A stretch of 64,000 nucleotides of DNA from Arthrobacter pascens (GTDB lineage Bacteria > Actinomycetota > Actinomycetes > Actinomycetales > Micrococcaceae): the NCBI RefSeq assembly GCF_030815585.1, contig NZ_JAUSWY010000001.1:1922001-1986000 (forward strand), written 5' to 3'. The position numbers were made by a program, and so were the translations under genes. The notes under the pieces are model-generated. The model had not been told where the DNA came from. It did not search any database and worked only from the letters and a program-made list of their open reading frames with translations. Every line of letters starts with the position of its first letter. Within the stretch, counting starts at the first letter, position 1. Shown piece after piece: positions 1-64,000 of the stretch.

Positions 1-474
1 GAAAAGATCCGCGCCACCTACAAGGCCGGCGACACCGACCTCGCCTGGACCCGGCTGACGAACTGGCGGATCCAGCTCGCCGCCGTCCTGGACCAGGTGG
101 ACCCCTCCCCCGTCACCGCCGTCGCCGTCGAAGGCGCCTCCGACTCCCCGTCCACCGTCCTGCTCGCAGCCTGGCTCACCCTCTGCCTCGACGCACCCGT
201 CACCATCGTCGCGGACCCCGCCGGAACCGGCATCCGCCGCGTACGGCTCACCAGGCCCGGCGGCGACGTCCAGCTCTTCCGCCCCGGACTCTCCGTCGCC
301 GAACTCACCCAACCAGGACAACCCGCCCAACGCATCTCCCTGCCCCGCCGCAGCCTCAAAGACTGCCTCGCCGAAGAACTCCGCCGGCTCGACCCCGACG
401 AGGTCTTCGGAGAAGTGATTACTATTGGACTGCCACGTACCAATCTAAGGAGCGTCCGACCCAGTGAGCGTTGA
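1..474 (+). CDS. opcA: OpcA, glucose-6-phosphate dehydrogenase assembly protein (C-terminal part)
   Basis: The reading frame is open from the first base, so the 5' end lies outside the window; about 157 C-terminal residues are present. OpcA is an actinobacterial and cyanobacterial protein needed for active glucose-6-phosphate dehydrogenase (Zwf), the entry enzyme of the oxidative pentose phosphate pathway. The visible part contains the family's C-terminal features: a TNWRIQLA stretch, a glycine-rich core (VAVEGASDS) and a late LPRRSLKDCLAEELRRLDPDE segment. The next gene, pgl, starts 11 bases before this stop codon, so the two are translationally coupled. This is the usual zwf-opcA-pgl order. 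Identity rests on both sequence and context. Confidence 0.9.
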   Translation, partial: EKIRATYKAGDTDLAWTRLTNWRIQLAAVLDQVDPSPVTAVAVEGASDSPSTVLLAAWLTLCLDAPVTIVADPAGTGIRRVRLTRPGGDVQLFRPGLSVAELTQPGQPAQRISLPRRSLKDCLAEELRRLDPDEVFGEVITIGLPRTNLRSVRPSER

Positions 475-1282
475 CCCGCGAGTAAGCATCCATCCTGATT
501 CGTCCGTCCTGATGGCCGCCATTGCGGCCCGCCTGATCACCAAACTGGTGGACGTGCAAGATAAACACGGAGAGGCCACTGTGGTGCTGACTGGCGGCAC
601 TGTCGGTATCGGCACGCTGAAGGCTGTTGCGGATTCTCCGGCTGCGCCGGCTGTCGACTGGTCAAAAGTGAACTTCTGGTGGGGCGACGAACGGTTTGTG
701 CCCGCCGAGGATGCCGACCGGAACACGCGGCAGGCGTCAGAAGCGCTGCTGTCGCACCTTCCCGTCGATCCCGAGCGCATCCACGCCCCGGCGTCCTCGG
801 ATGATTTTGCGACTCCTGAGGAGGCTGCAGAGGACTATGCCCGCCGCCTCAGGGAGGCAGCCCAGGCCGAACATGCTGCGGACATGTCCGATGACCGGCC
901 GGACCAGCCTGGCGTGCTCCCGCGGTTGGATGTGGTGCTGCTGGGCGTGGGCCCGGATGCACACGTGGCGTCCCTTTTTCCGGAGCAGGGCGGAATCCGT
1001 GAAAAGGAACGGACCGTCGTTGGCGTCCGGAACTCACCCAAGCCGCCGCCTCAGCGCATCTCGCTGACGCTGCCTGCCATCAACACCGCTGCCGAAGTCT
1101 GGATGGTAGTGGCAGGCGAGGACAAGGCCGGTGCGGTTGGTCTGGCACTGGCTGGGGCAAACCCCGTCCAAGTGCCGGCAGCCGGCCCCAGGGGCACATC
1201 CCGTACCCTCTGGCTTATCGACGAGAACGCCGCGTCACGGGTCCCGCAACAGCTCGTCCGGAAGTACGCCGCGGGCGCGTAG
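464..1282 (+). CDS. pgl: 6-phosphogluconolactonase
   Basis: A 272-residue protein of the DevB/Pgl family that hydrolyses 6-phosphogluconolactone to 6-phosphogluconate, the second step of the oxidative pentose phosphate pathway, in the cytosol. The sugar-isomerase-like fold is recognisable from the TGGTVGIGTL loop near residue 45, the WGDERFVP motif near residue 73 and the LLGVGPDAHVASLFP motif near residue 165. The start is GTG at 464, overlapping opcA, with AAGGAG at 447-452 as ribosome binding site. The 3' end overlaps the convergent rbpA gene by 48 bases, so the two transcripts must be complementary there. Confidence 0.95.
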   Translation: MSVDPRVSIHPDSSVLMAAIAARLITKLVDVQDKHGEATVVLTGGTVGIGTLKAVADSPAAPAVDWSKVNFWWGDERFVPAEDADRNTRQASEALLSHLPVDPERIHAPASSDDFATPEEAAEDYARRLREAAQAEHAADMSDDRPDQPGVLPRLDVVLLGVGPDAHVASLFPEQGGIREKERTVVGVRNSPKPPPQRISLTLPAINTAAEVWMVVAGEDKAGAVGLALAGANPVQVPAAGPRGTSRTLWLIDENAASRVPQQLVRKYAAGA

Positions 1283-1630
1283 CTTTTCCAGCGCTCCGGC
1301 CAGGACGTCTTCGGCGTCCTGGCCGGAGCGCCGCTCTTTAACGTATTCCAAGTGGCTCTTGTAGCCCTCTTCCATCGGCTCGAGCAGGGCGGCCTCCTGC
1401 CCGTCCCTGGACGCGGGTGCGCCGCACCTGCGGCAATCCCAGAGCAACGGAATCTGGTCTTCCGGAAGCTTAAGAAAAATAGGCCGCGTCTCGTGTCCCT
1501 TGGCGCACCAGTAGGAAACACGAATCCGCGGCAACCTGTCCCCGGGAAAATCATCGGACTCGTTCTTGGGACCGGCTCCTTCCGTGACACCCACACGGGT
1601 GCCACGGAATCCTGACGCACTATGTCCCAT
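1235..1630 (-). CDS. rbpA: RNA polymerase-binding protein RbpA
   Basis: A 131-residue actinobacterial RNA polymerase-binding protein. RbpA binds the principal sigma factor and core polymerase and stabilises the open promoter complex. The sequence has an N-terminal basic region (GFRGTRVGV), a zinc-ribbon-like core with CAKGHET and CRRCG, and the C-terminal sigma-interacting segment starting YKSHLEYVKERRS. The ATG at 1630 has AGGAG five bases upstream. It is the last gene of the gap-pgk-tpiA-secG run but is separated from secG by a large hairpin and has a candidate SigR-type promoter of its own. The C-terminal coding end overlaps pgl on the opposite strand. Confidence 0.93.
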   Translation of the reverse strand: MGHSASGFRGTRVGVTEGAGPKNESDDFPGDRLPRIRVSYWCAKGHETRPIFLKLPEDQIPLLWDCRRCGAPASRDGQEAALLEPMEEGYKSHLEYVKERRSGQDAEDVLAGALEKLRARGVLPDELLRDP

Positions 1631-1647
1631 CGGGACTCCTGCCTGTT

Positions 1648-1690
1648 AACTGAACTGTGGCTGTTGGGAGCCAACAGCCACAGTTTAGTT
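1648..1690 (-). terminator. 20-bp stem hairpin between secG and rbpA
   Basis: Arms at 1648-1667 and 1671-1690 pair over 20 positions with a single G-U pair and a three-base loop. The hairpin lies after the secG stop and directly before the rbpA ribosome binding site. It has no U-tract, as is common for actinobacterial terminators. It probably ends or attenuates the glycolytic/secG transcript, but it would also be part of the 5' leader of an rbpA transcript. Confidence 0.7.
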
Positions 1691-1699
1691 CGGAGTTCC
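1673..1699 (-). promoter_or_regulatory. Candidate SigR/SigH-type promoter for rbpA
   Basis: On the minus strand GGAACT (1699-1694) is followed after 18 bases by GTT (1675-1673). This fits the GGGAAY-N18-GTT pattern of SigR/SigH-type thiol-oxidative-stress sigma factors, and rbpA is a known SigR target in Streptomyces. The -10 element lies inside the hairpin at 1648-1690. The match is by eye only. Confidence 0.45.
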
Positions 1700-1741
1700 G
1701 TTTGGCGGCAGTACCGGCCCGGGATCAGTTGAGAAAGAAGG

Positions 1742-1999
1742 CTACGAGTCGCCTGCGCCGCTGAACCGCATGATCAGGCCGAGGGCGATGATCACAATAC
1801 CCCAAGTCACGCCGAGGATAACGGTGAACCTGTTCAGATTGCGCTCGGCGACACCGGACGAGCTCAGGCCGGAACTCATGCCGCCACCGAACATGTCCGA
1901 CAACCCGCCGCCCCGTCCCTTGTGGAGGAGGATGAGCAGCGTCAGCAGAAGACTGGTGATACCCAGGAGGATCTGCAGAATGACATGAAGAACGTCCAC
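1742..1999 (-). CDS. secG: Protein-export membrane protein SecG
   Basis: An 85-residue SecG subunit of the SecYEG translocon in the cytoplasmic membrane. It has the expected two transmembrane segments (about residues 4-25 and 57-77) separated by a glycine/serine-rich loop carrying GGGLSDMFGGG, the most conserved part of SecG. The start is GTG at 1999 with GAAAGG seven bases upstream. The tpiA-secG-rbpA linkage is typical of actinobacteria. A strong hairpin follows the gene. Confidence 0.93.
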   Translation of the reverse strand: MDVLHVILQILLGITSLLLTLLILLHKGRGGGLSDMFGGGMSSGLSSSGVAERNLNRFTVILGVTWGIVIIALGLIMRFSGAGDS

Positions 2000-2043
2000 G
2001 ACGGCCTTTCAGAAGATTGGAATTGCGGGAGTCTTGCGCCGCG

Positions 2044-2865
2044 TCAGGACTGATCCGTCAGCAGGTGACTCTCGAACCTGACAATATTAGCAAACTCCGC
2101 AGGATCGAGGCTTGCCCCGCCGACCAACACGCCGTCGACGTCCGGCTCATTCAGGATAGCGGCCACGTTGCTGGCCTTGACCGAACCGCCGTAGAGCAGC
2201 CGGATCTTTGCGGCAGCATCGTCGCCGAAGATGGTGGCCAGCTCGGCCCGGATGGCTGCACACAGTTCCTGGGCATCTTCCGGACCGGCTACTTCGCCGG
2301 TGCCGATGGCCCACACGGGCTCATAGGCAACAACCAGCTCGGCTGCCTGCTCCGCGGTGAGTCCGGCGACGCCAGCGCGGAGCTGCTTGAGGGTGTGCTC
2401 CACGTGGGTTCCGGCCTGGCGGATTTCGAGTCCTTCTCCAACGCATAGCACCGGGGTCACGCCGTGCTTGTACGCTGCCTTGACCTTGGCGTTGAGCACT
2501 TCGTCCGACTCATGGTGGATGGTGCGGCGTTCGCTGTGGCCTACCAGGACGTACTTGCAGCCCAGCTTGCCGAGGAACTGGCCGGAAATATCTCCGGTAT
2601 AGGCTCCGGAGTCGAACTGGGACAGATCCTGGCCACCATAGGCAATGTCCAGCTCATCACCCTGGACCAGGGTCTGCACACCGCGAAGATCGGTGAATGG
2701 CGGAAAGACGGCAACCTCGACCCGGTTGTAGTCGTGCTTGGCATCGGACAGGGTCCAGGCCAGCTTCTGCAGGAGGGTGATGCCCTGGACATGGTCCATG
2801 TTCATCTTCCAGTTGCCTGCGATGAAGGGCGTGCGGTCAAAAGCGCCGTTCGTTGACGTAGTCAC
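2044..2865 (-). CDS. tpiA: Triosephosphate isomerase
   Basis: A 273-residue TIM-barrel enzyme interconverting dihydroxyacetone phosphate and glyceraldehyde 3-phosphate. Visible catalytic landmarks are the N-terminal AGNWKMN (substrate lysine), VGHSERR (electrophilic histidine), [11 protein letters not shown] (catalytic glutamate and loop 6) and a C-terminal YGGSVK phosphate-binding segment. The frame extends further upstream, but GTG at 2865 is chosen because GGAGAA sits six bases before it; the upstream extension also runs into the intergenic palindrome. It follows pgk in the operon, with an 87-base gap holding a large hairpin. Confidence 0.96.
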
Positions 2866-2894
2866 GTGTTCTCCAAAAGTTCTTGATATGTGTG

Positions 2895-2930
2895 CGGCCG
2901 GCAGGGTGCCCGCGGGCACCCTGCCGGCCG
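2895..2930. repeat. Perfect 36-bp palindrome between pgk and tpiA
   Basis: The 36 bases are exactly self-complementary (18-base half, starting CGGCCGGCAGGG). In the pgk-tpiA transcript this would form a GC hairpin of about 16 bp with a 4-base loop. It has no U-tract and sits inside what otherwise looks like one operon, so attenuation or mRNA 3'-end protection of the gap-pgk message is likelier than full termination. Confidence 0.85.
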
Positions 2931-2952
2931 GAGGACTTAGCAGTCCAGGTAT

Positions 2953-4179
2953 CTAGCGGTCCAGGACACTCAGACCCGGGAGTTCCTTGCCTTCAAGGTA
3001 CTCCAGGCTGGCGCCGCCGCCCGTGGAAATGTGGCCGAACTGGTCATCGGCGAAACCCAGCGTGCGCACAGCGGCGGCCGAGTCCCCGCCGCCCACAACG
3101 GTGAACGCATCAGCCTCGGTCAGGGCCTGCGCAACTGCACGGGTACCGCCGGAGAACGCCTCGAACTCAAAGACCCCCATGGGACCGTTCCAGAACACCG
3201 TCTTGGCACCCTTGATCCGGTCCGCAAAGGCCGCTGCCGAGTCGGGGCCGATGTCCAGGCCGATGCCCTGCGCCCCGAAACTGCTGCCTTCGATGGCTTC
3301 CGCCGGGACAGTTTCATGCGCGGCGTCGGCAGCGAACTTCTCTGCCACGACGACGTCGGTGGGGACAATGAACTCCGTACCGGCGGCTGCCGCACGCTGG
3401 AGGTAGTCCTGGACCACCGGGATCTGGTCCTCTTCCAGGAGGCTGCCGGCCACTTTGTGGCCTTCTGCTGCCAGGAAGGTGAAGAGCATGCCGCCGCCCA
3501 CCAGGATGGTGTCCGCTTTGCCGATGAGGTTGTCGATGACCGCCAGCTTGTCGGAGACCTTCGAGCCGCCGAGCACCACCACGTAGGGGCGCTGGGTGTC
3601 AGCCGTCAGCTTCCGCAGCACCTCCACTTCGGTATGGACCAGGTCGCCCTGGTAGGACGGGAGCCTGGTGGCGACGTCGTAAACACTCGCGTGCTTGCGG
3701 TGGACCGCACCGAACGCGTCATCCACGAAAGCGCCGTTGCTGCCCGTCAGGGCCACCAGCTCTTCAGCGAATTCGGCGCGCTTCGCGTCGTCCTTGCTGG
3801 TCTCGCGGGCATCGAACCGCACGTTCTCCAGAACGAGCGCTTCGCCGTCCTGCAGTGAGGCAGCGAGATCCTTGGCGGAACTGCCAACGGTGTCCCCTGC
3901 GAGAACCACCTTGAAGCTGGCGAGTTCTGCCAGCCGCGAAACCGCAGGCTTCAGGGAGTATTTTTCCTCCGGAGCGCCCTTGGGGCGTCCGAGGTGGGCT
4001 GTTACCAGCACGCGGGCACCGGCGTCCGTGAGCTTTCCCAGCACTGGCAGGGAGGCCTTGATGCGGCCGTCGTCAGTCACTGTAGAGCCGTCGAGCGGCA
4101 CATTCAGGTCACTTCTGACAAGAATGTACCGCCCGCGGACACCTTCAGCGATCAGTTCGTTGAGGGTGTGAAATGTCAT
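2953..4179 (-). CDS. pgk: Phosphoglycerate kinase
   Basis: A 408-residue cytosolic enzyme transferring phosphate from 1,3-bisphosphoglycerate to ADP. It shows the family's N-terminal [10 protein letters not shown] motif, HLGRPKG, LENVRFD, the [11 protein letters not shown] nucleotide-domain motif, and the C-terminal GGGDSAAAV and [13 protein letters not shown] loops. Length is normal. It begins ten bases after the gap stop codon. No Shine-Dalgarno is present before the ATG; instead a TAGGGT hexamer that includes the gap stop codon lies seven bases upstream, so an additional leaderless transcript is possible besides the operon message. Confidence 0.97.
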
Positions 4180-4189
4180 GTGTCTAACC

Positions 4190-5203
<1,014 letters not shown>

Positions 5204-5231
5204 TTAGTCTCCTTGGTGCTTGTCAAAGCAC

Positions 5232-5259
5232 AAACTAGTTCAGCAGGCGTTCAAGCCAA
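5232..5259 (-). promoter_or_regulatory. Candidate gap promoter
   Basis: On the minus strand TTGGCT (5259-5254), a 16-base spacer and TAGTTT (5237-5232) resemble a principal-sigma promoter placed about 25 bases before the gap ribosome binding site. A second TAAGAT hexamer further upstream near 5350 could be another start. Prediction by eye. Confidence 0.4.
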
Positions 5260-5368
5260 CTAACAGATCCCGCACGCCATTGGGCAGAGATGATTTACAG
5301 ATCGGAGGGCGACCAGCCACGTTGCTGAAGGCTAACCGCCTTCCGTGACCTATCTTACGTTTAACTGG

Positions 5369-5396
5369 GTCTGCCCCCGCAAGTGCGAGGGCAGAC
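5369..5396 (-). terminator. Hairpin downstream of sodA
   Basis: GTCTGCCC and GGGCAGAC arms pair, with a further three inner pairs across one mismatch and an AAGT-type loop. It lies 67 bases past the sodA stop, and between it and gap is the gap promoter region. There is no U-tract. Probably the sodA terminator. Confidence 0.5.
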
Positions 5397-5462
5397 GGTC
5401 CACATTCCGGCCCAAATGCAGCCAAATGTGAGGTTTGTTACACGCGGGTGTACCGCAGGTTA

Positions 5463-6089
5463 CTACGCCAGCGTGATGAGGCCCGTGGCGTTGGAGCGGG
5501 CAGCATCGAAGCGCTTGGCAACATCTGCCCAGTTGACGATGTTCCAGAATGCCTTGACGTAATCCGCTTTGACGTTCACGTAGTCCAGGTAGAAAGCGTG
5601 CTCCCACATGTCCAGCATCAGCAGCGGGGTGGTACCGAGCGCCACGTTGCCCTGCTGGTCGTAGAGCTGCTCGATGACCAGGTTGCCGCCGATGGGCTCG
5701 TAGGCCAGGAAGCCCCAGCCGGATCCCTGCAGGCCAAGGGCGGCTGCGGAGAACTGGGCGCGGAAGGCGTCAAAGGAACCGAAGGCGTCATCGATGGCCG
5801 CGGCCAGCTCACCCTCGGGCTTGTCGCCACCGTCCGGGGACAGGTTGTTCCAGAACACCGAGTGGTTGACGTGACCGCCGGTGTGGAAGGCGAGGTCCTT
5901 CGAAAGGCGGTTGATGTTGGCGAAGTCGCCCTTGTCGCGTGCGTCGGCCAGCTGGGCCAGGGCGTTGTTCGCGCCCGTTACGTAGGCTGCATGGTGCTTG
6001 CTGTGGTGCAGCTCCATGATCCGCGCCGAAATGTGCGGCTCAAGCGCTGCGTAGTCGTAGGTGAGTTCTGGCAATACATACTCGGTCAC
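5463..6089 (-). CDS. sodA: Superoxide dismutase (Mn/Fe type)
   Basis: A 208-residue Mn/Fe superoxide dismutase. Metal-binding landmarks are the first His in [13 protein letters not shown], the second in NHSVFWNNL and the Asp and His in [11 protein letters not shown]. The QGSGWG segment is the form usually seen in manganese enzymes. GTG at 6089 is chosen as start because GGAGGA lies six to seven bases before it; an upstream in-frame TTG would overlap that ribosome binding site. No signal peptide, so cytosolic. A 180-base leader region separates it from whiA. Confidence 0.95.
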
Positions 6090-6145
6090 AAAATCCTCCA
6101 ATGTCGTGGACGGTCTGTCCGGTTGGTAACTCTCGGATTGTGCAT

Positions 6146-6164
6146 CCGGATGACGGGCATCCGG
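6146..6164 (-). promoter_or_regulatory. Leader hairpin upstream of sodA; nearby TAGAAT element
   Basis: CCGGATG and CATCCGG (7 bp, loop of 5) form a perfect hairpin about 60 bases before the sodA start. A TAGAAT -10-like hexamer is at 6260-6255 on the minus strand just past whiA, which would put this hairpin in the sodA 5' untranslated region. Function unknown; it may regulate the message or be incidental. Confidence 0.35.
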
Positions 6165-6269
6165 AAGATTGCTGTGGCAGATAACACCGGCGGCTGGGCC
6201 GCTCCCCCGGGCATAACCAACAGCCCGCGGCAGGTATTTCCGTCACATGGTCTGATTCTAGGGGCGCTG

Positions 6270-7250
6270 TTACTCGTCCAGCATTTCCGGCGTCACATTG
6301 GCGTCTGTGCCGGGGATCCCCAGGTCAAGGGCCCTTTTGTCCGCCATGGCCAACAGCCGGCGGATACGGCCGGCGATGGCGTCCTTCGTCATCACAGGAT
6401 CGGCCAGGCGCCCCAACTCATCCAGGCTTGCCTGCTTGTGGGCCACACGCAGTTCGCCGGCATATTTGAGGTGGTCGGGGACGTCATCGCCCAGAATCTC
6501 AAGGGCGCGGTCGACGCGCGCGCCCGCGGCGACGGCTGCCTGGGCGGAACGCCGCAGGTTGGCGTCGTCAAAGTTTGCAAGCCGGTTGGCCGTGGCACGG
6601 ACCTCCTTGCGCATCCTGCGTTCTTCCCAGACCATGAGGGCATCATGGGCACCCATGCGGGTCAGCAGCGCCGCGATGGTGTCGCCGTCGCGGATCACCA
6701 CACGGTCCACTCCCCTGACCTCCCGGGCTTTGGCCTGGATGCCAAGCCGGCGGGCCGCCCCCACGAGGGCAAGCGCGGACTCGGGCCCGGGGCAGGTGAC
6801 CTCCAGCGACGAGGAACGGCCCGGCTCCGTGAGCGATCCATGGGACAGGAAAGCGCCGCGCCAGACCGCCTCCGCATCAGCGGCAGAGCCGTTAACGACT
6901 GCCGAGGGGAGACCGCGGACAGGCCGGCCGCGGCCATCGAGCAGTCCTGTCTGCCGCGCCAAGGCTTCGCCGTCGCGGACCACGCGGACCACGTAGCGGC
7001 TCCCGCGGCGGAGCCCTCCCCCGGAGACCACGATAATTTCGCTCTGGTGGCCGTAGACTTCCGCAATTGCGGCCCTCAGGCGGCGCGCGGTGGATGCCAG
7101 ATCCACTTCGGCTTCAATCACGATCCGGCCCGAGATGATGTGCAGGCCGCCCGCGAACCGGAGCATTGAGGAGACTTCAGCCTTGCGCACTGATGACTTC
7201 TTGATGTCCAGACGGGACAGTTCTTCCTTGACCGATGATGTCAGTGCCAT
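6270..7250 (-). CDS. whiA: DNA-binding protein WhiA
   Basis: A 326-residue WhiA protein: an N-terminal degenerate LAGLIDADG homing-endonuclease-like domain followed by a C-terminal helix-turn-helix (region around [11 protein letters not shown] and [12 protein letters not shown]). In Streptomyces it works with WhiB to drive sporulation septation; in non-sporulating Gram-positives it affects division and chromosome segregation. GGAAGG precedes the ATG. It follows yvcK by nine bases as the last gene of the conserved uvrC-rapZ-yvcK-whiA operon. Confidence 0.95.
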
Positions 7251-7259
7251 GGCACCTTC

Positions 7260-8279
7260 CTAACTGTTCCCGAAAATGTCGTGGTACGCCGCTGCCAGAC
7301 GCAGTGGGTCATGGACGGGTCGGCGGCCCGACGCCCCTACTTTACCCAAGACAACCTCGGCACCGATCATCCCCGCTGCCTTCTCGAACTCCGGCCGATC
7401 AGGAACGGACGCCGGGTCCGCAAGGACGACATCGACGCTGAAGTCCGGCGCGTAACGACGCAGGGCATGGAGATGGTCTGCGGCAGACATGCCGGTGGTC
7501 TCCTTCGTGTCTGTGGCCAGGTTCATGGTCAGGCAGCGTTTCGCGGGGGTGCTGCACAGGGCCAGCCGCATTTCGGGCAGCAGCAGATGCGGCAGCACGG
7601 AGGTGTACCAGGAGCCCGGGCCCAGGATGACCCAGTCGGCCAGCTCGATGGCCGACAGGGCCTCGACACAGGCTGGCGCGGCTTCGGGCAGCAATCGGAC
7701 GTGTTCGAGCGAACCGGCAACAGCGCACCGCGCCTGGCCCCGGACCGTCTGGAGTGCGGACGTGCCATCGGGCGCGCTGACCCGGATGTCGCCTTCGATG
7801 GTGAGCGGCACCGTGGACATCGGCAGCACCTGGCCGCGCGCGCCCAGCAGTGCGCCGGCCCATTTGAGCCCTGCCACGGTGTCTCCGAGCAGTTCCCAGA
7901 GCGTCACGATGAGCAGGTTTCCCATCGCATGCTCGTCCAGTGAGCCCCCGCGCCCCTTGCCGGGCCGGAACCGGTGCTGCATCACGTCGCGCCAGGTGCG
8001 GCCCCAGTCGGTGTCATCGCACAACGCGGACAGAGCCATGCGCAGGTCACCGGGCGGAAGGACACCGTACTCTTCACGCAGACGCCCGGATGAGCCGCCG
8101 TCGTCCGCCACCGTCACAATGGCGGTGAGCTCCGACGAGAGCAGCCTCAGGGCTGAGAGGGAAGCGGACAGCCCGTGCCCGCCGCCCAGAGCGACAACGT
8201 TGGGGCCCTTGTCCTGCTGGCCGCCTCCCGTCCCTCCCGAAGGCGGTATCAACGGCAGCGGCCCCGTAAGCAACCCCAT
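7260..8279 (-). CDS. yvcK: YvcK/CofD-like gluconeogenesis factor
   Basis: A 339-residue protein of the YvcK (GlmR) family, related in fold to CofD phospho-lactate transferases. In Bacillus it is required on gluconeogenic carbon sources and binds UDP-GlcNAc, affecting cell-wall precursor supply. The nucleotide-sugar-binding start VVALGGGHGLSAS is present, as are TVADDGGSSGRLR and LGPGSWYTSVLPHLL. The start ATG overlaps the rapZ stop by one base (TAATG), indicating coupled translation. Function in this organism is inferred from the family. Confidence 0.93.
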   Translation of the reverse strand: MGLLTGPLPLIPPSGGTGGGQQDKGPNVVALGGGHGLSASLSALRLLSSELTAIVTVADDGGSSGRLREEYGVLPPGDLRMALSALCDDTDWGRTWRDVMQHRFRPGKGRGGSLDEHAMGNLLIVTLWELLGDTVAGLKWAGALLGARGQVLPMSTVPLTIEGDIRVSAPDGTSALQTVRGQARCAVAGSLEHVRLLPEAAPACVEALSAIELADWVILGPGSWYTSVLPHLLLPEMRLALCSTPAKRCLTMNLATDTKETTGMSAADHLHALRRYAPDFSVDVVLADPASVPDRPEFEKAAGMIGAEVVLGKVGASGRRPVHDPLRLAAAYHDIFGNS

Positions 8280-9202
8280 TATTCGCGGCCCAGATCCCGG
8301 TGGGTGGTGGTGACGGTGACCCTGGGATATTGGGACAGTTTCTTGGAAAGTTCGACTGCGACGGCCACGGAACGGTGCTTCCCGCCGGTGCAGCCCACGG
8401 CGATCGTGGCGTAATGCTTGTTTTCACGCCGGTAACCGTCCAGGACGGGCTCCAGCGCCAGCACGTAGCGGTCCACGAAGTTCTTCACACCTTCGGCCTC
8501 AAGGACGTACTCGCTGACATCCTTGTCCAGGCCAGTGTGCGGGCGCAGCTGGGGTACCCAGTGGGGATTGGGGATGAAGCGGACGTCCGCCACGTAGTTG
8601 GAATCCACCGGCAGGCCGTATTTGAAGCCGAAACTCATGACATTCAGGCGGAGGGCCACGGGGCCGGTTTCACTGAACAGCTCGGTGATGGCTGTGGCCA
8701 GGCCATGGACGTTGAAGTCGGAGGTATCCAGTACGACGTCGGCGCTGTCCCGGAGCTCTGTAAGCACTTCACGCTCGGCTGCTATGCCGTCCAGGATGCG
8801 GCCGCCTTCCTGGAGGGGATGGGGCCGTCGGCCCTGTTCGAAGCGGCGGACCAGGACGTCGTCGTTGGCGTCAAGGAACAGCACCCGGAACGTGACGCCG
8901 CTGGCGGCCAGGGCGCCGAGCGCCGCGCGGATGTCGGCAAACAGGCCCTTGCTGCGCACATCCATCACAACGGCCAGCCGTGGAATGGACTGCGGCGCGT
9001 GGGAGACCAGCTCAGCGAGAGTGCTTAGCATCTGGGGCGGCAGATTTTCCACGACATACCAACCGTGGTCTTCCAGTGCATCCGAGGCGGTGCTCCGTCC
9101 CGCACCGGACATTCCGGTGACCACCAGCAGTTCCGCTTCAAGGGGCTTGACCGGCGTCAGCCCGTCCTGCTCCATCCCGGATTCCGCCGTTGAGTCTGCC
9201 AT
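8279..9202 (-). CDS. rapZ: RapZ/YvcJ family nucleotide-binding protein
   Basis: A 307-residue P-loop protein. The Walker A sequence is GMSGAGRST near residue 32; Walker-B-like VVMDVRS follows, and the C-terminal domain includes [15 protein letters not shown] sequence (here [14 protein letters not shown]). Enterobacterial RapZ is an RNA adaptor controlling GlmS; in Gram-positives the homologue (YvcJ) hydrolyses GTP or ATP and its role is less clear. ATG at 9202 is preferred to a TTG one codon upstream. It is coupled to yvcK and lies 71 bases after uvrC. Confidence 0.93.
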
Positions 9203-9273
9203 CAATTCCGCCCCGTTTCTGTCATGGTCCTGAAAAGCAACCGCGTCCGCGGAAACCCCGTTCCTTACCCTAG

Positions 9274-11289
9274 CTAAGTTTCAAGGATTTCGCCGGTGGT
9301 CATGTTCACTGCGGGGGCCAGGTCGGCTGCCTCGGCGGCCTGGGCGTCGGAGCTGAAGTGGGTCACGATGGCGCCCGCGAGTGCGGGGCCTATGCCTTTG
9401 GCTGCAGAAAGCTCAGTTGCGGACGCTGCCTTGACCCCCTTGAGGGACCCGAAGTGGGCGAGCAGCGCTTTGCGCTTCGACTCGCCCAGCCCGGGCACGC
9501 CGTCCAGCGCGGATACCGTCATGGCCTTGCCGCGCTTCTGGCGATGGAAAGTGATGGCAAAGCGGTGGGCCTCATCGCGGATCCGCTGCAGGAGGTAGAG
9601 TCCTTGCGATGTCCTGGGCAGGATGACCGGGAAGTCGCTGTCCGGCAGCCAGACTTCCTCGAGCCGTTTAGCCAGGCCTACAACGTAGACATCGTCGATG
9701 CCGAGGTCGGCCAGGGCCCGGGCGGCCGCGTTGACCTGCGGTTTGCCGCCGTCCACCACCACGAGGTTTGGCGGGTAGGCGAATTTCGTCCGCGGAGCCG
9801 GTGTGGTGGTGTCCAGCACCGCCGCATCGGCCGCCGCGGTCAGGGCCGCCTGGTGTCCGGGGAGGGCGGACGCTTCCACCTGCGCCGATTTGTCCTGCAG
9901 GTAGTTCCGGAACCTGCGGGTCAGGACATCGTGCATGGCGGCGGTATCGTCCGCCGCGGCTGCCCCGGTGACGGAGAACTTGCGGTAATCGGATTTCTTC
10001 GGCAGGCCGTCCTCCACCACCACCATGGATGCCACCACGTTGGTTCCCTGGACGTGGGAGACGTCGAAACATTCGATTCGCAGGAGCGCCACCGGCAGGT
10101 CCAGGGCTTCCTGGAGTTCCTGGAGAGCCTGGGACCGGACAGTCAGGTCCCCGGCCCGCCGGGTCTTATGCAGCTTCAGGGCGTGCTCGGCATTCTCACG
10201 CACAGTGGACATGAGCGCAGCCTTGTCGCCGCGCTGCGGCACGCGGACGTCCACTTTGGCTCCACGCAGGCCGCCGAGCCACTGCGACAGCTCGGCCGCG
10301 TTGCTGGGGGCAACGGGCACCAGCACTTCGCGAGGCAGCCTGGCATCGCTGTCGGCGTCTTCGCCGTAAACCTGCTGAAGGAGGTGTTCTACGAGGTCAG
10401 GAGTAGTGGAGTCCTCCACTTTTTCAACAACCCAGCCCCGCTGGCCGCGGACGCGGCCGCCACGCACGTGGAACACCTGCACGGCGGCCTCGAGTTCGTC
10501 TTCATGCAAAGCGAAAATGTCGGCATCCGTGTCCTCAGCAAGCACCACGGCGTTGCGCTCGAACACTTTCCGCATCGCCGCGATATCGTCCCGGAGCCGG
10601 GCTGCGCGCTCATAGTCGAGGGCTGCAACAGCCTGGGCCATCTGCTTTTCGAGTTTGGAGATGAAGCGCTTGGCCTCGCCGCCCATGAAGGCGCAGAAAT
10701 CCTCCGCCAATGCACGGTGCTCCTCTGGGGTAACGCGTCCAACGCAGGGAGCAGAGCACTTGTCAATGTAGCCGAGGAGGCAGGGCCTGCCGCTGGCCTG
10801 TGCACGTTTGAGGACCCCGGCGCTGCAGCTCCGGACGGGGAAGACCCGCAGCAGCGTATCCATGGTTTCCCGGATGGCGCCGGCGGTGTAGGGGCCGAAA
10901 TACCGCGTACCCTTCCTGCGGTCCCCGCGCATGACCTGGACCCGCGGGAACTTTTCGCTCATCGTCAGGGCCAGGTAGGGATACGTCTTGTCGTCGCGGA
11001 AGACGACGTTGAAGCGGGGTTTGAATTCCTTGATCCAGGTGTATTCGAGCTGCAGGGACTCCAGCTCGCTGCCCACCACGGTCCACTCCACGCTGCTGGC
11101 GGCGTGGACCATCGCGTGGGTTTTGGGCAGCAGGCCGGCAGGGTTCGCGAAATAGGAATTCAGGCGTGAGCGGAGGCTCTTTGCTTTGCCTACGTAGATG
11201 ACCCGTCCATGGGGATCGCGGAACCTGTATACCCCGGGGTTAGTGGGAATCTCACCCGTCTGGGGCCTGTAACTTGCTGGATCTGCCAC
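9274..11289 (-). CDS. uvrC: Excinuclease ABC subunit C
   Basis: A 671-residue nucleotide excision repair nuclease. Domain order: N-terminal GIY-YIG nuclease making the 3' incision ([25 protein letters not shown] region, residues ~18-45), UVR motif binding UvrB (around [11 protein letters not shown], ~215), RNase H-like nuclease making the 5' incision ([31 protein letters not shown]) and C-terminal tandem helix-hairpin-helix DNA binding ([17 protein letters not shown]). The start is GTG at 11289 with no Shine-Dalgarno; TAGACT ends six bases before it, consistent with leaderless mRNA. It heads the uvrC-rapZ-yvcK-whiA operon. Confidence 0.96.
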
Positions 11290-11380
11290 ACTTCCAGTCT
11301 ACTGAGGCCACGGGGGCGCCAGTGCCACCAAGGACTGGAACGTGCATCACCTGCACTGCGGCCTGACGGCAGGCGCCCGG

Positions 11381-12049
11381 TTACTCCGCGGCCTTGCTCT
11401 GGTTGTAGCTCGTGGAGCGATCCTGGCCGCTGAGTTCCGCGATGGCGTCCATGATGCGGTCCGTCACCTGCCGCCTGGCCGGAAGTGAATGGTCCGGGCC
11501 GGTCTTTTCGAAGTACAGCGGTTCGCCCACCTTCATGGTGAAATGCTGCGGCTTGAAGCCCTTCTCCCCTGCAGGCTGCAGGTTCTCCGTGCCGATCAGG
11601 CCCACCGGGACCACCGGGGCTCCGGTGGTCAGCGCCAGCCAGCCCACGCCTGTTCGGCCACGGTACAGGATGCCGTCCCGTGAGCGGGTCCCCTCAGGGT
11701 AGATGCCAATGCCCTTGCCGGCCTCCAGGATGTCCAGGAGGGTTTTGAGCGCCTGGACGCTGGCCGCCTGTTCACCGCGCTCCACCGGAATTGAGCCTAC
11801 GGACTCGAAGAAGGACTTCATGACCCGGCCCTTGATGCCGCCCGTAGTGAAGTATTCCGCCTTGGCGAAGAAGGCCACCGGACGGGGCATAAGGGCCTGC
11901 ACGATGACGCTGTCAAAAAAGGAAAGATGATTGGGCGCGACGATATAGGGACCGTCCTTGGGCACGTTCTCAAGGCCGATGACCGTAGGCCGGCAGGAGC
12001 CTGAGATCAGAGTCCGGGTGGACCAGCGGACAGCATCAAACAGTGCCAT
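11381..12049 (-). CDS. 1-acyl-sn-glycerol-3-phosphate acyltransferase (PlsC family)
   Basis: A 222-residue member of the PlsC/LPLAT family, which acylate lysophosphatidate during phospholipid synthesis at the membrane's inner face. The catalytic NHLSFFDS (NHx4D) motif is near residue 40 and the substrate-binding YPEGTRS motif near residue 120; a third motif with GAPVVPVGLIGT follows. The start overlaps the 3' end of the upstream HAD phosphatase gene by 14 bases, so the two are co-transcribed. GAGGT lies eight bases before the ATG. The exact acyl donor and acceptor cannot be read from sequence. Confidence 0.88.
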   Translation of the reverse strand: MALFDAVRWSTRTLISGSCRPTVIGLENVPKDGPYIVAPNHLSFFDSVIVQALMPRPVAFFAKAEYFTTGGIKGRVMKSFFESVGSIPVERGEQAASVQALKTLLDILEAGKGIGIYPEGTRSRDGILYRGRTGVGWLALTTGAPVVPVGLIGTENLQPAGEKGFKPQHFTMKVGEPLYFEKTGPDHSLPARRQVTDRIMDAIAELSGQDRSTSYNQSKAAE

Positions 12050-12752
12050 CGTTTTGCACCTCGCTCATGGCCGCGGCGTGGATGGCTTCCAACCGTTCGA
12101 CGGCGGCCACCAGGTCAGGCGCAGTATCCACCACAGTAATTGCCCCGGCGTCCTGCAGTTCCCCATCGGGAGCGAAACCCCAGCTCACGCCGATGCAGTC
12201 CAGTCCGTTGGCAATGGCGCCTGCAACATCCTGCGCGCGGTCCCCCACCATGACGGCGTGATGGGTGGAGAGATCCCGCAGCGCGGCGGCAATGATGCCT
12301 GTCTTCCCCACCGGGCCGGCCGCAGCGGCGGACTCATCGTCTGCGGAACCCCTGATGAACTGGAACCGGCCTGCAATTCCGTGGTGCTCAAGCACCGTCT
12401 GTGCCAGTCCCTGCGGCTTCTGGGTGGCAACGGCCACCGGCCGGCCTGCCGCCGCGAAGCTGTCCAGCACGTCCATGATTCCCGGGTACAGCCGTCCCTG
12501 GCCGATGCCGGTGGCCATGTAGTACTGCCGGTAGAGGAGGATGACGTCACCGATCATGTCCGCCGGAACCATGGCGACGTTCTGGAGGGAATCGCTCAGT
12601 TTCGGGCCGATCATCGCATCCAGCAGGTCCTGGCCGGGAACGGGGAGCCCCAACTCGGTAAGGGCAGCTGCAATTCCGTCTGTTATTCCGCCGGCAGGAT
12701 CGACAAGAGTGCCGTCCAGGTCGAAGATCACGGGCACTGTTGTTTGAGTCAC
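12036..12752 (-). CDS. HAD-superfamily phosphatase, phosphoglycolate phosphatase-like
   Basis: A 238-residue haloacid-dehalogenase-type hydrolase of the Gph/PgmB group. The nucleophile motif is FDLDGTLVDP (residues ~9-18), motif II threonine lies in VAVATQKPQ, the lysine of motif III is in VGKTGI and the acidic motif IV is MVGDRAQDVAGA. A helical cap domain sits between motifs I and II. The substrate may be 2-phosphoglycolate or another small phosphate ester; the family does not decide it. GTG start at 12752 without a clear ribosome binding site. Overlaps the PlsC-like gene. Confidence 0.8.
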   Translation of the reverse strand: MTQTTVPVIFDLDGTLVDPAGGITDGIAAALTELGLPVPGQDLLDAMIGPKLSDSLQNVAMVPADMIGDVILLYRQYYMATGIGQGRLYPGIMDVLDSFAAAGRPVAVATQKPQGLAQTVLEHHGIAGRFQFIRGSADDESAAAAGPVGKTGIIAAALRDLSTHHAVMVGDRAQDVAGAIANGLDCIGVSWGFAPDGELQDAGAITVVDTAPDLVAAVERLEAIHAAAMSEVQNDGTV

Positions 12753-12844
12753 CGGCTTAGTTTCTCACGACACCACTCAAGCCCGAAACTCGCATACCCG
12801 TCAGGGAATACTTCAGGGAATACTTCGTAGTCCCCTCAGCCCGT

Positions 12845-15772
12845 CTAGCCCAGAATCTCGGCAAGGAAGGGTGCGGTGTGGCTTTCCTGGGATTTCGCCA
12901 CCTGCTCGGGGGTTCCGGTGGCCACGATCTGGCCGCCCCCGGATCCGCCATCCGGACCGAGGTCAACGATCCAGTCAGCACTCTTGATGACATCCAGGTT
13001 GTGTTCGATGGTGATCACGGTGTTGCCCTTGTCCACCAGGCTCTGGAGGACCATCAGGAGCTTGCGGATGTCCTCGAAATGCAGGCCGGTGGTGGGCTCG
13101 TCGAGAACGTACACGCTGCGTCCGTTGGACCGCTTCTGCAGTTCCGCGGCCAACTTGACGCGCTGGGCCTCTCCACCGGACAGCGTGGTGGCAGGCTGCC
13201 CCAGGCGCACATATCCGAGGCCCACATCCACCAGGGTGTTCAGGTGACGGGCGATGGGCGAGAACGCGGCGAAGAATTCCGCGCCTTCTTCGATTGGCAT
13301 GTTCAGGACGTCGGCGATGGTCTTGCCCTTATAGTGCACTTCAAGGGTCTCGCGGTTGTACCGCGCGCCGTGGCACACCTCGCAGGGCACGTAGACGTCC
13401 GGAAGGAAGTTCATCTCGATCTTCAGTGTGCCGTCACCGGAGCAGGCCTCACAGCGCCCGCCCTTGACGTTGAAGGAGAACCGGCCCGGCAGGTAGCCGC
13501 GCACCTTCGCCTCGGTGGTCTCGGCGAAGAGCTTGCGGATGTTGTCGAAGACGCCGGTGTACGTGGCAGGGTTGGACCGGGGGGTGCGGCCGATGGGGCT
13601 CTGGTCGACGTGGACCACCTTGTCCAGGTGCTCCAGACCCTGGATGGACTTGTGCCGCCCTGCGACCTGCTTGGCGCCGTTGAGCTTGTTGGCCAGCACC
13701 TTGTAGAGGATTTCATTGACCAGGGTGGACTTCCCGGAGCCGCTGACACCGGTTACCGCGGTGAACAGGCCGAGCGGGAAGGCGGCATCAACGTTGATCA
13801 GGTTGTTCTCCCGGGCGCCCACCACCTTGAGCTCACGCTTTTTGTCATACTTGCGCCGCTTCTTGGGGATCTCGATCTTCCTTCGGCCCGACAGGTAGTC
13901 GCCCGTCAGGGAAGCGGTGTTTTCCAGCAGCTCCTTGTAGGAGCCGGAGTGCACCACCTCGCCGCCGTGTTCGCCGGCCCCGGGACCGATGTCCACAATC
14001 CAGTCAGCCTCCTGAATGGTGTCTTCATCGTGTTCCACGACTATGAGCGTGTTCCCCATGTCCCTGAGCCGGGTCAGCGTCTCGATCAGCCGGCGGTTGT
14101 CACGCTGGTGGAGTCCGATGGAAGGCTCGTCCAGCACATAGAGCACCCCCACGAGACCCGATCCGATCTGCGTGGCGAGCCGGATCCTCTGCGCTTCGCC
14201 GCCGGAAAGGGTGGCGGACGGGCGTTCGAGGTTCAGATATTCCAGTCCGACGTCCAGCAGGAAGGTCAACCGGGCCTGGATTTCCTTGAGCACCTGGTGC
14301 GCGATCTGGGCCTCGCGTCCGGTCAGCACCAGGTTGTTCAGGAAGTCGGCGCACGCGCGCATGGGCATGGCTGCCACGTTGGCGATGGACTGGCCGTTGA
14401 TGAGCACGGAGAGCGAGGCGGGGTTCAGCCGCGCACCATTGCAGGCAGGGCAGGGTATCTGCCGCATGTATTCTTCGTAGCGGTCACGGGCTGAGTCCGA
14501 CTCGGTTTCTCCGTGTTTCCGGTGCACGTACTGGATGACGCCCTCAAAGCCGGTGCTGTACTTGCGCTCCCTGCCGAAGCGGTTGCGGTACTGGACTACA
14601 ACCTTGTGGTCCTTGCCGTGGAGCACAGTCTGGCGGATGTCACTCTCAAGCTTCTCCCACGGCGTGTCCATGGAGAAGCCAAGTTCTTTCGCGAGGCCCT
14701 CCAGCAGCCGGTTCCAGTACTCCGTGGTGGCGGTCCCCAGCGACCAAGGGGCGATGGCGCCTTCCGCCAGCGAACGCTCCTGGTTGGGAATAATAAGTTC
14801 CTCGTCCACCTCCAGCCTGGTGCCGATGCCGCTGCAGGCCGCACAGGCACCGAAGGGATTGTTGAAGGAGAATGAGCGGGGCTCGATCTCATCAATGGCC
14901 AGGGGATGTTCGTTGGGGCAGGCGAGGTTCTCGGAGAAAGCGCGCAAACGGTGCGGATCGTCGGCGTCGAGGTCCACAAAGTCAGCCAGCACGCGGCCCT
15001 CGGCGAGGGAGAGTGCCGTTTCAATCGAATCGGTGAGCCGTTGACTGATGCCTTCCTTGACAACCAGCCGGTCCACCACAACCTCGATGGTGTGCTTGAA
15101 CTGCTTGCCCAGCTTGGGGGCTTCGCTGAGCTGGATCAGTTCGCCGTCCACCCGGGCACGGGAATATCCCTTGGCCGTCAGCTCCTTGAAGAGGTCCACG
15201 AACTCACCCTTGCGCGCGCGGACCACCGGGGCGAGGACCTGGAACCGGGTGCCTTCTTCAAGCTCAAGCAGCTGGTCCACAATCTGCTGCGGCGTCTGCT
15301 TGGTCACGGGTTCACCGCAGACAGGGCAATGCGGCCGTCCCACCCTGGCCCAGAGCAGGCGCATGTAGTCATAGATTTCGGTGATGGTACCCACCGTGGA
15401 GCGCGGGTTCTTGCTGGTTGACTTCTGGTCGATCGAGACGGCCGGGGACAGTCCCTCAATGAAATCAACGTCTGGCTTATCCACCTGCCCCAAAAACTGC
15501 CGGGCGTACGCGGACAGTGACTCAACGTAACGCCGCTGACCTTCAGCAAAGATGGTGTCGAAGGCCAACGAAGATTTTCCGGAGCCGGACAGGCCAGTGA
15601 ATACGATCATGGCATCACGGGGCAGATCCAGGTCCACATTGCGGAGATTGTGCTCCCGGGCACCTTTGACCACCAGGCGGGACAGGTCCGGACGCGCCGG
15701 CTTGGCTGTGGCCGGGGTGGCGGTAACGGGAACGGACTCGACTGATTTTTCTTCAGCTACGGCTTTAGGCAC
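12845..15772 (-). CDS. uvrA: Excinuclease ABC subunit A
   Basis: A 975-residue damage-recognition ATPase of nucleotide excision repair. Two ABC ATPase modules are visible: Walker [10 protein letters not shown] near residue 64 and GVSGSGKST near residue 680, each with its own signature ([14 protein letters not shown] and [14 protein letters not shown]). Zinc modules are seen as CPVCGEP, the CPAC pair and CEACSGDG with CEVCHGAR. The start is GTG at 15772. There is no Shine-Dalgarno; TAGCAT lies six bases upstream, and a LexA-box-like palindrome adjoins it, so expression may be SOS-controlled from a leaderless promoter. Confidence 0.97.
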
Positions 15773-15778
15773 CCACTA

Positions 15779-15801
15779 ATGCTAATCGAAAACTTCTTCG
15801 A
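15779..15801 (-). promoter_or_regulatory. uvrA -10 element with adjoining LexA (SOS) box-like palindrome
   Basis: TAGCAT (15784-15779 on the minus strand) lies six bases before the uvrA GTG. Immediately upstream, 15786-15801 reads TCGAA, six bases, TTCGA: both outer arms of the actinobacterial SOS box TCGAAC-N4-GTTCGA are exact, with the inner C and G replaced. A repressor here would cover the promoter. Confidence 0.55.
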
Positions 15802-15818
15802 ATTTCCATGCGGCTCCA

Positions 15819-16199
15819 CTAGTCGGCGTCGTAAGCTGCGGCCAGCAGCTGGACCGCCTCGGCGAACGAGGCCCCCTGGGCCCTGGCCGCGGCCGCGTAG
15901 GCAGCAGCGGCGACGGACAGGGCGCTCCATCGTTCGTCCCGTGCACAGACCACCGTGCCGTTCCTCCCGCGGGTGGCCACTACGCCGGCCGCCTCAAGTT
16001 CCTTGTAGGCCCGGGCTACGGTATGCGGCGCCACGTCCAGCAGCTCCGCAAGTGCCCTGACTGCCGGAAGCCGGGTGCCGGGCGCCAGTGCCCCGCTGTC
16101 CGCAAGTTCGATCACATGCAGGCGCAACTGCTCAAACAGCGCCACCGTGCTGGCCTGGTTCGGCTTCCAGGGTCCGGGAAAGCTGTCCCCGGCGCTCAT
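15819..16199 (-). CDS. GntR-family transcriptional regulator (YtrA-like)
   Basis: A 126-residue GntR regulator of the short YtrA type: a winged helix-turn-helix (residues ~20-85, with LPAVRALAELLDVAPHTVARAYKELEAAG) and only a short helical tail instead of a large effector domain. YtrA-type regulators usually repress ABC transporter operons of which they are part. Here the gene is the last of three, its ATG overlapping the stop of the upstream ABC gene (ATGA). The inferred targets are the two ABC exporter genes and itself. No operator palindrome could be identified with confidence. Confidence 0.88.
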   Translation of the reverse strand: MSAGDSFPGPWKPNQASTVALFEQLRLHVIELADSGALAPGTRLPAVRALAELLDVAPHTVARAYKELEAAGVVATRGRNGTVVCARDERWSALSVAAAAYAAAARAQGASFAEAVQLLAAAYDAD

Positions 16200-18028
16200 A
16201 TTCCGGCTTCCAATGCGCCCGGCCGGCCCGCGCGCCCGGCAAACTGCGCGTTGTATAGCCTCGTATAGTGGCCATTGATTGCCAACAGGCTCCGATGGGT
16301 TCCCTGCTCCGCGATGCGTCCGTGATCCATGACCAAGATTAGATCAGCGTCGCGGATCGTGGACAAACGGTGGGCAATCACAAAGCTCGTCTTGCCCTCC
16401 CGCAGCCGCTGCATGGCCTGGCGGATCAGGACCTCGGTCCGCGAGTCCACAGAGCTGGTGGCCTCATCCAGGATCAGGACGCCCCGCCCCGCGAGCTGCG
16501 CCCGCGCGATGGTGATCAGCTGGCGCTGCCCGTGGCTGAGCGGGTCTCCGCCGTTATCCAGCATGGTGTCATAGCCTGCGGGTAGCGACCTGACGAAGTG
16601 GTCCACGTGGCTGGCTTCCGCGGCGGCAACGATCTCCGCATCGGTGGCTCCCGGCCTCCCGTATTCGATGTTCTCCCTGATGGTTCCTGCGAACAGCCAG
16701 GCATCCTGGAGCACCACGCCGAAGCCTGCACGGAGGGCATCCCTGGGCATTGCTGCGATGTCGATGCCGCCCATGGTGATCCGCCCGGAATCGACTTCAT
16801 AGAAGCGCATCAGCAGGTTCACGACTGTGGTCTTGCCGGCCCCGGTGTGGCCCACAATTGCCACGGTGCGGCCTGGATCCACGGCGAAGGAAAGGTTCCG
16901 GACCACAGGCACGGTCGCCGTGTACCCAAAGGTGACATCCTCAAAGACGATGCGGCCCCCTGCCTCGGCCGCAGACCGCGCACCGCCCGGTTCTGCCGGG
17001 ATCTCCTCAGCATCCAGGAGCGTGAAGACCCGCCCGGCTGAAGCCACGCAGGACTGGATGACGTTGAGCATGCCGCCGATCTGGCCGACAGGCTGAGTAA
17101 AGAGCCTGCTGAACTGGATGAAGGCCTGGATACCACCGATGGTCATGGCTCCGACCGTCACCTGCAAGGCACCCACCACGGCCACGGCAATGTAGTTGAG
17201 ATTGGCAACAAGGACCATAAGCGGCTGCACCACGCCGGACGAATATTGCGCCTTCGCTGATGCCCGGGCAAGGCGGTCATTGCTGGCTGCGAAAGCTGCC
17301 GCTGCCTGTTCCTGGTGCCCGAAGGCCTTAATGACCTCGTGCCCAGTGACGAATTCCTCAACATGAGCGTTCAGCTCACCGGTTTCTGTCCATTGCCGGG
17401 CGAATTGTGCTTGGGAGCTGCGGGCCACGAGCATCGTGATCACCATGGATAGCGGTATGGAAACCAGGGCAAGAACGGCCAGGAGCGGAGAAATCCACAG
17501 CATCATGGCCAGGGCACCGCAGAGCATAAGGACCGACATAATCAGCTGCGTCAGGACCTGATTGAGCGCCTGCGAGATGTTGTCGATGTCATTGGTGGCC
17601 CGGCTGAGGACATCGCCCCGGGACTGTTCCTGGAAATACGTGGAGGGGAGCCGATGCAGCTTGTCCTCCACGGAGGCGCGGAGGCGGTACATGAGGCCGT
17701 GCACGGAGCCCGCTGTCAGCGAGCCTTGGACCCAGTTGAACAGCGACGCCCCGACATACATCAGTGCGACCGCTGCCAGGAGGCCCCCCAGCCTCTGCTC
17801 GTTGAGGGCGCCCTCCAAAACCCCGTCCACCACAACGTCAGTGGCGTCACCCAAGTACTTCGGAGCAGCGACGTTCAGGCCCGCAAAGCCGCAGGTGGCT
17901 GCGATGGCAGCCGCCATCTGCAATCTGAACGGTCGTAGCAGGCCAACCAGGCGCCGGGAGGTGGGCCAGAACATTCCCTCGGCCACATCAGCAGGCGCAG
18001 ACCCATCGGCAGACAACGGCGCCGTCAT
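16196..18028 (-). CDS. ABC exporter, fused permease/ATPase subunit (catalytic-site partner)
   Basis: A 610-residue half-transporter: six transmembrane helices (about residues 35-330) followed by a nucleotide-binding domain with Walker A GHTGAGKTT, Walker B GVLILDEATSS with the catalytic glutamate, and switch histidine in IAHRLS. Its signature is LSHGQ rather than LSGGQ. It is paired with the upstream gene, whose ATPase has a degenerate Walker B and switch; all deviations fall in the same composite ATP site, as in heterodimeric exporters such as TM287/288. Substrate unknown (drug, lipid or peptide). ATGA overlaps with both neighbours. Confidence 0.9.
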   Translation of the reverse strand: MTAPLSADGSAPADVAEGMFWPTSRRLVGLLRPFRLQMAAAIAATCGFAGLNVAAPKYLGDATDVVVDGVLEGALNEQRLGGLLAAVALMYVGASLFNWVQGSLTAGSVHGLMYRLRASVEDKLHRLPSTYFQEQSRGDVLSRATNDIDNISQALNQVLTQLIMSVLMLCGALAMMLWISPLLAVLALVSIPLSMVITMLVARSSQAQFARQWTETGELNAHVEEFVTGHEVIKAFGHQEQAAAAFAASNDRLARASAKAQYSSGVVQPLMVLVANLNYIAVAVVGALQVTVGAMTIGGIQAFIQFSRLFTQPVGQIGGMLNVIQSCVASAGRVFTLLDAEEIPAEPGGARSAAEAGGRIVFEDVTFGYTATVPVVRNLSFAVDPGRTVAIVGHTGAGKTTVVNLLMRFYEVDSGRITMGGIDIAAMPRDALRAGFGVVLQDAWLFAGTIRENIEYGRPGATDAEIVAAAEASHVDHFVRSLPAGYDTMLDNGGDPLSHGQRQLITIARAQLAGRGVLILDEATSSVDSRTEVLIRQAMQRLREGKTSFVIAHRLSTIRDADLILVMDHGRIAEQGTHRSLLAINGHYTRLYNAQFAGRAGRPGALEAGI

Positions 18029-19815
18029 AGTGTGTCCTCCAGCGCCAGCTGGGACTCCGCGATTTCCCGGTACGTGGAGGACGTCTCCAGGAGCTCAGTG
18101 TGGGTTCCCTGTGCCACCAGGCGGCCGTTATCGAGCACCAGGATGAGGCCGGCGCAGGCGACCGTGGCGATCCGTTCAGCCACAACGATCACCACAGCCC
18201 CGCCCAGCGACCCATCCAGTGACGCCCTCAACCGGGACTCGGTATCGTAATCGAGCGCGGAGAAACTGTCGTCAAAAAGGTAGAGGGGGCACCGCCGAAG
18301 CAATGCCCGCGCAACGCACAACCGTTGGCGCTGGCCACCGGAGAAATTCGTTCCACCCTGTCCCACCGCCGTCTGCAGTCCCAGAGGCAGTTCGCGGACG
18401 AAATCTGCCGCCTGGGCTGTCGCCAGCGCCGCCCACAGCTCGGCATCCGTAGCCGACGGCGCCGCGATCCGCAGGTTGTCGGCGATGGTACCGGTGAACA
18501 GGTGCGACCGCTGCGGCACAACCGCCATGTTCCCGCGGAGGAAGTCCAGGGAGACGGAGCGGATGTCACGCCCGCCAAGGGTGATTCGGCCGTCAGTGGA
18601 ATCCAGGAACCGCGGGACGAGGTTGAGGAGGGTGGTTTTTCCGCTGCCCGTTGAGCCGACGATGGCCGTGGTTGTGCCGGGCAACGCTGTGAAGCTGATG
18701 TTCGCCAGCACCGGCGCCTCCGCGCCGGGATAGGAGAAGCTGACATTGTGGAACTCGACGCTTCCGCCGTCGAAAACCGGCCGGGCGGTGCCCGCCGAAG
18801 GACGGGAGTCCCGGTCGCGGCCGTTGTCCTGGGCACCGTGCTCATCCCCGCCGTCACGGACTGAGGGCACCGTGTCCAGGACGGCCCGGATCCGTTCCGC
18901 GCAGACAGCTGCACGCGGCGCCGTCATCAGCACATACATGGCCATCATGATGGCCAGCAGGATTTGCAGAATGTAGGCGACAAAGGCTGTCAAAGCTCCG
19001 ATCTTCATCTCCCCGGCCTGGACCCGGTGGCCGCCAAACCAGACGACTGCCACCGACGAGACGTTCACCACAATCATGATCAAAGGCAACATTGCCGCCA
19101 CCACCAGTGCGGAAGCCAGATTGTTCCGGGTGAGGCCCGCGTTCATCCGGGCGAAGCGGCGGGTCTCGTGGCCCTGCCTGACAAACGCGCGGATCACGCT
19201 GGCACCGATGATCTGTTCGCGCAGCACTCCCCCGGTGCGGTCGAGCAGTACCTGCCCTTCCCGGTATAACGGCACCAGGCGCCTGACGATGAGGTACATG
19301 ATCAGAAGCAGCACCGGCACAATGACGATCACGACGGACGAAAGGACCACATCCTGGTGCAGCGCCAGCAACACACCGCCCACTCCCATGACTGGAGCGG
19401 CGGCCAGCATGGTGAACACCAGGACGGCAAAGGACTGGATCTGCTGGGTATCGTTTGTGGCCCGCGTGACCAGGCTCTGGGTGCCGAACGCTGCCACTTC
19501 CTGGGAGGAGAGCGCCTGGATCTTCGCGAAGATCTCCGTGCGCAGCTGCCGGCCCAACTTCATGGCCACAACGGCGCCAAGATACCCTGCCGCGATGGCC
19601 GCGCCCGCCTGGACAGCGGCGATAGCCGCCATCACCGCGCCCAGCCTCAGGATCACCGGAGTGTCGCCCGCCACGATGCCGTCGTCAATGATGGCTGCGT
19701 TGACCGTAGGAAGCAACAGGTTGCCGGCGGTCTGAACCAGCTGCAGGAAGACAATCGCGATCACAGGTGCCTTCTGGCCGGCCAACAGCCGGATCATCAT
19801 GCCAAAAAGCACCAC
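18025..19815 (-). CDS. ABC exporter, fused permease/ATPase subunit (degenerate-site partner)
   Basis: A 596-residue half-transporter with an N-terminal six-helix membrane domain (about residues 10-300) and a C-terminal ATPase. Walker A is GSTGSGKTT and the signature FSGGQRQRL is intact, but Walker B reads LYLFDDSFSALD, with Asp in place of the catalytic Glu, and the switch position is VAERIAT, with Glu in place of His. These are hallmarks of the non-hydrolysing site of heterodimeric exporters. A GTG start at 19815 has GGAGG four bases upstream; ATG at 19803 is an alternative. First gene of a three-gene operon ending in a GntR regulator. Confidence 0.9.
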   Translation of the reverse strand: MVLFGMMIRLLAGQKAPVIAIVFLQLVQTAGNLLLPTVNAAIIDDGIVAGDTPVILRLGAVMAAIAAVQAGAAIAAGYLGAVVAMKLGRQLRTEIFAKIQALSSQEVAAFGTQSLVTRATNDTQQIQSFAVLVFTMLAAAPVMGVGGVLLALHQDVVLSSVVIVIVPVLLLIMYLIVRRLVPLYREGQVLLDRTGGVLREQIIGASVIRAFVRQGHETRRFARMNAGLTRNNLASALVVAAMLPLIMIVVNVSSVAVVWFGGHRVQAGEMKIGALTAFVAYILQILLAIMMAMYVLMTAPRAAVCAERIRAVLDTVPSVRDGGDEHGAQDNGRDRDSRPSAGTARPVFDGGSVEFHNVSFSYPGAEAPVLANISFTALPGTTTAIVGSTGSGKTTLLNLVPRFLDSTDGRITLGGRDIRSVSLDFLRGNMAVVPQRSHLFTGTIADNLRIAAPSATDAELWAALATAQAADFVRELPLGLQTAVGQGGTNFSGGQRQRLCVARALLRRCPLYLFDDSFSALDYDTESRLRASLDGSLGGAVVIVVAERIATVACAGLILVLDNGRLVAQGTHTELLETSSTYREIAESQLALEDTL

Positions 19816-19966
19816 ACCTCCAGGAATCGCTCGGGTGGCCCGTCACGACCGGACTTACCGCCCCCCCCAATAGTCGCTCCGTCATTGTAAGCCACATCAC
19901 ATTGCGTTGCCGGTCACGCCGCATGACACGCGCCGTAGAGGACATAGACCGAATGAAGTTCGACCG

Positions 19967-20199
19967 TCAGGCCTTCTTTCCCGCCACAGCGAAAATCCGG
20001 TGGAACGGAAACACCGTCCCGTGATGCGTCTCCGGGTACTCAGCTTTCAAAGCTGCCGCATACTCTGCTTCGAAGGCCATCGGCATCCAAGGTCCACCAC
20101 GTGGTGCGGATGGTCGGCGTGAATACGGCCCGTCAGATCGAAAAAGGCCGGTCCCGATAGTCTCCGAAATTGAACGTACTTTGCAGGGTCCCACTTCAC
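19967..20199 (-). pseudogene. Decayed trans-aconitate methyltransferase-like gene, internally deleted
   Basis: Reading the minus strand from GTG at 20199, which has GGGAGG six bases upstream, gives WDPAKYVQF, then GDYRDRPF in a second frame, then FDLTGRI and VVDLGC back in the first. The sequence then jumps to a third frame giving FEAEYAAALKAEYPE and HGTVFPFHRIFAVAGKK. These match the two ends of Tam-type trans-aconitate 2-methyltransferases, whose first half normally runs on into the SAM motif after VDLGCG. Roughly 180 central residues are missing. The gene keeps its ribosome binding site but cannot encode a working enzyme. Confidence 0.7.
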
Positions 20200-20296
20200 A
20201 TCTGCCTCCCTGTTCTGGTGATCTCTCCAGTACCGCGAAGCCTATCGCGGTACTGTCCGGATCTCCGGCATCCGCCGGGCACTAAGCTGGAAATCA

Positions 20297-22858
20297 ATGA
20301 AACTCGTTGACCAGCTGCCCGTCATGTCCGCCCGAAGCCTTCCCGGTGGGAGCCTTTCCAGTGAAGGCGTCGACCCGGATGCCCTGTACACGCATTTCCT
20401 TGAGTGGACGGAAAGCCGGGGGTTGGCACTTTATGCCGCCCAGGATGAAGCCATCATGGAGCTGGCCACGGGCGCAAACGTCATCCTGGCAACCCCCACG
20501 GGCTCCGGGAAGTCGCTCGTCGCCATAGCAGCTCATTTCCAGGCAATGGCTCGCGGGCAGCGTAGCTATTACACGGCCCCCATCAAGGCGCTGGTGTCCG
20601 AAAAGTTCTTCGCGCTCTGCGAGATCTTCGGCGCCGAGAACGTCGGGATGATCACCGGCGACTCCGGCGTGAACCAGGATGCGCCAATCATCTGCTGCAC
20701 TGCCGAGATCCTCGCCAACATCGCCCTCCGCGAGGGCGCCGGCGCCCAGCTGGGTGCTGTCATCATGGACGAATTCCACTTCTACTCCGATCCCCAGCGG
20801 GGCTGGGCGTGGCAGGTGCCGCTGCTGGAACTGCCCCAGGCCCAGTTCCTCCTGATGTCTGCAACCCTGGGCGACGTCAGCCGGTTCGAGGACGGCATCA
20901 CGAAACTCACGGGCCGCCCCACCACCACCGTGAGTTCTGCCGAGCGCCCTATTCCGCTGCACTACTACTACCACCAGACACCGGTCCACGAAACGCTCGA
21001 GGAGCTGCTGTCCACACGGCAGGTTCCGGTCTACGTGGTGCACTTCAGCCAGATCGAGGCGATCGACCGAGCGCAGACCCTCATGAGCATCAACGTCTGC
21101 ACCCGCGAAGAAAAGGACAAGATCGCGGAGCTCATCGCAAACTTCCGTTTTGCCGCGGGTTTCGGCAAGACCCTCAACAGGCTTGTCCGCCACGGGATCG
21201 GGGTCCACCACGCCGGCATGCTGCCGAAGTACCGGCGCCTGGTGGAGCAGCTCGCCCAGGCGGGCCTCCTCAAAGTGATCTGCGGGACTGACACTCTGGG
21301 CGTCGGCATCAACGTTCCCATCCGAACCGTGCTTCTCACAGCCCTGAGCAAGTACGACGGCGTCCGGACCCGCCTTCTGAATTCGCGGGAGTTCCACCAG
21401 ATCGCAGGGAGGGCAGGCCGTGCCGGCTACGACACAGCCGGTACCGTAGTGGTCCAGGCTCCCGAGCACGTGACCGAGAACGTGAAGGCGATGGCCAAGG
21501 CCACGGCCAAGTTCGGCGATGACCAAAAGAAGCTGCGCCAGGTGGTCAAAAAGAAACCGCCGGAAGGATTTGTTTCCTGGGGTGAGCCCACCTTCAAACG
21601 CCTGGTGGAGTCAGTGCCGGATCCGCTGGGCTCCAGTTTCAGCGTGACGCATTCGATGCTGATGAACCTGATGGAGCGGCCGGGCGACCCTTTCACCGCT
21701 GCGCGCCGGCTCCTGACCGAGAACCATGAGACCAGGTCCTCCCAGCTGCAGCTCATGAAGAAAGCCCTCGGCATCTACCGGGAGCTGCTGGCAGCCGAAG
21801 TCGTGGAACGGATTCCTGCGGGCCAGCAAGGATCGGATGGACGCACGGTGCGGCTGACCGTCCATCTCCAGGCCAACTTCGCCCTGAATCAACCGCTTTC
21901 GCCCTTCGCGCTGGCGGCGCTGGAACTGCTTGATCCGGAGTCGCCGTCGTACGCCCTGGATGTGGTGTCCGTGATCGAAGCGACTCTGGAAAAGCCCCGG
22001 CAGATTCTTTCCGCCCAGCAGAAGAAGGCCCGCGGCGAAGCGATCGCCGCCATGAAGGCGGACGGCATCGAGTACGACCAGCGCATGGCGATGCTGGAGG
22101 AGGTCACCTATCCGCAGCCGCTGGCGGAGATCCTGGGCGAGGCCTTCGAGGTATACCGCAAGGCCGCGCCGTGGGTGGGCGATTTCGAGCTGGCTCCAAA
22201 GTCTGTGGTCCGGGACATGTACGAACGTGCCATGAACTTCGGTGAATTCGTGCAGTTCTACGGGCTGGCCCGCTCCGAGGGAATTGTGCTGCGGTACCTG
22301 GCAGACTGCTTCAAGGCACTCCGCCAGACCGTGCCGCAGGACCTGCTGCGGGAGGACCTCGAAGACCTCATCGCCTGGCTCGGTGAGCTGGTGAGGCAGG
22401 TGGATTCCAGCCTGCTGGACGAATGGGAGGAACTGACCTCCGGGGCCGCGCCTACGCCGCATGACGCGCCACCGCCTCCTCCGCCGTCGCTGACTTCCAA
22501 CATCCGCGCCTTCCGGGTGATGGTCCGCAATGAGATGTTCCGTCGGGTGGAACTGTTTGCGGATGAGGATGCAGCCGCGCTTGGAGAGCTCGACGGCGGC
22601 ACCGGCTGGGATGGCGACCGCTGGGAGGACGTGCTGGACGACTACTTCGACGAACACAACGACATCGGCACCGGGCCGGATGCCCGCGGCCCGGGGCTGC
22701 TGATCATCACTGAAGAGCCCGGTTTGTGGAAGGTGCGCCAGATCTTCGACGATCCTGCCAAAAACCACGACTGGGGAATCTCGGCCGAAGTGGATCTGGC
22801 GGCCTCCGACGAAACCGGGACCGCCGTGGTCCGGGTGACCAACGTCAACAGGCTCTGA
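20297..22858 (+). CDS. Ski2-like DExH-box helicase with DUF3516 C-terminal region
   Basis: An 853-residue superfamily 2 helicase. Walker A is TPTGSGKS at residues 66-73, the motif II box DEFH at about 158-161, motif III MSAT near 187, and motif VI HQIAGRAGRAGYDTAG in the second RecA-like domain. The C-terminal 300 residues match the DUF3516 region found with actinobacterial helicases of this type; an unusual proline run lies near residue 735. It is probably an RNA helicase acting in RNA turnover or ribosome metabolism, but the substrate is not known. No Shine-Dalgarno is seen; a TAAGCT hexamer lies eight bases before the ATG. Confidence 0.9.
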   Translation: MKLVDQLPVMSARSLPGGSLSSEGVDPDALYTHFLEWTESRGLALYAAQDEAIMELATGANVILATPTGSGKSLVAIAAHFQAMARGQRSYYTAPIKALVSEKFFALCEIFGAENVGMITGDSGVNQDAPIICCTAEILANIALREGAGAQLGAVIMDEFHFYSDPQRGWAWQVPLLELPQAQFLLMSATLGDVSRFEDGITKLTGRPTTTVSSAERPIPLHYYYHQTPVHETLEELLSTRQVPVYVVHFSQIEAIDRAQTLMSINVCTREEKDKIAELIANFRFAAGFGKTLNRLVRHGIGVHHAGMLPKYRRLVEQLAQAGLLKVICGTDTLGVGINVPIRTVLLTALSKYDGVRTRLLNSREFHQIAGRAGRAGYDTAGTVVVQAPEHVTENVKAMAKATAKFGDDQKKLRQVVKKKPPEGFVSWGEPTFKRLVESVPDPLGSSFSVTHSMLMNLMERPGDPFTAARRLLTENHETRSSQLQLMKKALGIYRELLAAEVVERIPAGQQGSDGRTVRLTVHLQANFALNQPLSPFALAALELLDPESPSYALDVVSVIEATLEKPRQILSAQQKKARGEAIAAMKADGIEYDQRMAMLEEVTYPQPLAEILGEAFEVYRKAAPWVGDFELAPKSVVRDMYERAMNFGEFVQFYGLARSEGIVLRYLADCFKALRQTVPQDLLREDLEDLIAWLGELVRQVDSSLLDEWEELTSGAAPTPHDAPPPPPPSLTSNIRAFRVMVRNEMFRRVELFADEDAAALGELDGGTGWDGDRWEDVLDDYFDEHNDIGTGPDARGPGLLIITEEPGLWKVRQIFDDPAKNHDWGISAEVDLAASDETGTAVVRVTNVNRL

Positions 22859-22921
22859 CAGCGGGAGCCTGAAGCGGAGTTTCTGAAGGCAGCAAGAAGG
22901 CCCCCCGGGTAAGCTCGAAGG

Positions 22922-23422
22922 ATGAGTGTAATCCGCCCCGCAACCGTGCAAGACGTCCCCGTGATCCTCCAGATGATCCATGAATTGGCCATCTACGAGA
23001 AAGAACCGGACGCCGTGCGCAACACCCCCGAAAAGCTGGCCGGGGTGCTGTTCGGTGAGAATCCGCGCGTATTTGCCACCATGGCTGAAAATGCGGGCGG
23101 CGACGTCCAGGGGTTCGCACTCTGGTTCCTGAACTACTCCACGTGGGAAGGCGTCCACGGCATCTACCTTGAAGACCTCTACGTCAGCCCGGAGGCACGC
23201 GGCGAGGGCCACGGCAAGGCCCTCCTGCAGCACCTCGCGGCCACGGCCCTCGAAAACGGCTACGCCCGTGTGGAGTGGAGCGTCCTGGACTGGAATGAGC
23301 CGTCCGTCAACTTCTACCGGAACCTCGGTGCCTTCCCCATGGACGGCTGGTCCACGTTTCGACTGACCGGAAAGGCGCTGGAGCACTTCGGCAGCCACAA
23401 CGCAGCGGCCGTCAGTGGCTGA
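22922..23422 (+). CDS. GNAT N-acetyltransferase, spermidine/thialysine acetyltransferase-like
   Basis: A 166-residue GNAT-fold acetyltransferase. The acetyl-CoA pyrophosphate-binding motif A is DLYVSPEARGEGHGKALL, and the preceding IYLEDLYV and following WNEPSVNFYRNLGA segments resemble the diamine/thialysine N-acetyltransferase (SSAT2) branch. Substrate cannot be fixed from sequence. TAAGCT lies exactly six bases before the ATG and the purine run GAAGG abuts the start too closely for a normal Shine-Dalgarno, so a leaderless message is likely. The next gene overlaps by eight bases. Confidence 0.85.
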   Translation: MSVIRPATVQDVPVILQMIHELAIYEKEPDAVRNTPEKLAGVLFGENPRVFATMAENAGGDVQGFALWFLNYSTWEGVHGIYLEDLYVSPEARGEGHGKALLQHLAATALENGYARVEWSVLDWNEPSVNFYRNLGAFPMDGWSTFRLTGKALEHFGSHNAAAVSG

Positions 23423-24809
23423 GGCAGCGCCCGCTATGGCGGCGCGGTCCGCAGGACTCGTCCGGCACACGGTCAGGGCAAGGCACGCATTCCGGGGCAT
23501 GCGAACGGCTGAGCATTATTTCACCGTACCTTTGGTCCACTTCGGGCCGCAGGACCACGTTGATGCCATGAACCCCCACAGCGCGGCAGGGACGGGCGTT
23601 GAAACCATCACCGTCTTTGCCCGCGAGTACGTGTCCTCCTCCCATACCGCGGCTGAGGCGGAGGACCTTCCGTGGCTGCTGTTCCTGCAGGGCGGCCCGG
23701 GCGGCCGCGGCAACCGGCTGGCCTCCTTGGGCGGATGGAACAAGGCGGCCGCCAAGGACTTCCGGATCCTGATGCTTGATCAGCGCGGAACTGGGCTCTC
23801 CTCCCCGATCGACCGGAACACCCTGCCTCTCCGGGGCACACCCGCGGAGCAGGCTGCGTACCTGGAACATTTCCGGGCGGACTCCATCGTTGCCGACGCC
23901 GAGCTCATCCGCCACGCACTGGGCTCGGGGCCGTGGAGCATCTATGGGCAGAGTTACGGCGGATTCTGCGCGCTGAGCTACCTGTCGTTTGCACCCGAAG
24001 GGCTCCGGGAAGCCCTCATCACCGGCGGGCTTGCGCCGCTTGCCGGACCGGCGGAGGACGTCTACCGGGCCACGTTCAGCCGGGTGGCCGCGCGGAACGC
24101 CGAATACTTCAGCTGGTATCCCGAGGACCGCAAGATGGTGGATCGGATCGCCGGCCACCTGCGGAGCACGCCCGAATTCCTTCCCGACGGCGGGCAGCTC
24201 ACCGTGGAGCGGTTCCAGATGGTGGGAGCCTTCCTGGGCGGGAACACCAGGGTGGACGGCCTTCACTACCTGCTGGAGGACGCCTTCAGCGAAACACCGC
24301 AGGGCAGCAGGCTCTCGGACTCCTTCCTGGAACAGGTGCAGGGAATCGTGTCCCGCCAGGCCAACCCGCTGTACGCCCTGATGCACGAGTCGATCTACGG
24401 ACAGGGCCAGGCGACGGACTGGGCCGCATGGCGCGTGCTGCAGGAGTACCCGGAGTTCAGCCCTACCGCCGAGCCTCTGCTGCTGACCGGTGAGATGGTG
24501 TACCCGTGGTACTTCGAGCAGGATCCTGCTCTGCTGCCGTTGAGCAGCGTGGCGGAGCTGGTGGCCGCTAAGACGGACTGGAAACCGTTGTACGACTCCC
24601 ATCGCCTTGCAACCAATACTGTGCCCGTTGCCGCGGCTGTCTACAGTCACGACATCTACGTTGACCGCGGCCTTTCCCTGGAGACCGCGGCGGCGGTCCG
24701 GGGACTTCAGGTCTGGGAAACGGGAGACTTCCACCACGACGGCATCGCCGACGACGGCGAGGCGATCTTCGGGCGGCTTCTCGGCATGGTCCGTTCAGCC
24801 CGGCATTGA
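23415..24809 (+). CDS. Alpha/beta hydrolase, proline iminopeptidase-like (peptidase family S33)
   Basis: A 464-residue alpha/beta hydrolase. The oxyanion-hole region is LQGGPGGRG, followed by MLDQRGTGLSSP, and the nucleophile elbow is GQSYGGFC with serine near residue 178. These three motifs and the length fit the S33 prolyl aminopeptidase group that removes N-terminal proline from peptides; acid and histidine partners would lie near HDIYVD and FHHDG at the C-terminus. GTG start at 23415 overlaps the preceding acetyltransferase gene by eight bases, so they are co-translated. The substrate is inferred, not shown. Confidence 0.87.
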   Translation: MAEAAPAMAARSAGLVRHTVRARHAFRGMRTAEHYFTVPLVHFGPQDHVDAMNPHSAAGTGVETITVFAREYVSSSHTAAEAEDLPWLLFLQGGPGGRGNRLASLGGWNKAAAKDFRILMLDQRGTGLSSPIDRNTLPLRGTPAEQAAYLEHFRADSIVADAELIRHALGSGPWSIYGQSYGGFCALSYLSFAPEGLREALITGGLAPLAGPAEDVYRATFSRVAARNAEYFSWYPEDRKMVDRIAGHLRSTPEFLPDGGQLTVERFQMVGAFLGGNTRVDGLHYLLEDAFSETPQGSRLSDSFLEQVQGIVSRQANPLYALMHESIYGQGQATDWAAWRVLQEYPEFSPTAEPLLLTGEMVYPWYFEQDPALLPLSSVAELVAAKTDWKPLYDSHRLATNTVPVAAAVYSHDIYVDRGLSLETAAAVRGLQVWETGDFHHDGIADDGEAIFGRLLGMVRSARH

Positions 24810-24848
24810 GCCGTTCCGCCCGACAATGAGCCGTCAGCCCGGCACTGA
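24799..24848. repeat. Three imperfect ~20-bp tandem repeats spanning two convergent gene ends
   Basis: Units at 24799-24818, 24819-24837 and 24838-24848 (the last partial) share CCCGrCAnTGA followed by GCCGT in the first two. The array covers the stop codon of the plus-strand hydrolase and the C-terminal codons of the minus-strand MFS gene. No hairpin terminator is evident there. Confidence 0.55.
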
Positions 24849-26195
24849 CCTGACGCGGCGTGCCAGGAGGGTGGCGACGGCGGCTGACAGGACGGCCGCT
24901 CCCACCACGCCGGCCGCCATATTGAGTCCAAGATAGCCGGACCAGCTGAGGATCAGGCCGGATGCCGCACCGCCCACGGCGCCCGCCGCGCCCATGAACA
25001 TGTCCGAAACGCCCTGGACTACTACGCGGGACTCCTGGCCGACGCTTTCCGCCAGGAGGGTGGAGCCTGAAATGGTGGTGGCGGACCAGCCAAGGCCCAG
25101 GAGGACAAGCCCGCAGGCCACGGCCGTTGTGGACCTTTGTCCGAATCCGGCGGTGGCGACCGCGGAGAGGAGCAGGCCGTAGCCCAGGATGATCGTCTCG
25201 GTTCTGCCCACCTTATCCGTCAGCCAGCCCATGACCGGTGAGAGCGCGAACATGCCCGCAATGTGCAGGGAGATCGTGAACCCGATGATCACCAGCACAT
25301 CGCCGGAGGCCGCATGGCCGGCATGGGAAGAGCCCGGCCCTGCCATGAGCTCCTGCAGGTGCACGGGCGTCATGGACATCACGCCCACCATCACGGCGTT
25401 CGCTCCCACCACGGCGGACAGTGCCAGGACAGCGGGCTTGGACTGCCGGATCGCCCGCAGCCCGCGGACCAGTGATCCCCCCGGCGCCTTAGCAAGGATG
25501 GCCTGCTGGTTCGCTGCCGGCTGTGGGAGGCCCGATTCAACACCGTCGCCTGGCCGGGTGGCGAGTTCCCGGGCGAGCAGGAGCGGGTCGGGCCTGAGAC
25601 CGGCATACAGCAGAGCGCTTGCCAGCAGTAGCCCGGCAGCGGAGATCACGAAGGGCCCAGCAATTGGCGGCAGACCGAGGGCCTGACCCACCACGGCGCC
25701 GGGCTGGATCAGGTTCGGTCCGGCTACCGCCCCGACGGTCACGGCCCACACGACGGCAGACAGCGCCCGGCCCCGGTGTTCAGCATGCGCTAGGTCGACG
25801 GCGGCAAAGCGTGCCTGCAGGCTGGCCGCGGTGCCCACGCCGATTCCGGCAGCCCCGAGCACCAGCAGGACAAAAAGGCCCGACACCACGGACAGCACAA
25901 TCAGCACGGCGCCCGCCAGCGCTGCGGATAGCCCCGTGACCTGGCCAACCCGGCGTCCGCGGCGGTCTGCCAGCGCGGCGAGGGGCAGCGCTGCCAGCGC
26001 AGCGCCCAGGGTCATGACGGTGGCCACGGCGCCCGCCCAGGCGCTGGAACCTGACAGCTCCACCGCAAGGATCGAACCGATGGAAACCGTGGCTCCGGTG
26101 CCGATGCCACCAAAAACCTGGGCCGCGCTCAGCAGGACCACGGTGCGCCGTTGTACCTGACGCACTCTACTTTCGGAATCGAGGGTGGAAGCCAT
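24834..26195 (-). CDS. Major facilitator superfamily transporter
   Basis: A 453-residue polytopic membrane protein with about 12 hydrophobic segments. The loop 2-3 signature of MFS carriers is visible as LADRRGRRVGQVTG near residue 80, and the pseudo-repeat in the second half as GWLTDKVGRTETI. The general form is that of a drug:proton antiporter, but no substrate can be assigned. TATGCT lies six bases before the ATG at 26195 and there is no Shine-Dalgarno, consistent with leaderless transcription. It converges with the S33-type hydrolase gene. Confidence 0.85.
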   Translation of the reverse strand: MASTLDSESRVRQVQRRTVVLLSAAQVFGGIGTGATVSIGSILAVELSGSSAWAGAVATVMTLGAALAALPLAALADRRGRRVGQVTGLSAALAGAVLIVLSVVSGLFVLLVLGAAGIGVGTAASLQARFAAVDLAHAEHRGRALSAVVWAVTVGAVAGPNLIQPGAVVGQALGLPPIAGPFVISAAGLLLASALLYAGLRPDPLLLARELATRPGDGVESGLPQPAANQQAILAKAPGGSLVRGLRAIRQSKPAVLALSAVVGANAVMVGVMSMTPVHLQELMAGPGSSHAGHAASGDVLVIIGFTISLHIAGMFALSPVMGWLTDKVGRTETIILGYGLLLSAVATAGFGQRSTTAVACGLVLLGLGWSATTISGSTLLAESVGQESRVVVQGVSDMFMGAAGAVGGAASGLILSWSGYLGLNMAAGVVGAAVLSAAVATLLARRVRSVPG

Positions 26196-26246
26196 TCTCA
26201 GAGCATAGTCCCGGCCGGAGGGGTTCCTACAGGGGCAACTTTAAAC

Positions 26247-26281
26247 GGACAACCCCGGCCGCAGGGCGGCCAGGGTTGTCC
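26247..26281 (-). terminator. Terminator hairpin of terC
   Basis: Arms GGACAACCC and GGGTTGTCC (9 bp) continue, after one C/A mismatch, into GGCCGC/GCGGCC with a three-base loop. On the minus strand it is followed by GTTTAAAGTT. It lies 25 bases past the terC stop codon and before the MFS gene. Confidence 0.75.
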
Positions 26282-26305
26282 AAAGGATGTTGAGAGAAGG
26301 AACGG

Positions 26306-27334
26306 TTACTCGGCGTCGCTGAGGCTCTTCTTGGCGTCTTCCTCGAGGCGGGGATCCAGCTTGGATTCCTGCGCCTTGGAGCTCACCAGGCTGGCGATGA
26401 CGGCGATGACGATGGTGCCGATGATGACGCCCAGGGACACGTACGTGGGGATCTGCGGAGCCCACTCGATGTGGTGGCCGCCGTTGATGAACGGGAGTTC
26501 GTTGACATGCATGGCGTGCAGCACCAGTTTCACACCGATGAAGGCAAGGATCACGGACAGCGCGTGCTTGAGGTAGATGAGACGGTTCATGAGGCCGCCC
26601 AGCAGGAAGTACAGCTGGCGGAGGCCCATGAGCGCGAAGATGTTGGCGGTGAACACAATGAATGCGCTCTGGGTGAGGCCGAAGATCGCGGGGATCGAGT
26701 CCACGGCGAAGAGCAGGTCGGTCATGCCGATGGTGATGAAGACAATGAGCATCGGGGTGAAGACCTTCTTGCCGTCCACGGTTGTCCGCAGCTTGCCGCC
26801 GTCGAACTTCTCCGACATCGGAATCACCGTGCGGATCTTGGCGATGATCGGGTTTTCCTTGTCCTCTTCGTCTTCGCCTTCGTCCTGCGCCTGCTTCCAC
26901 GCGGTCCACAGCAGGAAGGCACCGAAGATGTAGAAGACCCAGCTGAACTGTTCGATGACGATAGCACCAAGCATGATGAAGATTCCGCGCAGGATGAGCG
27001 CGATGATGATGCCCACCATCAGCACTTCCTGCTGGTACTTACGCGGCACCGAGAAGCGGGCCATGATGATGATGAAGACGAAGAGGTTGTCGATGCTCAG
27101 GCTGTATTCGGTGACCCAGCCGGCCACGAATTGCCCGCCGTACTCAGGGCCGGTAAACAGGAACATTGCGCCGGCGAAAACCAGGGCCAGGGCCACGTAA
27201 AAAGCCACCCACAGGCCGGCTTCCTTCATGGAAGGCTCATGCGGGCGACGGAGCACCAGGAGAAGGTCAAGAGCAAGGATGAGACCGAGGACGACGAATG
27301 AGCCGACCTCGAACCAGACGGGAAGTTCGAGCAC
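26306..27334 (-). CDS. terC: TerC-family membrane protein (probable manganese exporter)
   Basis: A 342-residue integral membrane protein of the TerC/Alx/YkoY family. The two family motifs with acidic residues inside membrane helices are present: SLDNLFVFIIIMARF near residue 80 and FAVDSIPAIFGLTQ near residue 205, with an acidic cytoplasmic loop (EGEDEEDKEN) between the halves. Recent work on this family points to Mn(2+) export. GTG at 27334 is chosen because AAAGG lies seven bases before it; an upstream extension would enter the leader. The leader carries a probable yybP-ykoY manganese riboswitch, which supports the metal role. Confidence 0.9.
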   Translation of the reverse strand: MLELPVWFEVGSFVVLGLILALDLLLVLRRPHEPSMKEAGLWVAFYVALALVFAGAMFLFTGPEYGGQFVAGWVTEYSLSIDNLFVFIIIMARFSVPRKYQQEVLMVGIIIALILRGIFIMLGAIVIEQFSWVFYIFGAFLLWTAWKQAQDEGEDEEDKENPIIAKIRTVIPMSEKFDGGKLRTTVDGKKVFTPMLIVFITIGMTDLLFAVDSIPAIFGLTQSAFIVFTANIFALMGLRQLYFLLGGLMNRLIYLKHALSVILAFIGVKLVLHAMHVNELPFINGGHHIEWAPQIPTYVSLGVIIGTIVIAVIASLVSSKAQESKLDPRLEEDAKKSLSDAE

Positions 27335-27367
27335 AGGGATACCTTTCGCAGGGTACAGAGAAGCGGT

Positions 27368-27481
27368 GTAAGTCTCTCCGGCCAGCCTGTGCACTTGGTG
27401 CTGAATCGGCGGCCCGCTACGCCCGGCCAGGCAACCATGCCTGGCGTGTTGACGATCGTAGCGCTCGGGATACTCCCCTAC
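27368..27481 (-). ncRNA. yybP-ykoY (Mn2+) riboswitch upstream of terC
   Basis: Reading the minus strand, the leader begins GUAGGGGAGUA (27481-27471), contains AUCGUCAACA (near 27455-27446) followed by a hairpin (CCAGGCA/TGCCTGG at 27427-27444), and ends CGGAGAGACUUAC (27380-27368). GGGGAGUA, CGUCA and GAGAC(C/U)U are the conserved blocks of this riboswitch class, and GUAGG pairs with CUUAC to close P1. The class is named after and commonly precedes TerC-family genes. A TACAGT -10 hexamer at 27496-27491 would start the transcript just before P1. Confidence 0.78.
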
Positions 27482-27543
27482 GTGACGTTAACTGTACCCC
27501 AGCCGGAACGGTGCCTGCTTCCATGTCTGCTTGTGTGACCAGC

Positions 27544-29643
<2,100 letters not shown>

Positions 29644-29725
29644 GAATCTAATCTACAACCGGGGGCCGACAGTAACAGTCCCAGTCCGTTACGGGCGAAC
29701 GGTTTTCAGGAGCGGGCAAACCTGG

Positions 29726-30949
29726 TCAGGACGGGTACGACGGCGGCGCCCACCCCGAGCTCCTGGCCCACCGCTCCATCGGGTCTTCGGCCGCCGCGAA
29801 CCAGGCCTCCTTGTCTGCCGCGTACCCGGCTGTCGAAGCGTCAGCGGCGTGGAGTTCCGCCAGGCGGCGCTTGAGGGCGAGGTAGTCCCCTGCGGCGGCG
29901 GGCTCCGCCTTGAGCCAGTCCCGGAAACACAGCGCAAAACGCCATCCCGGGGAACCTGCAGCACGGACATGGAGATTGACGGCACGGCCGGGATCGGCGT
30001 TGGCATGGAACCGCTTGCCCCAGTCTTCGGCGGCCGGCCGGGATGCCTTGGGCACATCCGAGGTGATGCCAGCTACACGGGGGAAACCGGCGGCAGCAAG
30101 GACGGGAGCCAGGGCATCAGCGGCGGCCAGGTCCGGGACGCCCAGCTGAAGGTCAATGACGTCCTTGGCATCAAGGCCAGGCACTGACGTTGATCCGATA
30201 TGGTCCAGGCCAAGGACCGCATCCCCATGTCGCTCCCTCAGCGCGGCCCGGAGCCGGTCCACCAGCCGGTCGGCGTGCTGCGGCCACTCGGGCCTTGGGG
30301 GGTGGAGCTCCGGTCCGCCGGGCCTGGCCGCAACGGAGGCGGCCTCAAGGTTCCGTGCGAAAGGCACCAGCCGATTGGCCCAGAGCCGGTCCACCTGCTC
30401 CCCGAGCTGCTCCAGGGTGCCGGAATTGTCGAGGACCGCATCGGCGGCGGCCAACCGGTCCTCGCGGGATGCTTGCGCCGCCATGCGGGACTTCGCCTGG
30501 TCCGCCGTCATCCCACGGCGCTCCAGCATCCGCCGTGTCCGGACATCATCCGGAGCGTCCACCACCAGCACCAGGTGGAAATTGCTGCCCTGGCCCGTCT
30601 CGACCAGGAGCGGAATATCCTGGACCACGACGGCCCCGTCCGCGGAGGAAGCCATGATGCCGGCCGCGGCTTCGCGGACCAGCGGATGGATGATCCCGTT
30701 TAGGACCGCCAGGCGCGACGGGTCACCGAACACGACCGAACCCAGCTTTGCCCGGTCCAGCCTGCCATTGCCATCCAGCATGTCGCTGCCGAAGGCTTCG
30801 ACAACGCCGGCCAGCCCAGGGGTACCCGGCTCCACGACTTCCCGCGCCAGCGCATCCGCATCAACCAGTACCGCCCCCAGTCCGGCCAGCCGTGAGGCCA
30901 CCACTGACTTGCCTGAGGCGATGCCGCCCGTCAAACCGATCTTCAGCAC
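29726..30949 (-). CDS. coaE: Dephospho-CoA kinase fused to a GrpB/UPF0157 domain
   Basis: A 407-residue two-domain protein. Residues 1 to about 200 are dephospho-CoA kinase (last step of coenzyme A synthesis), with P-loop GLTGGIASGKS at 5-15 and the lid segment around RRMLERRGM. Residues about 220-400 form a GrpB domain of the nucleotidyltransferase fold, with GSTSVPGLDAKDVIDLQLGV. The fusion occurs in several actinobacteria, including Mycobacterium, and the role of the second domain is unsettled. GTG start at 30949 with TAGGCT six bases upstream and no Shine-Dalgarno. Confidence 0.93.
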   Translation of the reverse strand: MLKIGLTGGIASGKSVVASRLAGLGAVLVDADALAREVVEPGTPGLAGVVEAFGSDMLDGNGRLDRAKLGSVVFGDPSRLAVLNGIIHPLVREAAAGIMASSADGAVVVQDIPLLVETGQGSNFHLVLVVDAPDDVRTRRMLERRGMTADQAKSRMAAQASREDRLAAADAVLDNSGTLEQLGEQVDRLWANRLVPFARNLEAASVAARPGGPELHPPRPEWPQHADRLVDRLRAALRERHGDAVLGLDHIGSTSVPGLDAKDVIDLQLGVPDLAAADALAPVLAAAGFPRVAGITSDVPKASRPAAEDWGKRFHANADPGRAVNLHVRAAGSPGWRFALCFRDWLKAEPAAAGDYLALKRRLAELHAADASTAGYAADKEAWFAAAEDPMERWARSSGWAPPSYPS

Positions 30950-31065
30950 CCCACCAGCCTAGTCCCCACCGCCCAGGTCCAGTCCGGTCATGGGCCCACG
31001 CCGCCAGGGTTCCTTGGGCAAGCGGAGCGAGCTCAGAGGGGGCGGTGGGGGCCTAGACTTGGGCG

Positions 31066-31755
31066 GTGCAAGAGCAAGAGAGCAGGGCCACGGCGTACAC
31101 CACCGTGGCGGACGGGCAGGATGTCCGCCACGTGATCGAGGTCAAGCGCTCCAGGTTCATCACCGTCCTGCGCCGCGCCGGGAGCGAGGGTGCCGCCCGT
31201 GACCTGGTATCCGAACTTCGCCGCGAGTTCCACGATGCACGCCACCACTGCTCCGCCTTTGTCCTGGGACCTGACCGCGACATCCAGCGTTCCAACGATG
31301 ATGGCGAACCCTCGGGCACAGCAGGCATCCCCATGCTGGAAGCACTCATCAAGCGGGAAACCGCGCCAGGGGTGACGGACCTCAGTGACGCCACTGCCGT
31401 CGTCGTCCGTTACTTCGGCGGCATCCTGCTCGGCGCCGGCGGGCTGGTGCGCGCCTATTCCGAATCGGTGTCCTCTGCCCTGGACCTCGCACCGCTGGTC
31501 CGGCGCAGCCGGCTGCGGATCTGCTCGGCTGCGGTACCGCACACTTCTGCGGGGCGGTTGGAAAACGATCTGAGGGCTGCAGGATTCGTTATGGCGGAAA
31601 CAAGCTACGGGGCCCTTGACACTGTCCTGCGCCTGGCCCTGCCCGATGATCCGTTGGAAATCTCCGCCGCCACGGAACGCCTGCTGTCCCTTACTGCAGG
31701 GAGTGCCGAACTCAAGCCCGGCGGAACGGAGTGGATCGATGTCCCCCTCCCCTGA
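31066..31755 (+). CDS. YigZ/IMPACT family protein (UPF0029)
   Basis: A 229-residue protein with the UPF0029 N-terminal fold (residues ~15-130), including KRSRFI, DARHHCSAFVLG and the family core NDDGEPSGTAGIPMLEALI, then a ferredoxin-like C-terminal domain. The eukaryotic relative IMPACT/Yih1 regulates translation stress signalling; the bacterial role is unknown. GTG start at 31066 has no ribosome binding site, but TAGACT ends six bases before it, a leaderless arrangement. The next gene overlaps its end by 17 bases. Confidence 0.88.
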   Translation: MQEQESRATAYTTVADGQDVRHVIEVKRSRFITVLRRAGSEGAARDLVSELRREFHDARHHCSAFVLGPDRDIQRSNDDGEPSGTAGIPMLEALIKRETAPGVTDLSDATAVVVRYFGGILLGAGGLVRAYSESVSSALDLAPLVRRSRLRICSAAVPHTSAGRLENDLRAAGFVMAETSYGALDTVLRLALPDDPLEISAATERLLSLTAGSAELKPGGTEWIDVPLP

Positions 31756-32284
31756 AGTCGCGCTTGCGGATGTTACTGAGGCGGTCCTGGAGCAACTGCT
31801 GGTCCTGGCCGTTCAGGACGCCTCCACGGACGAGGTGACTCCGCCGCTGGGCACCGGGCCGGGATGGAACACGGAACGCATTGCCTGGTTCCGCAGCTAT
31901 CACCGGGAGGCCGCGGCGGGGCTTGACGGGCCGGCGCAGGAGAAGAGTTGGGCCGTCTTGTGCGACGGCAAGGTTGCCGGCTCCATCCGGCTCAAACGCA
32001 TGGGCCATGCTTCGCCAGATCAAGGCACCGCAAGGGAAGCGACCGTAGGGGATGCAACGGCGGAGACGGGCATCTGGCTGGGACGGGGCTTCCGTAGCCG
32101 GGGAGTCGGAGCCGCCGCCCTGGGCCTTGTCCTGGCAGAGGCACGCAGCTCCGGCCTGGAACGGCTGGTGGCCAGCACCGCAGCGGCGAACCTTGGCGCC
32201 CGGCGCGTCCTGGCGTCCGTGGGCGCCATCCTGGCGCCCGGCGACGGCGGAACGGTGACTGCCGTCGTCGAGCTCGGCAACTGA
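31739..32284 (+). CDS. GNAT family N-acetyltransferase
   Basis: A 181-residue GNAT protein resembling aminoglycoside 6'-acetyltransferase- or RimJ-like enzymes. Acetyl-CoA binding is indicated by IWLGRGFRSRGVGAAALGLV, and the downstream ASTAAANLGARRVLASVGA is the helix-4 region of the RimJ/RimL branch. ATG at 31739 is preferred over longer frames because GGAG lies seven bases upstream and the extra N-terminal residues would only mirror the overlapping YigZ-like gene. The acceptor substrate cannot be predicted. A bidirectional terminator follows. Confidence 0.8.
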   Translation: MSPSPEVALADVTEAVLEQLLVLAVQDASTDEVTPPLGTGPGWNTERIAWFRSYHREAAAGLDGPAQEKSWAVLCDGKVAGSIRLKRMGHASPDQGTAREATVGDATAETGIWLGRGFRSRGVGAAALGLVLAEARSSGLERLVASTAAANLGARRVLASVGAILAPGDGGTVTAVVELGN

Positions 32285-32350
32285 CCCGCAGTAGACGCAC
32301 CGAAACGTACGTTTGTGTGCGTTAAGTGCCAGTCAGATGGCCTGTTAAAC

Positions 32351-32384
32351 ACAGCGGGCCCCTGCTTTCGCAGGGGCCCGCTGT
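32351..32384. terminator. Bidirectional terminator between GNAT gene and rpsA
   Basis: A perfect 14-bp GC-rich stem (ACAGCGGGCCCCTG and its complement) with a CTTTCG loop. The plus strand continues TGTTAG and the minus strand TTTAAC, giving short U-containing tails both ways. It lies between two converging genes and can end both transcripts. Confidence 0.9.
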
Positions 32385-32416
32385 TGTTAGCCCGGGAAGC
32401 CCCGGGCCGGTGGCAA

Positions 32417-33892
32417 TTAGTTGCCGGTCAGCTTCTCGCGGAGTGCTGCAAGAGCCTCGTCCGAAGCAAGCGTGCCTGCACCGGTCTCGGCCACAGCAGG
32501 CTCGGAGGAGTAGCTGGTGGTGCCGGAATCGCTGTCACCGGACGTTGCTGCTGCAGCGTCGTCGGCGGCGTGCTGGGCAACCTGCTTCTTGTGTGCTTCC
32601 CAGCGGGTCTGGGCGTCAGCGTACTGCTGCTCCCAGGCTGCGCGCTGGTTCTCGTAGCCTTCAAGCCACTCGTTGGACTCCGGGTCGAAGCCCTCCGGGT
32701 ACTTGTAGTTGCCTTCTTCGTCGTACTCAGCGGCCATGCCGTAGAGAGCCGGGTCGAATTCGGTGCTCTCGGCGTCGACGCCCTCGTTGGCCTGCTTGAG
32801 GGAGAGGGAGATGCGGCGGCGCTCGAGGTCGATGTCGATGACCTTGACGAACAGCTCGTCGCCAACGGAGACAACCTGCTCCGCCAGCTCAACGTGGCGG
32901 ACTGCGAGCTCGGAGATGTGGACCAGGCCTTCGATGCCGTCTTCGACGCGGACAAACGCACCGAACGGAACCAGTTTGGTGACCTTACCCGGAACAACCT
33001 GGCCGAGGGCGTGGGTGCGGGCGAAGGTCTGCCACGGATCTTCCTGCGTAGCCTTGAGCGACAGGGAGACGCGTTCGCGGTCCAGATCGACCTCGAGAAC
33101 CTCGACGGTGACTTCCTGGCCAACCTCGACAACCTCGGACGGGTGGTCGATGTGCTTCCAGGAGAGCTCGGAAACGTGGACGAGGCCGTCTACGCCGCCC
33201 AGGTCCACGAAGGCACCGAAGTTGACGATGGAGGAAACGACGCCGGGACGGACCTGGCCCTTTTCCAGCTTGTTGAGGAACGTGGAGCGGACCTCGGACT
33301 GGGTCTGCTCGAGCCAGGCACGGCGGGACAGCACAACGTTGTTGCGGTTCTTGTCCAGCTCGATGATCTTGGCTTCGATCTGCTGACCGATGTACGGAGC
33401 AAGGTCGCGCACACGGCGCATCTCGACGAGGGATGCGGGCAGGAAGCCGCGCAGACCGATGTCGAGGATAAGACCACCCTTGACAACCTCGATGACGGTA
33501 CCGGTGACGACACCGTCTTCTTCCTTGACCTTCTCGATGTCGCCCCAGGCGCGCTCGTACTGAGCACGCTTCTTGGAGAGGATCAGGCGGCCTTCTTTGT
33601 CTTCCTTGGTGAGCACCAGGGCTTCGACCTGATCGCCAACGGAGACGACGTCTCCGGGATCAACATCGTGCTTGATGGAAAGCTCGCGGGAGGGGATGAC
33701 ACCTTCGGTCTTGTAACCGATGTCGAGCAGAACTTCATCGCGGTCGACTTTGACGACGGTACCTTCGACGAGGTCTCCGTCGTTGAAGTACTTGATGGTG
33801 GCGTCGACTGCTGCGAGGAAGTCCTCAGCGGTACCGATGTCGTTAATTGCGACTACGGGGGTACCGGGCTTCTCGGTGGAGGTGATGGTCAT
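32417..33892 (-). CDS. rpsA: 30S ribosomal protein S1
   Basis: A 491-residue S1 protein with four S1 RNA-binding repeats, starting near residues 38, 120, 205 and 292 (for example GDLVEGTVVKVDRDEVLLDIG and GQVVPGKVTKLVPFGAFVRVEDG), followed by an acidic/low-complexity tail. It binds mRNA and helps 30S initiation. Actinobacterial S1 has four repeats rather than the six of E. coli, so the length is normal. A long leader of about 150 bases with a strong promoter precedes it. S1 often represses its own translation, and the leader hairpin at 33965-33991 is a candidate site. Confidence 0.97.
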   Translation of the reverse strand: MTITSTEKPGTPVVAINDIGTAEDFLAAVDATIKYFNDGDLVEGTVVKVDRDEVLLDIGYKTEGVIPSRELSIKHDVDPGDVVSVGDQVEALVLTKEDKEGRLILSKKRAQYERAWGDIEKVKEEDGVVTGTVIEVVKGGLILDIGLRGFLPASLVEMRRVRDLAPYIGQQIEAKIIELDKNRNNVVLSRRAWLEQTQSEVRSTFLNKLEKGQVRPGVVSSIVNFGAFVDLGGVDGLVHVSELSWKHIDHPSEVVEVGQEVTVEVLEVDLDRERVSLSLKATQEDPWQTFARTHALGQVVPGKVTKLVPFGAFVRVEDGIEGLVHISELAVRHVELAEQVVSVGDELFVKVIDIDLERRRISLSLKQANEGVDAESTEFDPALYGMAAEYDEEGNYKYPEGFDPESNEWLEGYENQRAAWEQQYADAQTRWEAHKKQVAQHAADDAAAATSGDSDSGTTSYSSEPAVAETGAGTLASDEALAALREKLTGN

Positions 33893-33964
33893 GTAGTAGG
33901 GGCTCCGTTGTGGATAGTTAGTCGGTCAGGCAAACCACCGCGCCCGCGTTATGGAACGCAGGCG

Positions 33965-33991
33965 CAGGTCTCGGCGGATCGCACAGACCTG
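33965..33991 (-). promoter_or_regulatory. Hairpin in the rpsA leader
   Basis: CAGGTCT and AGACCTG (7 bp) flank a 13-base loop about 75 bases before the rpsA ATG. It falls within the predicted 5' untranslated region. Whether it takes part in autoregulation is inference. Confidence 0.4.
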
Positions 33992-34047
33992 CCGGGTCAT
34001 CCTGATTTTGTGGATTCTAGATACGTGCACGTAGTACACGCCCGTTT

Positions 34048-34077
34048 ATTCTAGTCGCAGTGGCCAACACCGGTCAA
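34048..34077 (-). promoter_or_regulatory. Strong rpsA promoter
   Basis: On the minus strand TTGACC (34077-34072) and TAGAAT (34053-34048) are separated by 18 bases, close to the consensus for the principal sigma factor. The predicted start near 34041 gives a leader of about 150 bases to the rpsA ATG. Confidence 0.7.
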
Positions 34078-34112
34078 AGCGCAGGCAATCCCGAAGGGGC
34101 CAAATGACCTGC

Positions 34113-35411
34113 TCAGAAGTGGGTGAGGCAATGGGTGGCCCGCTCCACCGCAAACATCTGCCAGGCCTTGAATGCCGCACCCTTGGTGTTCTCGCGGATC
34201 CGGCCGGCCGCCACCAGCGTCACTGGGCAGACTGCGCCGAGATAGATCGATGACAGGGCAGCGACGTCCAGCGCCAGGTCTGCCGCCTCGCTTTCCGGCA
34301 CGGGCACGACGGCGGCCTGGCCGCCGGTGACGTCCAGTGCAAAGGTTCCAGCCGCGAGTCCCAGCGGGTCATGGACTTCCAGGACCAGCCGGCCGTCCGC
34401 GGGATAGTGACGCGCCTCAAGGGCCTTGCCTACGTCCAGAATGCGGAGCCAGAGCATGTCCCTGCTGTCGGAGGAGTCAATACAGCGGGGGTCGGACAGC
34501 GCCCAGGTCAGCGGGTCATCCAGCGGTGCTTCCTCCCAGGTCACCCGCTCCACCAGGTCGATGGCAGCCAGGAACTGCCACAGCTCCAGGTACCCCTCGT
34601 TGCTGGCCGCCACGAGGTCCATTACCTGCACGGTATAGGGCTCGGTGTCCCACCCTAGGAACTTATAGGAGACATAGCCGTCAACAGCTCCGTCGGGTCC
34701 ATAGTGCAGCGCCACCTTGACGGCCGGATCTTCCTTACCGTCGCGACCGAGGGAACCTGAGGCCCCTTGGCGGTACCACTCCTGGCGGCCCATGGACCCT
34801 GGAGTCAGCCGGTGCACCCGGTCGAACACCTTCGGGGCCAGGTCCAGCAGCACCTTGGGATCTGCGATTTCCACGCTTCCCACGGCCTGGTGACGGACGC
34901 TGAACCGTGCGCTGGTGTCCACTTTCACGGTACGTTCGAAGCTGGCCACGCCGAAACCAAACCGCCCGTAGATGGTTCCTTCAGACGCCGTGAGGGCAGC
35001 CATTGCCACACCGTCCTTCCGAGCCAGTTCCAGGTCCTCGGACATCATCCGCCGCAGCAGGCCCCGCCGCCGGTGGGAGGTACGCACCGTCACCGCCGTG
35101 ACCATCTGGGTTTCCAGCAGGCGGCCGAAACCGATGTTGAGGGTCTTGCGGAGCGTGCCGAACGTGGCGACGGGCACATCCGCCGGCAGCGATCCGGCGG
35201 CCACCTGGCGCGTCTGGTACGCCCCTGTCAGGACGCGCTGGTCCACCCGGTATGTCTCGAGTGACCTCGCCACGTGCTCCGGCGTCCTGGTTGATTCGTG
35301 GAAGCCGAACGCCACCGCCCGGATCCACGATTCGGCTTCGGCAAAACCCTCTTCGCCCTCGGATGCCGCGCCGAAGCGCCGGATTTCATAGTCACCACTC
35401 AGATCAGCCAC
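34113..35411 (-). CDS. Eis-like GNAT acetyltransferase
   Basis: A 432-residue protein with the tripartite Eis architecture: an N-terminal GNAT domain (TAVTVRTSHRRRGLLRRMM for acetyl-CoA, near residue 110), a second GNAT-like domain and a C-terminal SCP2-like domain (LVLEVHDPLGLAAG). The tyrosine in TASEGTIYGRFGFG corresponds to the general acid of Eis, and the protein ends in phenylalanine, matching the terminal residue whose carboxylate acts as base in mycobacterial Eis. GTG at 35411 is chosen over an upstream extension; TAGGCT lies five bases before it. Eis acetylates aminoglycosides and other amines; the natural substrate here is unknown. Confidence 0.85.
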   Translation of the reverse strand: MADLSGDYEIRRFGAASEGEEGFAEAESWIRAVAFGFHESTRTPEHVARSLETYRVDQRVLTGAYQTRQVAAGSLPADVPVATFGTLRKTLNIGFGRLLETQMVTAVTVRTSHRRRGLLRRMMSEDLELARKDGVAMAALTASEGTIYGRFGFGVASFERTVKVDTSARFSVRHQAVGSVEIADPKVLLDLAPKVFDRVHRLTPGSMGRQEWYRQGASGSLGRDGKEDPAVKVALHYGPDGAVDGYVSYKFLGWDTEPYTVQVMDLVAASNEGYLELWQFLAAIDLVERVTWEEAPLDDPLTWALSDPRCIDSSDSRDMLWLRILDVGKALEARHYPADGRLVLEVHDPLGLAAGTFALDVTGGQAAVVPVPESEAADLALDVAALSSIYLGAVCPVTLVAAGRIRENTKGAAFKAWQMFAVERATHCLTHF

Positions 35412-35485
35412 ACGGCCGAGCCTAACCAATGGATCCTGCGCCTGGCCAGCACTGCGTTCCACGTGTCGCCGGCCACTGGCAATTC

Positions 35486-36148
35486 CTACGGGCTCCCCGG
35501 CCGGACCAGGCCGGTCTCGTAGGCAAGGACCACCAGTTGGGACCGGTCCCGCGCGTTCAGCTTCGCGAGCAGCCTGCTGACGTACGTTCGCGCTGTGGCC
35601 GGGCTGATGAACAGCTTCTGGCCAATCTCCTGGTTGGACAGTCCCCGGCCGATCTCGGTGAGGACTTCCCGTTCGCGTTCGGTCAGGGCCAGGAGCGGGG
35701 CCACATCGGCAGGCCGGTGCTGCCCCGCGGCCACAGACTGCATGACCCTGCGGGTGATGGCAGGCGAGAGGAGGGCATCCCCGGCAGCCACCGCCCGGAT
35801 AGCCTGGCGCAGCTCAAGCGGGGCGATGTCCTTAAGCAGGAATCCTGCGGCGCCCAGCCGGATGGCGTCGAAGACGTTCTCGTCCTCGTCAAAGGTGGTC
35901 AGGATCAGCACCCGGACACCGGCGAGCTCGGGGTCGGCCACGATCCGGCCGGTGGCGTCCAGCCCGTCCATCACCGGCATGCGGATGTCCATCAGGACCA
36001 CGTCGGGAAGATATTCCCTGACCTTCTGCAGTCCCGTGGCACCGTTGGACGCCTCCGCGGCGACGGTGATGTCACCGTCGTGCTCTGCGAGTGTCCGCAG
36101 GCCGGTCCGCACGAGCTCCTGGTCGTCCACCACAACAATCCGAATCAT
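35486..36148 (-). CDS. NarL/LuxR-family response regulator
   Basis: A 220-residue response regulator: receiver domain with acidic pocket VVDDQ and phospho-acceptor Asp54 in LMDIRMPVMDG, then a LuxR-type helix-turn-helix (LTEREREVLTEIGRGLSNQEIGQKL region, residues ~150-210). It is translationally coupled to the sensor kinase upstream (ATGA overlap), so the two form one system. The divergent multicopper oxidase is the nearest candidate target; a CGTC-N5-GACG palindrome at 37371-37383 lies between them. Confidence 0.93.
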   Translation of the reverse strand: MIRIVVVDDQELVRTGLRTLAEHDGDITVAAEASNGATGLQKVREYLPDVVLMDIRMPVMDGLDATGRIVADPELAGVRVLILTTFDEDENVFDAIRLGAAGFLLKDIAPLELRQAIRAVAAGDALLSPAITRRVMQSVAAGQHRPADVAPLLALTEREREVLTEIGRGLSNQEIGQKLFISPATARTYVSRLLAKLNARDRSQLVVLAYETGLVRPGSP

Positions 36149-37338
36149 GGGTCCAGTCTTGCCGGTAGCTGGGCGTGGACAGAAAAACCGTCCCGTGAGG
36201 GACCTGCGGTGCTTACGTAGCCTCCCAGGGTGGTGGCACGTTCGCGCATCCCGATGATCCCGTGTCCGTTGGAGGGTTGGTTCGAGGTTCCGCCCGCGGC
36301 CGCTTTGCCGTTGTCCGTCACTTCCAAGGTCAGGACGCCATTGTCCACGGCGGCTCCGATTTTAACAGCCGAGGCGCCAGAGTGGCGGAGCACGTTCGTC
36401 AGAGACTCCTGGATGATGCGGTAGGCAGCGGCGTCAATGGTGATGGACAGCTCCCCCGGTGCGACGCTCATGGCCAGGTCAACCTCCAGGCCGGTCTCCC
36501 GGGCTGCTTCGGCCAACTTGCCCACGCCGCTGAGCCCCACCGTTGAGCGGAGATCGTCCTGGTGCGGCGTGCGGAGCAGCCTGACGGTGGAACGCAGCTC
36601 CTTCATCGTCTCCGAGGCGGCTGCGCGGATCTGTTCGACAGCGCGGGAGGCGGCGCCGTCGTCGTGCCCTATCGCTTCGGCCGCCACATTGCTGTGGAGC
36701 GAGATGACGGACATCGTGTGGCCGATCACGTCATGCAGGTCGCGGGCCATCCGCATTCTTTCGGCATGCACCAGCCCTTCCGCGTGCCGGACGCGTTCAG
36801 CTGCCGCGAGCGCGTTGAGCCGGTCTTGCTGGAGACGGGTTTCGCGCCGCATCCGGACCACGACGCCCAGCGCGATGCCCGCCGCCATCAGGGCAATGTT
36901 GGTCACAAGTTCATAGCTGATCAGGTAGGACTGCGGCAGGCCCTCGCTGATCCGGAAGTATGCGGAAACGGCCACCAGCACCGCGCCCGCCGTGGCTGCC
37001 TCCCCAGTCCTGTCCTGTTCGGCGGCCGAATACATCGCCGCTACCGCCGGCAGCGAAATGCCGATAGGCGGAAAGCCGAGCGCGTAGTAGGTGAAGATCC
37101 CCAACACGGTCAGGACCAGGACGGCCAGGGGGTAGCGGCGGCGGACCAGCAGCAGTGTGCCGAAGCCGGCGGCGAAAAGATAAGCAGGGAGGCTGGCCCG
37201 CCCCGTTTCTTCCAGGTCCGCGAGAATGACGACGGCGACGGCAAGAGCCATGGATACCGCCAGGACTGCATCCGTCACCCGCGGTCCGGCGTGCCGCGCG
37301 TTAGCCGCGGCGCTCCGCAACGTGCCCATGGTCTTCAT
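36145..37338 (-). CDS. Sensor histidine kinase (HisKA_3 type)
   Basis: A 397-residue membrane kinase of the NarX/DesK group. About five hydrophobic segments in residues 15-160 form a membrane sensor with no large extracytoplasmic domain, followed by the dimerisation helix with the phosphorylated histidine in MARDLHDVIGHTMS (near residue 205) and an HATPase domain (SLTNVLRHSGA, GHGIIGMRERA). ATG at 37338 is preferred to a longer frame because TACGAT lies exactly six bases before it, indicating a leaderless start, and the extension looks non-coding. The signal sensed is unknown. Confidence 0.9.
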   Translation of the reverse strand: MKTMGTLRSAAANARHAGPRVTDAVLAVSMALAVAVVILADLEETGRASLPAYLFAAGFGTLLLVRRRYPLAVLVLTVLGIFTYYALGFPPIGISLPAVAAMYSAAEQDRTGEAATAGAVLVAVSAYFRISEGLPQSYLISYELVTNIALMAAGIALGVVVRMRRETRLQQDRLNALAAAERVRHAEGLVHAERMRMARDLHDVIGHTMSVISLHSNVAAEAIGHDDGAASRAVEQIRAAASETMKELRSTVRLLRTPHQDDLRSTVGLSGVGKLAEAARETGLEVDLAMSVAPGELSITIDAAAYRIIQESLTNVLRHSGASAVKIGAAVDNGVLTLEVTDNGKAAAGGTSNQPSNGHGIIGMRERATTLGGYVSTAGPSRDGFSVHAQLPARLDP

Positions 37339-37370
37339 GGTTACATCGTAGGAGGCTGCGCGCAGGGACG

Positions 37371-37383
37371 CGTCAGTACGACG
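37371..37383. promoter_or_regulatory. Palindrome between sensor kinase and multicopper oxidase genes
   Basis: CGTC-AGTAC-GACG lies about 40 bases upstream of the predicted kinase start and about 110 bases before the oxidase start. A looser GACG-N8-CGTC is 20 bases further on. Either might bind the NarL-type regulator; this is a guess from position. Confidence 0.3.
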
Positions 37384-37491
37384 GCTAGGGCTTTGCCGCC
37401 TCCTGACGACATCCGCCGTCGACAATTGCCTACGTACCCAAGCGACCGTGGGCCGATGTGCCCGGACTCTGGCGTCCATACCGTTGAAGGC

Positions 37492-39000
37492 ATGAAACAC
37501 TCCCTCCGCTGCGCGCATCCCGCTGCGCGTGCGGCCGCCGTCGCAGTGGCCCTCACGCTGACCGGATGCAGCTCCCCCGAGATCGATGTCCCCGCGGATT
37601 TCGGGCAGCCGCTGATGATCCCACCGCTGGCGGAATCACACGTGGATGCGAGCGGGACCCGGATATTCGACCTGACGGCCCGGGGCGGCACCACCGAGTT
37701 CACGGCGGCCGGTGCAACGGAGACCATGGGCTATAACGGAACCTTCCTCGGGCCCACGTTGCGCGCTGCCCGCGGCGAAAAGGTGGCGGTGAATGTCACC
37801 AACAGTCTGGCCGAGGCCACCAGCGTGCACTGGCATGGCATGCACTTGCCGGCGGCAATGGACGGCGGCCCGCATCAGGAGGTCGCGCCCGGCGCCACGT
37901 GGCGGCCGGAATGGATCATCGACCAGCCGGCTGCAACCCTCTGGTACCACCCGCACCCGCACGGTAGGACCGAGGAACAGGTGTACCGGGGACTTGCCGG
38001 GATGTTCATCCTGGATGATCCCGACACTGCTTCCTCCGGCCTGCCCGGCACCTATGGCGTGGACGACATCCCGCTAATAGTGCAGGACAAGCAATTCACC
38101 GCTGACGGTCAGTGGTCATTGAAGAATGACGGCAATGAAATCGGCGTGCTCGGGTCCACCACCATGGTGAACGGCAGCATCGGCGCCGTCCAACAGGTCA
38201 CTACTGAGCAGGTCCGGCTGCGGCTCCTGAACGGATCCACCGCACGCATTTACAATTTCGGCTTCGCCAATGACCGCCCGTTCCAGGTCGTGGCCACGGA
38301 CGGCGGGCTGCTGCAGGCGCCGCTGGAACGGCGGAACATTCAGCTCTCCCCCGGCGAACGGGCCGAGATTGTGCTGTCCCTTGCGCCCGGTGAGGAAACC
38401 ATGCTCCGCTCCTCGAAGCCGGACCTCGGGGCCGTGGCCGCGTCCTTTGCCTTCGGCGGCGAGGATTCCTTCGACCTCCTGAAGCTCCAGGCCGCACCGG
38501 TTCTCCAACCGTCGGCGAAGATATCCCCGCGCCTTGCAACATTTGCGCCCGACGAGGAGGCTGCCTCGGTGACCCGGTCCTTCACGCTGGCGGGCCGCGA
38601 GATCAACGGCCGGAAGATGGACATGGACCGGATCGACCAGACCGTTGCGTTGGGCGCCACCGAAATCTGGGAGGTCCGGAGCCGAAACTCGTTCCCGCAC
38701 AACTTCCACATCCACGACGTGCAGTTCCAGATCCTCAGCATCGACGGCGCAGAGCCGCCGGAACACCTCGCCGGCCGCAAGGACACCGTGTACCTGTCCC
38801 CGCGGAAAACGTACCGGCTGATCATGTCCTTCGAGGACTACGCCGATCCGGACGTCCCCTTCATGTACCACTGCCACCTGCTCCTCCACGAAGACGAGGG
38901 CATGATGGGCCAGTTCACGGTGACTGATCCGGCCGCAGATGCCGGGGTGAGCAAGCCGGGCCCAGATCACGACAGAGGCCACGCAGGGCACCGCCACTGA
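37492..39000 (+). CDS. Multicopper oxidase, lipoprotein
   Basis: A 502-residue multicopper oxidase. An N-terminal signal peptide ends in a lipobox LTGC with Cys26, so the mature enzyme is probably anchored outside the membrane. Copper ligands are in the expected four blocks: HWHGMHLP, WYHPHPHG, HNFHIHDVQF and HCHLLLHEDEGMM, the last carrying the type 1 copper cysteine. A histidine-rich tail (HDRGHAGHRH) could add metal binding. CueO-like cuprous oxidase or laccase activity is likely. The ATG has TACCGT seven bases upstream. A two-component system is divergent. Confidence 0.92.
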   Translation: MKHSLRCAHPAARAAAVAVALTLTGCSSPEIDVPADFGQPLMIPPLAESHVDASGTRIFDLTARGGTTEFTAAGATETMGYNGTFLGPTLRAARGEKVAVNVTNSLAEATSVHWHGMHLPAAMDGGPHQEVAPGATWRPEWIIDQPAATLWYHPHPHGRTEEQVYRGLAGMFILDDPDTASSGLPGTYGVDDIPLIVQDKQFTADGQWSLKNDGNEIGVLGSTTMVNGSIGAVQQVTTEQVRLRLLNGSTARIYNFGFANDRPFQVVATDGGLLQAPLERRNIQLSPGERAEIVLSLAPGEETMLRSSKPDLGAVAASFAFGGEDSFDLLKLQAAPVLQPSAKISPRLATFAPDEEAASVTRSFTLAGREINGRKMDMDRIDQTVALGATEIWEVRSRNSFPHNFHIHDVQFQILSIDGAEPPEHLAGRKDTVYLSPRKTYRLIMSFEDYADPDVPFMYHCHLLLHEDEGMMGQFTVTDPAADAGVSKPGPDHDRGHAGHRH

Positions 39001-39025
39001 CAGCTTAACCATCTCGGGTCGATCT

Positions 39026-39075
39026 GCAACTAAGGGGTTGCTATTCCTTGAGATTTAATGCAACTATATGGTTGC
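39026..39075 (+). promoter_or_regulatory. Twin palindromes, probable ArsR operators
   Basis: Two 16-bp sites with identical arms, GCAAC-N6-GTTGC, lie at 39026-39041 (centre TAAGGG) and 39060-39075 (centre TATATG), 34 bp apart. They sit just upstream of the SRPBCC-ArsR operon. Dyads of this size are typical for dimeric ArsR repressors, so autoregulation is the likely role. Confidence 0.7.
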
Positions 39076-39101
39076 ACCAATCGACCGAAAGGAACAGAAT
39101 C

Positions 39102-39578
39102 ATGACCATGACAGCCAATCAATCCTCGGTAGTAGACAACGGCGAATTCACCGTGACGCGCACCATCACCGTCGCGGCTCCGATCGAGAAGGTGTGGGCG
39201 GCGATCACCGAAGCCGAGCACATCGCCCGATGGTTCGGGCAAACAGCCGTGCTCGACGAAGTCGCCATCGGCGCCGGTGGAGTCTTTTCGTTTGAGGGAT
39301 TCGGCGCGTTCCCGGTGCTGATCGAGGAGCTCGACCCGCCCCGGATGATCGCCTACCGCTGGAGCAACGAACAGGCAATGTCGGACACTGCCATCGACCC
39401 CGACCACTCGACAGTATTCCGGTTCACCCTCAAAGAGCTCGACGGCGGTACTCAGCTAACGGTCGTCGAATCTGGCTTCGACACCCAGGCCGACCCGGCC
39501 GCCAGCATGGAGAGCCACCGAACGGGCTGGGACTCGGAGCTGGACGAACTGGTCAGCTACCTCGAGGGCGGCTCGTGA
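39102..39578 (+). CDS. SRPBCC (AHSA1-like) domain protein
   Basis: A 158-residue START/Bet v1-fold protein of the AHSA1 group, recognised from TRTITVAAPIEKVWAAITEAEHIARWFG at the N-terminus and LTVVESGFDT with a C-terminal long helix (WDSELDELVSYLEGG). Such proteins bind hydrophobic ligands and are commonly encoded with an ArsR regulator. ATG at 39102 has AGGA nine bases upstream. The stop codon overlaps the next start (GTGA). Ligand unknown. Confidence 0.88.
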   Translation: MTMTANQSSVVDNGEFTVTRTITVAAPIEKVWAAITEAEHIARWFGQTAVLDEVAIGAGGVFSFEGFGAFPVLIEELDPPRMIAYRWSNEQAMSDTAIDPDHSTVFRFTLKELDGGTQLTVVESGFDTQADPAASMESHRTGWDSELDELVSYLEGGS

Positions 39579-39889
39579 CCACGGCCCTGGTTCCGGTGTT
39601 CGCCGCGCTCGGGGACGAGACCCGGTGGAACATCCTGGCGGCCCTCGGCGAGGGCGATGCGTCGGCGTCGACCCTCGCCGGGAGGCTCCCGGTCACACGG
39701 CAGGCAATCGCCAAACACCTGGCCGTGCTGCAGGAGGCCGGACTCGTGGAATCCGTGCGCGTCGGCCGCGAGCTACGCTACCGGGTGCTCGGCGCACAGT
39801 TGAGTGCGACCGCGCGGCGCCTCGACCGCATCGGCGCTGAGTGGGATCGCCGCCTGGCCACGATCAAGCGCATCGCGGAAGAGATGTAG
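39575..39889 (+). CDS. ArsR-family transcriptional regulator
   Basis: A 104-residue winged helix repressor of the ArsR type: ALGDETRWNILAALGEGDASAS, the recognition helix region LPVTRQAIAKHLAVLQEAGLV and the wing VGRELRYRVLG. No metal-binding cysteine pair is present, so it belongs to the non-metal branch usually paired with SRPBCC proteins. GTG start overlaps the stop of that gene. The twin palindromes upstream of the operon are its likely operators. Confidence 0.92.
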   Translation: MTTALVPVFAALGDETRWNILAALGEGDASASTLAGRLPVTRQAIAKHLAVLQEAGLVESVRVGRELRYRVLGAQLSATARRLDRIGAEWDRRLATIKRIAEEM

Positions 39890-39910
39890 CACGGTTGCGC
39901 CCGAGCCGGC

Positions 39911-42748
39911 CTAGTGGCCGGCGTCGTACCAGCTGGGACCGACGCCGATCTGGACGTCCAAGGGAACGCTCAGGTCCGCGGCGGAGCCCATCTGCTCCGT
40001 TACGAGCTTCTCCACTGCCTCCCGCTCCCCGTTGGCCACCTCAAGCACCAGTTCGTCGTGCACCTGCAGGAGCATCCGTGATTTGAGTCCCTGGGCGGCC
40101 AGTTCGTCGTGAACGCCCAGCATGGCCCGCTTGATGATGTCCGCCGCCGATCCCTGGATGGGCGAGTTCAGTGCGATGCGCTCCGCGTTCTCGCGAAGCT
40201 GGCGGTCCGTGCTGGTGAGGTCCGGCAGGTAGCGGCGGCGGCCCTCGATGGTGGCTGTGTAGCCGTCGATCCGCGCCTGGTCCACTACACCGCGGAGGTA
40301 GTCGCGAACGGCGCCGAACCGGTCGAAGTAATCCTTCATGAGCGTCCGCGCCTCATCGACCGAAATCTCCAGCTGCTTGGAGAGCCCGAATGACGTCAGC
40401 CCGTACGCCAGGCCGTAAGACATGGCCTTGACCTTGGAACGCATGGCGCTGGTGACTTCTTCGGTGGGGACATGGAAGATGTTGGAGCCCACAAAACGGT
40501 GCAGGTCCTCCCCTTCCTTGTACGCCTGGATGAGGCCGGCGTCCCCCGAGAGGTGTGCCATGATCCGCATCTCGATCTGCGAGTAATCGGCGGATAGCAG
40601 GCAATCGTAGCCGTCGCTGACCACGAAGATGCCACGGACCCGGCGGCCTTCCTCGCTGCGGATCGGGATGTTCTGCAGGTTGGGGTTGTTGGAGGAGATC
40701 CTGCCGGTGGCTGCCACGTTCTGCGCGTATGTCGTGTGGATCCGGCCGTCGTCCGTGACGGACTTCTTGAGGGATTCCAGCATCTGGCGCAGCTTCGAGG
40801 ACTCGCGGTGTGCCATGAGCTGGACCAGGAATTCGTGCCCGGTCTTCTCCAGCAGGTTCTTGAGCGACGCGGCATCCGTGGTGTAACCGGACTTGATCTT
40901 CTTGGTCTTCGGCAGCTGGAGTTCCTCGAAAAGGACAGTCTGGAGCTGTTTCGGCGATCCGAGGTTGACCTCATGGCCAATCGCCGCGAAGGCGAGCTCC
41001 TGCGCATTTTCGATCACCTTGGCGAGATCCGCGAGCTGGTCGTCCATGCGCGGCATGTCGATGGCAATTCCTGCGAGCTCCATGTCGGCCAGGACCCGGC
41101 TGACGGGCAGCTCCAGGGTGGCCAGCAGGTCCGCCGCCTTGCGCTCGGTCAGTTCCGAGGCGAAGAAGCGGCTCAGGGCCTGGACCACCGCGGCTACCCG
41201 CACCAGCGCGTCCGCTGCCGCGGCGTCATCGCCGTCGAACGACAGCTCAAGCTGGCCCGCCTTGGCGGTCTCGGACGAAATGCTGATGTTCAGGTGGTGC
41301 TGGGCCAGTTCGGCGAGCTCATAGGTGCGGCGGTCCGGCTCGATGAGATACCCGGAAATTGAGGTGTCATCGACCACCCCTTCGAGGCCCAGGCCACGGC
41401 TGGAGAGGGCTTTTAGCGCTGCCTTGTAGCCGTGCATGACCTTCGGGGCTTGCTCGTCCCGCAGCCAGTCCGCCAGGACGTTTTCGGCTGCGGCGTCCTG
41501 GCCAGCGAGGTCGATGTAGACGGCGGCGTCGTCACGGACGATGGCCAGTGCCGCAGCGTCTTCGCCAATCCGGCCGGGCACCAGGTCAACGGCGACGGCC
41601 GACCGCTTCCCTGCTCCGGCCGCAAGGAAGGCGCCCAGCTCAGTTGCATCAGAGGGGGTCACAAAGGCCGGCGTGTCGATGCTCTCGCGCTCAGCCGATT
41701 CCACTTCGTCGCTGCTGTAGAGGGCAAACAGCCGGGTACGGATGGTCTTGAATTCAAGGTCGTCGAACAGCTGCTCCAGGGCGGCCTCGTCCGGGCGCGG
41801 TTCCGCGAGATCGTCCAGCGTTACCGGGAGATCGAGATCGGTGTGGAGCCTGTTCAGCCGCCGGTTGCGTTTGACGTCCTCAACGCTTTCGCGGAGGGCG
41901 TCCCCAACCTTGCCGCCGATGGCGTCTGCGTTCTCCAGGACTCCTTCCAGCCCGCCGTAGAGGTTGATCCATTTGGCTGCCGTTTTGGGTCCGACGCCCG
42001 GAATGCCTGGGAGGTTGTCCGCCGACTCGCCCACCAGCGCGGCAAGGTCGGAGTACTGCGGGGGCGTCACAAAGTACTTCTCCTGGATGGCAGCAGCGTC
42101 CAGCCGGGGAATATCGCTGACACCCTTCCGGGGATAGAGCACAAAGACGTTGTCGGTGATGAGCTGGAACGCGTCGCGGTCGCCTGTGACGAGGAGTACC
42201 TCGTAGCCTGCCTTTTCCCCCATGGATGCCAGCGTTGCCAGGATGTCGTCCGCTTCGTAGCCCGGCATCTTGATTGTCTTGATGCCCCACGCGCCCATGA
42301 CCTTGTCGATCAGGTCGATCTGGCCGCTCATTTCCCGCGGGGTCTCGTTGCGGCCGCCCTTATATTCGCTGTATTCGGCCTTGCGGTGCGTGGTTTCGTC
42401 CGAGACGTCGAAGGCTACCGCAATGTGGGTGGGCTTCTGTTCCTTGATGAGGTTAATGAGCATGGACGTGAATCCGTGGATCGCGTTGGTGTGCTGCCCC
42501 TTGGTGGTGGAGAATTTGTCCGCCGGCAGGGCGAAAAACGCGCGGAAGGCCATGGAGTGCCCGTCCAGCACCAGCAGCCGCGGCTGGTCCGTAAGCGGGA
42601 TGACGGGAGCTTCGGTGGCGGAAAGCGACCGGCTGGCCAGGGGCGGAACCTTCACGTCCTGCAGGGCGGCATCATTTTGCAGGGCGACGTTGCCCTCGAG
42701 GGCAGCGGTCTCGGACGGGAAGGGGGCCGGTTTGGTAGTTTCACTCAC
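39911..42748 (-). CDS. polA: DNA polymerase I
   Basis: A 945-residue polymerase: an N-terminal 5'-3' exonuclease (LLVLDGHSMAFRAFFALP, PGYEADDILATLA, GVGPKTAAKW), a central 3'-5' exonuclease-like domain and a C-terminal polymerase with SADYSQIEMRIMAHLSGD, the O-helix RSKVKAMSYGLAYGL and QVHDELVLE. In the central domain the catalytic DxE motif is replaced (AVDLVPGRIG), so proofreading is probably lost. GTG at 42748 is chosen as start: TAGGCT lies seven bases before it and no Shine-Dalgarno is present; a longer frame would overlap the divergent gene. It repairs gaps and removes primers. Confidence 0.95.
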   Translation of the reverse strand: MSETTKPAPFPSETAALEGNVALQNDAALQDVKVPPLASRSLSATEAPVIPLTDQPRLLVLDGHSMAFRAFFALPADKFSTTKGQHTNAIHGFTSMLINLIKEQKPTHIAVAFDVSDETTHRKAEYSEYKGGRNETPREMSGQIDLIDKVMGAWGIKTIKMPGYEADDILATLASMGEKAGYEVLLVTGDRDAFQLITDNVFVLYPRKGVSDIPRLDAAAIQEKYFVTPPQYSDLAALVGESADNLPGIPGVGPKTAAKWINLYGGLEGVLENADAIGGKVGDALRESVEDVKRNRRLNRLHTDLDLPVTLDDLAEPRPDEAALEQLFDDLEFKTIRTRLFALYSSDEVESAERESIDTPAFVTPSDATELGAFLAAGAGKRSAVAVDLVPGRIGEDAAALAIVRDDAAVYIDLAGQDAAAENVLADWLRDEQAPKVMHGYKAALKALSSRGLGLEGVVDDTSISGYLIEPDRRTYELAELAQHHLNISISSETAKAGQLELSFDGDDAAAADALVRVAAVVQALSRFFASELTERKAADLLATLELPVSRVLADMELAGIAIDMPRMDDQLADLAKVIENAQELAFAAIGHEVNLGSPKQLQTVLFEELQLPKTKKIKSGYTTDAASLKNLLEKTGHEFLVQLMAHRESSKLRQMLESLKKSVTDDGRIHTTYAQNVAATGRISSNNPNLQNIPIRSEEGRRVRGIFVVSDGYDCLLSADYSQIEMRIMAHLSGDAGLIQAYKEGEDLHRFVGSNIFHVPTEEVTSAMRSKVKAMSYGLAYGLTSFGLSKQLEISVDEARTLMKDYFDRFGAVRDYLRGVVDQARIDGYTATIEGRRRYLPDLTSTDRQLRENAERIALNSPIQGSAADIIKRAMLGVHDELAAQGLKSRMLLQVHDELVLEVANGEREAVEKLVTEQMGSAADLSVPLDVQIGVGPSWYDAGH

Positions 42749-42767
42749 AGGTGCCAGCCTAGTTCCC

Positions 42768-43241
42768 ATGATGGACAATTTCACGCCCGGCCCCTTTACT
42801 GACGAGTTGGTCACGGCCGGCATTCCGGAACACCTTCACGGCTGGCTCGGTGAGTTCGGAATCGGTGCCCTGGTGGTAAAGATGGGAATCCACTTCCTGG
42901 AAATGAGCCCGGAACGGACAGTGGCCACCATGCCGGTGGAGGGCAACACCCAGGTGGCGGGCATCCTGCACGGCGGCGCCCACGTGGTCCTGGCCGAAAC
43001 CCTGGGGTCATTTGCCGCGGGGATGCACGCTGGAGCAGGCCGCCATGCCCTCGGCATCGAGGTGAGTGCAACCCATCACCGTGCCATTGCCGCGGGAACG
43101 GTGACGGGAACATGCACCGCAATCCACCTGGGCCGGACCCTGGCAACCCACGAGATCGTGATAACCGATGAAATGGGCCGCCGGCTCTCCACCGCCCGCA
43201 TCACCAACATGCTGCGGGACAACGGCACTACGGGGGGCTGA
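42768..43241 (+). CDS. PaaI-like hotdog-fold thioesterase
   Basis: A 157-residue hotdog-fold acyl-CoA thioesterase of the PaaI/YbgC-like group. The core helix with its conserved motif reads GILHGGAHVVLAETLGSFAA, and the active-site region includes ISATHHRAI-type sequence (here VSATHHRAIAAG). Similar proteins hydrolyse hydroxyphenylacetyl- or 1,4-dihydroxynaphthoyl-CoA; the substrate here is unknown. The ATG is only 19 bases from the divergent polA start, so the two promoters must overlap each other's coding regions. Confidence 0.87.
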   Translation: MMDNFTPGPFTDELVTAGIPEHLHGWLGEFGIGALVVKMGIHFLEMSPERTVATMPVEGNTQVAGILHGGAHVVLAETLGSFAAGMHAGAGRHALGIEVSATHHRAIAAGTVTGTCTAIHLGRTLATHEIVITDEMGRRLSTARITNMLRDNGTTGG

Positions 43242-43252
43242 TTTTCGGCCCC

Positions 43253-43816
43253 TCAGCCCCCGGCCGGCTTGTCTCCGGAGCTGAACTGGTATCGCAGTTC
43301 CACAACTCCCCGGCCCAAGGTGCGCGAGGCAGTCAACTCCAGCGGCGGCGTCGGGCCCTCCAGCGGCAACAGCCGCTTGCCATCCCCCAGCACCACGGGA
43401 ATGACCGAGAGGATGAGTTCGTCCAGCAGGCCGGCGTCGGCGAACTGCGCGGCGAGGTTGCCGCCGCCCACTACCCAGACATTCTTGCCGCCGGCGTCGT
43501 CCTTAAAGTCCTGGACGAATTCACGGACGTGGCCCCTGACGAACGTGATGTCCGATCCCGGCGGCGCGGCGTACTCGTGACGGGTGAAGACGTAGCAGGG
43601 CGTGGACGGGTAAGGCCAGTTTCCGGGCTCGTGCTCCATCAGCCAGGCGTACGTTTCGCCGCCCATAACGATGCAGCCCACCCCGTCCATAAACGTGTCG
43701 TAGCTTTCCTTGCCGCCCTCGAAGCCGTCAAACTGCAGGAGCCAGGCCAGGTCGTCTTTTGAGGTGGCGATGAAACCGTCGAGGGATGAAGCCACAAAAT
43801 ACTGGATGCTGGACAT
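43253..43816 (-). CDS. Dihydrofolate reductase family protein (RibD C-terminal-like)
   Basis: A 187-residue protein of the DHFR/RibD-C fold. VASSLDGFIA at the start, CIVMGGETYAWL and VWVVGGGNLAAQF (NADPH-binding glycines) are present, and LILSVIPVVLGDGKRLLP is characteristic of the RibD-C branch rather than true folate reductases. It is a reductase of unknown substrate. TAGGCT lies exactly six bases before the ATG and there is no Shine-Dalgarno, so the message is probably leaderless. It converges with the thioesterase gene, eleven bases separating the two ends. Confidence 0.85.
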   Translation of the reverse strand: MSSIQYFVASSLDGFIATSKDDLAWLLQFDGFEGGKESYDTFMDGVGCIVMGGETYAWLMEHEPGNWPYPSTPCYVFTRHEYAAPPGSDITFVRGHVREFVQDFKDDAGGKNVWVVGGGNLAAQFADAGLLDELILSVIPVVLGDGKRLLPLEGPTPPLELTASRTLGRGVVELRYQFSSGDKPAGG

Positions 43817-43887
43817 GGATCCAGCCTAGCCATGGGCACCTGCCCTGCACAGAGCGATGGCCGCCCGGATCACCGGACGCGCGCGGG

Positions 43888-44109
43888 CTACTTGCTGAAG
43901 TACGGGATGATCAGGTACAGGCCGAAGAGGACGGCCAGTCCGCACAAGCCGAAGCAGATGTACGCCAAGGAACGCTTCACGCGCGGCGAAGGCTGCTCGG
44001 TGTCGCCGGCGATGGCCGTGAGCCTGACGCCGAGCGAGTAAAGGACCACCACGGTCACGGCCGAAACCAGCGTTGCACCGCCGACGGTCAGGAGTTCCAA
44101 CCACTTCAT
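43888..44109 (-). CDS. Small two-helix membrane protein
   Basis: A 73-residue protein with two predicted membrane segments (about residues 7-30 and 50-70) and a short charged loop. It starts within the stop codon of the phosphate transporter gene (ATGA overlap), so it is translated with it. Similar small proteins lie next to PiT transporters in related bacteria and may be accessory subunits, but no function is known to me. Confidence 0.75.
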   Translation of the reverse strand: MKWLELLTVGGATLVSAVTVVVLYSLGVRLTAIAGDTEQPSPRVKRSLAYICFGLCGLAVLFGLYLIIPYFSK

Positions 44110-45323
44110 CGCTGAGTATCCTCTGGCTTGTTCGCCCTGGCACGGGCCCGGGCGATGGCTTTCTTTTTGGCGAACCGGACGGCCTGCCCGGCTTCCTCGA
44201 CCTCCACGGCATTGTGGTGGCCCACCTGGGACTTACGGGAGTAGAAGAACATGAACAGTACGGCGGCGGTTCCGGCGACGGCGGCAATCACCACGCCCAC
44301 AACGCCGGTCTTGACGAGCAATGCAGTGAGTGCGCCCACGATGCCGGCGGCCGGGAGGGTAAAGAGCCAGCCAAGTGCGATCTTGCCCACCATGTTCCAG
44401 CGCACTGTGGTGCCCTTGCGGCCCATTCCGGAGCCGATGACGGAACCGGAAGCCACCTGCGTGGTGGACAGAGCGAAGCCCAGGTGGGAGGACGCCAGGA
44501 TCGCCGAAGCGGTGCTCGTCTCGGCGGCGAATCCCTGCGCCGGCTTGACCTCGGTGAGTCCCGATCCCATGGTCCGGATGATGCGCCAGCCGCCGGCGTA
44601 CGTGCCGACGGCTATGGCCAGCGCACACGCCGCGATGACCCAGAACTGCGGTCCGGTTCCCGGGGCCTGCGTGCCGGCGGCGATCAGGACCAGGGTGATG
44701 ATGCCCATGGTCTTCTGTGCATCGTTGGTGCCGTGCGCCAGTGCTACCAGGCTGGACGTGAAAATCTGCCCGGTGCGGAAGCCGCCACGTTTCTGCGTGA
44801 GTTTGCTGCCGGTTTCCGGATCGTGACGTGCCGTCAGCCCATACGCCAGCCGGGTGCAGGCGTAGGCAACGATGCCCGCAATAAGGGGTGCAAAAATAGC
44901 CGGAAGGATGACTTTCTGGAGCAGGGTCTCCAAGTTCACCGAGTTGAAGCCGATGCCCGCCACCGCCGCACCGATCAGGCCGCCGAACAGGGCGTGCGAG
45001 GAACTTGAGGGGAGGCCCTTGAGCCAGGTGATCATGTTCCAGAGGATGGCGCCCATCAGGCCTGCGAAGATGATGTCCGGCGTGATCTGGACACCGTCTG
45101 AACCTTCCCTGATGATGCCGCCGGAGACGGTCTTGGCCACCTCCGTTGACAGGAAGGCACCAACCAGGTTCAGGATGGCCGCGAGGGTCACTGCAGTCTT
45201 CGGCTTGATGGCGCCCGTGGCGATAGGGGTGGCCATCGCGTTGGCGGTGTCGTGGAAGCCGTTCGTGAAGTCGAAAAATAGTGCCAGTGCGATGACCAGC
45301 GCCACCATTAAGGTGATATCCAC
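44106..45323 (-). CDS. pit: Inorganic phosphate transporter, PiT family
   Basis: A 405-residue membrane transporter of the PiT family, which moves metal-phosphate with protons. Both halves of the family's inverted repeat are visible: FDFTNGFHDTANAMATPIATGA near residue 18 and ALAHGTNDAQKTMGII near residue 215, plus the GLPSSSSHALFGG motif near residue 105. About ten membrane helices are expected; the C-terminus is basic and cytosolic. The GTG start at 45323 has no strong ribosome binding site. A small membrane protein follows in the same operon. Confidence 0.93.
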   Translation of the reverse strand: MDITLMVALVIALALFFDFTNGFHDTANAMATPIATGAIKPKTAVTLAAILNLVGAFLSTEVAKTVSGGIIREGSDGVQITPDIIFAGLMGAILWNMITWLKGLPSSSSHALFGGLIGAAVAGIGFNSVNLETLLQKVILPAIFAPLIAGIVAYACTRLAYGLTARHDPETGSKLTQKRGGFRTGQIFTSSLVALAHGTNDAQKTMGIITLVLIAAGTQAPGTGPQFWVIAACALAIAVGTYAGGWRIIRTMGSGLTEVKPAQGFAAETSTASAILASSHLGFALSTTQVASGSVIGSGMGRKGTTVRWNMVGKIALGWLFTLPAAGIVGALTALLVKTGVVGVVIAAVAGTAAVLFMFFYSRKSQVGHHNAVEVEEAGQAVRFAKKKAIARARARANKPEDTQR

Positions 45324-45474
45324 CTGTTGCCCAATCTGCAGAGTCGACGTTCAGCAGTTTCTTTCCTCCGCCTGCTTGCACAGCATAATTCACCAGTCGT
45401 TCATGTGAAATGAGTTGTGGTGGTTGCAGAACCGGCGTGAAACCTTATCGATCGTACGCGTCCGCGGCATGAGG

Positions 45475-45984
45475 TCAAAACACCGGCTGTTCCAGAAATG
45501 ATCTGACGGCTGCGAGCTCGCCTGGCGAGATTCCCCGCCGCGGATCGGGAGACACCATGAGTATGCGCGGCCCCAGGATCCTCGCCCATGCTTGCGCCTC
45601 CTGCTCAAACCGGAGCTGGTCGTCGATCCACACCAGGGCGTCGGCGCGTGACGTGTCCAGGTCGTCCTGGATGGCACGGAGTTTCCACCAGCTCACGCCG
45701 GTTCCTCCGCCGTCGGCCGTTTAGTACGGCCACCGGCCGGCGTCGAGCCCGATGGCTGGGCACAGGTATTCGGGTGCCAGGTCCTCCCAGCTGGTGAGCC
45801 ATACGCACCGCAGGCCTGCCAGGGCAGCGATTCGGTTAAGTCCGTCCACGAGCTCCTGGGCATAAGCGACGGAAAGGAGCCCGGCGTTGGCATGGTTCCA
45901 GTCGGAGCCCCACTCGGTCCGGCCTGCCGGACCGAAGGGGCAGATCACGCCGTCCACGTCCAGGTAGAGGGAGATGCTCTTCAC
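45475..45984 (-). pseudogene. HAD-like hydrolase gene split by one in-frame stop codon
   Basis: From GTG at 45984 (GGGAGG six bases upstream) the frame encodes LYLDVDGVICPFG, the HAD nucleophile motif, and runs 87 residues to a TAA at 45721-45723. The same frame continues without shift through a glycine-rich linker into WWKLRAIQDDLD and ADALVWIDDQL, ending at 45475 after another 73 residues. Together the halves make a typical small actinobacterial HAD protein of about 170 residues. A GGAGGA sequence six bases before GTG at 45696 could restart translation of the second half. It may be a true nonsense mutation or a sequence error. Confidence 0.75.
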
Positions 45985-46002
45985 GCTGGCCTCCCTGACA
46001 CC

Positions 46003-46686
46003 TCAGCGCTGGGGGAAGTCGGACGGGTGACCGGGCTCCAGCATGGGTGCCACTTTCTCCTCCAGTGCAGCAACTGTGGCGTCCGGAAGGACGATGAGCC
46101 CGTCCAGTTCACGGCGGGCCCGTTTGTAGGCGGACTGCCGTTCGGCCGGCGTTGCGGCGGCATTTTCGGCAAGCCGCAGCAGCTTGCGGGCGGTGGCCAA
46201 CCGCTCACGCTCCGGCCCCGTAAAGTTGGTGTCCCTGATCCGCCTTGCTTCCCGCTCGGCAACGGCAAAGGCCACTTCGAAGCTGTTCACTGCCGCACGG
46301 TAGGCCTCGAGCCGCGACGCTGCGGTCAGGTCCTTGGCCGACGAAGGACGCAGCCCGTCCGCCTCCCGTTTGGCCCTCAGGAAGGCCACCGTGAGGGGTT
46401 CGCGGACGTCAGTCATCAGTGGAAAGTCGATCAGCTTGCCGACGTCCAGTTCATAGTCCAGCCAGCGCCGGCTGACGGCGTCGTGGGCCGACATCAGCAA
46501 CTCCACCTCGGCAACGGCCACCTGCTCGGCCTGAAGGGACTGGTTCCGCAGTTTGTAGAGCTCCACCCTCCGCTGGTGCCGGCGTTCAGTGGATTTTTGC
46601 CACGACCGGGCCCAGCCGCCCATCACCCCGCTGAGGGGGAAGACCAACCACCAGTAATGGGCCACAAAATCGAAGAGGGGCTGCAC
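46003..46686 (-). CDS. Membrane-anchored hypothetical protein with coiled-coil-like body
   Basis: A 227-residue protein that I do not recognise. One hydrophobic segment (about residues 7-25, YWWLVFPLSGVMGGW) anchors the N-terminus, followed by a highly charged, largely alpha-helical body rich in Arg, Glu and Ala that could form coiled coil. No catalytic motif is visible. It ends 18 bases before the start of the split HAD gene and probably shares its transcript. Both neighbours give no clue to function. Confidence 0.7.
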   Translation of the reverse strand: MQPLFDFVAHYWWLVFPLSGVMGGWARSWQKSTERRHQRRVELYKLRNQSLQAEQVAVAEVELLMSAHDAVSRRWLDYELDVGKLIDFPLMTDVREPLTVAFLRAKREADGLRPSSAKDLTAASRLEAYRAAVNSFEVAFAVAEREARRIRDTNFTGPERERLATARKLLRLAENAAATPAERQSAYKRARRELDGLIVLPDATVAALEEKVAPMLEPGHPSDFPQR

Positions 46687-46745
46687 GCTTCTATCGTCGC
46701 ATCGCGTGCACCCCTCCTCAAGGACCGATCGTCCGGGGCCGGGAG

Positions 46746-47993
46746 TCAGGCGGACAGCACCTTGGACCGCCCGCCCGAGACCGTCGGAGTACCAGGCTCA
46801 GCCTGGCCGTAGAGCCAGTCGCTGTACTGGTAGTTGCCGTCGCCTCGGCTCTTGAACAGCAGGTTCCGCAGCGTCCGGGCCAACCCGGAGACGTGCCAGG
46901 ATTCGCCCCAGATGCGGGCGCTGCGCTGGATGCGGGCGGTGCGGGCTGCGCGTTTTTTGTTGAACTGGTGGATGGCCTGGTCCCAGGCGCCGGCGTCAGC
47001 GCCGTCGTCGGTGAAAACCGTTCCCCGGCTGACGTCCTGCAGCACGGCCGCGTCTTCCAGGGCCTGGCAAGCGCCCTGCGCGAGGTACTGCAGCATGGGG
47101 TGTGCGGCGTCGCCCATCAGGACCAGCCGGCCGGCCACCCAGTTCTCGACAGGGTCACGGTCATACATCGGCCAGCGGATGCCGGTGGCAAGGTTCTTGA
47201 GGGCGTCCTGGACTGCAGGCACGCAGTCCTTGTAGGCAGCCTTGAGTTCGTCCACGCCGCCGTACTGCTCCTCGCCCCGCTCAAAGGAAGGCGATTTGAA
47301 GACGGCGACGGTGTTGAGCAGTTCGCCTTTGCGGAGGGGGTACTGCACCAGGTGGCAGTCCGGGCCGAGGTAGACGATGACGTCTTCGAGGTCGGCTTTG
47401 GGCGTGTTCTCCGTAATGGGGACGGTTCCGCGGTAAGCGACGTACGACGACGACACGGGGCCGTCCTGCGCCACTGCCGTCCGCAGGGTGGATTTGAGCC
47501 CGTCGGCTCCGATGACGACGTCGGCTGCATAGACGGCGCCGCTTGCGGTGTGCGCCGTGCCCCGACCGTTGACTGTTTCTACGCTCTCCACCATGACGTC
47601 GTTGACCAGTCGGACGCCGGCCGCCTGGCAAGCTTCGAGCAGGATCCGGTGCAGGTCGCTGCGGTGAATCACCACATAGGGGGCGCCGTAGCGCTCCTCA
47701 AATTCACCGCCGAGCGTCTGGCGGGTCAGCTCCTCGCCGGTAAGGGCGTCGCGGAACACCAGGTGCTTTGGCTGGACGCCGATTTCGAGGGCCTTGTCCA
47801 GGAGTCCCCAGCGCTTGAGGACCCGGGAGGCGTTGGGTGCCATTTGGAGGCCGGCGCCCACTTCGCCGAATTCCGGCGCGCGTTCAACCAGCGTGACGTC
47901 GGCACCGTTCCCGCGGAGGGCCAGGGCCCCGGCCAGGCCGGCCATCCCCCCTCCAATGACGAGGACATCGGTGGATGTTTTCCGGTCAGACAT
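46746..47993 (-). CDS. FAD-dependent monooxygenase, probable 3-hydroxybenzoate 6-hydroxylase
   Basis: A 415-residue flavoprotein hydroxylase of the PHBH fold. It has the N-terminal FAD motif VIGGGMAGLAGALAL, the NAD(P)H-associated VIGADGLKSTLR (DG motif) and the second FAD motif LMGDAAHPMLQYLAQGA (GD motif). Context makes 3-hydroxybenzoate 6-hydroxylase, which produces gentisate, the best call; salicylate 5-hydroxylation is usually done by a different multicomponent enzyme. The start overlaps the upstream transporter gene by eight bases and AGGAG lies six bases before it. It supplies the ring-cleavage genes divergent to it. Confidence 0.82.
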   Translation of the reverse strand: MSDRKTSTDVLVIGGGMAGLAGALALRGNGADVTLVERAPEFGEVGAGLQMAPNASRVLKRWGLLDKALEIGVQPKHLVFRDALTGEELTRQTLGGEFEERYGAPYVVIHRSDLHRILLEACQAAGVRLVNDVMVESVETVNGRGTAHTASGAVYAADVVIGADGLKSTLRTAVAQDGPVSSSYVAYRGTVPITENTPKADLEDVIVYLGPDCHLVQYPLRKGELLNTVAVFKSPSFERGEEQYGGVDELKAAYKDCVPAVQDALKNLATGIRWPMYDRDPVENWVAGRLVLMGDAAHPMLQYLAQGACQALEDAAVLQDVSRGTVFTDDGADAGAWDQAIHQFNKKRAARTARIQRSARIWGESWHVSGLARTLRNLLFKSRGDGNYQYSDWLYGQAEPGTPTVSGGRSKVLSA

Positions 47994-49281
47994 TGCTGGC
48001 TCCTACTGAGATTGGTTGGTTGGATTTGATCTTGATGCCGATGGCACCGAGCAGAACGGCGGCCACAGCGGCTGCCCCGGCGAATGCCAGGAAGTTGGAG
48101 TTGACGCCCAGGCCGGCCGCAAGCAAGAGTCCGCCCACCTGGGGTGCCGCGACGGCACCGATGCGTCCGACGCCGAGGGCCCAGCCCAGGGCGGTGCCCC
48201 GGAGATGCGCAGGGTAGTGGCTGGCGACGGCGGCAATAACCAGGCACTGCGTGCCGTGCGTTCCCACGCCGGCCAGGACCAGCATGAGATACACGGCGGC
48301 GACCGGAGGGCCCGTCACCAGGACCACGAGCGCGCCGGCAGCGACGGCGGCGGCCGCTACCGCCGTCGGGATCGGGCCGAACCTGGTGCCCGCCCAGGCG
48401 GTGATGACGGACCCCGCCACCGCGCCCAGGTTCAGGGCAAGGGCGAAGGTCAGGGCCGATCCGAGGTTGTAACCTGCCAGCTGCATCAGGTTGGGCAGCC
48501 ACGTACCTAGTCCGTACCAGGCGAAGAGCGTCACCAGCGTGGCGATGGCGTACAGCAGGCTCATGCCGAGGAAGGGGGCGCGCAGCAGGGAACCGAAACC
48601 AGCAGGTTCCTTGGCCTGGTCTCCGGCACGCACCGGGGACAGTGTCTCGGGCAGGTAGCGAAGACCCAGCGGAATGACAACGAGCAGTGCCAGGACCGCG
48701 ATGAGGAACATCATCGGCCAGCCGAAGGCAGGAATGAGCGGAATGCCCGCCAGCGCTGCGATCGAGCCGCCGATCGGAACGCCGGACATCATCAGGGTGG
48801 CGATGGTGGACCGCCATTTCGCGGGCACCAGTTCGGCCACCAGCGCATTGGCCGAGGGAACCAGTCCGCCCAGCCCGATGCCGGCCAGCAGCCGGAGCCC
48901 GCCGAAGACGGCCGCGTTGGGAGCGAAGGCGCACAGTATGGTGAAGACCGAGAACACGATGGCGCATCCGAGGATCGTCCGGCGGCGACCGAAGGTGTCG
49001 GACATCCTGCCGGCGAAGATGGCGCCGATCATCATGCCCAGGAAAGCCATGGAACCCACGGTGCCGGCCGTGGCCTTGGTCAGCCCCCAGCCGGTGTCAT
49101 TGATCAGCGACGACTGTACAGTGCCGTAGACGATGAGGTCGTAGCCGTCGAAAACGACCAGGAGCCAGCAAACGAGCACTGCAAGGGCAGACTGCCTGGG
49201 GAACCGGGACGAGGGCCCGGCTGCAAGGTTTACGCCGGTGGTGGTCCGCTCCGGCGCTGCAGCGGAAGGTATGTGATTCAT
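47986..49281 (-). CDS. MFS transporter, aromatic acid:H+ symporter (AAHS) family
   Basis: A 431-residue 12-helix carrier of the AAHS family. The family's helix 1 motif FDGYDLIVYG near residue 45 is present, with the loop 2-3 motif AGRMSDTFGRRRTI. Members such as PcaK, BenK and GenK import benzoates and hydroxybenzoates. It is co-translated with the hydroxylase downstream and divergent from the IclR regulator, so import of 3-hydroxybenzoate or gentisate is the likely task. A TATAGT hexamer at 49319-49314 on the minus strand, overlapping the regulator's own -10 element, is the candidate promoter. Confidence 0.87.
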   Translation of the reverse strand: MNHIPSAAAPERTTTGVNLAAGPSSRFPRQSALAVLVCWLLVVFDGYDLIVYGTVQSSLINDTGWGLTKATAGTVGSMAFLGMMIGAIFAGRMSDTFGRRRTILGCAIVFSVFTILCAFAPNAAVFGGLRLLAGIGLGGLVPSANALVAELVPAKWRSTIATLMMSGVPIGGSIAALAGIPLIPAFGWPMMFLIAVLALLVVIPLGLRYLPETLSPVRAGDQAKEPAGFGSLLRAPFLGMSLLYAIATLVTLFAWYGLGTWLPNLMQLAGYNLGSALTFALALNLGAVAGSVITAWAGTRFGPIPTAVAAAAVAAGALVVLVTGPPVAAVYLMLVLAGVGTHGTQCLVIAAVASHYPAHLRGTALGWALGVGRIGAVAAPQVGGLLLAAGLGVNSNFLAFAGAAAVAAVLLGAIGIKIKSNQPISVGASNV

Positions 49282-49282
49282 C

Positions 49283-49300
49283 CCACCACTGTCATGGTGG
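49283..49300. repeat. Palindrome just upstream of the aromatic-acid transporter gene
   Basis: CCACCA-N6-TGGTGG begins one base before the transporter's ATG. In its mRNA leader this would form a hairpin close to the start codon and could affect translation. It is different from the ATTCTG/CAGAAT operator sites nearby. Confidence 0.4.
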
Positions 49301-49317
49301 CCACTGTCGGGAAACTA

Positions 49318-49338
49318 TACAATTCTGCCATGCAGAAG
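49318..49338 (+). promoter_or_regulatory. iclR leaderless promoter with overlapping operator palindrome
   Basis: TACAAT (49318-49323) ends six bases before the iclR ATG. The palindrome ATTCTG-N5-CAGAAG at 49322-49338 overlaps the -10 element and the start codon. The same palindrome occurs upstream of the gentisate dioxygenase gene. A protein bound here would block iclR transcription, giving autorepression. Confidence 0.65.
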
Positions 49339-50127
49339 TTGCCTCTTCAGAAGAAGCCCACCTACTCCATCGAGGCGGTGGACAACGCGCTCCAGCTGCT
49401 TCAGTTGCTGCGCGACGGCGGGAGCCTCCGGCTGAAGGACGCAGCAAACGAGCTGGGGGTTGCGCCCTCCACCGCCCACCGGCTCCTGGCCATGCTGGTG
49501 TACCGCGGTTTTGCGGTCCAGGATGAATCCCGGCGCTACGTGCCGGGGCCGGCCATGGGGGCAGGCCCCGCGGGGCTGAGCTGGACGCGGCTATTGAGGG
49601 AGGTGGCCCGGCCCCATATGGAGCTGCTGTGCTCCCGGGTGAACGAGACCGTCAACCTGATGATCCGGGTGGGGACAAAGGTCCGGTTCCTGGACACGGT
49701 TGAAAGCACCAATGTCCTTCGGGTGGGCGACCGGCAGGGCACAGTGCTGCCGGCAGACAAGGCCTCGGGCGGCAAAGCGATGCTGGCCGAGCTTGACCCC
49801 GCGATGATCGATCAGCTGTTCCGCAGCCAGAACGCGGAAATTGGCGGCGACAGCATTCCGGATGCGGAGTATGCGGCCTTCCTGCGGGAGCTGGAGACCG
49901 TCCGCAGTAACGGCTTTGCCGCCAACTTCGAAGGGACCGAGGAGGGGATCAGCGCCCTCGGCATGGCTCTGCACAACGGAAAAGGCGAGGTGGTTGGAGC
50001 GTTCAGCGTGGCCACCCCCGTGGCCAGGTTCCGCAGGCTGTTCGACGCAGGGCTGGTGGGAGTGATGCTGGAAACCCGGCGGCAGCTGGAAATCGACATC
50101 GCCGCCAATCCCGCCGAGCCGGGCTAA
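49330..50127 (+). CDS. IclR-family transcriptional regulator of gentisate catabolism
   Basis: A 265-residue IclR regulator: an N-terminal winged helix-turn-helix (LKDAANELGVAPSTAHRLLAMLVYRG, residues ~35-60) and a C-terminal effector domain (SGGKAMLAELDP, GFAANFEGTEEGISALGMAL). IclR proteins govern many aromatic pathways; the Corynebacterium gentisate regulator GenR is of this type. ATG at 49330 is chosen over longer frames because TACAAT lies exactly six bases upstream. It stands between divergent transporter-hydroxylase genes and the ring-cleavage genes, and likely controls both. Confidence 0.9.
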   Translation: MQKLPLQKKPTYSIEAVDNALQLLQLLRDGGSLRLKDAANELGVAPSTAHRLLAMLVYRGFAVQDESRRYVPGPAMGAGPAGLSWTRLLREVARPHMELLCSRVNETVNLMIRVGTKVRFLDTVESTNVLRVGDRQGTVLPADKASGGKAMLAELDPAMIDQLFRSQNAEIGGDSIPDAEYAAFLRELETVRSNGFAANFEGTEEGISALGMALHNGKGEVVGAFSVATPVARFRRLFDAGLVGVMLETRRQLEIDIAANPAEPG

Positions 50128-50163
50128 GGGCCCACGCTGGTTTCCCGCGGTAAAGGTCCCAAA

Positions 50164-50180
50164 ATTCTGGCTGGCAGAAT
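50164..50180 (+). promoter_or_regulatory. Operator palindrome upstream of gentisate dioxygenase gene
   Basis: ATTCTG-N5-CAGAAT, a perfect 6-bp dyad. A TAGAGT -10 hexamer lies at 50208-50213 with no recognisable -35 element, so the site is centred near -48, the usual place for an activator. It is the twin of the site over the iclR start, pointing to the neighbouring IclR protein. Confidence 0.65.
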
Positions 50181-50258
50181 ATGCTGGGGATCACATTGGC
50201 CCATCTCTAGAGTCGGATGTACGTCCAAACGCTATCCGCACCTACCGAGGAGGCCCCC

Positions 50259-51392
50259 GTGTCCATCAGTGCCGAGAACACGACTCACGAATCAGTTGCC
50301 GCCGGTTTGGCGGTTCCGGAGCCGACGCCCGAGGAGGCCGTCCAGCTCGAACAGCTGTACCGCGACTTTGCCAGCGGGAACCTGATCCCGCTGTGGACGG
50401 AGATCGCGGATCTGATGCCGATGGTCCCGTCCCCGAAGGCCGTGCCGCATGTCTGGCGCTGGAATGACCTGTACCCGCTGGCCGCCCGCGCCGGGGACCT
50501 GGTTCCGGTGGGCCGCGGCGGTGAGCGCCGCGCCATTGCCCTGGCGAACCCGGGCCTCGGCAACACTCCCTATGCCACTCCCACCTTGTGGGCGGCCATC
50601 CAGTACCTGGGCGCGCACGAGACCGCGCCCGAACACCGCCATTCGCAGAACGCGTTCCGGTTCGTGGTCGAAGGCGAAGGAGTGTGGACGGTGGTCAACG
50701 GGGATCCGGTGGCTATGCGCCGCGGCGACTTCTTGCTGACCCCTGGCTGGAACTTCCACGGCCACCACAACGACACCGACCAGCCGATGGCATGGATCGA
50801 TGGCCTGGACATCCCGTTCGTGCACTACGCCGATGCCGGGTTCTTCGAGTTCGGCACCGAGCGCGTCACCGACGAGGCCACCCCTGACATCTCCCGGTCC
50901 GAGCGGCTCTGGGCCCACCCCGGCCTGCGCCCGCTCTCCGGGCTGGACGACACCACCAACTCCCCCATTGCCGCCTACCGCTGGGAGCACACCGACCGGG
51001 CCCTCCGCGAACAGCTGCTCCTTGAGGATGAAGGCCATCCGGCCACCGTCAGCCAAGGCCACGCCGCCATCCGGTACAGCAATCCCACCACCGGCGGGGA
51101 CGTGATGCCCACCATCCGGGCCGAGTTCCACCGCATGCGCGCCGGAGCCTCCACCGAGGCCTTGCGCGAGGTCGGCTCCAGCGTCTGGCAGGTCTTTGAG
51201 GGCCGCGGTACCGCAACCCTGAACGGCAAGGCCATGGCCCTGGAAAAAGGCGACCTGTTCGTTGTCCCCTCATGGGCGAAGTGGTCCTTGCAGGCAGACA
51301 CGGAATTCGATCTCTTCCGCTTCAGCGATGCCCCCATTTTCGAACGACTGAACTTCAACCGTACTTACATCGAAGGACGCACCAACAAATGA
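50259..51392 (+). CDS. Gentisate 1,2-dioxygenase
   Basis: A 377-residue bicupin Fe(II) ring-cleavage dioxygenase converting gentisate to maleylpyruvate. The N-terminal cupin holds the metal-binding histidines in ETAPEHRHSQNAFRF (HxH near residue 135) and GWNFHGHHND (third His near 176); the C-terminal cupin (VWQVFEGRGTATLNG, KGDLFVVPSW) is the structural partner. GTG at 50259 is chosen because GAGGAGG lies five bases upstream; a frame 14 codons longer has no ribosome binding site. It is the first gene of an operon with overlapping ATGA junctions. Confidence 0.95.
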   Translation: MSISAENTTHESVAAGLAVPEPTPEEAVQLEQLYRDFASGNLIPLWTEIADLMPMVPSPKAVPHVWRWNDLYPLAARAGDLVPVGRGGERRAIALANPGLGNTPYATPTLWAAIQYLGAHETAPEHRHSQNAFRFVVEGEGVWTVVNGDPVAMRRGDFLLTPGWNFHGHHNDTDQPMAWIDGLDIPFVHYADAGFFEFGTERVTDEATPDISRSERLWAHPGLRPLSGLDDTTNSPIAAYRWEHTDRALREQLLLEDEGHPATVSQGHAAIRYSNPTTGGDVMPTIRAEFHRMRAGASTEALREVGSSVWQVFEGRGTATLNGKAMALEKGDLFVVPSWAKWSLQADTEFDLFRFSDAPIFERLNFNRTYIEGRTNK

Positions 51393-52213
51393 GACTACTC
51401 ACCCTCCGCACCTCCGACGGGACCAAAGCCGTACGCCAGGACGGCGGCACCCTCACCGAAATTGACGGCTTCTCCGACGTCGGAGCACTGCTCAAGGACG
51501 CAGCCTGGGAGGAGAAGGCGAAGGGCGCCAGCGGCGCAACGCACGCGCTCGACGGCGCCGACCTCGCCGCCGTCGTGCCTTTCCCCGGCAAGATCATCTG
51601 CGTGGGGCACAACTACCGCAACCACATCCAGGAGATGGGCCGGGAAATCCCGGAGCACCCCACCCTGTTCGCCAAATACGCCGAATCCCTGATCGGGCCC
51701 AACGACGACCTGGCCCTGCCGCAGGAATCAGACACCGTTGACTGGGAAGCCGAACTCGCCGTGGTCATCGGCAAGAAGGGACGCCGGATCACCGAAGCCG
51801 ACGCCCAGGACCACATCGCAGGCTACTCCGTCCTGAACGACATCAGCATGCGCGACTACCAGTTCCGCACCATCCAATGGCTGCAAGGCAAGACTTGGGA
51901 GAAGTCCACCCCTTTCGGCCCAGCCCTGGTCACCAAGGAAGAATTCAGCGCCGGCCCGCTGATGACCTCCACGGTGGACGGTGAGGTCCAGCAGAGCACG
52001 CCCACCGGGGACCTCGTGTTCACCCCGGAGTTCCTGGTCTCCTACATCTCGACCATCATCACGCTGAACCCGGGCGACGTGATCGCCACCGGAACCCCCG
52101 GCGGAGTGGGCCACGCCCAGGACCCCAAACGCTACCTCCAGGAAGGCCAGCTCCTCGTCACCACCATCGAAGGCCTCGGCCAACTGGCGAACCGCGTGGT
52201 CAAGGAAGCCTGA
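51389..52213 (+). CDS. Fumarylacetoacetate hydrolase family, fumarylpyruvate hydrolase
   Basis: A 274-residue FAH-fold enzyme. Family motifs are ICVGHNYRNHIQEMG, the divalent metal ligands in DWEAELAVVIG (two glutamates), DISMRDYQ (aspartate region) and the C-terminal GDVIATGTPGGVG. In the gentisate pathway this enzyme cleaves fumarylpyruvate to fumarate and pyruvate. Its ATG overlaps the dioxygenase stop codon (ATGA), confirming it as part of the operon. Direct maleylpyruvate hydrolysis is an alternative, but the presence of an isomerase downstream argues for the fumarylpyruvate route. Confidence 0.92.
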   Translation: MRLLTLRTSDGTKAVRQDGGTLTEIDGFSDVGALLKDAAWEEKAKGASGATHALDGADLAAVVPFPGKIICVGHNYRNHIQEMGREIPEHPTLFAKYAESLIGPNDDLALPQESDTVDWEAELAVVIGKKGRRITEADAQDHIAGYSVLNDISMRDYQFRTIQWLQGKTWEKSTPFGPALVTKEEFSAGPLMTSTVDGEVQQSTPTGDLVFTPEFLVSYISTIITLNPGDVIATGTPGGVGHAQDPKRYLQEGQLLVTTIEGLGQLANRVVKEA

Positions 52214-52971
52214 TGGCCGCCCGCCACGACCAGACAACTGACCCGCAGCTGCTCGATGCGCTGTTACAGGCAAGACGAGGCACCGCTTTCTTCGCGCGCA
52301 AGCTCAACGAACTCACCGACGGCGGCCTCGACGGACCCTCGCTGCTGCCCGGCTGGACCCGCCGCCACGTCGTTGCCCACATCGGCTACAACGCCCGCGC
52401 CGTTGCGCGGCTGGTCGAGTGGGCCGCGACCGGCGTGGTAACCCCCATGTACCCGTCCACCGAGGTCCGCGACCGTGAGATCAGCTTCGGCGCGACACTC
52501 AGCCCCGTGGCCCTGCGGAACCTCTTTGACCACTCGGCAGTGCACCTGAACGTCGAATGGCGTGACCTGCCCGAAGACGCCTGGCACAGCAAGGTCAGGA
52601 CCATCCAGGGCCGGCTGGTCGCGGCCGAGGAAACCGTCTGGATGCGCACCCGCGAAGTCTGGGTCCACGCCGTCGACCTCGACAACGGCGCGTCCTTCAC
52701 CGACATCCCCGAACCGGTGCTCAGCCGGCTCCTCAAGGACATCACCGGCGCGTGGAAGAGCCGCGGCTCAGATGCCGGCCTGCTGATAGAGGTGTCGGGG
52801 CAGGACACAGGGCACGTGATCGACGATGCCGGCGCGGAAGCGCCGGTGGTTATCTCCGGTCCCCTGGCCGGGGTGGTCAGGTGGACCACAGGACGGGGCG
52901 CTGCTGGTGTCACCGCCACGCAGAACGGCGCCGTACTTGCCAAGGTGCCGGCGGCACCGAAATGGATCTGA
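52213..52971 (+). CDS. Mycothiol-dependent maleylpyruvate isomerase
   Basis: A 252-residue protein of the MDMPI/DinB-like family with an N-terminal four-helix metal domain and a C-terminal SCP2-like domain. It isomerises maleylpyruvate to fumarylpyruvate using mycothiol, the thiol of actinobacteria. His56, Glu148 and His152 (in RHVVAHIGYNA and TREVWVHAVDL) align, with a constant offset of four, to the zinc ligands His52, Glu144 and His148 known for the Corynebacterium enzyme. The ATG overlaps the upstream stop by one base. It completes the gentisate operon. Confidence 0.93.
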   Translation: MAARHDQTTDPQLLDALLQARRGTAFFARKLNELTDGGLDGPSLLPGWTRRHVVAHIGYNARAVARLVEWAATGVVTPMYPSTEVRDREISFGATLSPVALRNLFDHSAVHLNVEWRDLPEDAWHSKVRTIQGRLVAAEETVWMRTREVWVHAVDLDNGASFTDIPEPVLSRLLKDITGAWKSRGSDAGLLIEVSGQDTGHVIDDAGAEAPVVISGPLAGVVRWTTGRGAAGVTATQNGAVLAKVPAAPKWI

Positions 52972-52995
52972 GCCGCTGAACCAGCGGGGCATCCG

Positions 52996-53427
52996 CTAGG
53001 TAGCAGGGGCCGCCTGCGCACCGTTGACGTTGACCAGCCAGGCGGTCCCGAACCTGTCGGTGCACATGCCGAAGATGTCTCCCCACGGCGCTTGCTCAAG
53101 CGGGACCGTCACGGAGCCCCCATCGCCGGCCAGCTTGTCCCAGTAACCGCGCAGTTCGGCCTCGTCGTCGCCGCTCAGCGAAACCGAAATCGAACTGCCG
53201 GACGCGAGGTCCATGCCGTTGGGAGTGTCCGCCCCCATCAGCACCAGGCCGTTATTCGCGGTCAGCATGCCGTGCATGATCTTCTCGGCTTCTGCTGGGT
53301 CTTCGCTGGCCTGGAACTCCCCGAAGGTGTTGAGCGTCAGTTCGCCGCCGAACACGGACTGGTAGAAGGTCATCGCCTCCCGGGCATTGTCGCGAAAGCC
53401 AAGGTATGGGTTGAGCAACGTGGGCAT
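52996..53427 (-). CDS. VOC-superfamily protein, PhnB-like
   Basis: A 143-residue glyoxalase/VOC-fold protein of the PhnB-like (3-demethylubiquinone-9 methyltransferase-named) group. It starts with NPYLGFRDNAREAMTFYQSVFGG and ends with PWGDIFGMCTDRFGTAWLVN, both characteristic. Such proteins are frequent in soil actinobacteria and mostly uncharacterised; metal dependence is not assured since classical ligands are not all visible. AAGGAGA precedes the ATG. It converges with the gentisate operon, 24 bases between stop codons. Confidence 0.87.
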   Translation of the reverse strand: MPTLLNPYLGFRDNAREAMTFYQSVFGGELTLNTFGEFQASEDPAEAEKIMHGMLTANNGLVLMGADTPNGMDLASGSSISVSLSGDDEAELRGYWDKLAGDGGSVTVPLEQAPWGDIFGMCTDRFGTAWLVNVNGAQAAPAT

Positions 53428-53549
53428 GGCCGGTTCTCCTTGTGGTGCTGGACGGAAGGGGGATGGAAACAGTCAACATACTGCCCCAAACCGGGCCCTG
53501 TTCATAGGGGTCAACTTATAGGGGTCAAGGCCGGCCTGTCCTGCCCGCA

Positions 53550-54269
53550 TCAGGGCACGAAGCGATACCCGATCCCAGGCTCCGTCAGCAGGTGCCGCGG
53601 GCTTGCCGGGTCTGCTTCAAGCTTCCTGCGAAGCTGGGCCATGTAGACCCGGAGGTAGTTGGTTTCCTTCTCGTAGGCCGGCCCCCAGACTGCTGACAGC
53701 AAGTGCTGCTGTGTAATGAGTTTTCCCGGGTTCCGGACCAGGAGCTCCAGGATGCCCCATTCAGTGGGAGTCAGCCGGACGGTGTTCCCGTCGCGCGTGA
53801 CAATCCGCTGCAGCAGGTCCACGGTGAAGGAGGACGCTGCCACCGTGGGTGCCGATTCGGGCTCCGGGACACGGCGGAGGAGAGCACGCAGCCGGGCAAG
53901 GAGCTCGTCCAGGCCAAATGGTTTGGTGATGTAGTCGTCCGCGCCTGCGTCGAGGGCGTCGACCTTGTCCGATGAGCCGTGCCGTGCGGACAGCACCAGC
54001 ACCGGCAGGCTGCTCCACCGGCGGAGTTCCCGCAGGACGTCCGCTCCGTCCAGGTCCGGCAATCCAAGGTCCAGGACCATCAGGTCCGGCGGCCGGGAGG
54101 ATGCGGCACGCAAGGCGGTTCCGCCGTCGGCCGCTGTATCCACAGCGTAGCCGTGGGCCTGGAGCGTGATCCGGAGCGCCTTCAGGAGGTGGGGGTCGTC
54201 GTCGACCACCAGGACGCTGGTCCGGTGGCCGGACTGGGTGCCGGAAAGTTCAGTCTTGCCTGCGCTCAC
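53550..54269 (-). CDS. kdpE: KdpE-like response regulator (OmpR family)
   Basis: A 239-residue OmpR/PhoB-type regulator. The receiver has the acidic pocket VVDDD and Asp67 in LMVLDLGLPDLDG; the winged-helix effector domain ends with the KdpE-typical YLRVYMAQLRRKLE and EPGIGYRF. KdpE normally activates the high-affinity potassium pump kdpFABC. No kdp pump genes occur in the window; the divergent APC permease is the nearest target. GTG start overlaps the sensor's stop codon (GTGA). Confidence 0.9.
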   Translation of the reverse strand: MSAGKTELSGTQSGHRTSVLVVDDDPHLLKALRITLQAHGYAVDTAADGGTALRAASSRPPDLMVLDLGLPDLDGADVLRELRRWSSLPVLVLSARHGSSDKVDALDAGADDYITKPFGLDELLARLRALLRRVPEPESAPTVAASSFTVDLLQRIVTRDGNTVRLTPTEWGILELLVRNPGKLITQQHLLSAVWGPAYEKETNYLRVYMAQLRRKLEADPASPRHLLTEPGIGYRFVP

Positions 54270-56224
54270 GGTGCCGCCTGCCGCGGCTGGCCCGCTGCGT
54301 GACGCGCGCCCGCTTCGCCGGTGGAAAGGGCCAGCGTGATGACCATGGTCAATCCGCCGCCAGGAGTTTCCTGTGCAGTCAGCGTGCCGCCCATGGCTTT
54401 GACGAACCCGTCGGCGACCGCCAGGCCCAGGCCCACTCCCGTGGACTGGGGAAGATCGTGGAGCCGCTGAAATGGCTGGAACATTTCCAGCACCTTCCGG
54501 GCGGGCACGCCGACGCCGTGGTCGATGATCCGAAGCTCGCCGGAAGGGTAGCCATCCAGGGTGGCCGTACCCAGGCCGTCGGAGGCGCCAGTGATGGTGA
54601 TCCCGGAACCGGGCGCGTACTTGACTGCGTTTTCGACGATATTAGCGATGACGCGCTCCAGCAGCACCGGATCAGCTTCCACGGTGGGCATATTGGCTGG
54701 CAGCTCTACACGGACCGCACCGTCCGGGAGCCCCCGCAGGGCCGGGGCAACAACGTCGCTCCACCGCACAGGCCCGAGCATGGGCCTGACGGAATCGGCG
54801 GTAATCCTCGACATGTCCAGCAGGTTTCCCACCAACTGGTCCAGCCGGTCCGTGCACTCATCGATGGTTTCCAGCAGCTCCCTTTCCTCCTCAGGCGTAT
54901 AGGTGACGGAGCGCTGCAGCAGCCCACCCGCGGCGAGCTTGATCCCGGCAAGGGGCGTCCGCAGGTCGTGGGACACAGCACGCAGGATAGCAGTGCGCAT
55001 GGTGTTCCCTTCGGCCAGCCGCAGCACCTCGCGGCGGCTCACCGCCAGCTGGCGGCGCTCCAGCTGGGCTTTCACATGGACCGCAAAGGCACCTAGCAGC
55101 CTGCTTTGGGCAGCCGGGACCTCGCTGCCGAACAGCACAAGCCGGGTATCGGCGTCGACCTCTTCTGCAGTGCTGGCCGCAGGCCCGGTGACGCCAGGCG
55201 CCCACCCGCTGGTGTCCCCGGCACCGGCAACCATCCGCCAGGCGCGGCCGTCACCGTCCGGACCGCGGACCCCTGGGGGTTCCGACGCCGGTCCGGTACC
55301 TTCGGCTTTGGCGTCACGGCTGCTGAACACGCCGGCGCCGGTTGCGCCAAAAACGTCCAGGGCCTCCGCCAGGATCCCTTCGAGGGTGTCCTCGGAACGG
55401 GAGGCGCCCAGCGCGAGGTCACCAAGCGTCGCGGCCTCGGCCTGGGCGCGCGCGGCCTCCTTGGACCGGCGGGCGGACGTGTCCACCACGCCGGCGACGG
55501 CTACGGACACTCCCACAAAAACACCGAGGGAGAGGAAGTCCTGCGGATCGCTGATCGCCAGATCGCCAAGCGGCGGCGTGGAAAAGTAGTTCACCAGCAC
55601 GCTGCTCCACAGCGCGCCGACCACGGCAGGCCACAATCCGCCCGCCAGGGCCACCGCAACGGCTCCCGCAAGCTGGATCAGGACGGCGGTGGCAACACTG
55701 TGGTCGAAGGCCGCGAGCAGCAGCTGCAACACAACGGGAAGCGCAGCTGCGAGCGCAAAGCCGACAGCCACCCTGGCCCGGCCCAAGTCGGGGCGTCTGC
55801 GCGCCGCAGCACGCTGGGCCTCGAAGCGTGGCACTACTTGGACATCAATGTCCCCTGCACCGCGGACCACCCTAGTCTCCACGGTCCCGCCGGAGAGCAG
55901 CCCTGACAGAAGTCCTGCCAGCCGCTTGCGCCGGGACTGGCCGACGACAATGTGGGTGGCACGGGACCTGCGGGCGTAGTCGAGGAGGGCCGCCGCGGCG
56001 TCGGGTCCCGACAGGGTGCGGTATGTTCCTCCCAGCTCAACAACCAGCCGCCGCTGGGCCTCCAGGAGCTGCGGCGACTCCCCCGGGGCATCCTCTGCGG
56101 TGCGGACGTGGACGGCCACCAGCTCGCCGCCGTCGCTCCTTTCCAGGATCCTGGCGGCGCGGCGGAGGAGCAGTTCTGCGTCGTCGCTGCCGTTGAGGCC
56201 AATGACTATCCGTTCCCTTGCCAT
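54266..56224 (-). CDS. KdpD-like sensor kinase lacking the N-terminal KdpD domain
   Basis: A 652-residue kinase. It begins with a universal-stress-protein domain (VIGLNGSDDAELLLRRA; ATHIVVGQSRRKRL, residues ~1-135), then four closely spaced membrane helices of the DUF4118 type (about 150-260), a linker, a HisKA domain with the phosphorylated His in RAVSHDLRTPLAGIK (about residue 420) and an HATPase (NIVENAVKYAPGSG). Classical KdpD is 830-900 residues, with an extra ~210-residue N-terminal domain carrying its own P-loop; that domain is absent here. The membrane and kinase parts otherwise follow KdpD closely. Confidence 0.88.
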   Translation of the reverse strand: MARERIVIGLNGSDDAELLLRRAARILERSDGGELVAVHVRTAEDAPGESPQLLEAQRRLVVELGGTYRTLSGPDAAAALLDYARRSRATHIVVGQSRRKRLAGLLSGLLSGGTVETRVVRGAGDIDVQVVPRFEAQRAAARRRPDLGRARVAVGFALAAALPVVLQLLLAAFDHSVATAVLIQLAGAVAVALAGGLWPAVVGALWSSVLVNYFSTPPLGDLAISDPQDFLSLGVFVGVSVAVAGVVDTSARRSKEAARAQAEAATLGDLALGASRSEDTLEGILAEALDVFGATGAGVFSSRDAKAEGTGPASEPPGVRGPDGDGRAWRMVAGAGDTSGWAPGVTGPAASTAEEVDADTRLVLFGSEVPAAQSRLLGAFAVHVKAQLERRQLAVSRREVLRLAEGNTMRTAILRAVSHDLRTPLAGIKLAAGGLLQRSVTYTPEEERELLETIDECTDRLDQLVGNLLDMSRITADSVRPMLGPVRWSDVVAPALRGLPDGAVRVELPANMPTVEADPVLLERVIANIVENAVKYAPGSGITITGASDGLGTATLDGYPSGELRIIDHGVGVPARKVLEMFQPFQRLHDLPQSTGVGLGLAVADGFVKAMGGTLTAQETPGGGLTMVITLALSTGEAGARHAAGQPRQAAP

Positions 56225-56304
56225 GCGGCCATTCTCCCACCGGATCGGGCGCTCCTTCGTCCTCCGGACACGGACGATGTGGTCTCCGTCATGGCCGCGT
56301 TAAC

Positions 56305-56359
56305 GATCCGTCAAGATCCGGCGGGATCGGATGCCGCGAGGCCAGGCCGGTGCTAGGTT
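56305..56359 (+). promoter_or_regulatory. Direct repeats and -10 element upstream of the APC permease
   Basis: GATCCG occurs at 56305-56310 and 56315-56320, exactly 10 bp apart, the spacing usual for tandem OmpR-family sites. TAGGTT at 56354-56359 is a -10 candidate, placing the repeats about 46-61 bases upstream of the predicted start. Binding by the divergently encoded KdpE-like regulator is inferred. Confidence 0.4.
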
Positions 56360-56401
56360 CGGCTGTGCCCGCGGCGCCGTGCCGCCGACTGAAAGGTTTT
56401 C

Positions 56402-58378
56402 ATGACTACCATGAGCAGGCCGCCGGCAGACCCCTCGGCCCTTCCCCCGACGGGACCGGCCGCCCTCAGGAACTGGCTGTTGGTCGGGCTGCAGGATGCG
56501 AAGGGCTCCCATCCGGGTGCTGGCGGACTGGCGGCGGACCGGGAGAAGAAGCACCACTGGTGGCAGGTGATGTGCCTGACGGGCGTGGACTACTTCTCCA
56601 CCCTCGGGTACCAGCCAGCCATTGCCGCCTTGGCAGCGGGTGCCATTTCGCCCCTGGCCACCCTTGTCCTGGTCGCTGTGACATTGTTGGGCGCTCTCCC
56701 CGTCTACCGGCGGGTGGCCGGCGAGAGCCACAAGGGGGAGGGATCAATCGCCATGCTGGAACGGCTGCTCCCCCGCTGGGGCGGCAAGCTTCTGGTGCTC
56801 GTGCTGCTGGGCTTTGCGGCCACGGACTTCATGATCACCATGACGCTTTCAGCTGCCGACGCCACCGCCCACCTGATCGAGAACCCCTTCGCACCGGCCT
56901 GGCTGCATGACCAGCAGGTGGCGGTGACTTTGGTCCTTTTGGCCCTTCTGGCTGCAGTGTTCCTCCGCGGCTTCAAGGAGGCCATTGGCGTGGCCGTGGT
57001 CCTGGTGGTGGCGTACCTCGGCCTGAACGTGGTGGTCATCGCCAGGTCAATCCTGGAGGCGGCCAGCCATCCCGTCGCCGTCGGCGACTGGTGGCAGACC
57101 CTGACGACGTCCCACGGTAATCCACTGATGGCAGTGGCGATCGCCCTGTTGGTCTTCCCCAAACTCGCCCTTGGCCTCTCTGGTTTCGAAACCGGCGTCG
57201 CAGTGATGCCGCAGGTCCGCGGCCGGGCCACTGATACGGAGAGCAACCCCGCTGGCCGGATCCAGGGCACGCGCAAGATGCTGACCGCTGCCGCCGTCAT
57301 CATGAGTTCCTTCCTGGTCACCAGCAGCTTCACCACCGTGGTCCTTATCCCCGCGAACGAGTTCCTTCCCGGCGGTGAGGCAAACGGCCGTGCGCTGGCC
57401 TTCCTGGCCCACCAATACCTGGGCGATGGATTCGGCACCCTCTACGACCTGAGCACGATCGCGATTCTCTGGTTCGCCGGAGCGTCAGCGATGGCGGGCC
57501 TGCTGAACCTCGTGCCCCGGTACCTGCCCCGCTACGGCATGGCGCCCGAATGGGCCAAAGCGGTCCGCCCCCTGGTACTGGTCTTCACCCTCACCGGGTT
57601 CCTGATCACCTGGCTCTTCGATGCCGACGTCGATGCGCAAGGCGGCGCCTACGCCACCGGAGTCCTGGTCCTGATGACTTCCGCAGCCGTTGCCGTGACA
57701 CTCTCGGCGCGCAGGCTGCAGCAACGCAAACGGACCATCGGCTTTGGCATTATCGCCGTCCTGTTTGTCTATACAACGGTGGCGAACATCTTCGAACGTC
57801 CTGAGGGCATCAGGATTGCGGGGTTCTTCATTCTGGGAATCGTCGGAGTTTCTTTGCTGTCCCGGGTCCTGCGTTCGTTCGAACTCCACGCCACACATGT
57901 CCGCCTGGACACAGCGGCCCTGGAATTCATGGCCGCAACCCTGAACGGTCCGATCGGGATCATCGCCCACGAACCCGTGAGGCAGACCGCTGAGGCGTAC
58001 CGGCGGAAGCTTGCGTCCGCCACTGAGGCAAGTCACTTCCCGGCGGACTACCAGGCGTTGTTCTTGGAAGTGATCGTGGACGACTCGTCGGACTTCGAGA
58101 CGGCGCTGGAGGTCCGCGGAGTTCTCCGCCACGGGTACCCGGTCCTGGAAGTCCATGGACCGGGGGTACCCAACACCATCGCGTCGGTGCTCCTTCATAT
58201 CCGGGACGTGACCGGGCTGATGCCGCACATCTACTTCCGCTGGACCGAGGGGAATCCTGTCAAGAACCTCTTGCGCTTCCTCGTCCTGGGCGAAGGCGAG
58301 ATCGCCCCCGTGACCCGTGAGATCCTGCGGGAAGCGGAACCCGATGTCACAAAGCGGCCCTGGGTGCATGTGGGCTGA
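56402..58378 (+). CDS. APC-superfamily permease, possible potassium transporter
   Basis: A 658-residue membrane protein of the amino acid-polyamine-organocation superfamily, with about twelve membrane segments in the first 480 residues and a cytosolic C-terminal domain of about 170 residues. [24 protein letters not shown] near residue 50 and [13 protein letters not shown] near 105 are conserved in this subgroup. Such large APC proteins include the KimA potassium importer; its position divergent from kdpDE supports potassium transport, but an amino acid substrate is not excluded. The longest start, ATG at 56402, follows GAAAGG by about six bases. Confidence 0.82.
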
Positions 58379-58424
58379 TCCATTACGACGGCGGGCCGTG
58401 CGGTTCCAACGGAGGTCTCGGGGA

Positions 58425-58799
58425 CTAAGCAGGTTTGGCGTACGTGGCCGCACTCATGATTTCGAAACCTACGAACGTCTCATCGTTTTCGACCCAGGCA
58501 TCATGGCCCGCGGGAATTGAATAGGCGTCGCCGGCGTGAATTGTGGCGCGGCTTCCGTCTTCCATCACCACTGTTAGCGTTCCGGCGGTGCAAAACCCCA
58601 CGTGGTTGTTCTGGCAGCTGTCGGTGTGGACCACGGTCTTGACGGTCTCGGACCACCGCCAGCCGGGCTCGAAGGTGAACCTACCCAAGGTGGTGTCACC
58701 GAGGGTAACCACGTCAACTTCGGTCTTGGGCGGACGGCGCTTTTCATCAGGTTCGTTGAATGACTTCGATTCTAGGGCCTTGACAGTTACTGCGGACAT
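58425..58799 (-). CDS. Small cupin-domain protein
   Basis: A 124-residue single-cupin protein. The two cupin motifs are visible around VVHTDSCQNNHVGFCTAGTL and DAYSIPAGHDAWV, so a metal site with two or three histidines is possible. GAGGAGGA precedes the ATG. No enzymatic role can be given; related proteins are annotated only by fold. The gene is divergent from a small unknown gene and shares with it an upstream array of tandem 12-bp repeats. Confidence 0.82.
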   Translation of the reverse strand: MSAVTVKALESKSFNEPDEKRRPPKTEVDVVTLGDTTLGRFTFEPGWRWSETVKTVVHTDSCQNNHVGFCTAGTLTVVMEDGSRATIHAGDAYSIPAGHDAWVENDETFVGFEIMSAATYAKPA

Positions 58800-58848
58800 A
58801 ATGTCCTCCTCATGCGGTGGTTACAGGATGTCCCCACTTTGAGCTGTG

Positions 58849-58872
58849 ACCGTGTGAGCAACCGTGTGAGCA
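58849..58872 (-). repeat. Tandem 12-bp repeat upstream of the cupin gene
   Basis: Two exact copies of ACCGTGTGAGCA lie head to tail, 49 bases before the cupin start. Read in the direction of the gene they are TGCTCACACGGT twice. A second array in the opposite orientation precedes the divergent gene at the same distance. This looks like a regulator binding array. Confidence 0.75.
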
Positions 58873-59017
58873 GAAATGCGTTTCCAAAGACCTAGCCAGT
58901 TGACGTGTACCGCCCAGACCGTCCAGCAGAAACGACTTGGCCTTCAAGTGCTCGGCCGTGAGCGCGGTGGGTGGATGATGTGCATGGTGCCTATACACAC
59001 GTGGCTATACACGCCAT

Positions 59018-59041
59018 GGCTCACACGCCTGCTCACACGGT
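59018..59041 (+). repeat. Tandem 12-bp repeat upstream of the small divergent gene
   Basis: TGCTCACACGGT at 59030-59041 is preceded by a diverged copy (GGCTCACACGCC) at 59018-59029, 50 bases before the start of the small gene at 59092. Orientation and distance relative to the gene match the array upstream of the cupin gene. Further upstream TATACAC occurs twice (58992-58998 and 59006-59012). Confidence 0.7.
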
Positions 59042-59091
59042 GATGACCCAGTCTTCTGTTATGGATTCCAACATCGAACAGGAGAATTGCC

Positions 59092-59370
59092 ATGGAACTG
59101 AATGAACTCCTCAATCGCACCGCCAATCACATCGTCGCTGATGGGACGCAGTTCGAATCGCTGGCCCTGGAAGCGATGGCTTCTGCCGCCAGGGACTTGA
59201 GCCCTGGTGCAGCGGCGGCGCTCGTGGATTGGAACGGTTCGGAGATTGCCCGGCTTAGGGCCTTCGGTATTGTGCATGGCGTGTTGCTTCGGGAACTTCC
59301 GGCCGCCACACAGACACAATTGCTCACACACCTGCTCAGCACTTCATCTGGCCTAGCGCTCGCCGCGTAG
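59092..59370 (+). CDS. Small conserved-looking hypothetical protein
   Basis: A 92-residue protein that I do not recognise. It is predicted mainly alpha-helical, neutral, rich in Ala and Leu, with no signal peptide or membrane segment; two possible helices (LNELLNRTANHIVADG and TQTQLLTHLLSTSSGL) flank a central region. AGGAG lies seven bases before the ATG, supporting real translation. It is divergent from the cupin gene and both share the same upstream repeat array, so the two are probably co-regulated. Confidence 0.65.
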   Translation: MELNELLNRTANHIVADGTQFESLALEAMASAARDLSPGAAAALVDWNGSEIARLRAFGIVHGVLLRELPAATQTQLLTHLLSTSSGLALAA

Positions 59371-59691
59371 TCGTTCTTACCTCGTTGCCGTCCTGGGCGT
59401 CGGATACTAATGGGAAAACCGCCTTCGAACGGGACGGCAGCCTATCGCCGACTGGGTGCACACAAGACTTGGGCCGTGCTGGCGAGGTTGCTCCGTTCCT
59501 CTGAGAGAAGGGTGTTCAAACGGCGCGGACGGTCACATGGGCGTTGGTTGACTATGCGAATCCAATTCGGTTACTGAAGGGTTCGCGATGATTCCTGGCT
59601 TTCGGCGAAGGCCTCGCAGCTGCCAGCCATCTCGTTGCAGTGAGGGATCTGTGCCTAGGGTTTCCGCTTTTGAAGAGCTCGGAGATGTACC
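59371..59691 (+). promoter_or_regulatory. Gene-free stretch with candidate promoter of the SARP-like gene
   Basis: This 321-base stretch has no coding sequence that I can support on either strand. Near its end TTGCAG (59635-59640) and TAGGGT (59656-59661) form a possible promoter with a 15-base spacer, about 30 bases before the start of the SARP-like regulator. No repeat matching the 12-bp arrays upstream was found. Confidence 0.4.
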
Positions 59692-61506
59692 ATGGCTGCC
59701 ATGCCCGGCTTAGTGATTCGGCTCATTGGATCACCGTCGATCGCACGAATGGACAGCGAGGCCCAACAACTCCGGGGCCGTAAGGCCTGGGGCTTGCTGG
59801 CGTACCTGACCCTTGAGCGCGGCGGGACAAGCAGACATCGTCTTGCTGCCCTGCTCTTCCCTGATGCCGAGGATCCATTGGGGGCACTGCGGTGGAATCT
59901 GTCTCAAGTCAGGCGCTCCCTTGGGGACGATGTCTCCCTCTCCGGCGACCCCATACGGCTGATCTTGTCACCAGATTGCCGTTGTGACGTTCGTGTTGTC
60001 CTGGAATCAAGGAAACCCCTCGAGTCGGACCGGATACTGCCTGAGGGTGAGTTGCTGGAAGGTTTATCTTTTGCCGATTGTCCGGCTTTCGATGCTTGGC
60101 TTGAAGTCGAGCGGCACAGGATCGAGAACTGCGTGCAGGCTCTCTTATATGAGCGGGCTCTGGCAGCCCTGGCCGGTGGGGCTCCCAACGAGGCCGCCGA
60201 GCTGGCGTCCCGTGCTGTGGAGCGGGATCCGTACAATACGGACTGCCAGGTGGTTCTGGTGAAGTCGCTTATTTCGTCAGGTCAGCATCGGTGGGCACGC
60301 GAACAGGTTAGCCGCTGCCGCGAACTGTTCCACAAAGAGTTGGGCCTCGGTTTACCGAAGGAGATCCGGGCCGCCCTTTACGATTCGGCGCCGTCCATCA
60401 CTGAGGACGTCCTTCCTACAGAAGCTGCCGTGCGGTCCTATCTTGATGCTGCAAGTTCTTCCCTCTCGTCGGGTGCTGTGGACAGGGCTTTGGATCAACT
60501 GAGGCTAGCGACCGAATTGTCTGGACGCAATGCGGACCACGGTTTGCAGGCTGAGTCGCTGGTCGCGCTGGCCGGGGCCCTGATTCATCAGGCAGGTGGT
60601 CGAGGCGCTGAAGTGGCAGATCTCCTGCACCGGGCGATTGTTGCCGGAAGCCGTGCTGGTGGATCCCGAATAAACGCAGCTGCTTACCGTGAGCTTGGAT
60701 TTCTTTCGGTGCAGCGCGGCATCCCCGACAATGCTGCACGATGGCTTGATGAGGCAATGAATGCCGCCGATGGATCGGTTGAGGAAGAGGCCAAGATCCT
60801 TGGTGTTCGAGGCATGATGGAGTCGGACACCGCCCACTATGAGCGGGCGCTCATGTCCCTTACCGAGTCCGAGGCGCTGGCTGCGAAAACAGGCAGTCGG
60901 CGCCAGCAGGGCTTCAGTTTGGCCATGATCGGGCGCGTGCATCTACTCCGAGGAGATCTTCGCGGGGCTGCGGGGCCCTTGCACCGATCTCTCGATTTCA
61001 TCACATTGGAACGATGGACAGCTTTCCGCCCCTTCGTAGAGGGGCTGCTGGGCGAAACGTACCTCGCCGAAAATCAACCGGAAAAAGCGAATCCCCTCAT
61101 CGATCATGCCTGGGTACTGGCAGAACAGGGCGGGGACCACTGCTTCCAGGTCATGGCTGCCAGCAACCAGGCGCGCCTATGCATGGGACGCCGAGACCTC
61201 GACGGCGCAGTCCGGTGGATCCAGCGTGGACTCGAAATCAAACCCTGGTACTTGTGGTACACAGCAAGGCTGCTTGATACGGCATCCGAAATCGCCATTG
61301 AAGTCGGCTCTCCGAAAGCCGACGAATTCGCCGGTCGGCTCCACAAACTGGCCAGCAGCAGCGGGCTGCGGGAACTCACGGCAAGAGCACAATCGCACCG
61401 TGCCCTCCTCGGTGATACGTCCGCGGCGTCCGCACTCCCGTGGTTGGCAAAGGACATAGACAACCCCGCGTTAAATACATTTCTTGCGGGTAGGGCGCAG
61501 CTTTAG
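59692..61506 (+). CDS. SARP/BTAD-type regulator with TPR-like C-terminal region
   Basis: A 604-residue regulator. Residues 1-95 resemble the winged-helix DNA-binding domain of SARP proteins (RGRKAWGLLAYLTLERGG, LRWNLSQVRRSLGDD); residues ~100-245 form a bacterial transcriptional activation domain (AFDAWLEVERHRIE, WAREQVSRCRELFHKELGL). The remaining 350 residues are helical repeats of TPR type (AAYRELGFLSVQRGIPDNAARWLDEAM and similar). There is no NB-ARC or AAA ATPase module as in AfsR. SARPs bind direct repeats; the twin 12-bp arrays just upstream are candidate targets. CGGAG precedes the ATG. Its GC content looks lower than that of its neighbours. Confidence 0.82.
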   Translation: MAAMPGLVIRLIGSPSIARMDSEAQQLRGRKAWGLLAYLTLERGGTSRHRLAALLFPDAEDPLGALRWNLSQVRRSLGDDVSLSGDPIRLILSPDCRCDVRVVLESRKPLESDRILPEGELLEGLSFADCPAFDAWLEVERHRIENCVQALLYERALAALAGGAPNEAAELASRAVERDPYNTDCQVVLVKSLISSGQHRWAREQVSRCRELFHKELGLGLPKEIRAALYDSAPSITEDVLPTEAAVRSYLDAASSSLSSGAVDRALDQLRLATELSGRNADHGLQAESLVALAGALIHQAGGRGAEVADLLHRAIVAGSRAGGSRINAAAYRELGFLSVQRGIPDNAARWLDEAMNAADGSVEEEAKILGVRGMMESDTAHYERALMSLTESEALAAKTGSRRQQGFSLAMIGRVHLLRGDLRGAAGPLHRSLDFITLERWTAFRPFVEGLLGETYLAENQPEKANPLIDHAWVLAEQGGDHCFQVMAASNQARLCMGRRDLDGAVRWIQRGLEIKPWYLWYTARLLDTASEIAIEVGSPKADEFAGRLHKLASSSGLRELTARAQSHRALLGDTSAASALPWLAKDIDNPALNTFLAGRAQL

Positions 61507-61698
61507 AAGAAAGCCGGGGAGAATGCCCTTGGCTTTCATCGCCAGCAAACTCCCGTAGTTTTCAATCGATGTCTCATTGCTCTCGTAGGAGCGGTCGACG
61601 AAGTTGCGGAGCGCCCTGAATGCTTCCAACTCGCTTTTAGGGTCGAAATACTGACTGTTGTACCGTTGGTTAGAAACCGCCCTGCCACCTTGGGTGCA
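61471..61698 (-). pseudogene. 3'-terminal remnant of an unidentified gene
   Basis: On the minus strand an uninterrupted frame ends at TAA (61473-61471) and reads back through KAKGILPGFLLKLRP, NYGSLLAM, RALRNFVDRSYES and QYFDPKSELEAF to a stop at 61701-61699. The composition is strongly protein-like, but there is no usable start codon or ribosome binding site, so this is the C-terminal end of a gene whose front is gone. It overlaps the last codons of the SARP-like gene. I cannot name the family. Confidence 0.45.
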
Positions 61699-61729
61699 CT
61701 ATTCCCTGCCGGGCCGTAGGCTCGTGGGC

Positions 61730-62350
61730 ATGGCCAGATACTTCGACGTTCATCCCCAAGACCCGCAGCCGCGCGCCATCACGCAGGCTGTCAGCATTGT
61801 GCTCGACGGCGGGCTGATCGCCTACCCCACGGACTCCTGCTATGCCCTCGGGGCCCAGTTGGGCAACAGGGACGCGCTGGACCGGATCCGGACCATCCGC
61901 AAATTGGACAACAAGCACCACTTCACCCTTGTCTGCAAGGACTTCGCCCAGTTGGGGCAGTTCGTGAACATCGGCAATGATGTCTTCCGCAGCATCAAGT
62001 CGGTCACGCCGGGCAGCTACACGTTCATCCTGCCGGCCACCAAGGAGGTCCCGCGCCGGCTCCTCCATCCGAAGAAAAAAACGGTGGGCGTCCGCATCCC
62101 GGATAACCGCGTGGTCCAGGCCCTGCTGGCGGAGCTGGGTGAACCGCTGCTCTCCAGCACGCTGCTGCTTCCCGACGAGGAGGATCCGCTCACCCACGGG
62201 TGGGAAATCAAGGAGCGGCTGGAGCATGATGTGGACGCCGTGATCGATTCCGGTGACTGCGGGGCCGAGCCCACCACCGTGATTGACTTCTCCAGTGGCG
62301 TGGCGGAAGTGGCGCGGCGGGGCACCGGTGATCCTTCCCGCTTCGAGTAA
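61730..62350 (+). CDS. yciO: YciO family protein (YrdC/Sua5 domain)
   Basis: A 206-residue YrdC-fold protein. FDVHPQDPQPRAITQAV, YPTDSCYALGAQ, RKLDNKHHFTLVCKD and the late TTVIDFSSGV track E. coli YciO from end to end, rather than TsaC/Sua5, the threonylcarbamoyl-AMP synthase of tRNA modification. YciO shares the fold, and its own role is not firmly established. ATG at 61730 is chosen because TAGGCT lies seven bases before it with no Shine-Dalgarno; a longer upstream frame lacks any start signal. It converges closely with the LigD-like gene, six bases apart. Confidence 0.9.
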   Translation: MARYFDVHPQDPQPRAITQAVSIVLDGGLIAYPTDSCYALGAQLGNRDALDRIRTIRKLDNKHHFTLVCKDFAQLGQFVNIGNDVFRSIKSVTPGSYTFILPATKEVPRRLLHPKKKTVGVRIPDNRVVQALLAELGEPLLSSTLLLPDEEDPLTHGWEIKERLEHDVDAVIDSGDCGAEPTTVIDFSSGVAEVARRGTGDPSRFE

Positions 62351-62356
62351 GCGTGT

Positions 62357-63379
62357 CTAGTCCGGTTTGCGTGCCCGGCTGGGCTGCACGCGGGGCGGTT
62401 CGCCAGGCATCTTGGGATAGTCGGGCGGGAAAGGCAGCTCGCCCAGCCCGGAGGTGATGTCGCGGTCCCACCAGCCCAGCAAAGTATCGATGGTGCCGGG
62501 ACTGGCGTTCATGTCAGCCCACGGATCACCAACGGTCTTCAGCCGTTCGGGCACGGTGAGGATGGTGAAGTTCTTGGGGTCCGCGCTGCCCAGTTCATCC
62601 CAGGTGATGGGGCATGACACGGGGGCGTGGGCCAGGGCCCGCGGGCTGTAGGCGCCGGCAATGGTCCGGTCGCGGTTGGCCTGGTTGAAGTCCAGGAACA
62701 CCCGCTGGCCCCGTTCCTCCTTCCACCAGGCAGTGGTGACCTTGTCAGGCATCCGCCGTTCGAGTTCCCGGGCGGCGGCGATTACGGCGTGGCGGACCTC
62801 CAGGAACTCATGCGTCGGCTCGATGGGAGCATAGACGTGGAGCCCACGGTTTCCCGAGGTCTTGATAAAGCAGGTCAAGCCGGCCTCCGCCAGCACCTCC
62901 TTCAGCCCGAGCGCTGCGGGAACGGCGTCATCGAAGTCCGTCCCTGGCTGCGGGTCCAGGTCGATGCGCAGCTGGTCCGGATTGTCGGTGTTCTCTGCGC
63001 GGGAGGGCCACGGGTGGAACACGACGGTGTTCATCTGCACCGCCCACACCGCCGCGGCGGGTTCGTCCAGTACCAGTTGCGGATGCGACCGCGCACTGGG
63101 ATAGATCACTTTGACGGACCTGATGAACTCGGGCGTACCCTTGGGCGGGTTTTTGGAGAAGAACATCTCACCGTCGACGTTGTCCGAATATCTTTGCAGC
63201 GAGACGGGCCTGTCCCCGTTGGCGGCAATGAACGCGTCCCCGACTTCTGCCACGTAGCGGGCAAGGTCCAGCTTGGTCAGCCCAAGGTCCGGCCAGAGGA
63301 CCCTGCTGGGACTGGAAATGCGCATCTCGCGCTCCCCGTTGGGGCCTTGGACTGTAATGGTGGTCTGTTCGCTCGCCAT
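62357..63379 (-). CDS. Stand-alone LigD-type primase-polymerase domain protein
   Basis: A 340-residue protein equivalent to the polymerase (archaeo-eukaryotic primase-like) domain of LigD, used in bacterial non-homologous end joining. The catalytic acidic pair is in RIDLDPQPG (near residue 140), followed by TSGNRGLHVYAPI and FLDFNQANRDRTIAGAYSPRA. No ligase or phosphoesterase domain is attached and no ku gene is in the window; mycobacteria also carry such separate paralogues (PolD-type). TAGCTT lies six bases before the ATG, consistent with a leaderless message. Confidence 0.9.
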   Translation of the reverse strand: MASEQTTITVQGPNGEREMRISSPSRVLWPDLGLTKLDLARYVAEVGDAFIAANGDRPVSLQRYSDNVDGEMFFSKNPPKGTPEFIRSVKVIYPSARSHPQLVLDEPAAAVWAVQMNTVVFHPWPSRAENTDNPDQLRIDLDPQPGTDFDDAVPAALGLKEVLAEAGLTCFIKTSGNRGLHVYAPIEPTHEFLEVRHAVIAAARELERRMPDKVTTAWWKEERGQRVFLDFNQANRDRTIAGAYSPRALAHAPVSCPITWDELGSADPKNFTILTVPERLKTVGDPWADMNASPGTIDTLLGWWDRDITSGLGELPFPPDYPKMPGEPPRVQPSRARKPD

Positions 63380-63489
63380 GGGGACAAGCTACACCCCCAA
63401 CCACCGTGGCAAACAGATTCGCGCGGCAAAGAGGTTCGACAATGGAGTGCCTGATACAGCAGAGCATGGCAATCCGGCATGATTGATCC

Positions 63490-64000
63490 ATGCCCGTCCC
63501 AGAGTCTGCCATCAGCATCGCCGTCGGTGAATCCGACGTTTCCGGCGTCTATGCCCGCCCGGAACAGCCATTCGCCACGCTGGTGGTTGCCCATGGTGCC
63601 GGCGCAGGAATGGAGCACCCGTTCCTGCGTGGCTTCACCCAAGCCCTTAACGGCCACGGTGTGGCCACCCTGCGATTCAACTTTCCCTACCGTGAAGCGG
63701 GCAGGAAGTTCCCGGACCGTCCACCGGCCGCCATCGCTGCGTGGCGGGTGGCCATGGACGTCGCCCGGTCTCGCTCAGACGGGGAGCCCGTATGGGCTGC
63801 AGGCAAATCCTTCGGTGGGCGCATGGCGTCCATGGCCGTAGCAGAAGGCATGGACGCCCGGGGGCTCGTGTACCTCGGCTATCCGCTGCACCCGCCGGGC
63901 AAGCCGGAGAAACTTCGCGATGAACACCTCTACGGGCTGGAACTTCCCATGCTTTTCCTGCAGGGGACGCGGGATACGTTCGCGACTCCCGCGTTGCTTG
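63490..64000 (+). CDS. Alpha/beta hydrolase, KANL3/Tex30-like (5' part)
   Basis: The frame starts at ATG 63490 and is still open at the window's end, giving 170 residues of a protein expected to be about 210. LVVAHGAGAGMEHPF is the oxyanion-hole region, LRFNFPYREAGRK follows, and the nucleophile elbow is AGKSFGGRMAS. LPMLFLQGTRDTFA holds the expected acid residue. The motifs fit the KANL3/Tex30 family of dienelactone hydrolase-like proteins, whose bacterial members are mostly uncharacterised. No ribosome binding site is apparent. Confidence 0.85.
   Translation, partial: MPVPESAISIAVGESDVSGVYARPEQPFATLVVAHGAGAGMEHPFLRGFTQALNGHGVATLRFNFPYREAGRKFPDRPPAAIAAWRVAMDVARSRSDGEPVWAAGKSFGGRMASMAVAEGMDARGLVYLGYPLHPPGKPEKLRDEHLYGLELPMLFLQGTRDTFATPALL

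Follow-up and report, generated by a model that had tools for sequence, protein, structure and literature searches.

The yybP-ykoY aptamers whose crystal structures have been described fold around a four-way junction (PMC6754395). In the same report, loop L3 reads ACA48U49ACU52 in the X. oryzae aptamer and UCA41AU43UC in the L. lactis aptamer, and the N7 contact to Mn2+ is placed on the third base of both runs. For the S. pneumoniae mgtA RNA, a three-way junction is described in a review (PMC9495176). Among the target genes, the B. subtilis TerC proteins MeeF and MeeY are reported to show Mn efflux activity and to help exported enzymes acquire their metal, and a Mn riboswitch controls meeY (PMC10550928). 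In Vibrio parahaemolyticus, terC lies behind a yybP-ykoY RNA and is reported to be induced by Mn, and the loss of terC raises cell Mn (PMC13274385). The idea of an actinobacterial terC riboswitch is not new, because the C. glutamicum gene cg2157 was given one in 2013 (PMC3890552). Among the titles listed in searches of open-licence papers, none dealt with a manganese riboswitch in Arthrobacter or Micrococcaceae, or with a terC-type three-way variant across Actinomycetes.

The terC leader described here comes from Arthrobacter pascens and lies in the window, which is the whole stretch of 64,000 nucleotides that was analysed. The terC mRNA is concluded, with a probability of roughly 80%, to begin with a three-way-junction variant of the yybP-ykoY Mn2+ riboswitch, which probably switches translation on. 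Judged by sequence comparison, it is highly probable that the leader belongs to this riboswitch class.

The terC locus

The genome containing the window is 4.73 Mb in size. Its nearest named terC relatives, among the matches listed, are from Arthrobacter, Pseudarthrobacter, and Paenarthrobacter. The terC gene (26306..27334, minus strand, with a GTG start at 27334-27332) encodes a protein of 342 aa. From residue 2 on, the product exceeds the cut-off of the TerC family (PF03741, E 4.9e-52, 176.7 bits against 27.8). The upstream neighbor, with UvrB domains, is uvrB (27544..29643, minus strand). The gap between the two genes (27335-27543, minus strand) is 209 bases, as the sequence-only reading had counted, and it holds a -10 element, the RNA element, and a Shine-Dalgarno (SD) sequence. 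The SD sequence, GAAAGG (27342..27347, minus strand), was recognized from the sequence 7 bases 5' of the GTG at 27334.

The -10 promoter element GGTACAGT (27491..27498, minus strand) includes the hexamer TACAGT (27496-27491). The transcript is predicted to start around A27483, which agrees with the earlier proposal that this element starts the RNA just before helix P1. At a constant distance from P1, the sequence GGTANNNT recurs in no fewer than 94% of the 33 leaders left after dereplication. A conserved -35 was not found in these 33 leaders, and a consensus sigma-70 scan of the terC leader found no -35/-10 pair.

Some other features of the window were observed. An open frame of 858 aa on the plus strand (27298-29874) is antisense to uvrB and is likely a by-product of the high GC content rather than a gene. 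An ORF on the minus strand (29726-30949, 407 aa) encodes a protein which we take to be dephospho-CoA kinase-like in its first half and GrpB/UPF0157-domain-like in its second half. A strong GC-rich inverted repeat, GCGGGCCCCUGC/GCAGGGGCCCGC, is seen on the minus strand at 32346-32418. It is possibly a terminator, and it shows a weak match to BjrC68 (25.9 bits against a cut-off of 39).

Conservation of the element

Three ordered blocks on the minus strand had drawn attention to the leader, and all three are where they were reported: GGGGAGTA at 27478-27471, CGTCA at 27454-27450, and GAGACTT at 27376-27370. As RNA they read GGGGAGUA, CGUCA, and GAGACUU, in the right order for the class. No instance of the ordered pattern turned up when one strand of 24 Mb of first-order random sequence, generated from the dinucleotides of the window, was searched. 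In the 4.73-Mb genome it occurs twice, in the terC leader and at the locus L137, and the backward control gave no occurrence. L137 was dropped as it has no match to the R2 model described below. The pattern with a gap of 40-70 is too narrow for the true gap, and the genome count was made with a wider one.

Relatives were collected by a TerC protein scan of genome contigs, and the best 80 of 569 encoding stretches were used. In all 80 of these named terC relatives (the best 80 of 569), the element is present with CGTCA as the second block. A stricter test for exact GGGGAGTA, CGTCAA, and GAGAC is passed by 64 of the 80 named loci, three of which (L036, L070, and L098) do so on the strength of an unrelated CGTCAA alone. 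Of the 16 loci that fail, 15 lack CGTCAA, and the other, L100, carries AAGGGAGTA.

The 80 leaders were dereplicated at 94% similarity to 32, and together with the window they form the alignment A1. In its 33 rows, 54 columns are invariant. RNAalifold, run on A1 with no structure supplied, returned P1, L1, P1.2, a three-way junction, P3 with L3, and P4. Covariation was counted on the structure named from the sequence. Both-side changes are found in 25 cells, while the shuffles, which ignore relatedness, give 7.9 +/- 2.2. Of the cells of this structure, 95.5% are paired, and the share falls to 27-44% when the structure is slid by 1-3 columns. Further pair types show no excess (16 against 14.9 in shuffles; 156 of 500 shuffles reach 16).

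The explanation that the three short blocks arose by chance in a leader of high GC content would have on its side the second occurrence of the pattern in the genome and the negative scan with the Rfam model RF00080. The empty 24 Mb of random sequence, the 80 of 80 relatives (best 80 of 569), and the covariation all speak against it. This explanation is already refuted by the relatives, and its probability is practically nil.

Structure of the element

The entire conserved element, the predicted aptamer, covers 27365..27483 on the minus strand, as delimited by the 33-leader alignment and its consensus fold. All coordinates in this section are on the minus strand. The closing P1 pairing that had been suggested is present. 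It is formed by the 5' strand GUAGG (27477..27481) and the 3' strand CUUAC (27368..27372), the latter placed by the alignment and by the P1 pair counts, and it has five pairs, one of them G-U. At least 79 of the 80 relatives have a standard pair at each position; among 32 other loci the number is 25 to 32, and exchanges occur. Inside P1, the two sides of L1, GGAGUA (27471..27476) and GAGA (27373..27376), are invariant in the 33 dereplicated rows. They are followed by P1.2, in which UCC (27468..27470) pairs with GGA (27377..27379) and which shows exchanges across Actinomycetes.

The P3 arm (27415..27463) is composed of an outer helix (27463-27457/27421-27415) and an inner helix (27445-27439/27432-27426). 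The inner helix, GCCAGGC/GCCUGGC, is the internal hairpin already recognized from the sequence. Both-side changes occur at two outer-helix pairs and three inner-helix pairs, and P3 is also recovered by RNAalifold. Another register of P3, in which CGUC pairs with GGCG, was rejected because columns 27-65 show C-G, U-A, and G-C, even though this pair is broken in 6 of 33 rows. The P4 arm (27380..27414) is variable in length, and its basal pairs are 27414-27412/27382-27380. In the RNAalifold structure, P4 (columns 72-122) shows both-side changes in 11 of 33 rows.

Loop L3 consists of the seven bases UCAACAC (27446..27452). Its third base, A27450, is predicted to be the adenosine that contacts Mn2+ through N7, by structural analogy. 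The first three positions of L3 are UCA in 152 of 152 terC-type loci, which is no independent count as the scan seeks CGTCA-like blocks. One L3 7-mer among these loci, TCACGAC, is probably mis-anchored.

The leader thus has the features by which the class is recognized: an L1 internal loop, GGGGAGUA/GAGAC, closed by P1, a seven-base L3 with an invariable adenosine at the third position (UCAACAC), and a position 5' of TerC genes. The four-way junction of the crystal structures is not seen in it. The distance from AGUA to the CG before L3 is 16 bases in the window, which leaves no room for a P2 arm, and RNAalifold gives three arms. All 80 close loci (best 80 of 569) have a spacing of 16-17, all 45 loci found with R2 one of 16-19, and four of five RF00080 loci one of 16-20. 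The spacing is 20 or less in 25 of 27 other loci found with R1, where one value of 6 is probably mis-anchored. Space for a P2 arm exists in L122 (30 bases), L125 (29 bases), and the RF00080 locus L001 (38 bases).

Distant loci and the relation to RF00080

The search with RF00080, by which the class assignment of the sequence-only reading was to be checked, came out negative. In the window there was nothing at the gathering cut-off (45 bits) or at E<=1. Even at E<=10, there was no match in the 351-base region or across the genome, and 20 of 20 other terC-type loci were unseen. Among 197 genomes of the class Actinomycetes, 19 reached E<=1 and none passed the cut-off, and two of 14 control genomes had matches above it.

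Distant sequences were needed as P1 and P1.2 are nearly constant among the close rows. A covariance model, R1, was built from A1, that is, from Micrococcaceae leaders alone. It scores the element of the window, itself one of the training rows, at 134.3 bits, and at E<=0.1 it finds matches in 46 of the 296 genomes of the class that were scanned. A broadened model, R2, was built from 39 sequences; at E<=0.001 it has matches in 269 of 394 genomes of the class and in 94 of 100 genomes of the family. In the large scans the filters were set more strictly, at the cost of weak matches, and the E-values of R1 and R2 are rough; therefore, gene association is the better control. The fetched loci are the best-scoring ones, secondary copies, and others picked by hand, and do not represent a random draw. 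A TerC gene is downstream in 29 of 30 fetched R1 loci (among the 30 are the site in the window and two others from its genus) and in 45 of 46 further R2 matches. Altogether, 74 of 76 fetched matches precede TerC genes, the site in the window included. There are two exceptions. The R1 match at L124 precedes a small PGPGW membrane protein (PF09656), and the RNA at L153/L184 precedes a frame for a P-type cation ATPase (1591 codons from stop to stop), a different target gene. At L179 (G390), two copies of the RNA lie ~1.3 kb apart, and a TerC gene follows each.

Pairing in the distant loci was counted by anchoring on the motifs in 27 fetched loci and five RF00080 loci, with L103-L105 left out. L096 is mis-anchored in this count and in the CGUAGGG/CCCUGCG count given below, and its leader is normal. 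For P1 and P1.2 together, 245 of 256 cells in the 32 loci are paired, against 217 +/- 3 in shuffles and 228 in the top one of 2000. P1.2 shows the exchanges UCC/GGA, UUC/GAA, CUC/GAG, GUC/GAC, and GCC/GGC, and P1 shows exchanges too. The outermost P1 pair is weaker (25/32).

R1 also reaches loci that are visible to RF00080. It matches five of the nine RF00080 loci given to it, none of which was in its training (L001-L004 and L006, E 1.4e-7 to 7e-4). The five include all four loci with an RF00080 E below 0.001. The missed loci, L005, L007, L008, and L016, have RF00080 E-values of at least 0.006. R2 matches the same five among all 22 RF00080 loci, and four of these five are R2 training sequences. 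In L001-L004, the R1 match takes in the segment from GAGAC to the P1 3' strand, which is outside the RF00080 match. L002 precedes a gene for a Na/Ca exchanger, and L003 and L004 precede GDT1 genes. With RF00080 itself, six of the loci given to R1 reach 17.7-32.4 bits, under the cut-off of 45. By sequence, the R1 matches indirectly indicate common ancestry with accepted yybP-ykoY members, though the linking loci are themselves below the RF00080 cut-off. The failure of RF00080 is not taken as a refutation, because it missed 20 of 20 loci of the family while R1 links to RF00080 loci. The negative result looks like blindness of the model.

The claim of a yybP-ykoY manganese riboswitch on terC has therefore to be divided. 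Conservation, covariation, gene association, and the overlap of R1 with RF00080 loci stand for it, and its core, a yybP-ykoY-type riboswitch on terC, is well supported at the level of sequence. The RF00080 score is negative and the junction has three arms against four in the crystal structures; hence, the element is not filed as a member of RF00080 but as a variant, whose mode of action is probably that of the members.

An ordinary structured or protein-bound 5' UTR, which has no ligand and serves, for example, as an mRNA-stability or autoregulatory element, would fit a leader with a high GC content and a good fold (z -2.36, with 6 of 200 shuffles equally good), and also a switching step that is not clear-cut in the genus of the window. 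The conserved L1 and L3 in 152 terC-type loci and the overlap with RF00080 loci are unexpected for a plain UTR, which makes this explanation very improbable. It is also improbable, to a lesser degree, that the structured terC leader descends from or resembles yybP-ykoY and uses the L1-L3 fold to sense another divalent ion or pH. RF00080 cannot score the element, and its L3 is unlike the ACAUGCU, ACACACU, and ACAUACU of the RF00080-visible loci. Other substrates have been reported for TerC proteins (PMC12054061), and according to a review the S. pneumoniae mgtA RNA also binds Ca2+ (PMC9495176). Against a different ligand, the first four bases of L3 are those of the L. lactis Mn2+ structure, L1 is identical, and efflux of divalent metals would suit the targets, namely the P-type ATPase, GDT1, and TerC.

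Expression platform

In the preferred reading, a Mn2+ riboswitch that turns on translation, high Mn2+ would dock L1 against L3 with A27450 as a soft ligand and would stabilize P1. Without Mn2+, P1 would open and one of its strands would pair at the ribosome-binding site. The strand may differ among hosts. In many relatives, the freed P1 3' strand would pair with the SD sequence itself. In the genus of the window, the P1 5' strand, as CGUAGGG, would instead pair with CCCUGCG touching the SD sequence. In this way, Mn2+ would turn on the translation of terC, leading to Mn2+ export or the loading of secreted enzymes.

In many relatives, the P1 3' strand recurs as an arm of a hairpin, opposite an arm that includes the SD sequence or abuts it. 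Examples are CCUUCGGUAC/GUACCGAAGG in L108 and CCUCCGGUA/UACCGGAGG in L117. A helix of at least 7 pairs between the region of the P1 3' strand and an SD-like stretch is seen in 17 of 26 leaders (L106-L132 without L124). When P1 is forced, the SD sequence is freed in 15 of 25 other leaders and hidden in four (L103-L105, L124, and L130 were left out of this test). From these folding models, it is likely that the hairpin represents the layout of a translational ON switch.

The genus of the window is without this hairpin. Sequestration of the SD sequence by the P1 3' strand is unsupported there by the P1-forcing test. When the P1 5' strand is masked in 81 close leaders, the SD sequence is unpaired at a mean of 0.50 without P1 and 0.43 with P1; its accessibility rises with P1 in eight leaders and falls in 32. 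In the close leaders L039 and L073, an anti-P1 hairpin is seen that does not include the SD sequence. Such a hairpin was rejected as a general feature among the leaders compared.

The candidate competitor of P1 in this genus is CCCUGCG (27347..27353, minus strand), which abuts the ribosome-binding site and can pair with CGUAGGG (27482-27476), the stretch containing the P1 5' strand. Of 81 leaders, 65 have the seven pairs unbroken, and for 69 no more than 5% of shuffled segments give an equally good match. Covariation between the two stretches is nearly absent, because the 5' strand hardly varies. In the window, the calculated energies are -59.0 kcal/mol for the P1 state, -65.1 kcal/mol for the alternative helix, and -67.6 kcal/mol for the free minimum. 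In the unconstrained ensemble of the window, the probability is 0.00 for P1 and below 0.01 for the alternative helix. P1 is near zero in all 80 leaders, and the P1 5' strand is paired downstream at more than 0.5 in only 29 of 80. A translational ON switch is the best guess for this genus in the modelled structures, with even odds for its detail.

It is possible, though rather unlikely, that the same Mn2+ aptamer controls transcription in this genus, through Rho or RNA polymerase pausing, or that Mn2+ lowers expression. The close leaders show no simple release of the SD sequence, with the opposite change in 32 of 81, and the anti-P1 hairpin of L039 and L073 spares the SD sequence. Rho is reported to be involved at E. 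coli mntP (PMC11647493). On the other side, no intrinsic-terminator-like site was found in the terC leader, and the pairing of SD-like stretches in 17 of the 26 other leaders counts for the translational switch.

TerC paralogs and distribution in Actinomycetes

The genome has three TerC genes; the two paralogs of terC (L134 and L135) score 166.5 and 164.4 bits. The ordered motif set is absent from the fetched flanks of both, and across the genome the terC leader is the sole match to R2. No GDT1 or Mntp gene was found in the genome by family searches. The RNA therefore points to terC as the paralog likeliest to be devoted to Mn2+.

For the Actinomycetes as a whole, there is about an even chance that a three-way Mn2+ riboswitch lineage, largely dedicated to terC, with an L. 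lactis-like L3 and invisible to the current Rfam, extends across the class, and that in Micrococcaceae its P1 5' strand has been rewired as the competitor at the ribosome-binding site in place of the 3' strand. If so, Mn2+-responsive RNA control of terC would exist in a large share of Actinomycetes where Rfam is silent above its cut-off, and one aptamer would be combined with two different expression platforms. The compact aptamer also offers a test case for whether Mn2+ sensing needs the fourth junction arm.

Comparison with known systems

The element resembles RF00080 yybP-ykoY in L1 with GGGGAGUA and GAGAC, in P1, in P3 with a seven-base L3, in P4, and in its position before TerC-family and cation-transport genes. 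It differs in that the terC leader is unscored by the model, the P2 arm is missing, and L3 is UCAACAC, not ACAUACU-like. The Mn2+ riboswitch of S. pneumoniae mgtA differs in its Firmicute host (PMC9495176).

The leader of C. glutamicum cg2157 (terC) is likewise an actinobacterial terC leader RNA, which was assigned to yybP-ykoY and observed in RNA-seq (PMC3890552). Unlike the element of the window, it is reported with 49.1 bits under the 2013 Rfam model; the likeness between the two is drawn from its description. Two further yybP-ykoY predictions in C. glutamicum, with 43.7 and 49.9 bits, are given in the same source as unobserved in RNA-seq.

The L. lactis aptamer (PDB 4Y1I) has a four-way junction, in contrast to the three-way junction in the leader of the window (PMC6754395). 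It is located upstream of yoaB (PMC9190785), whereas the element described here is upstream of terC. In L3, the two are equal at bases 1-4 and 7 (UCAAUUC and UCAACAC), and both have adenosine at position 3 (PMC6754395). The RF00080-visible loci have ACAUGCU, ACACACU, or ACAUACU as L3, and the terC-type loci have a UCANCAC-like L3; therefore, two loop types appear to exist on one scaffold. On the sequence level, this contrast is of the same kind as that between L. lactis and X. oryzae.
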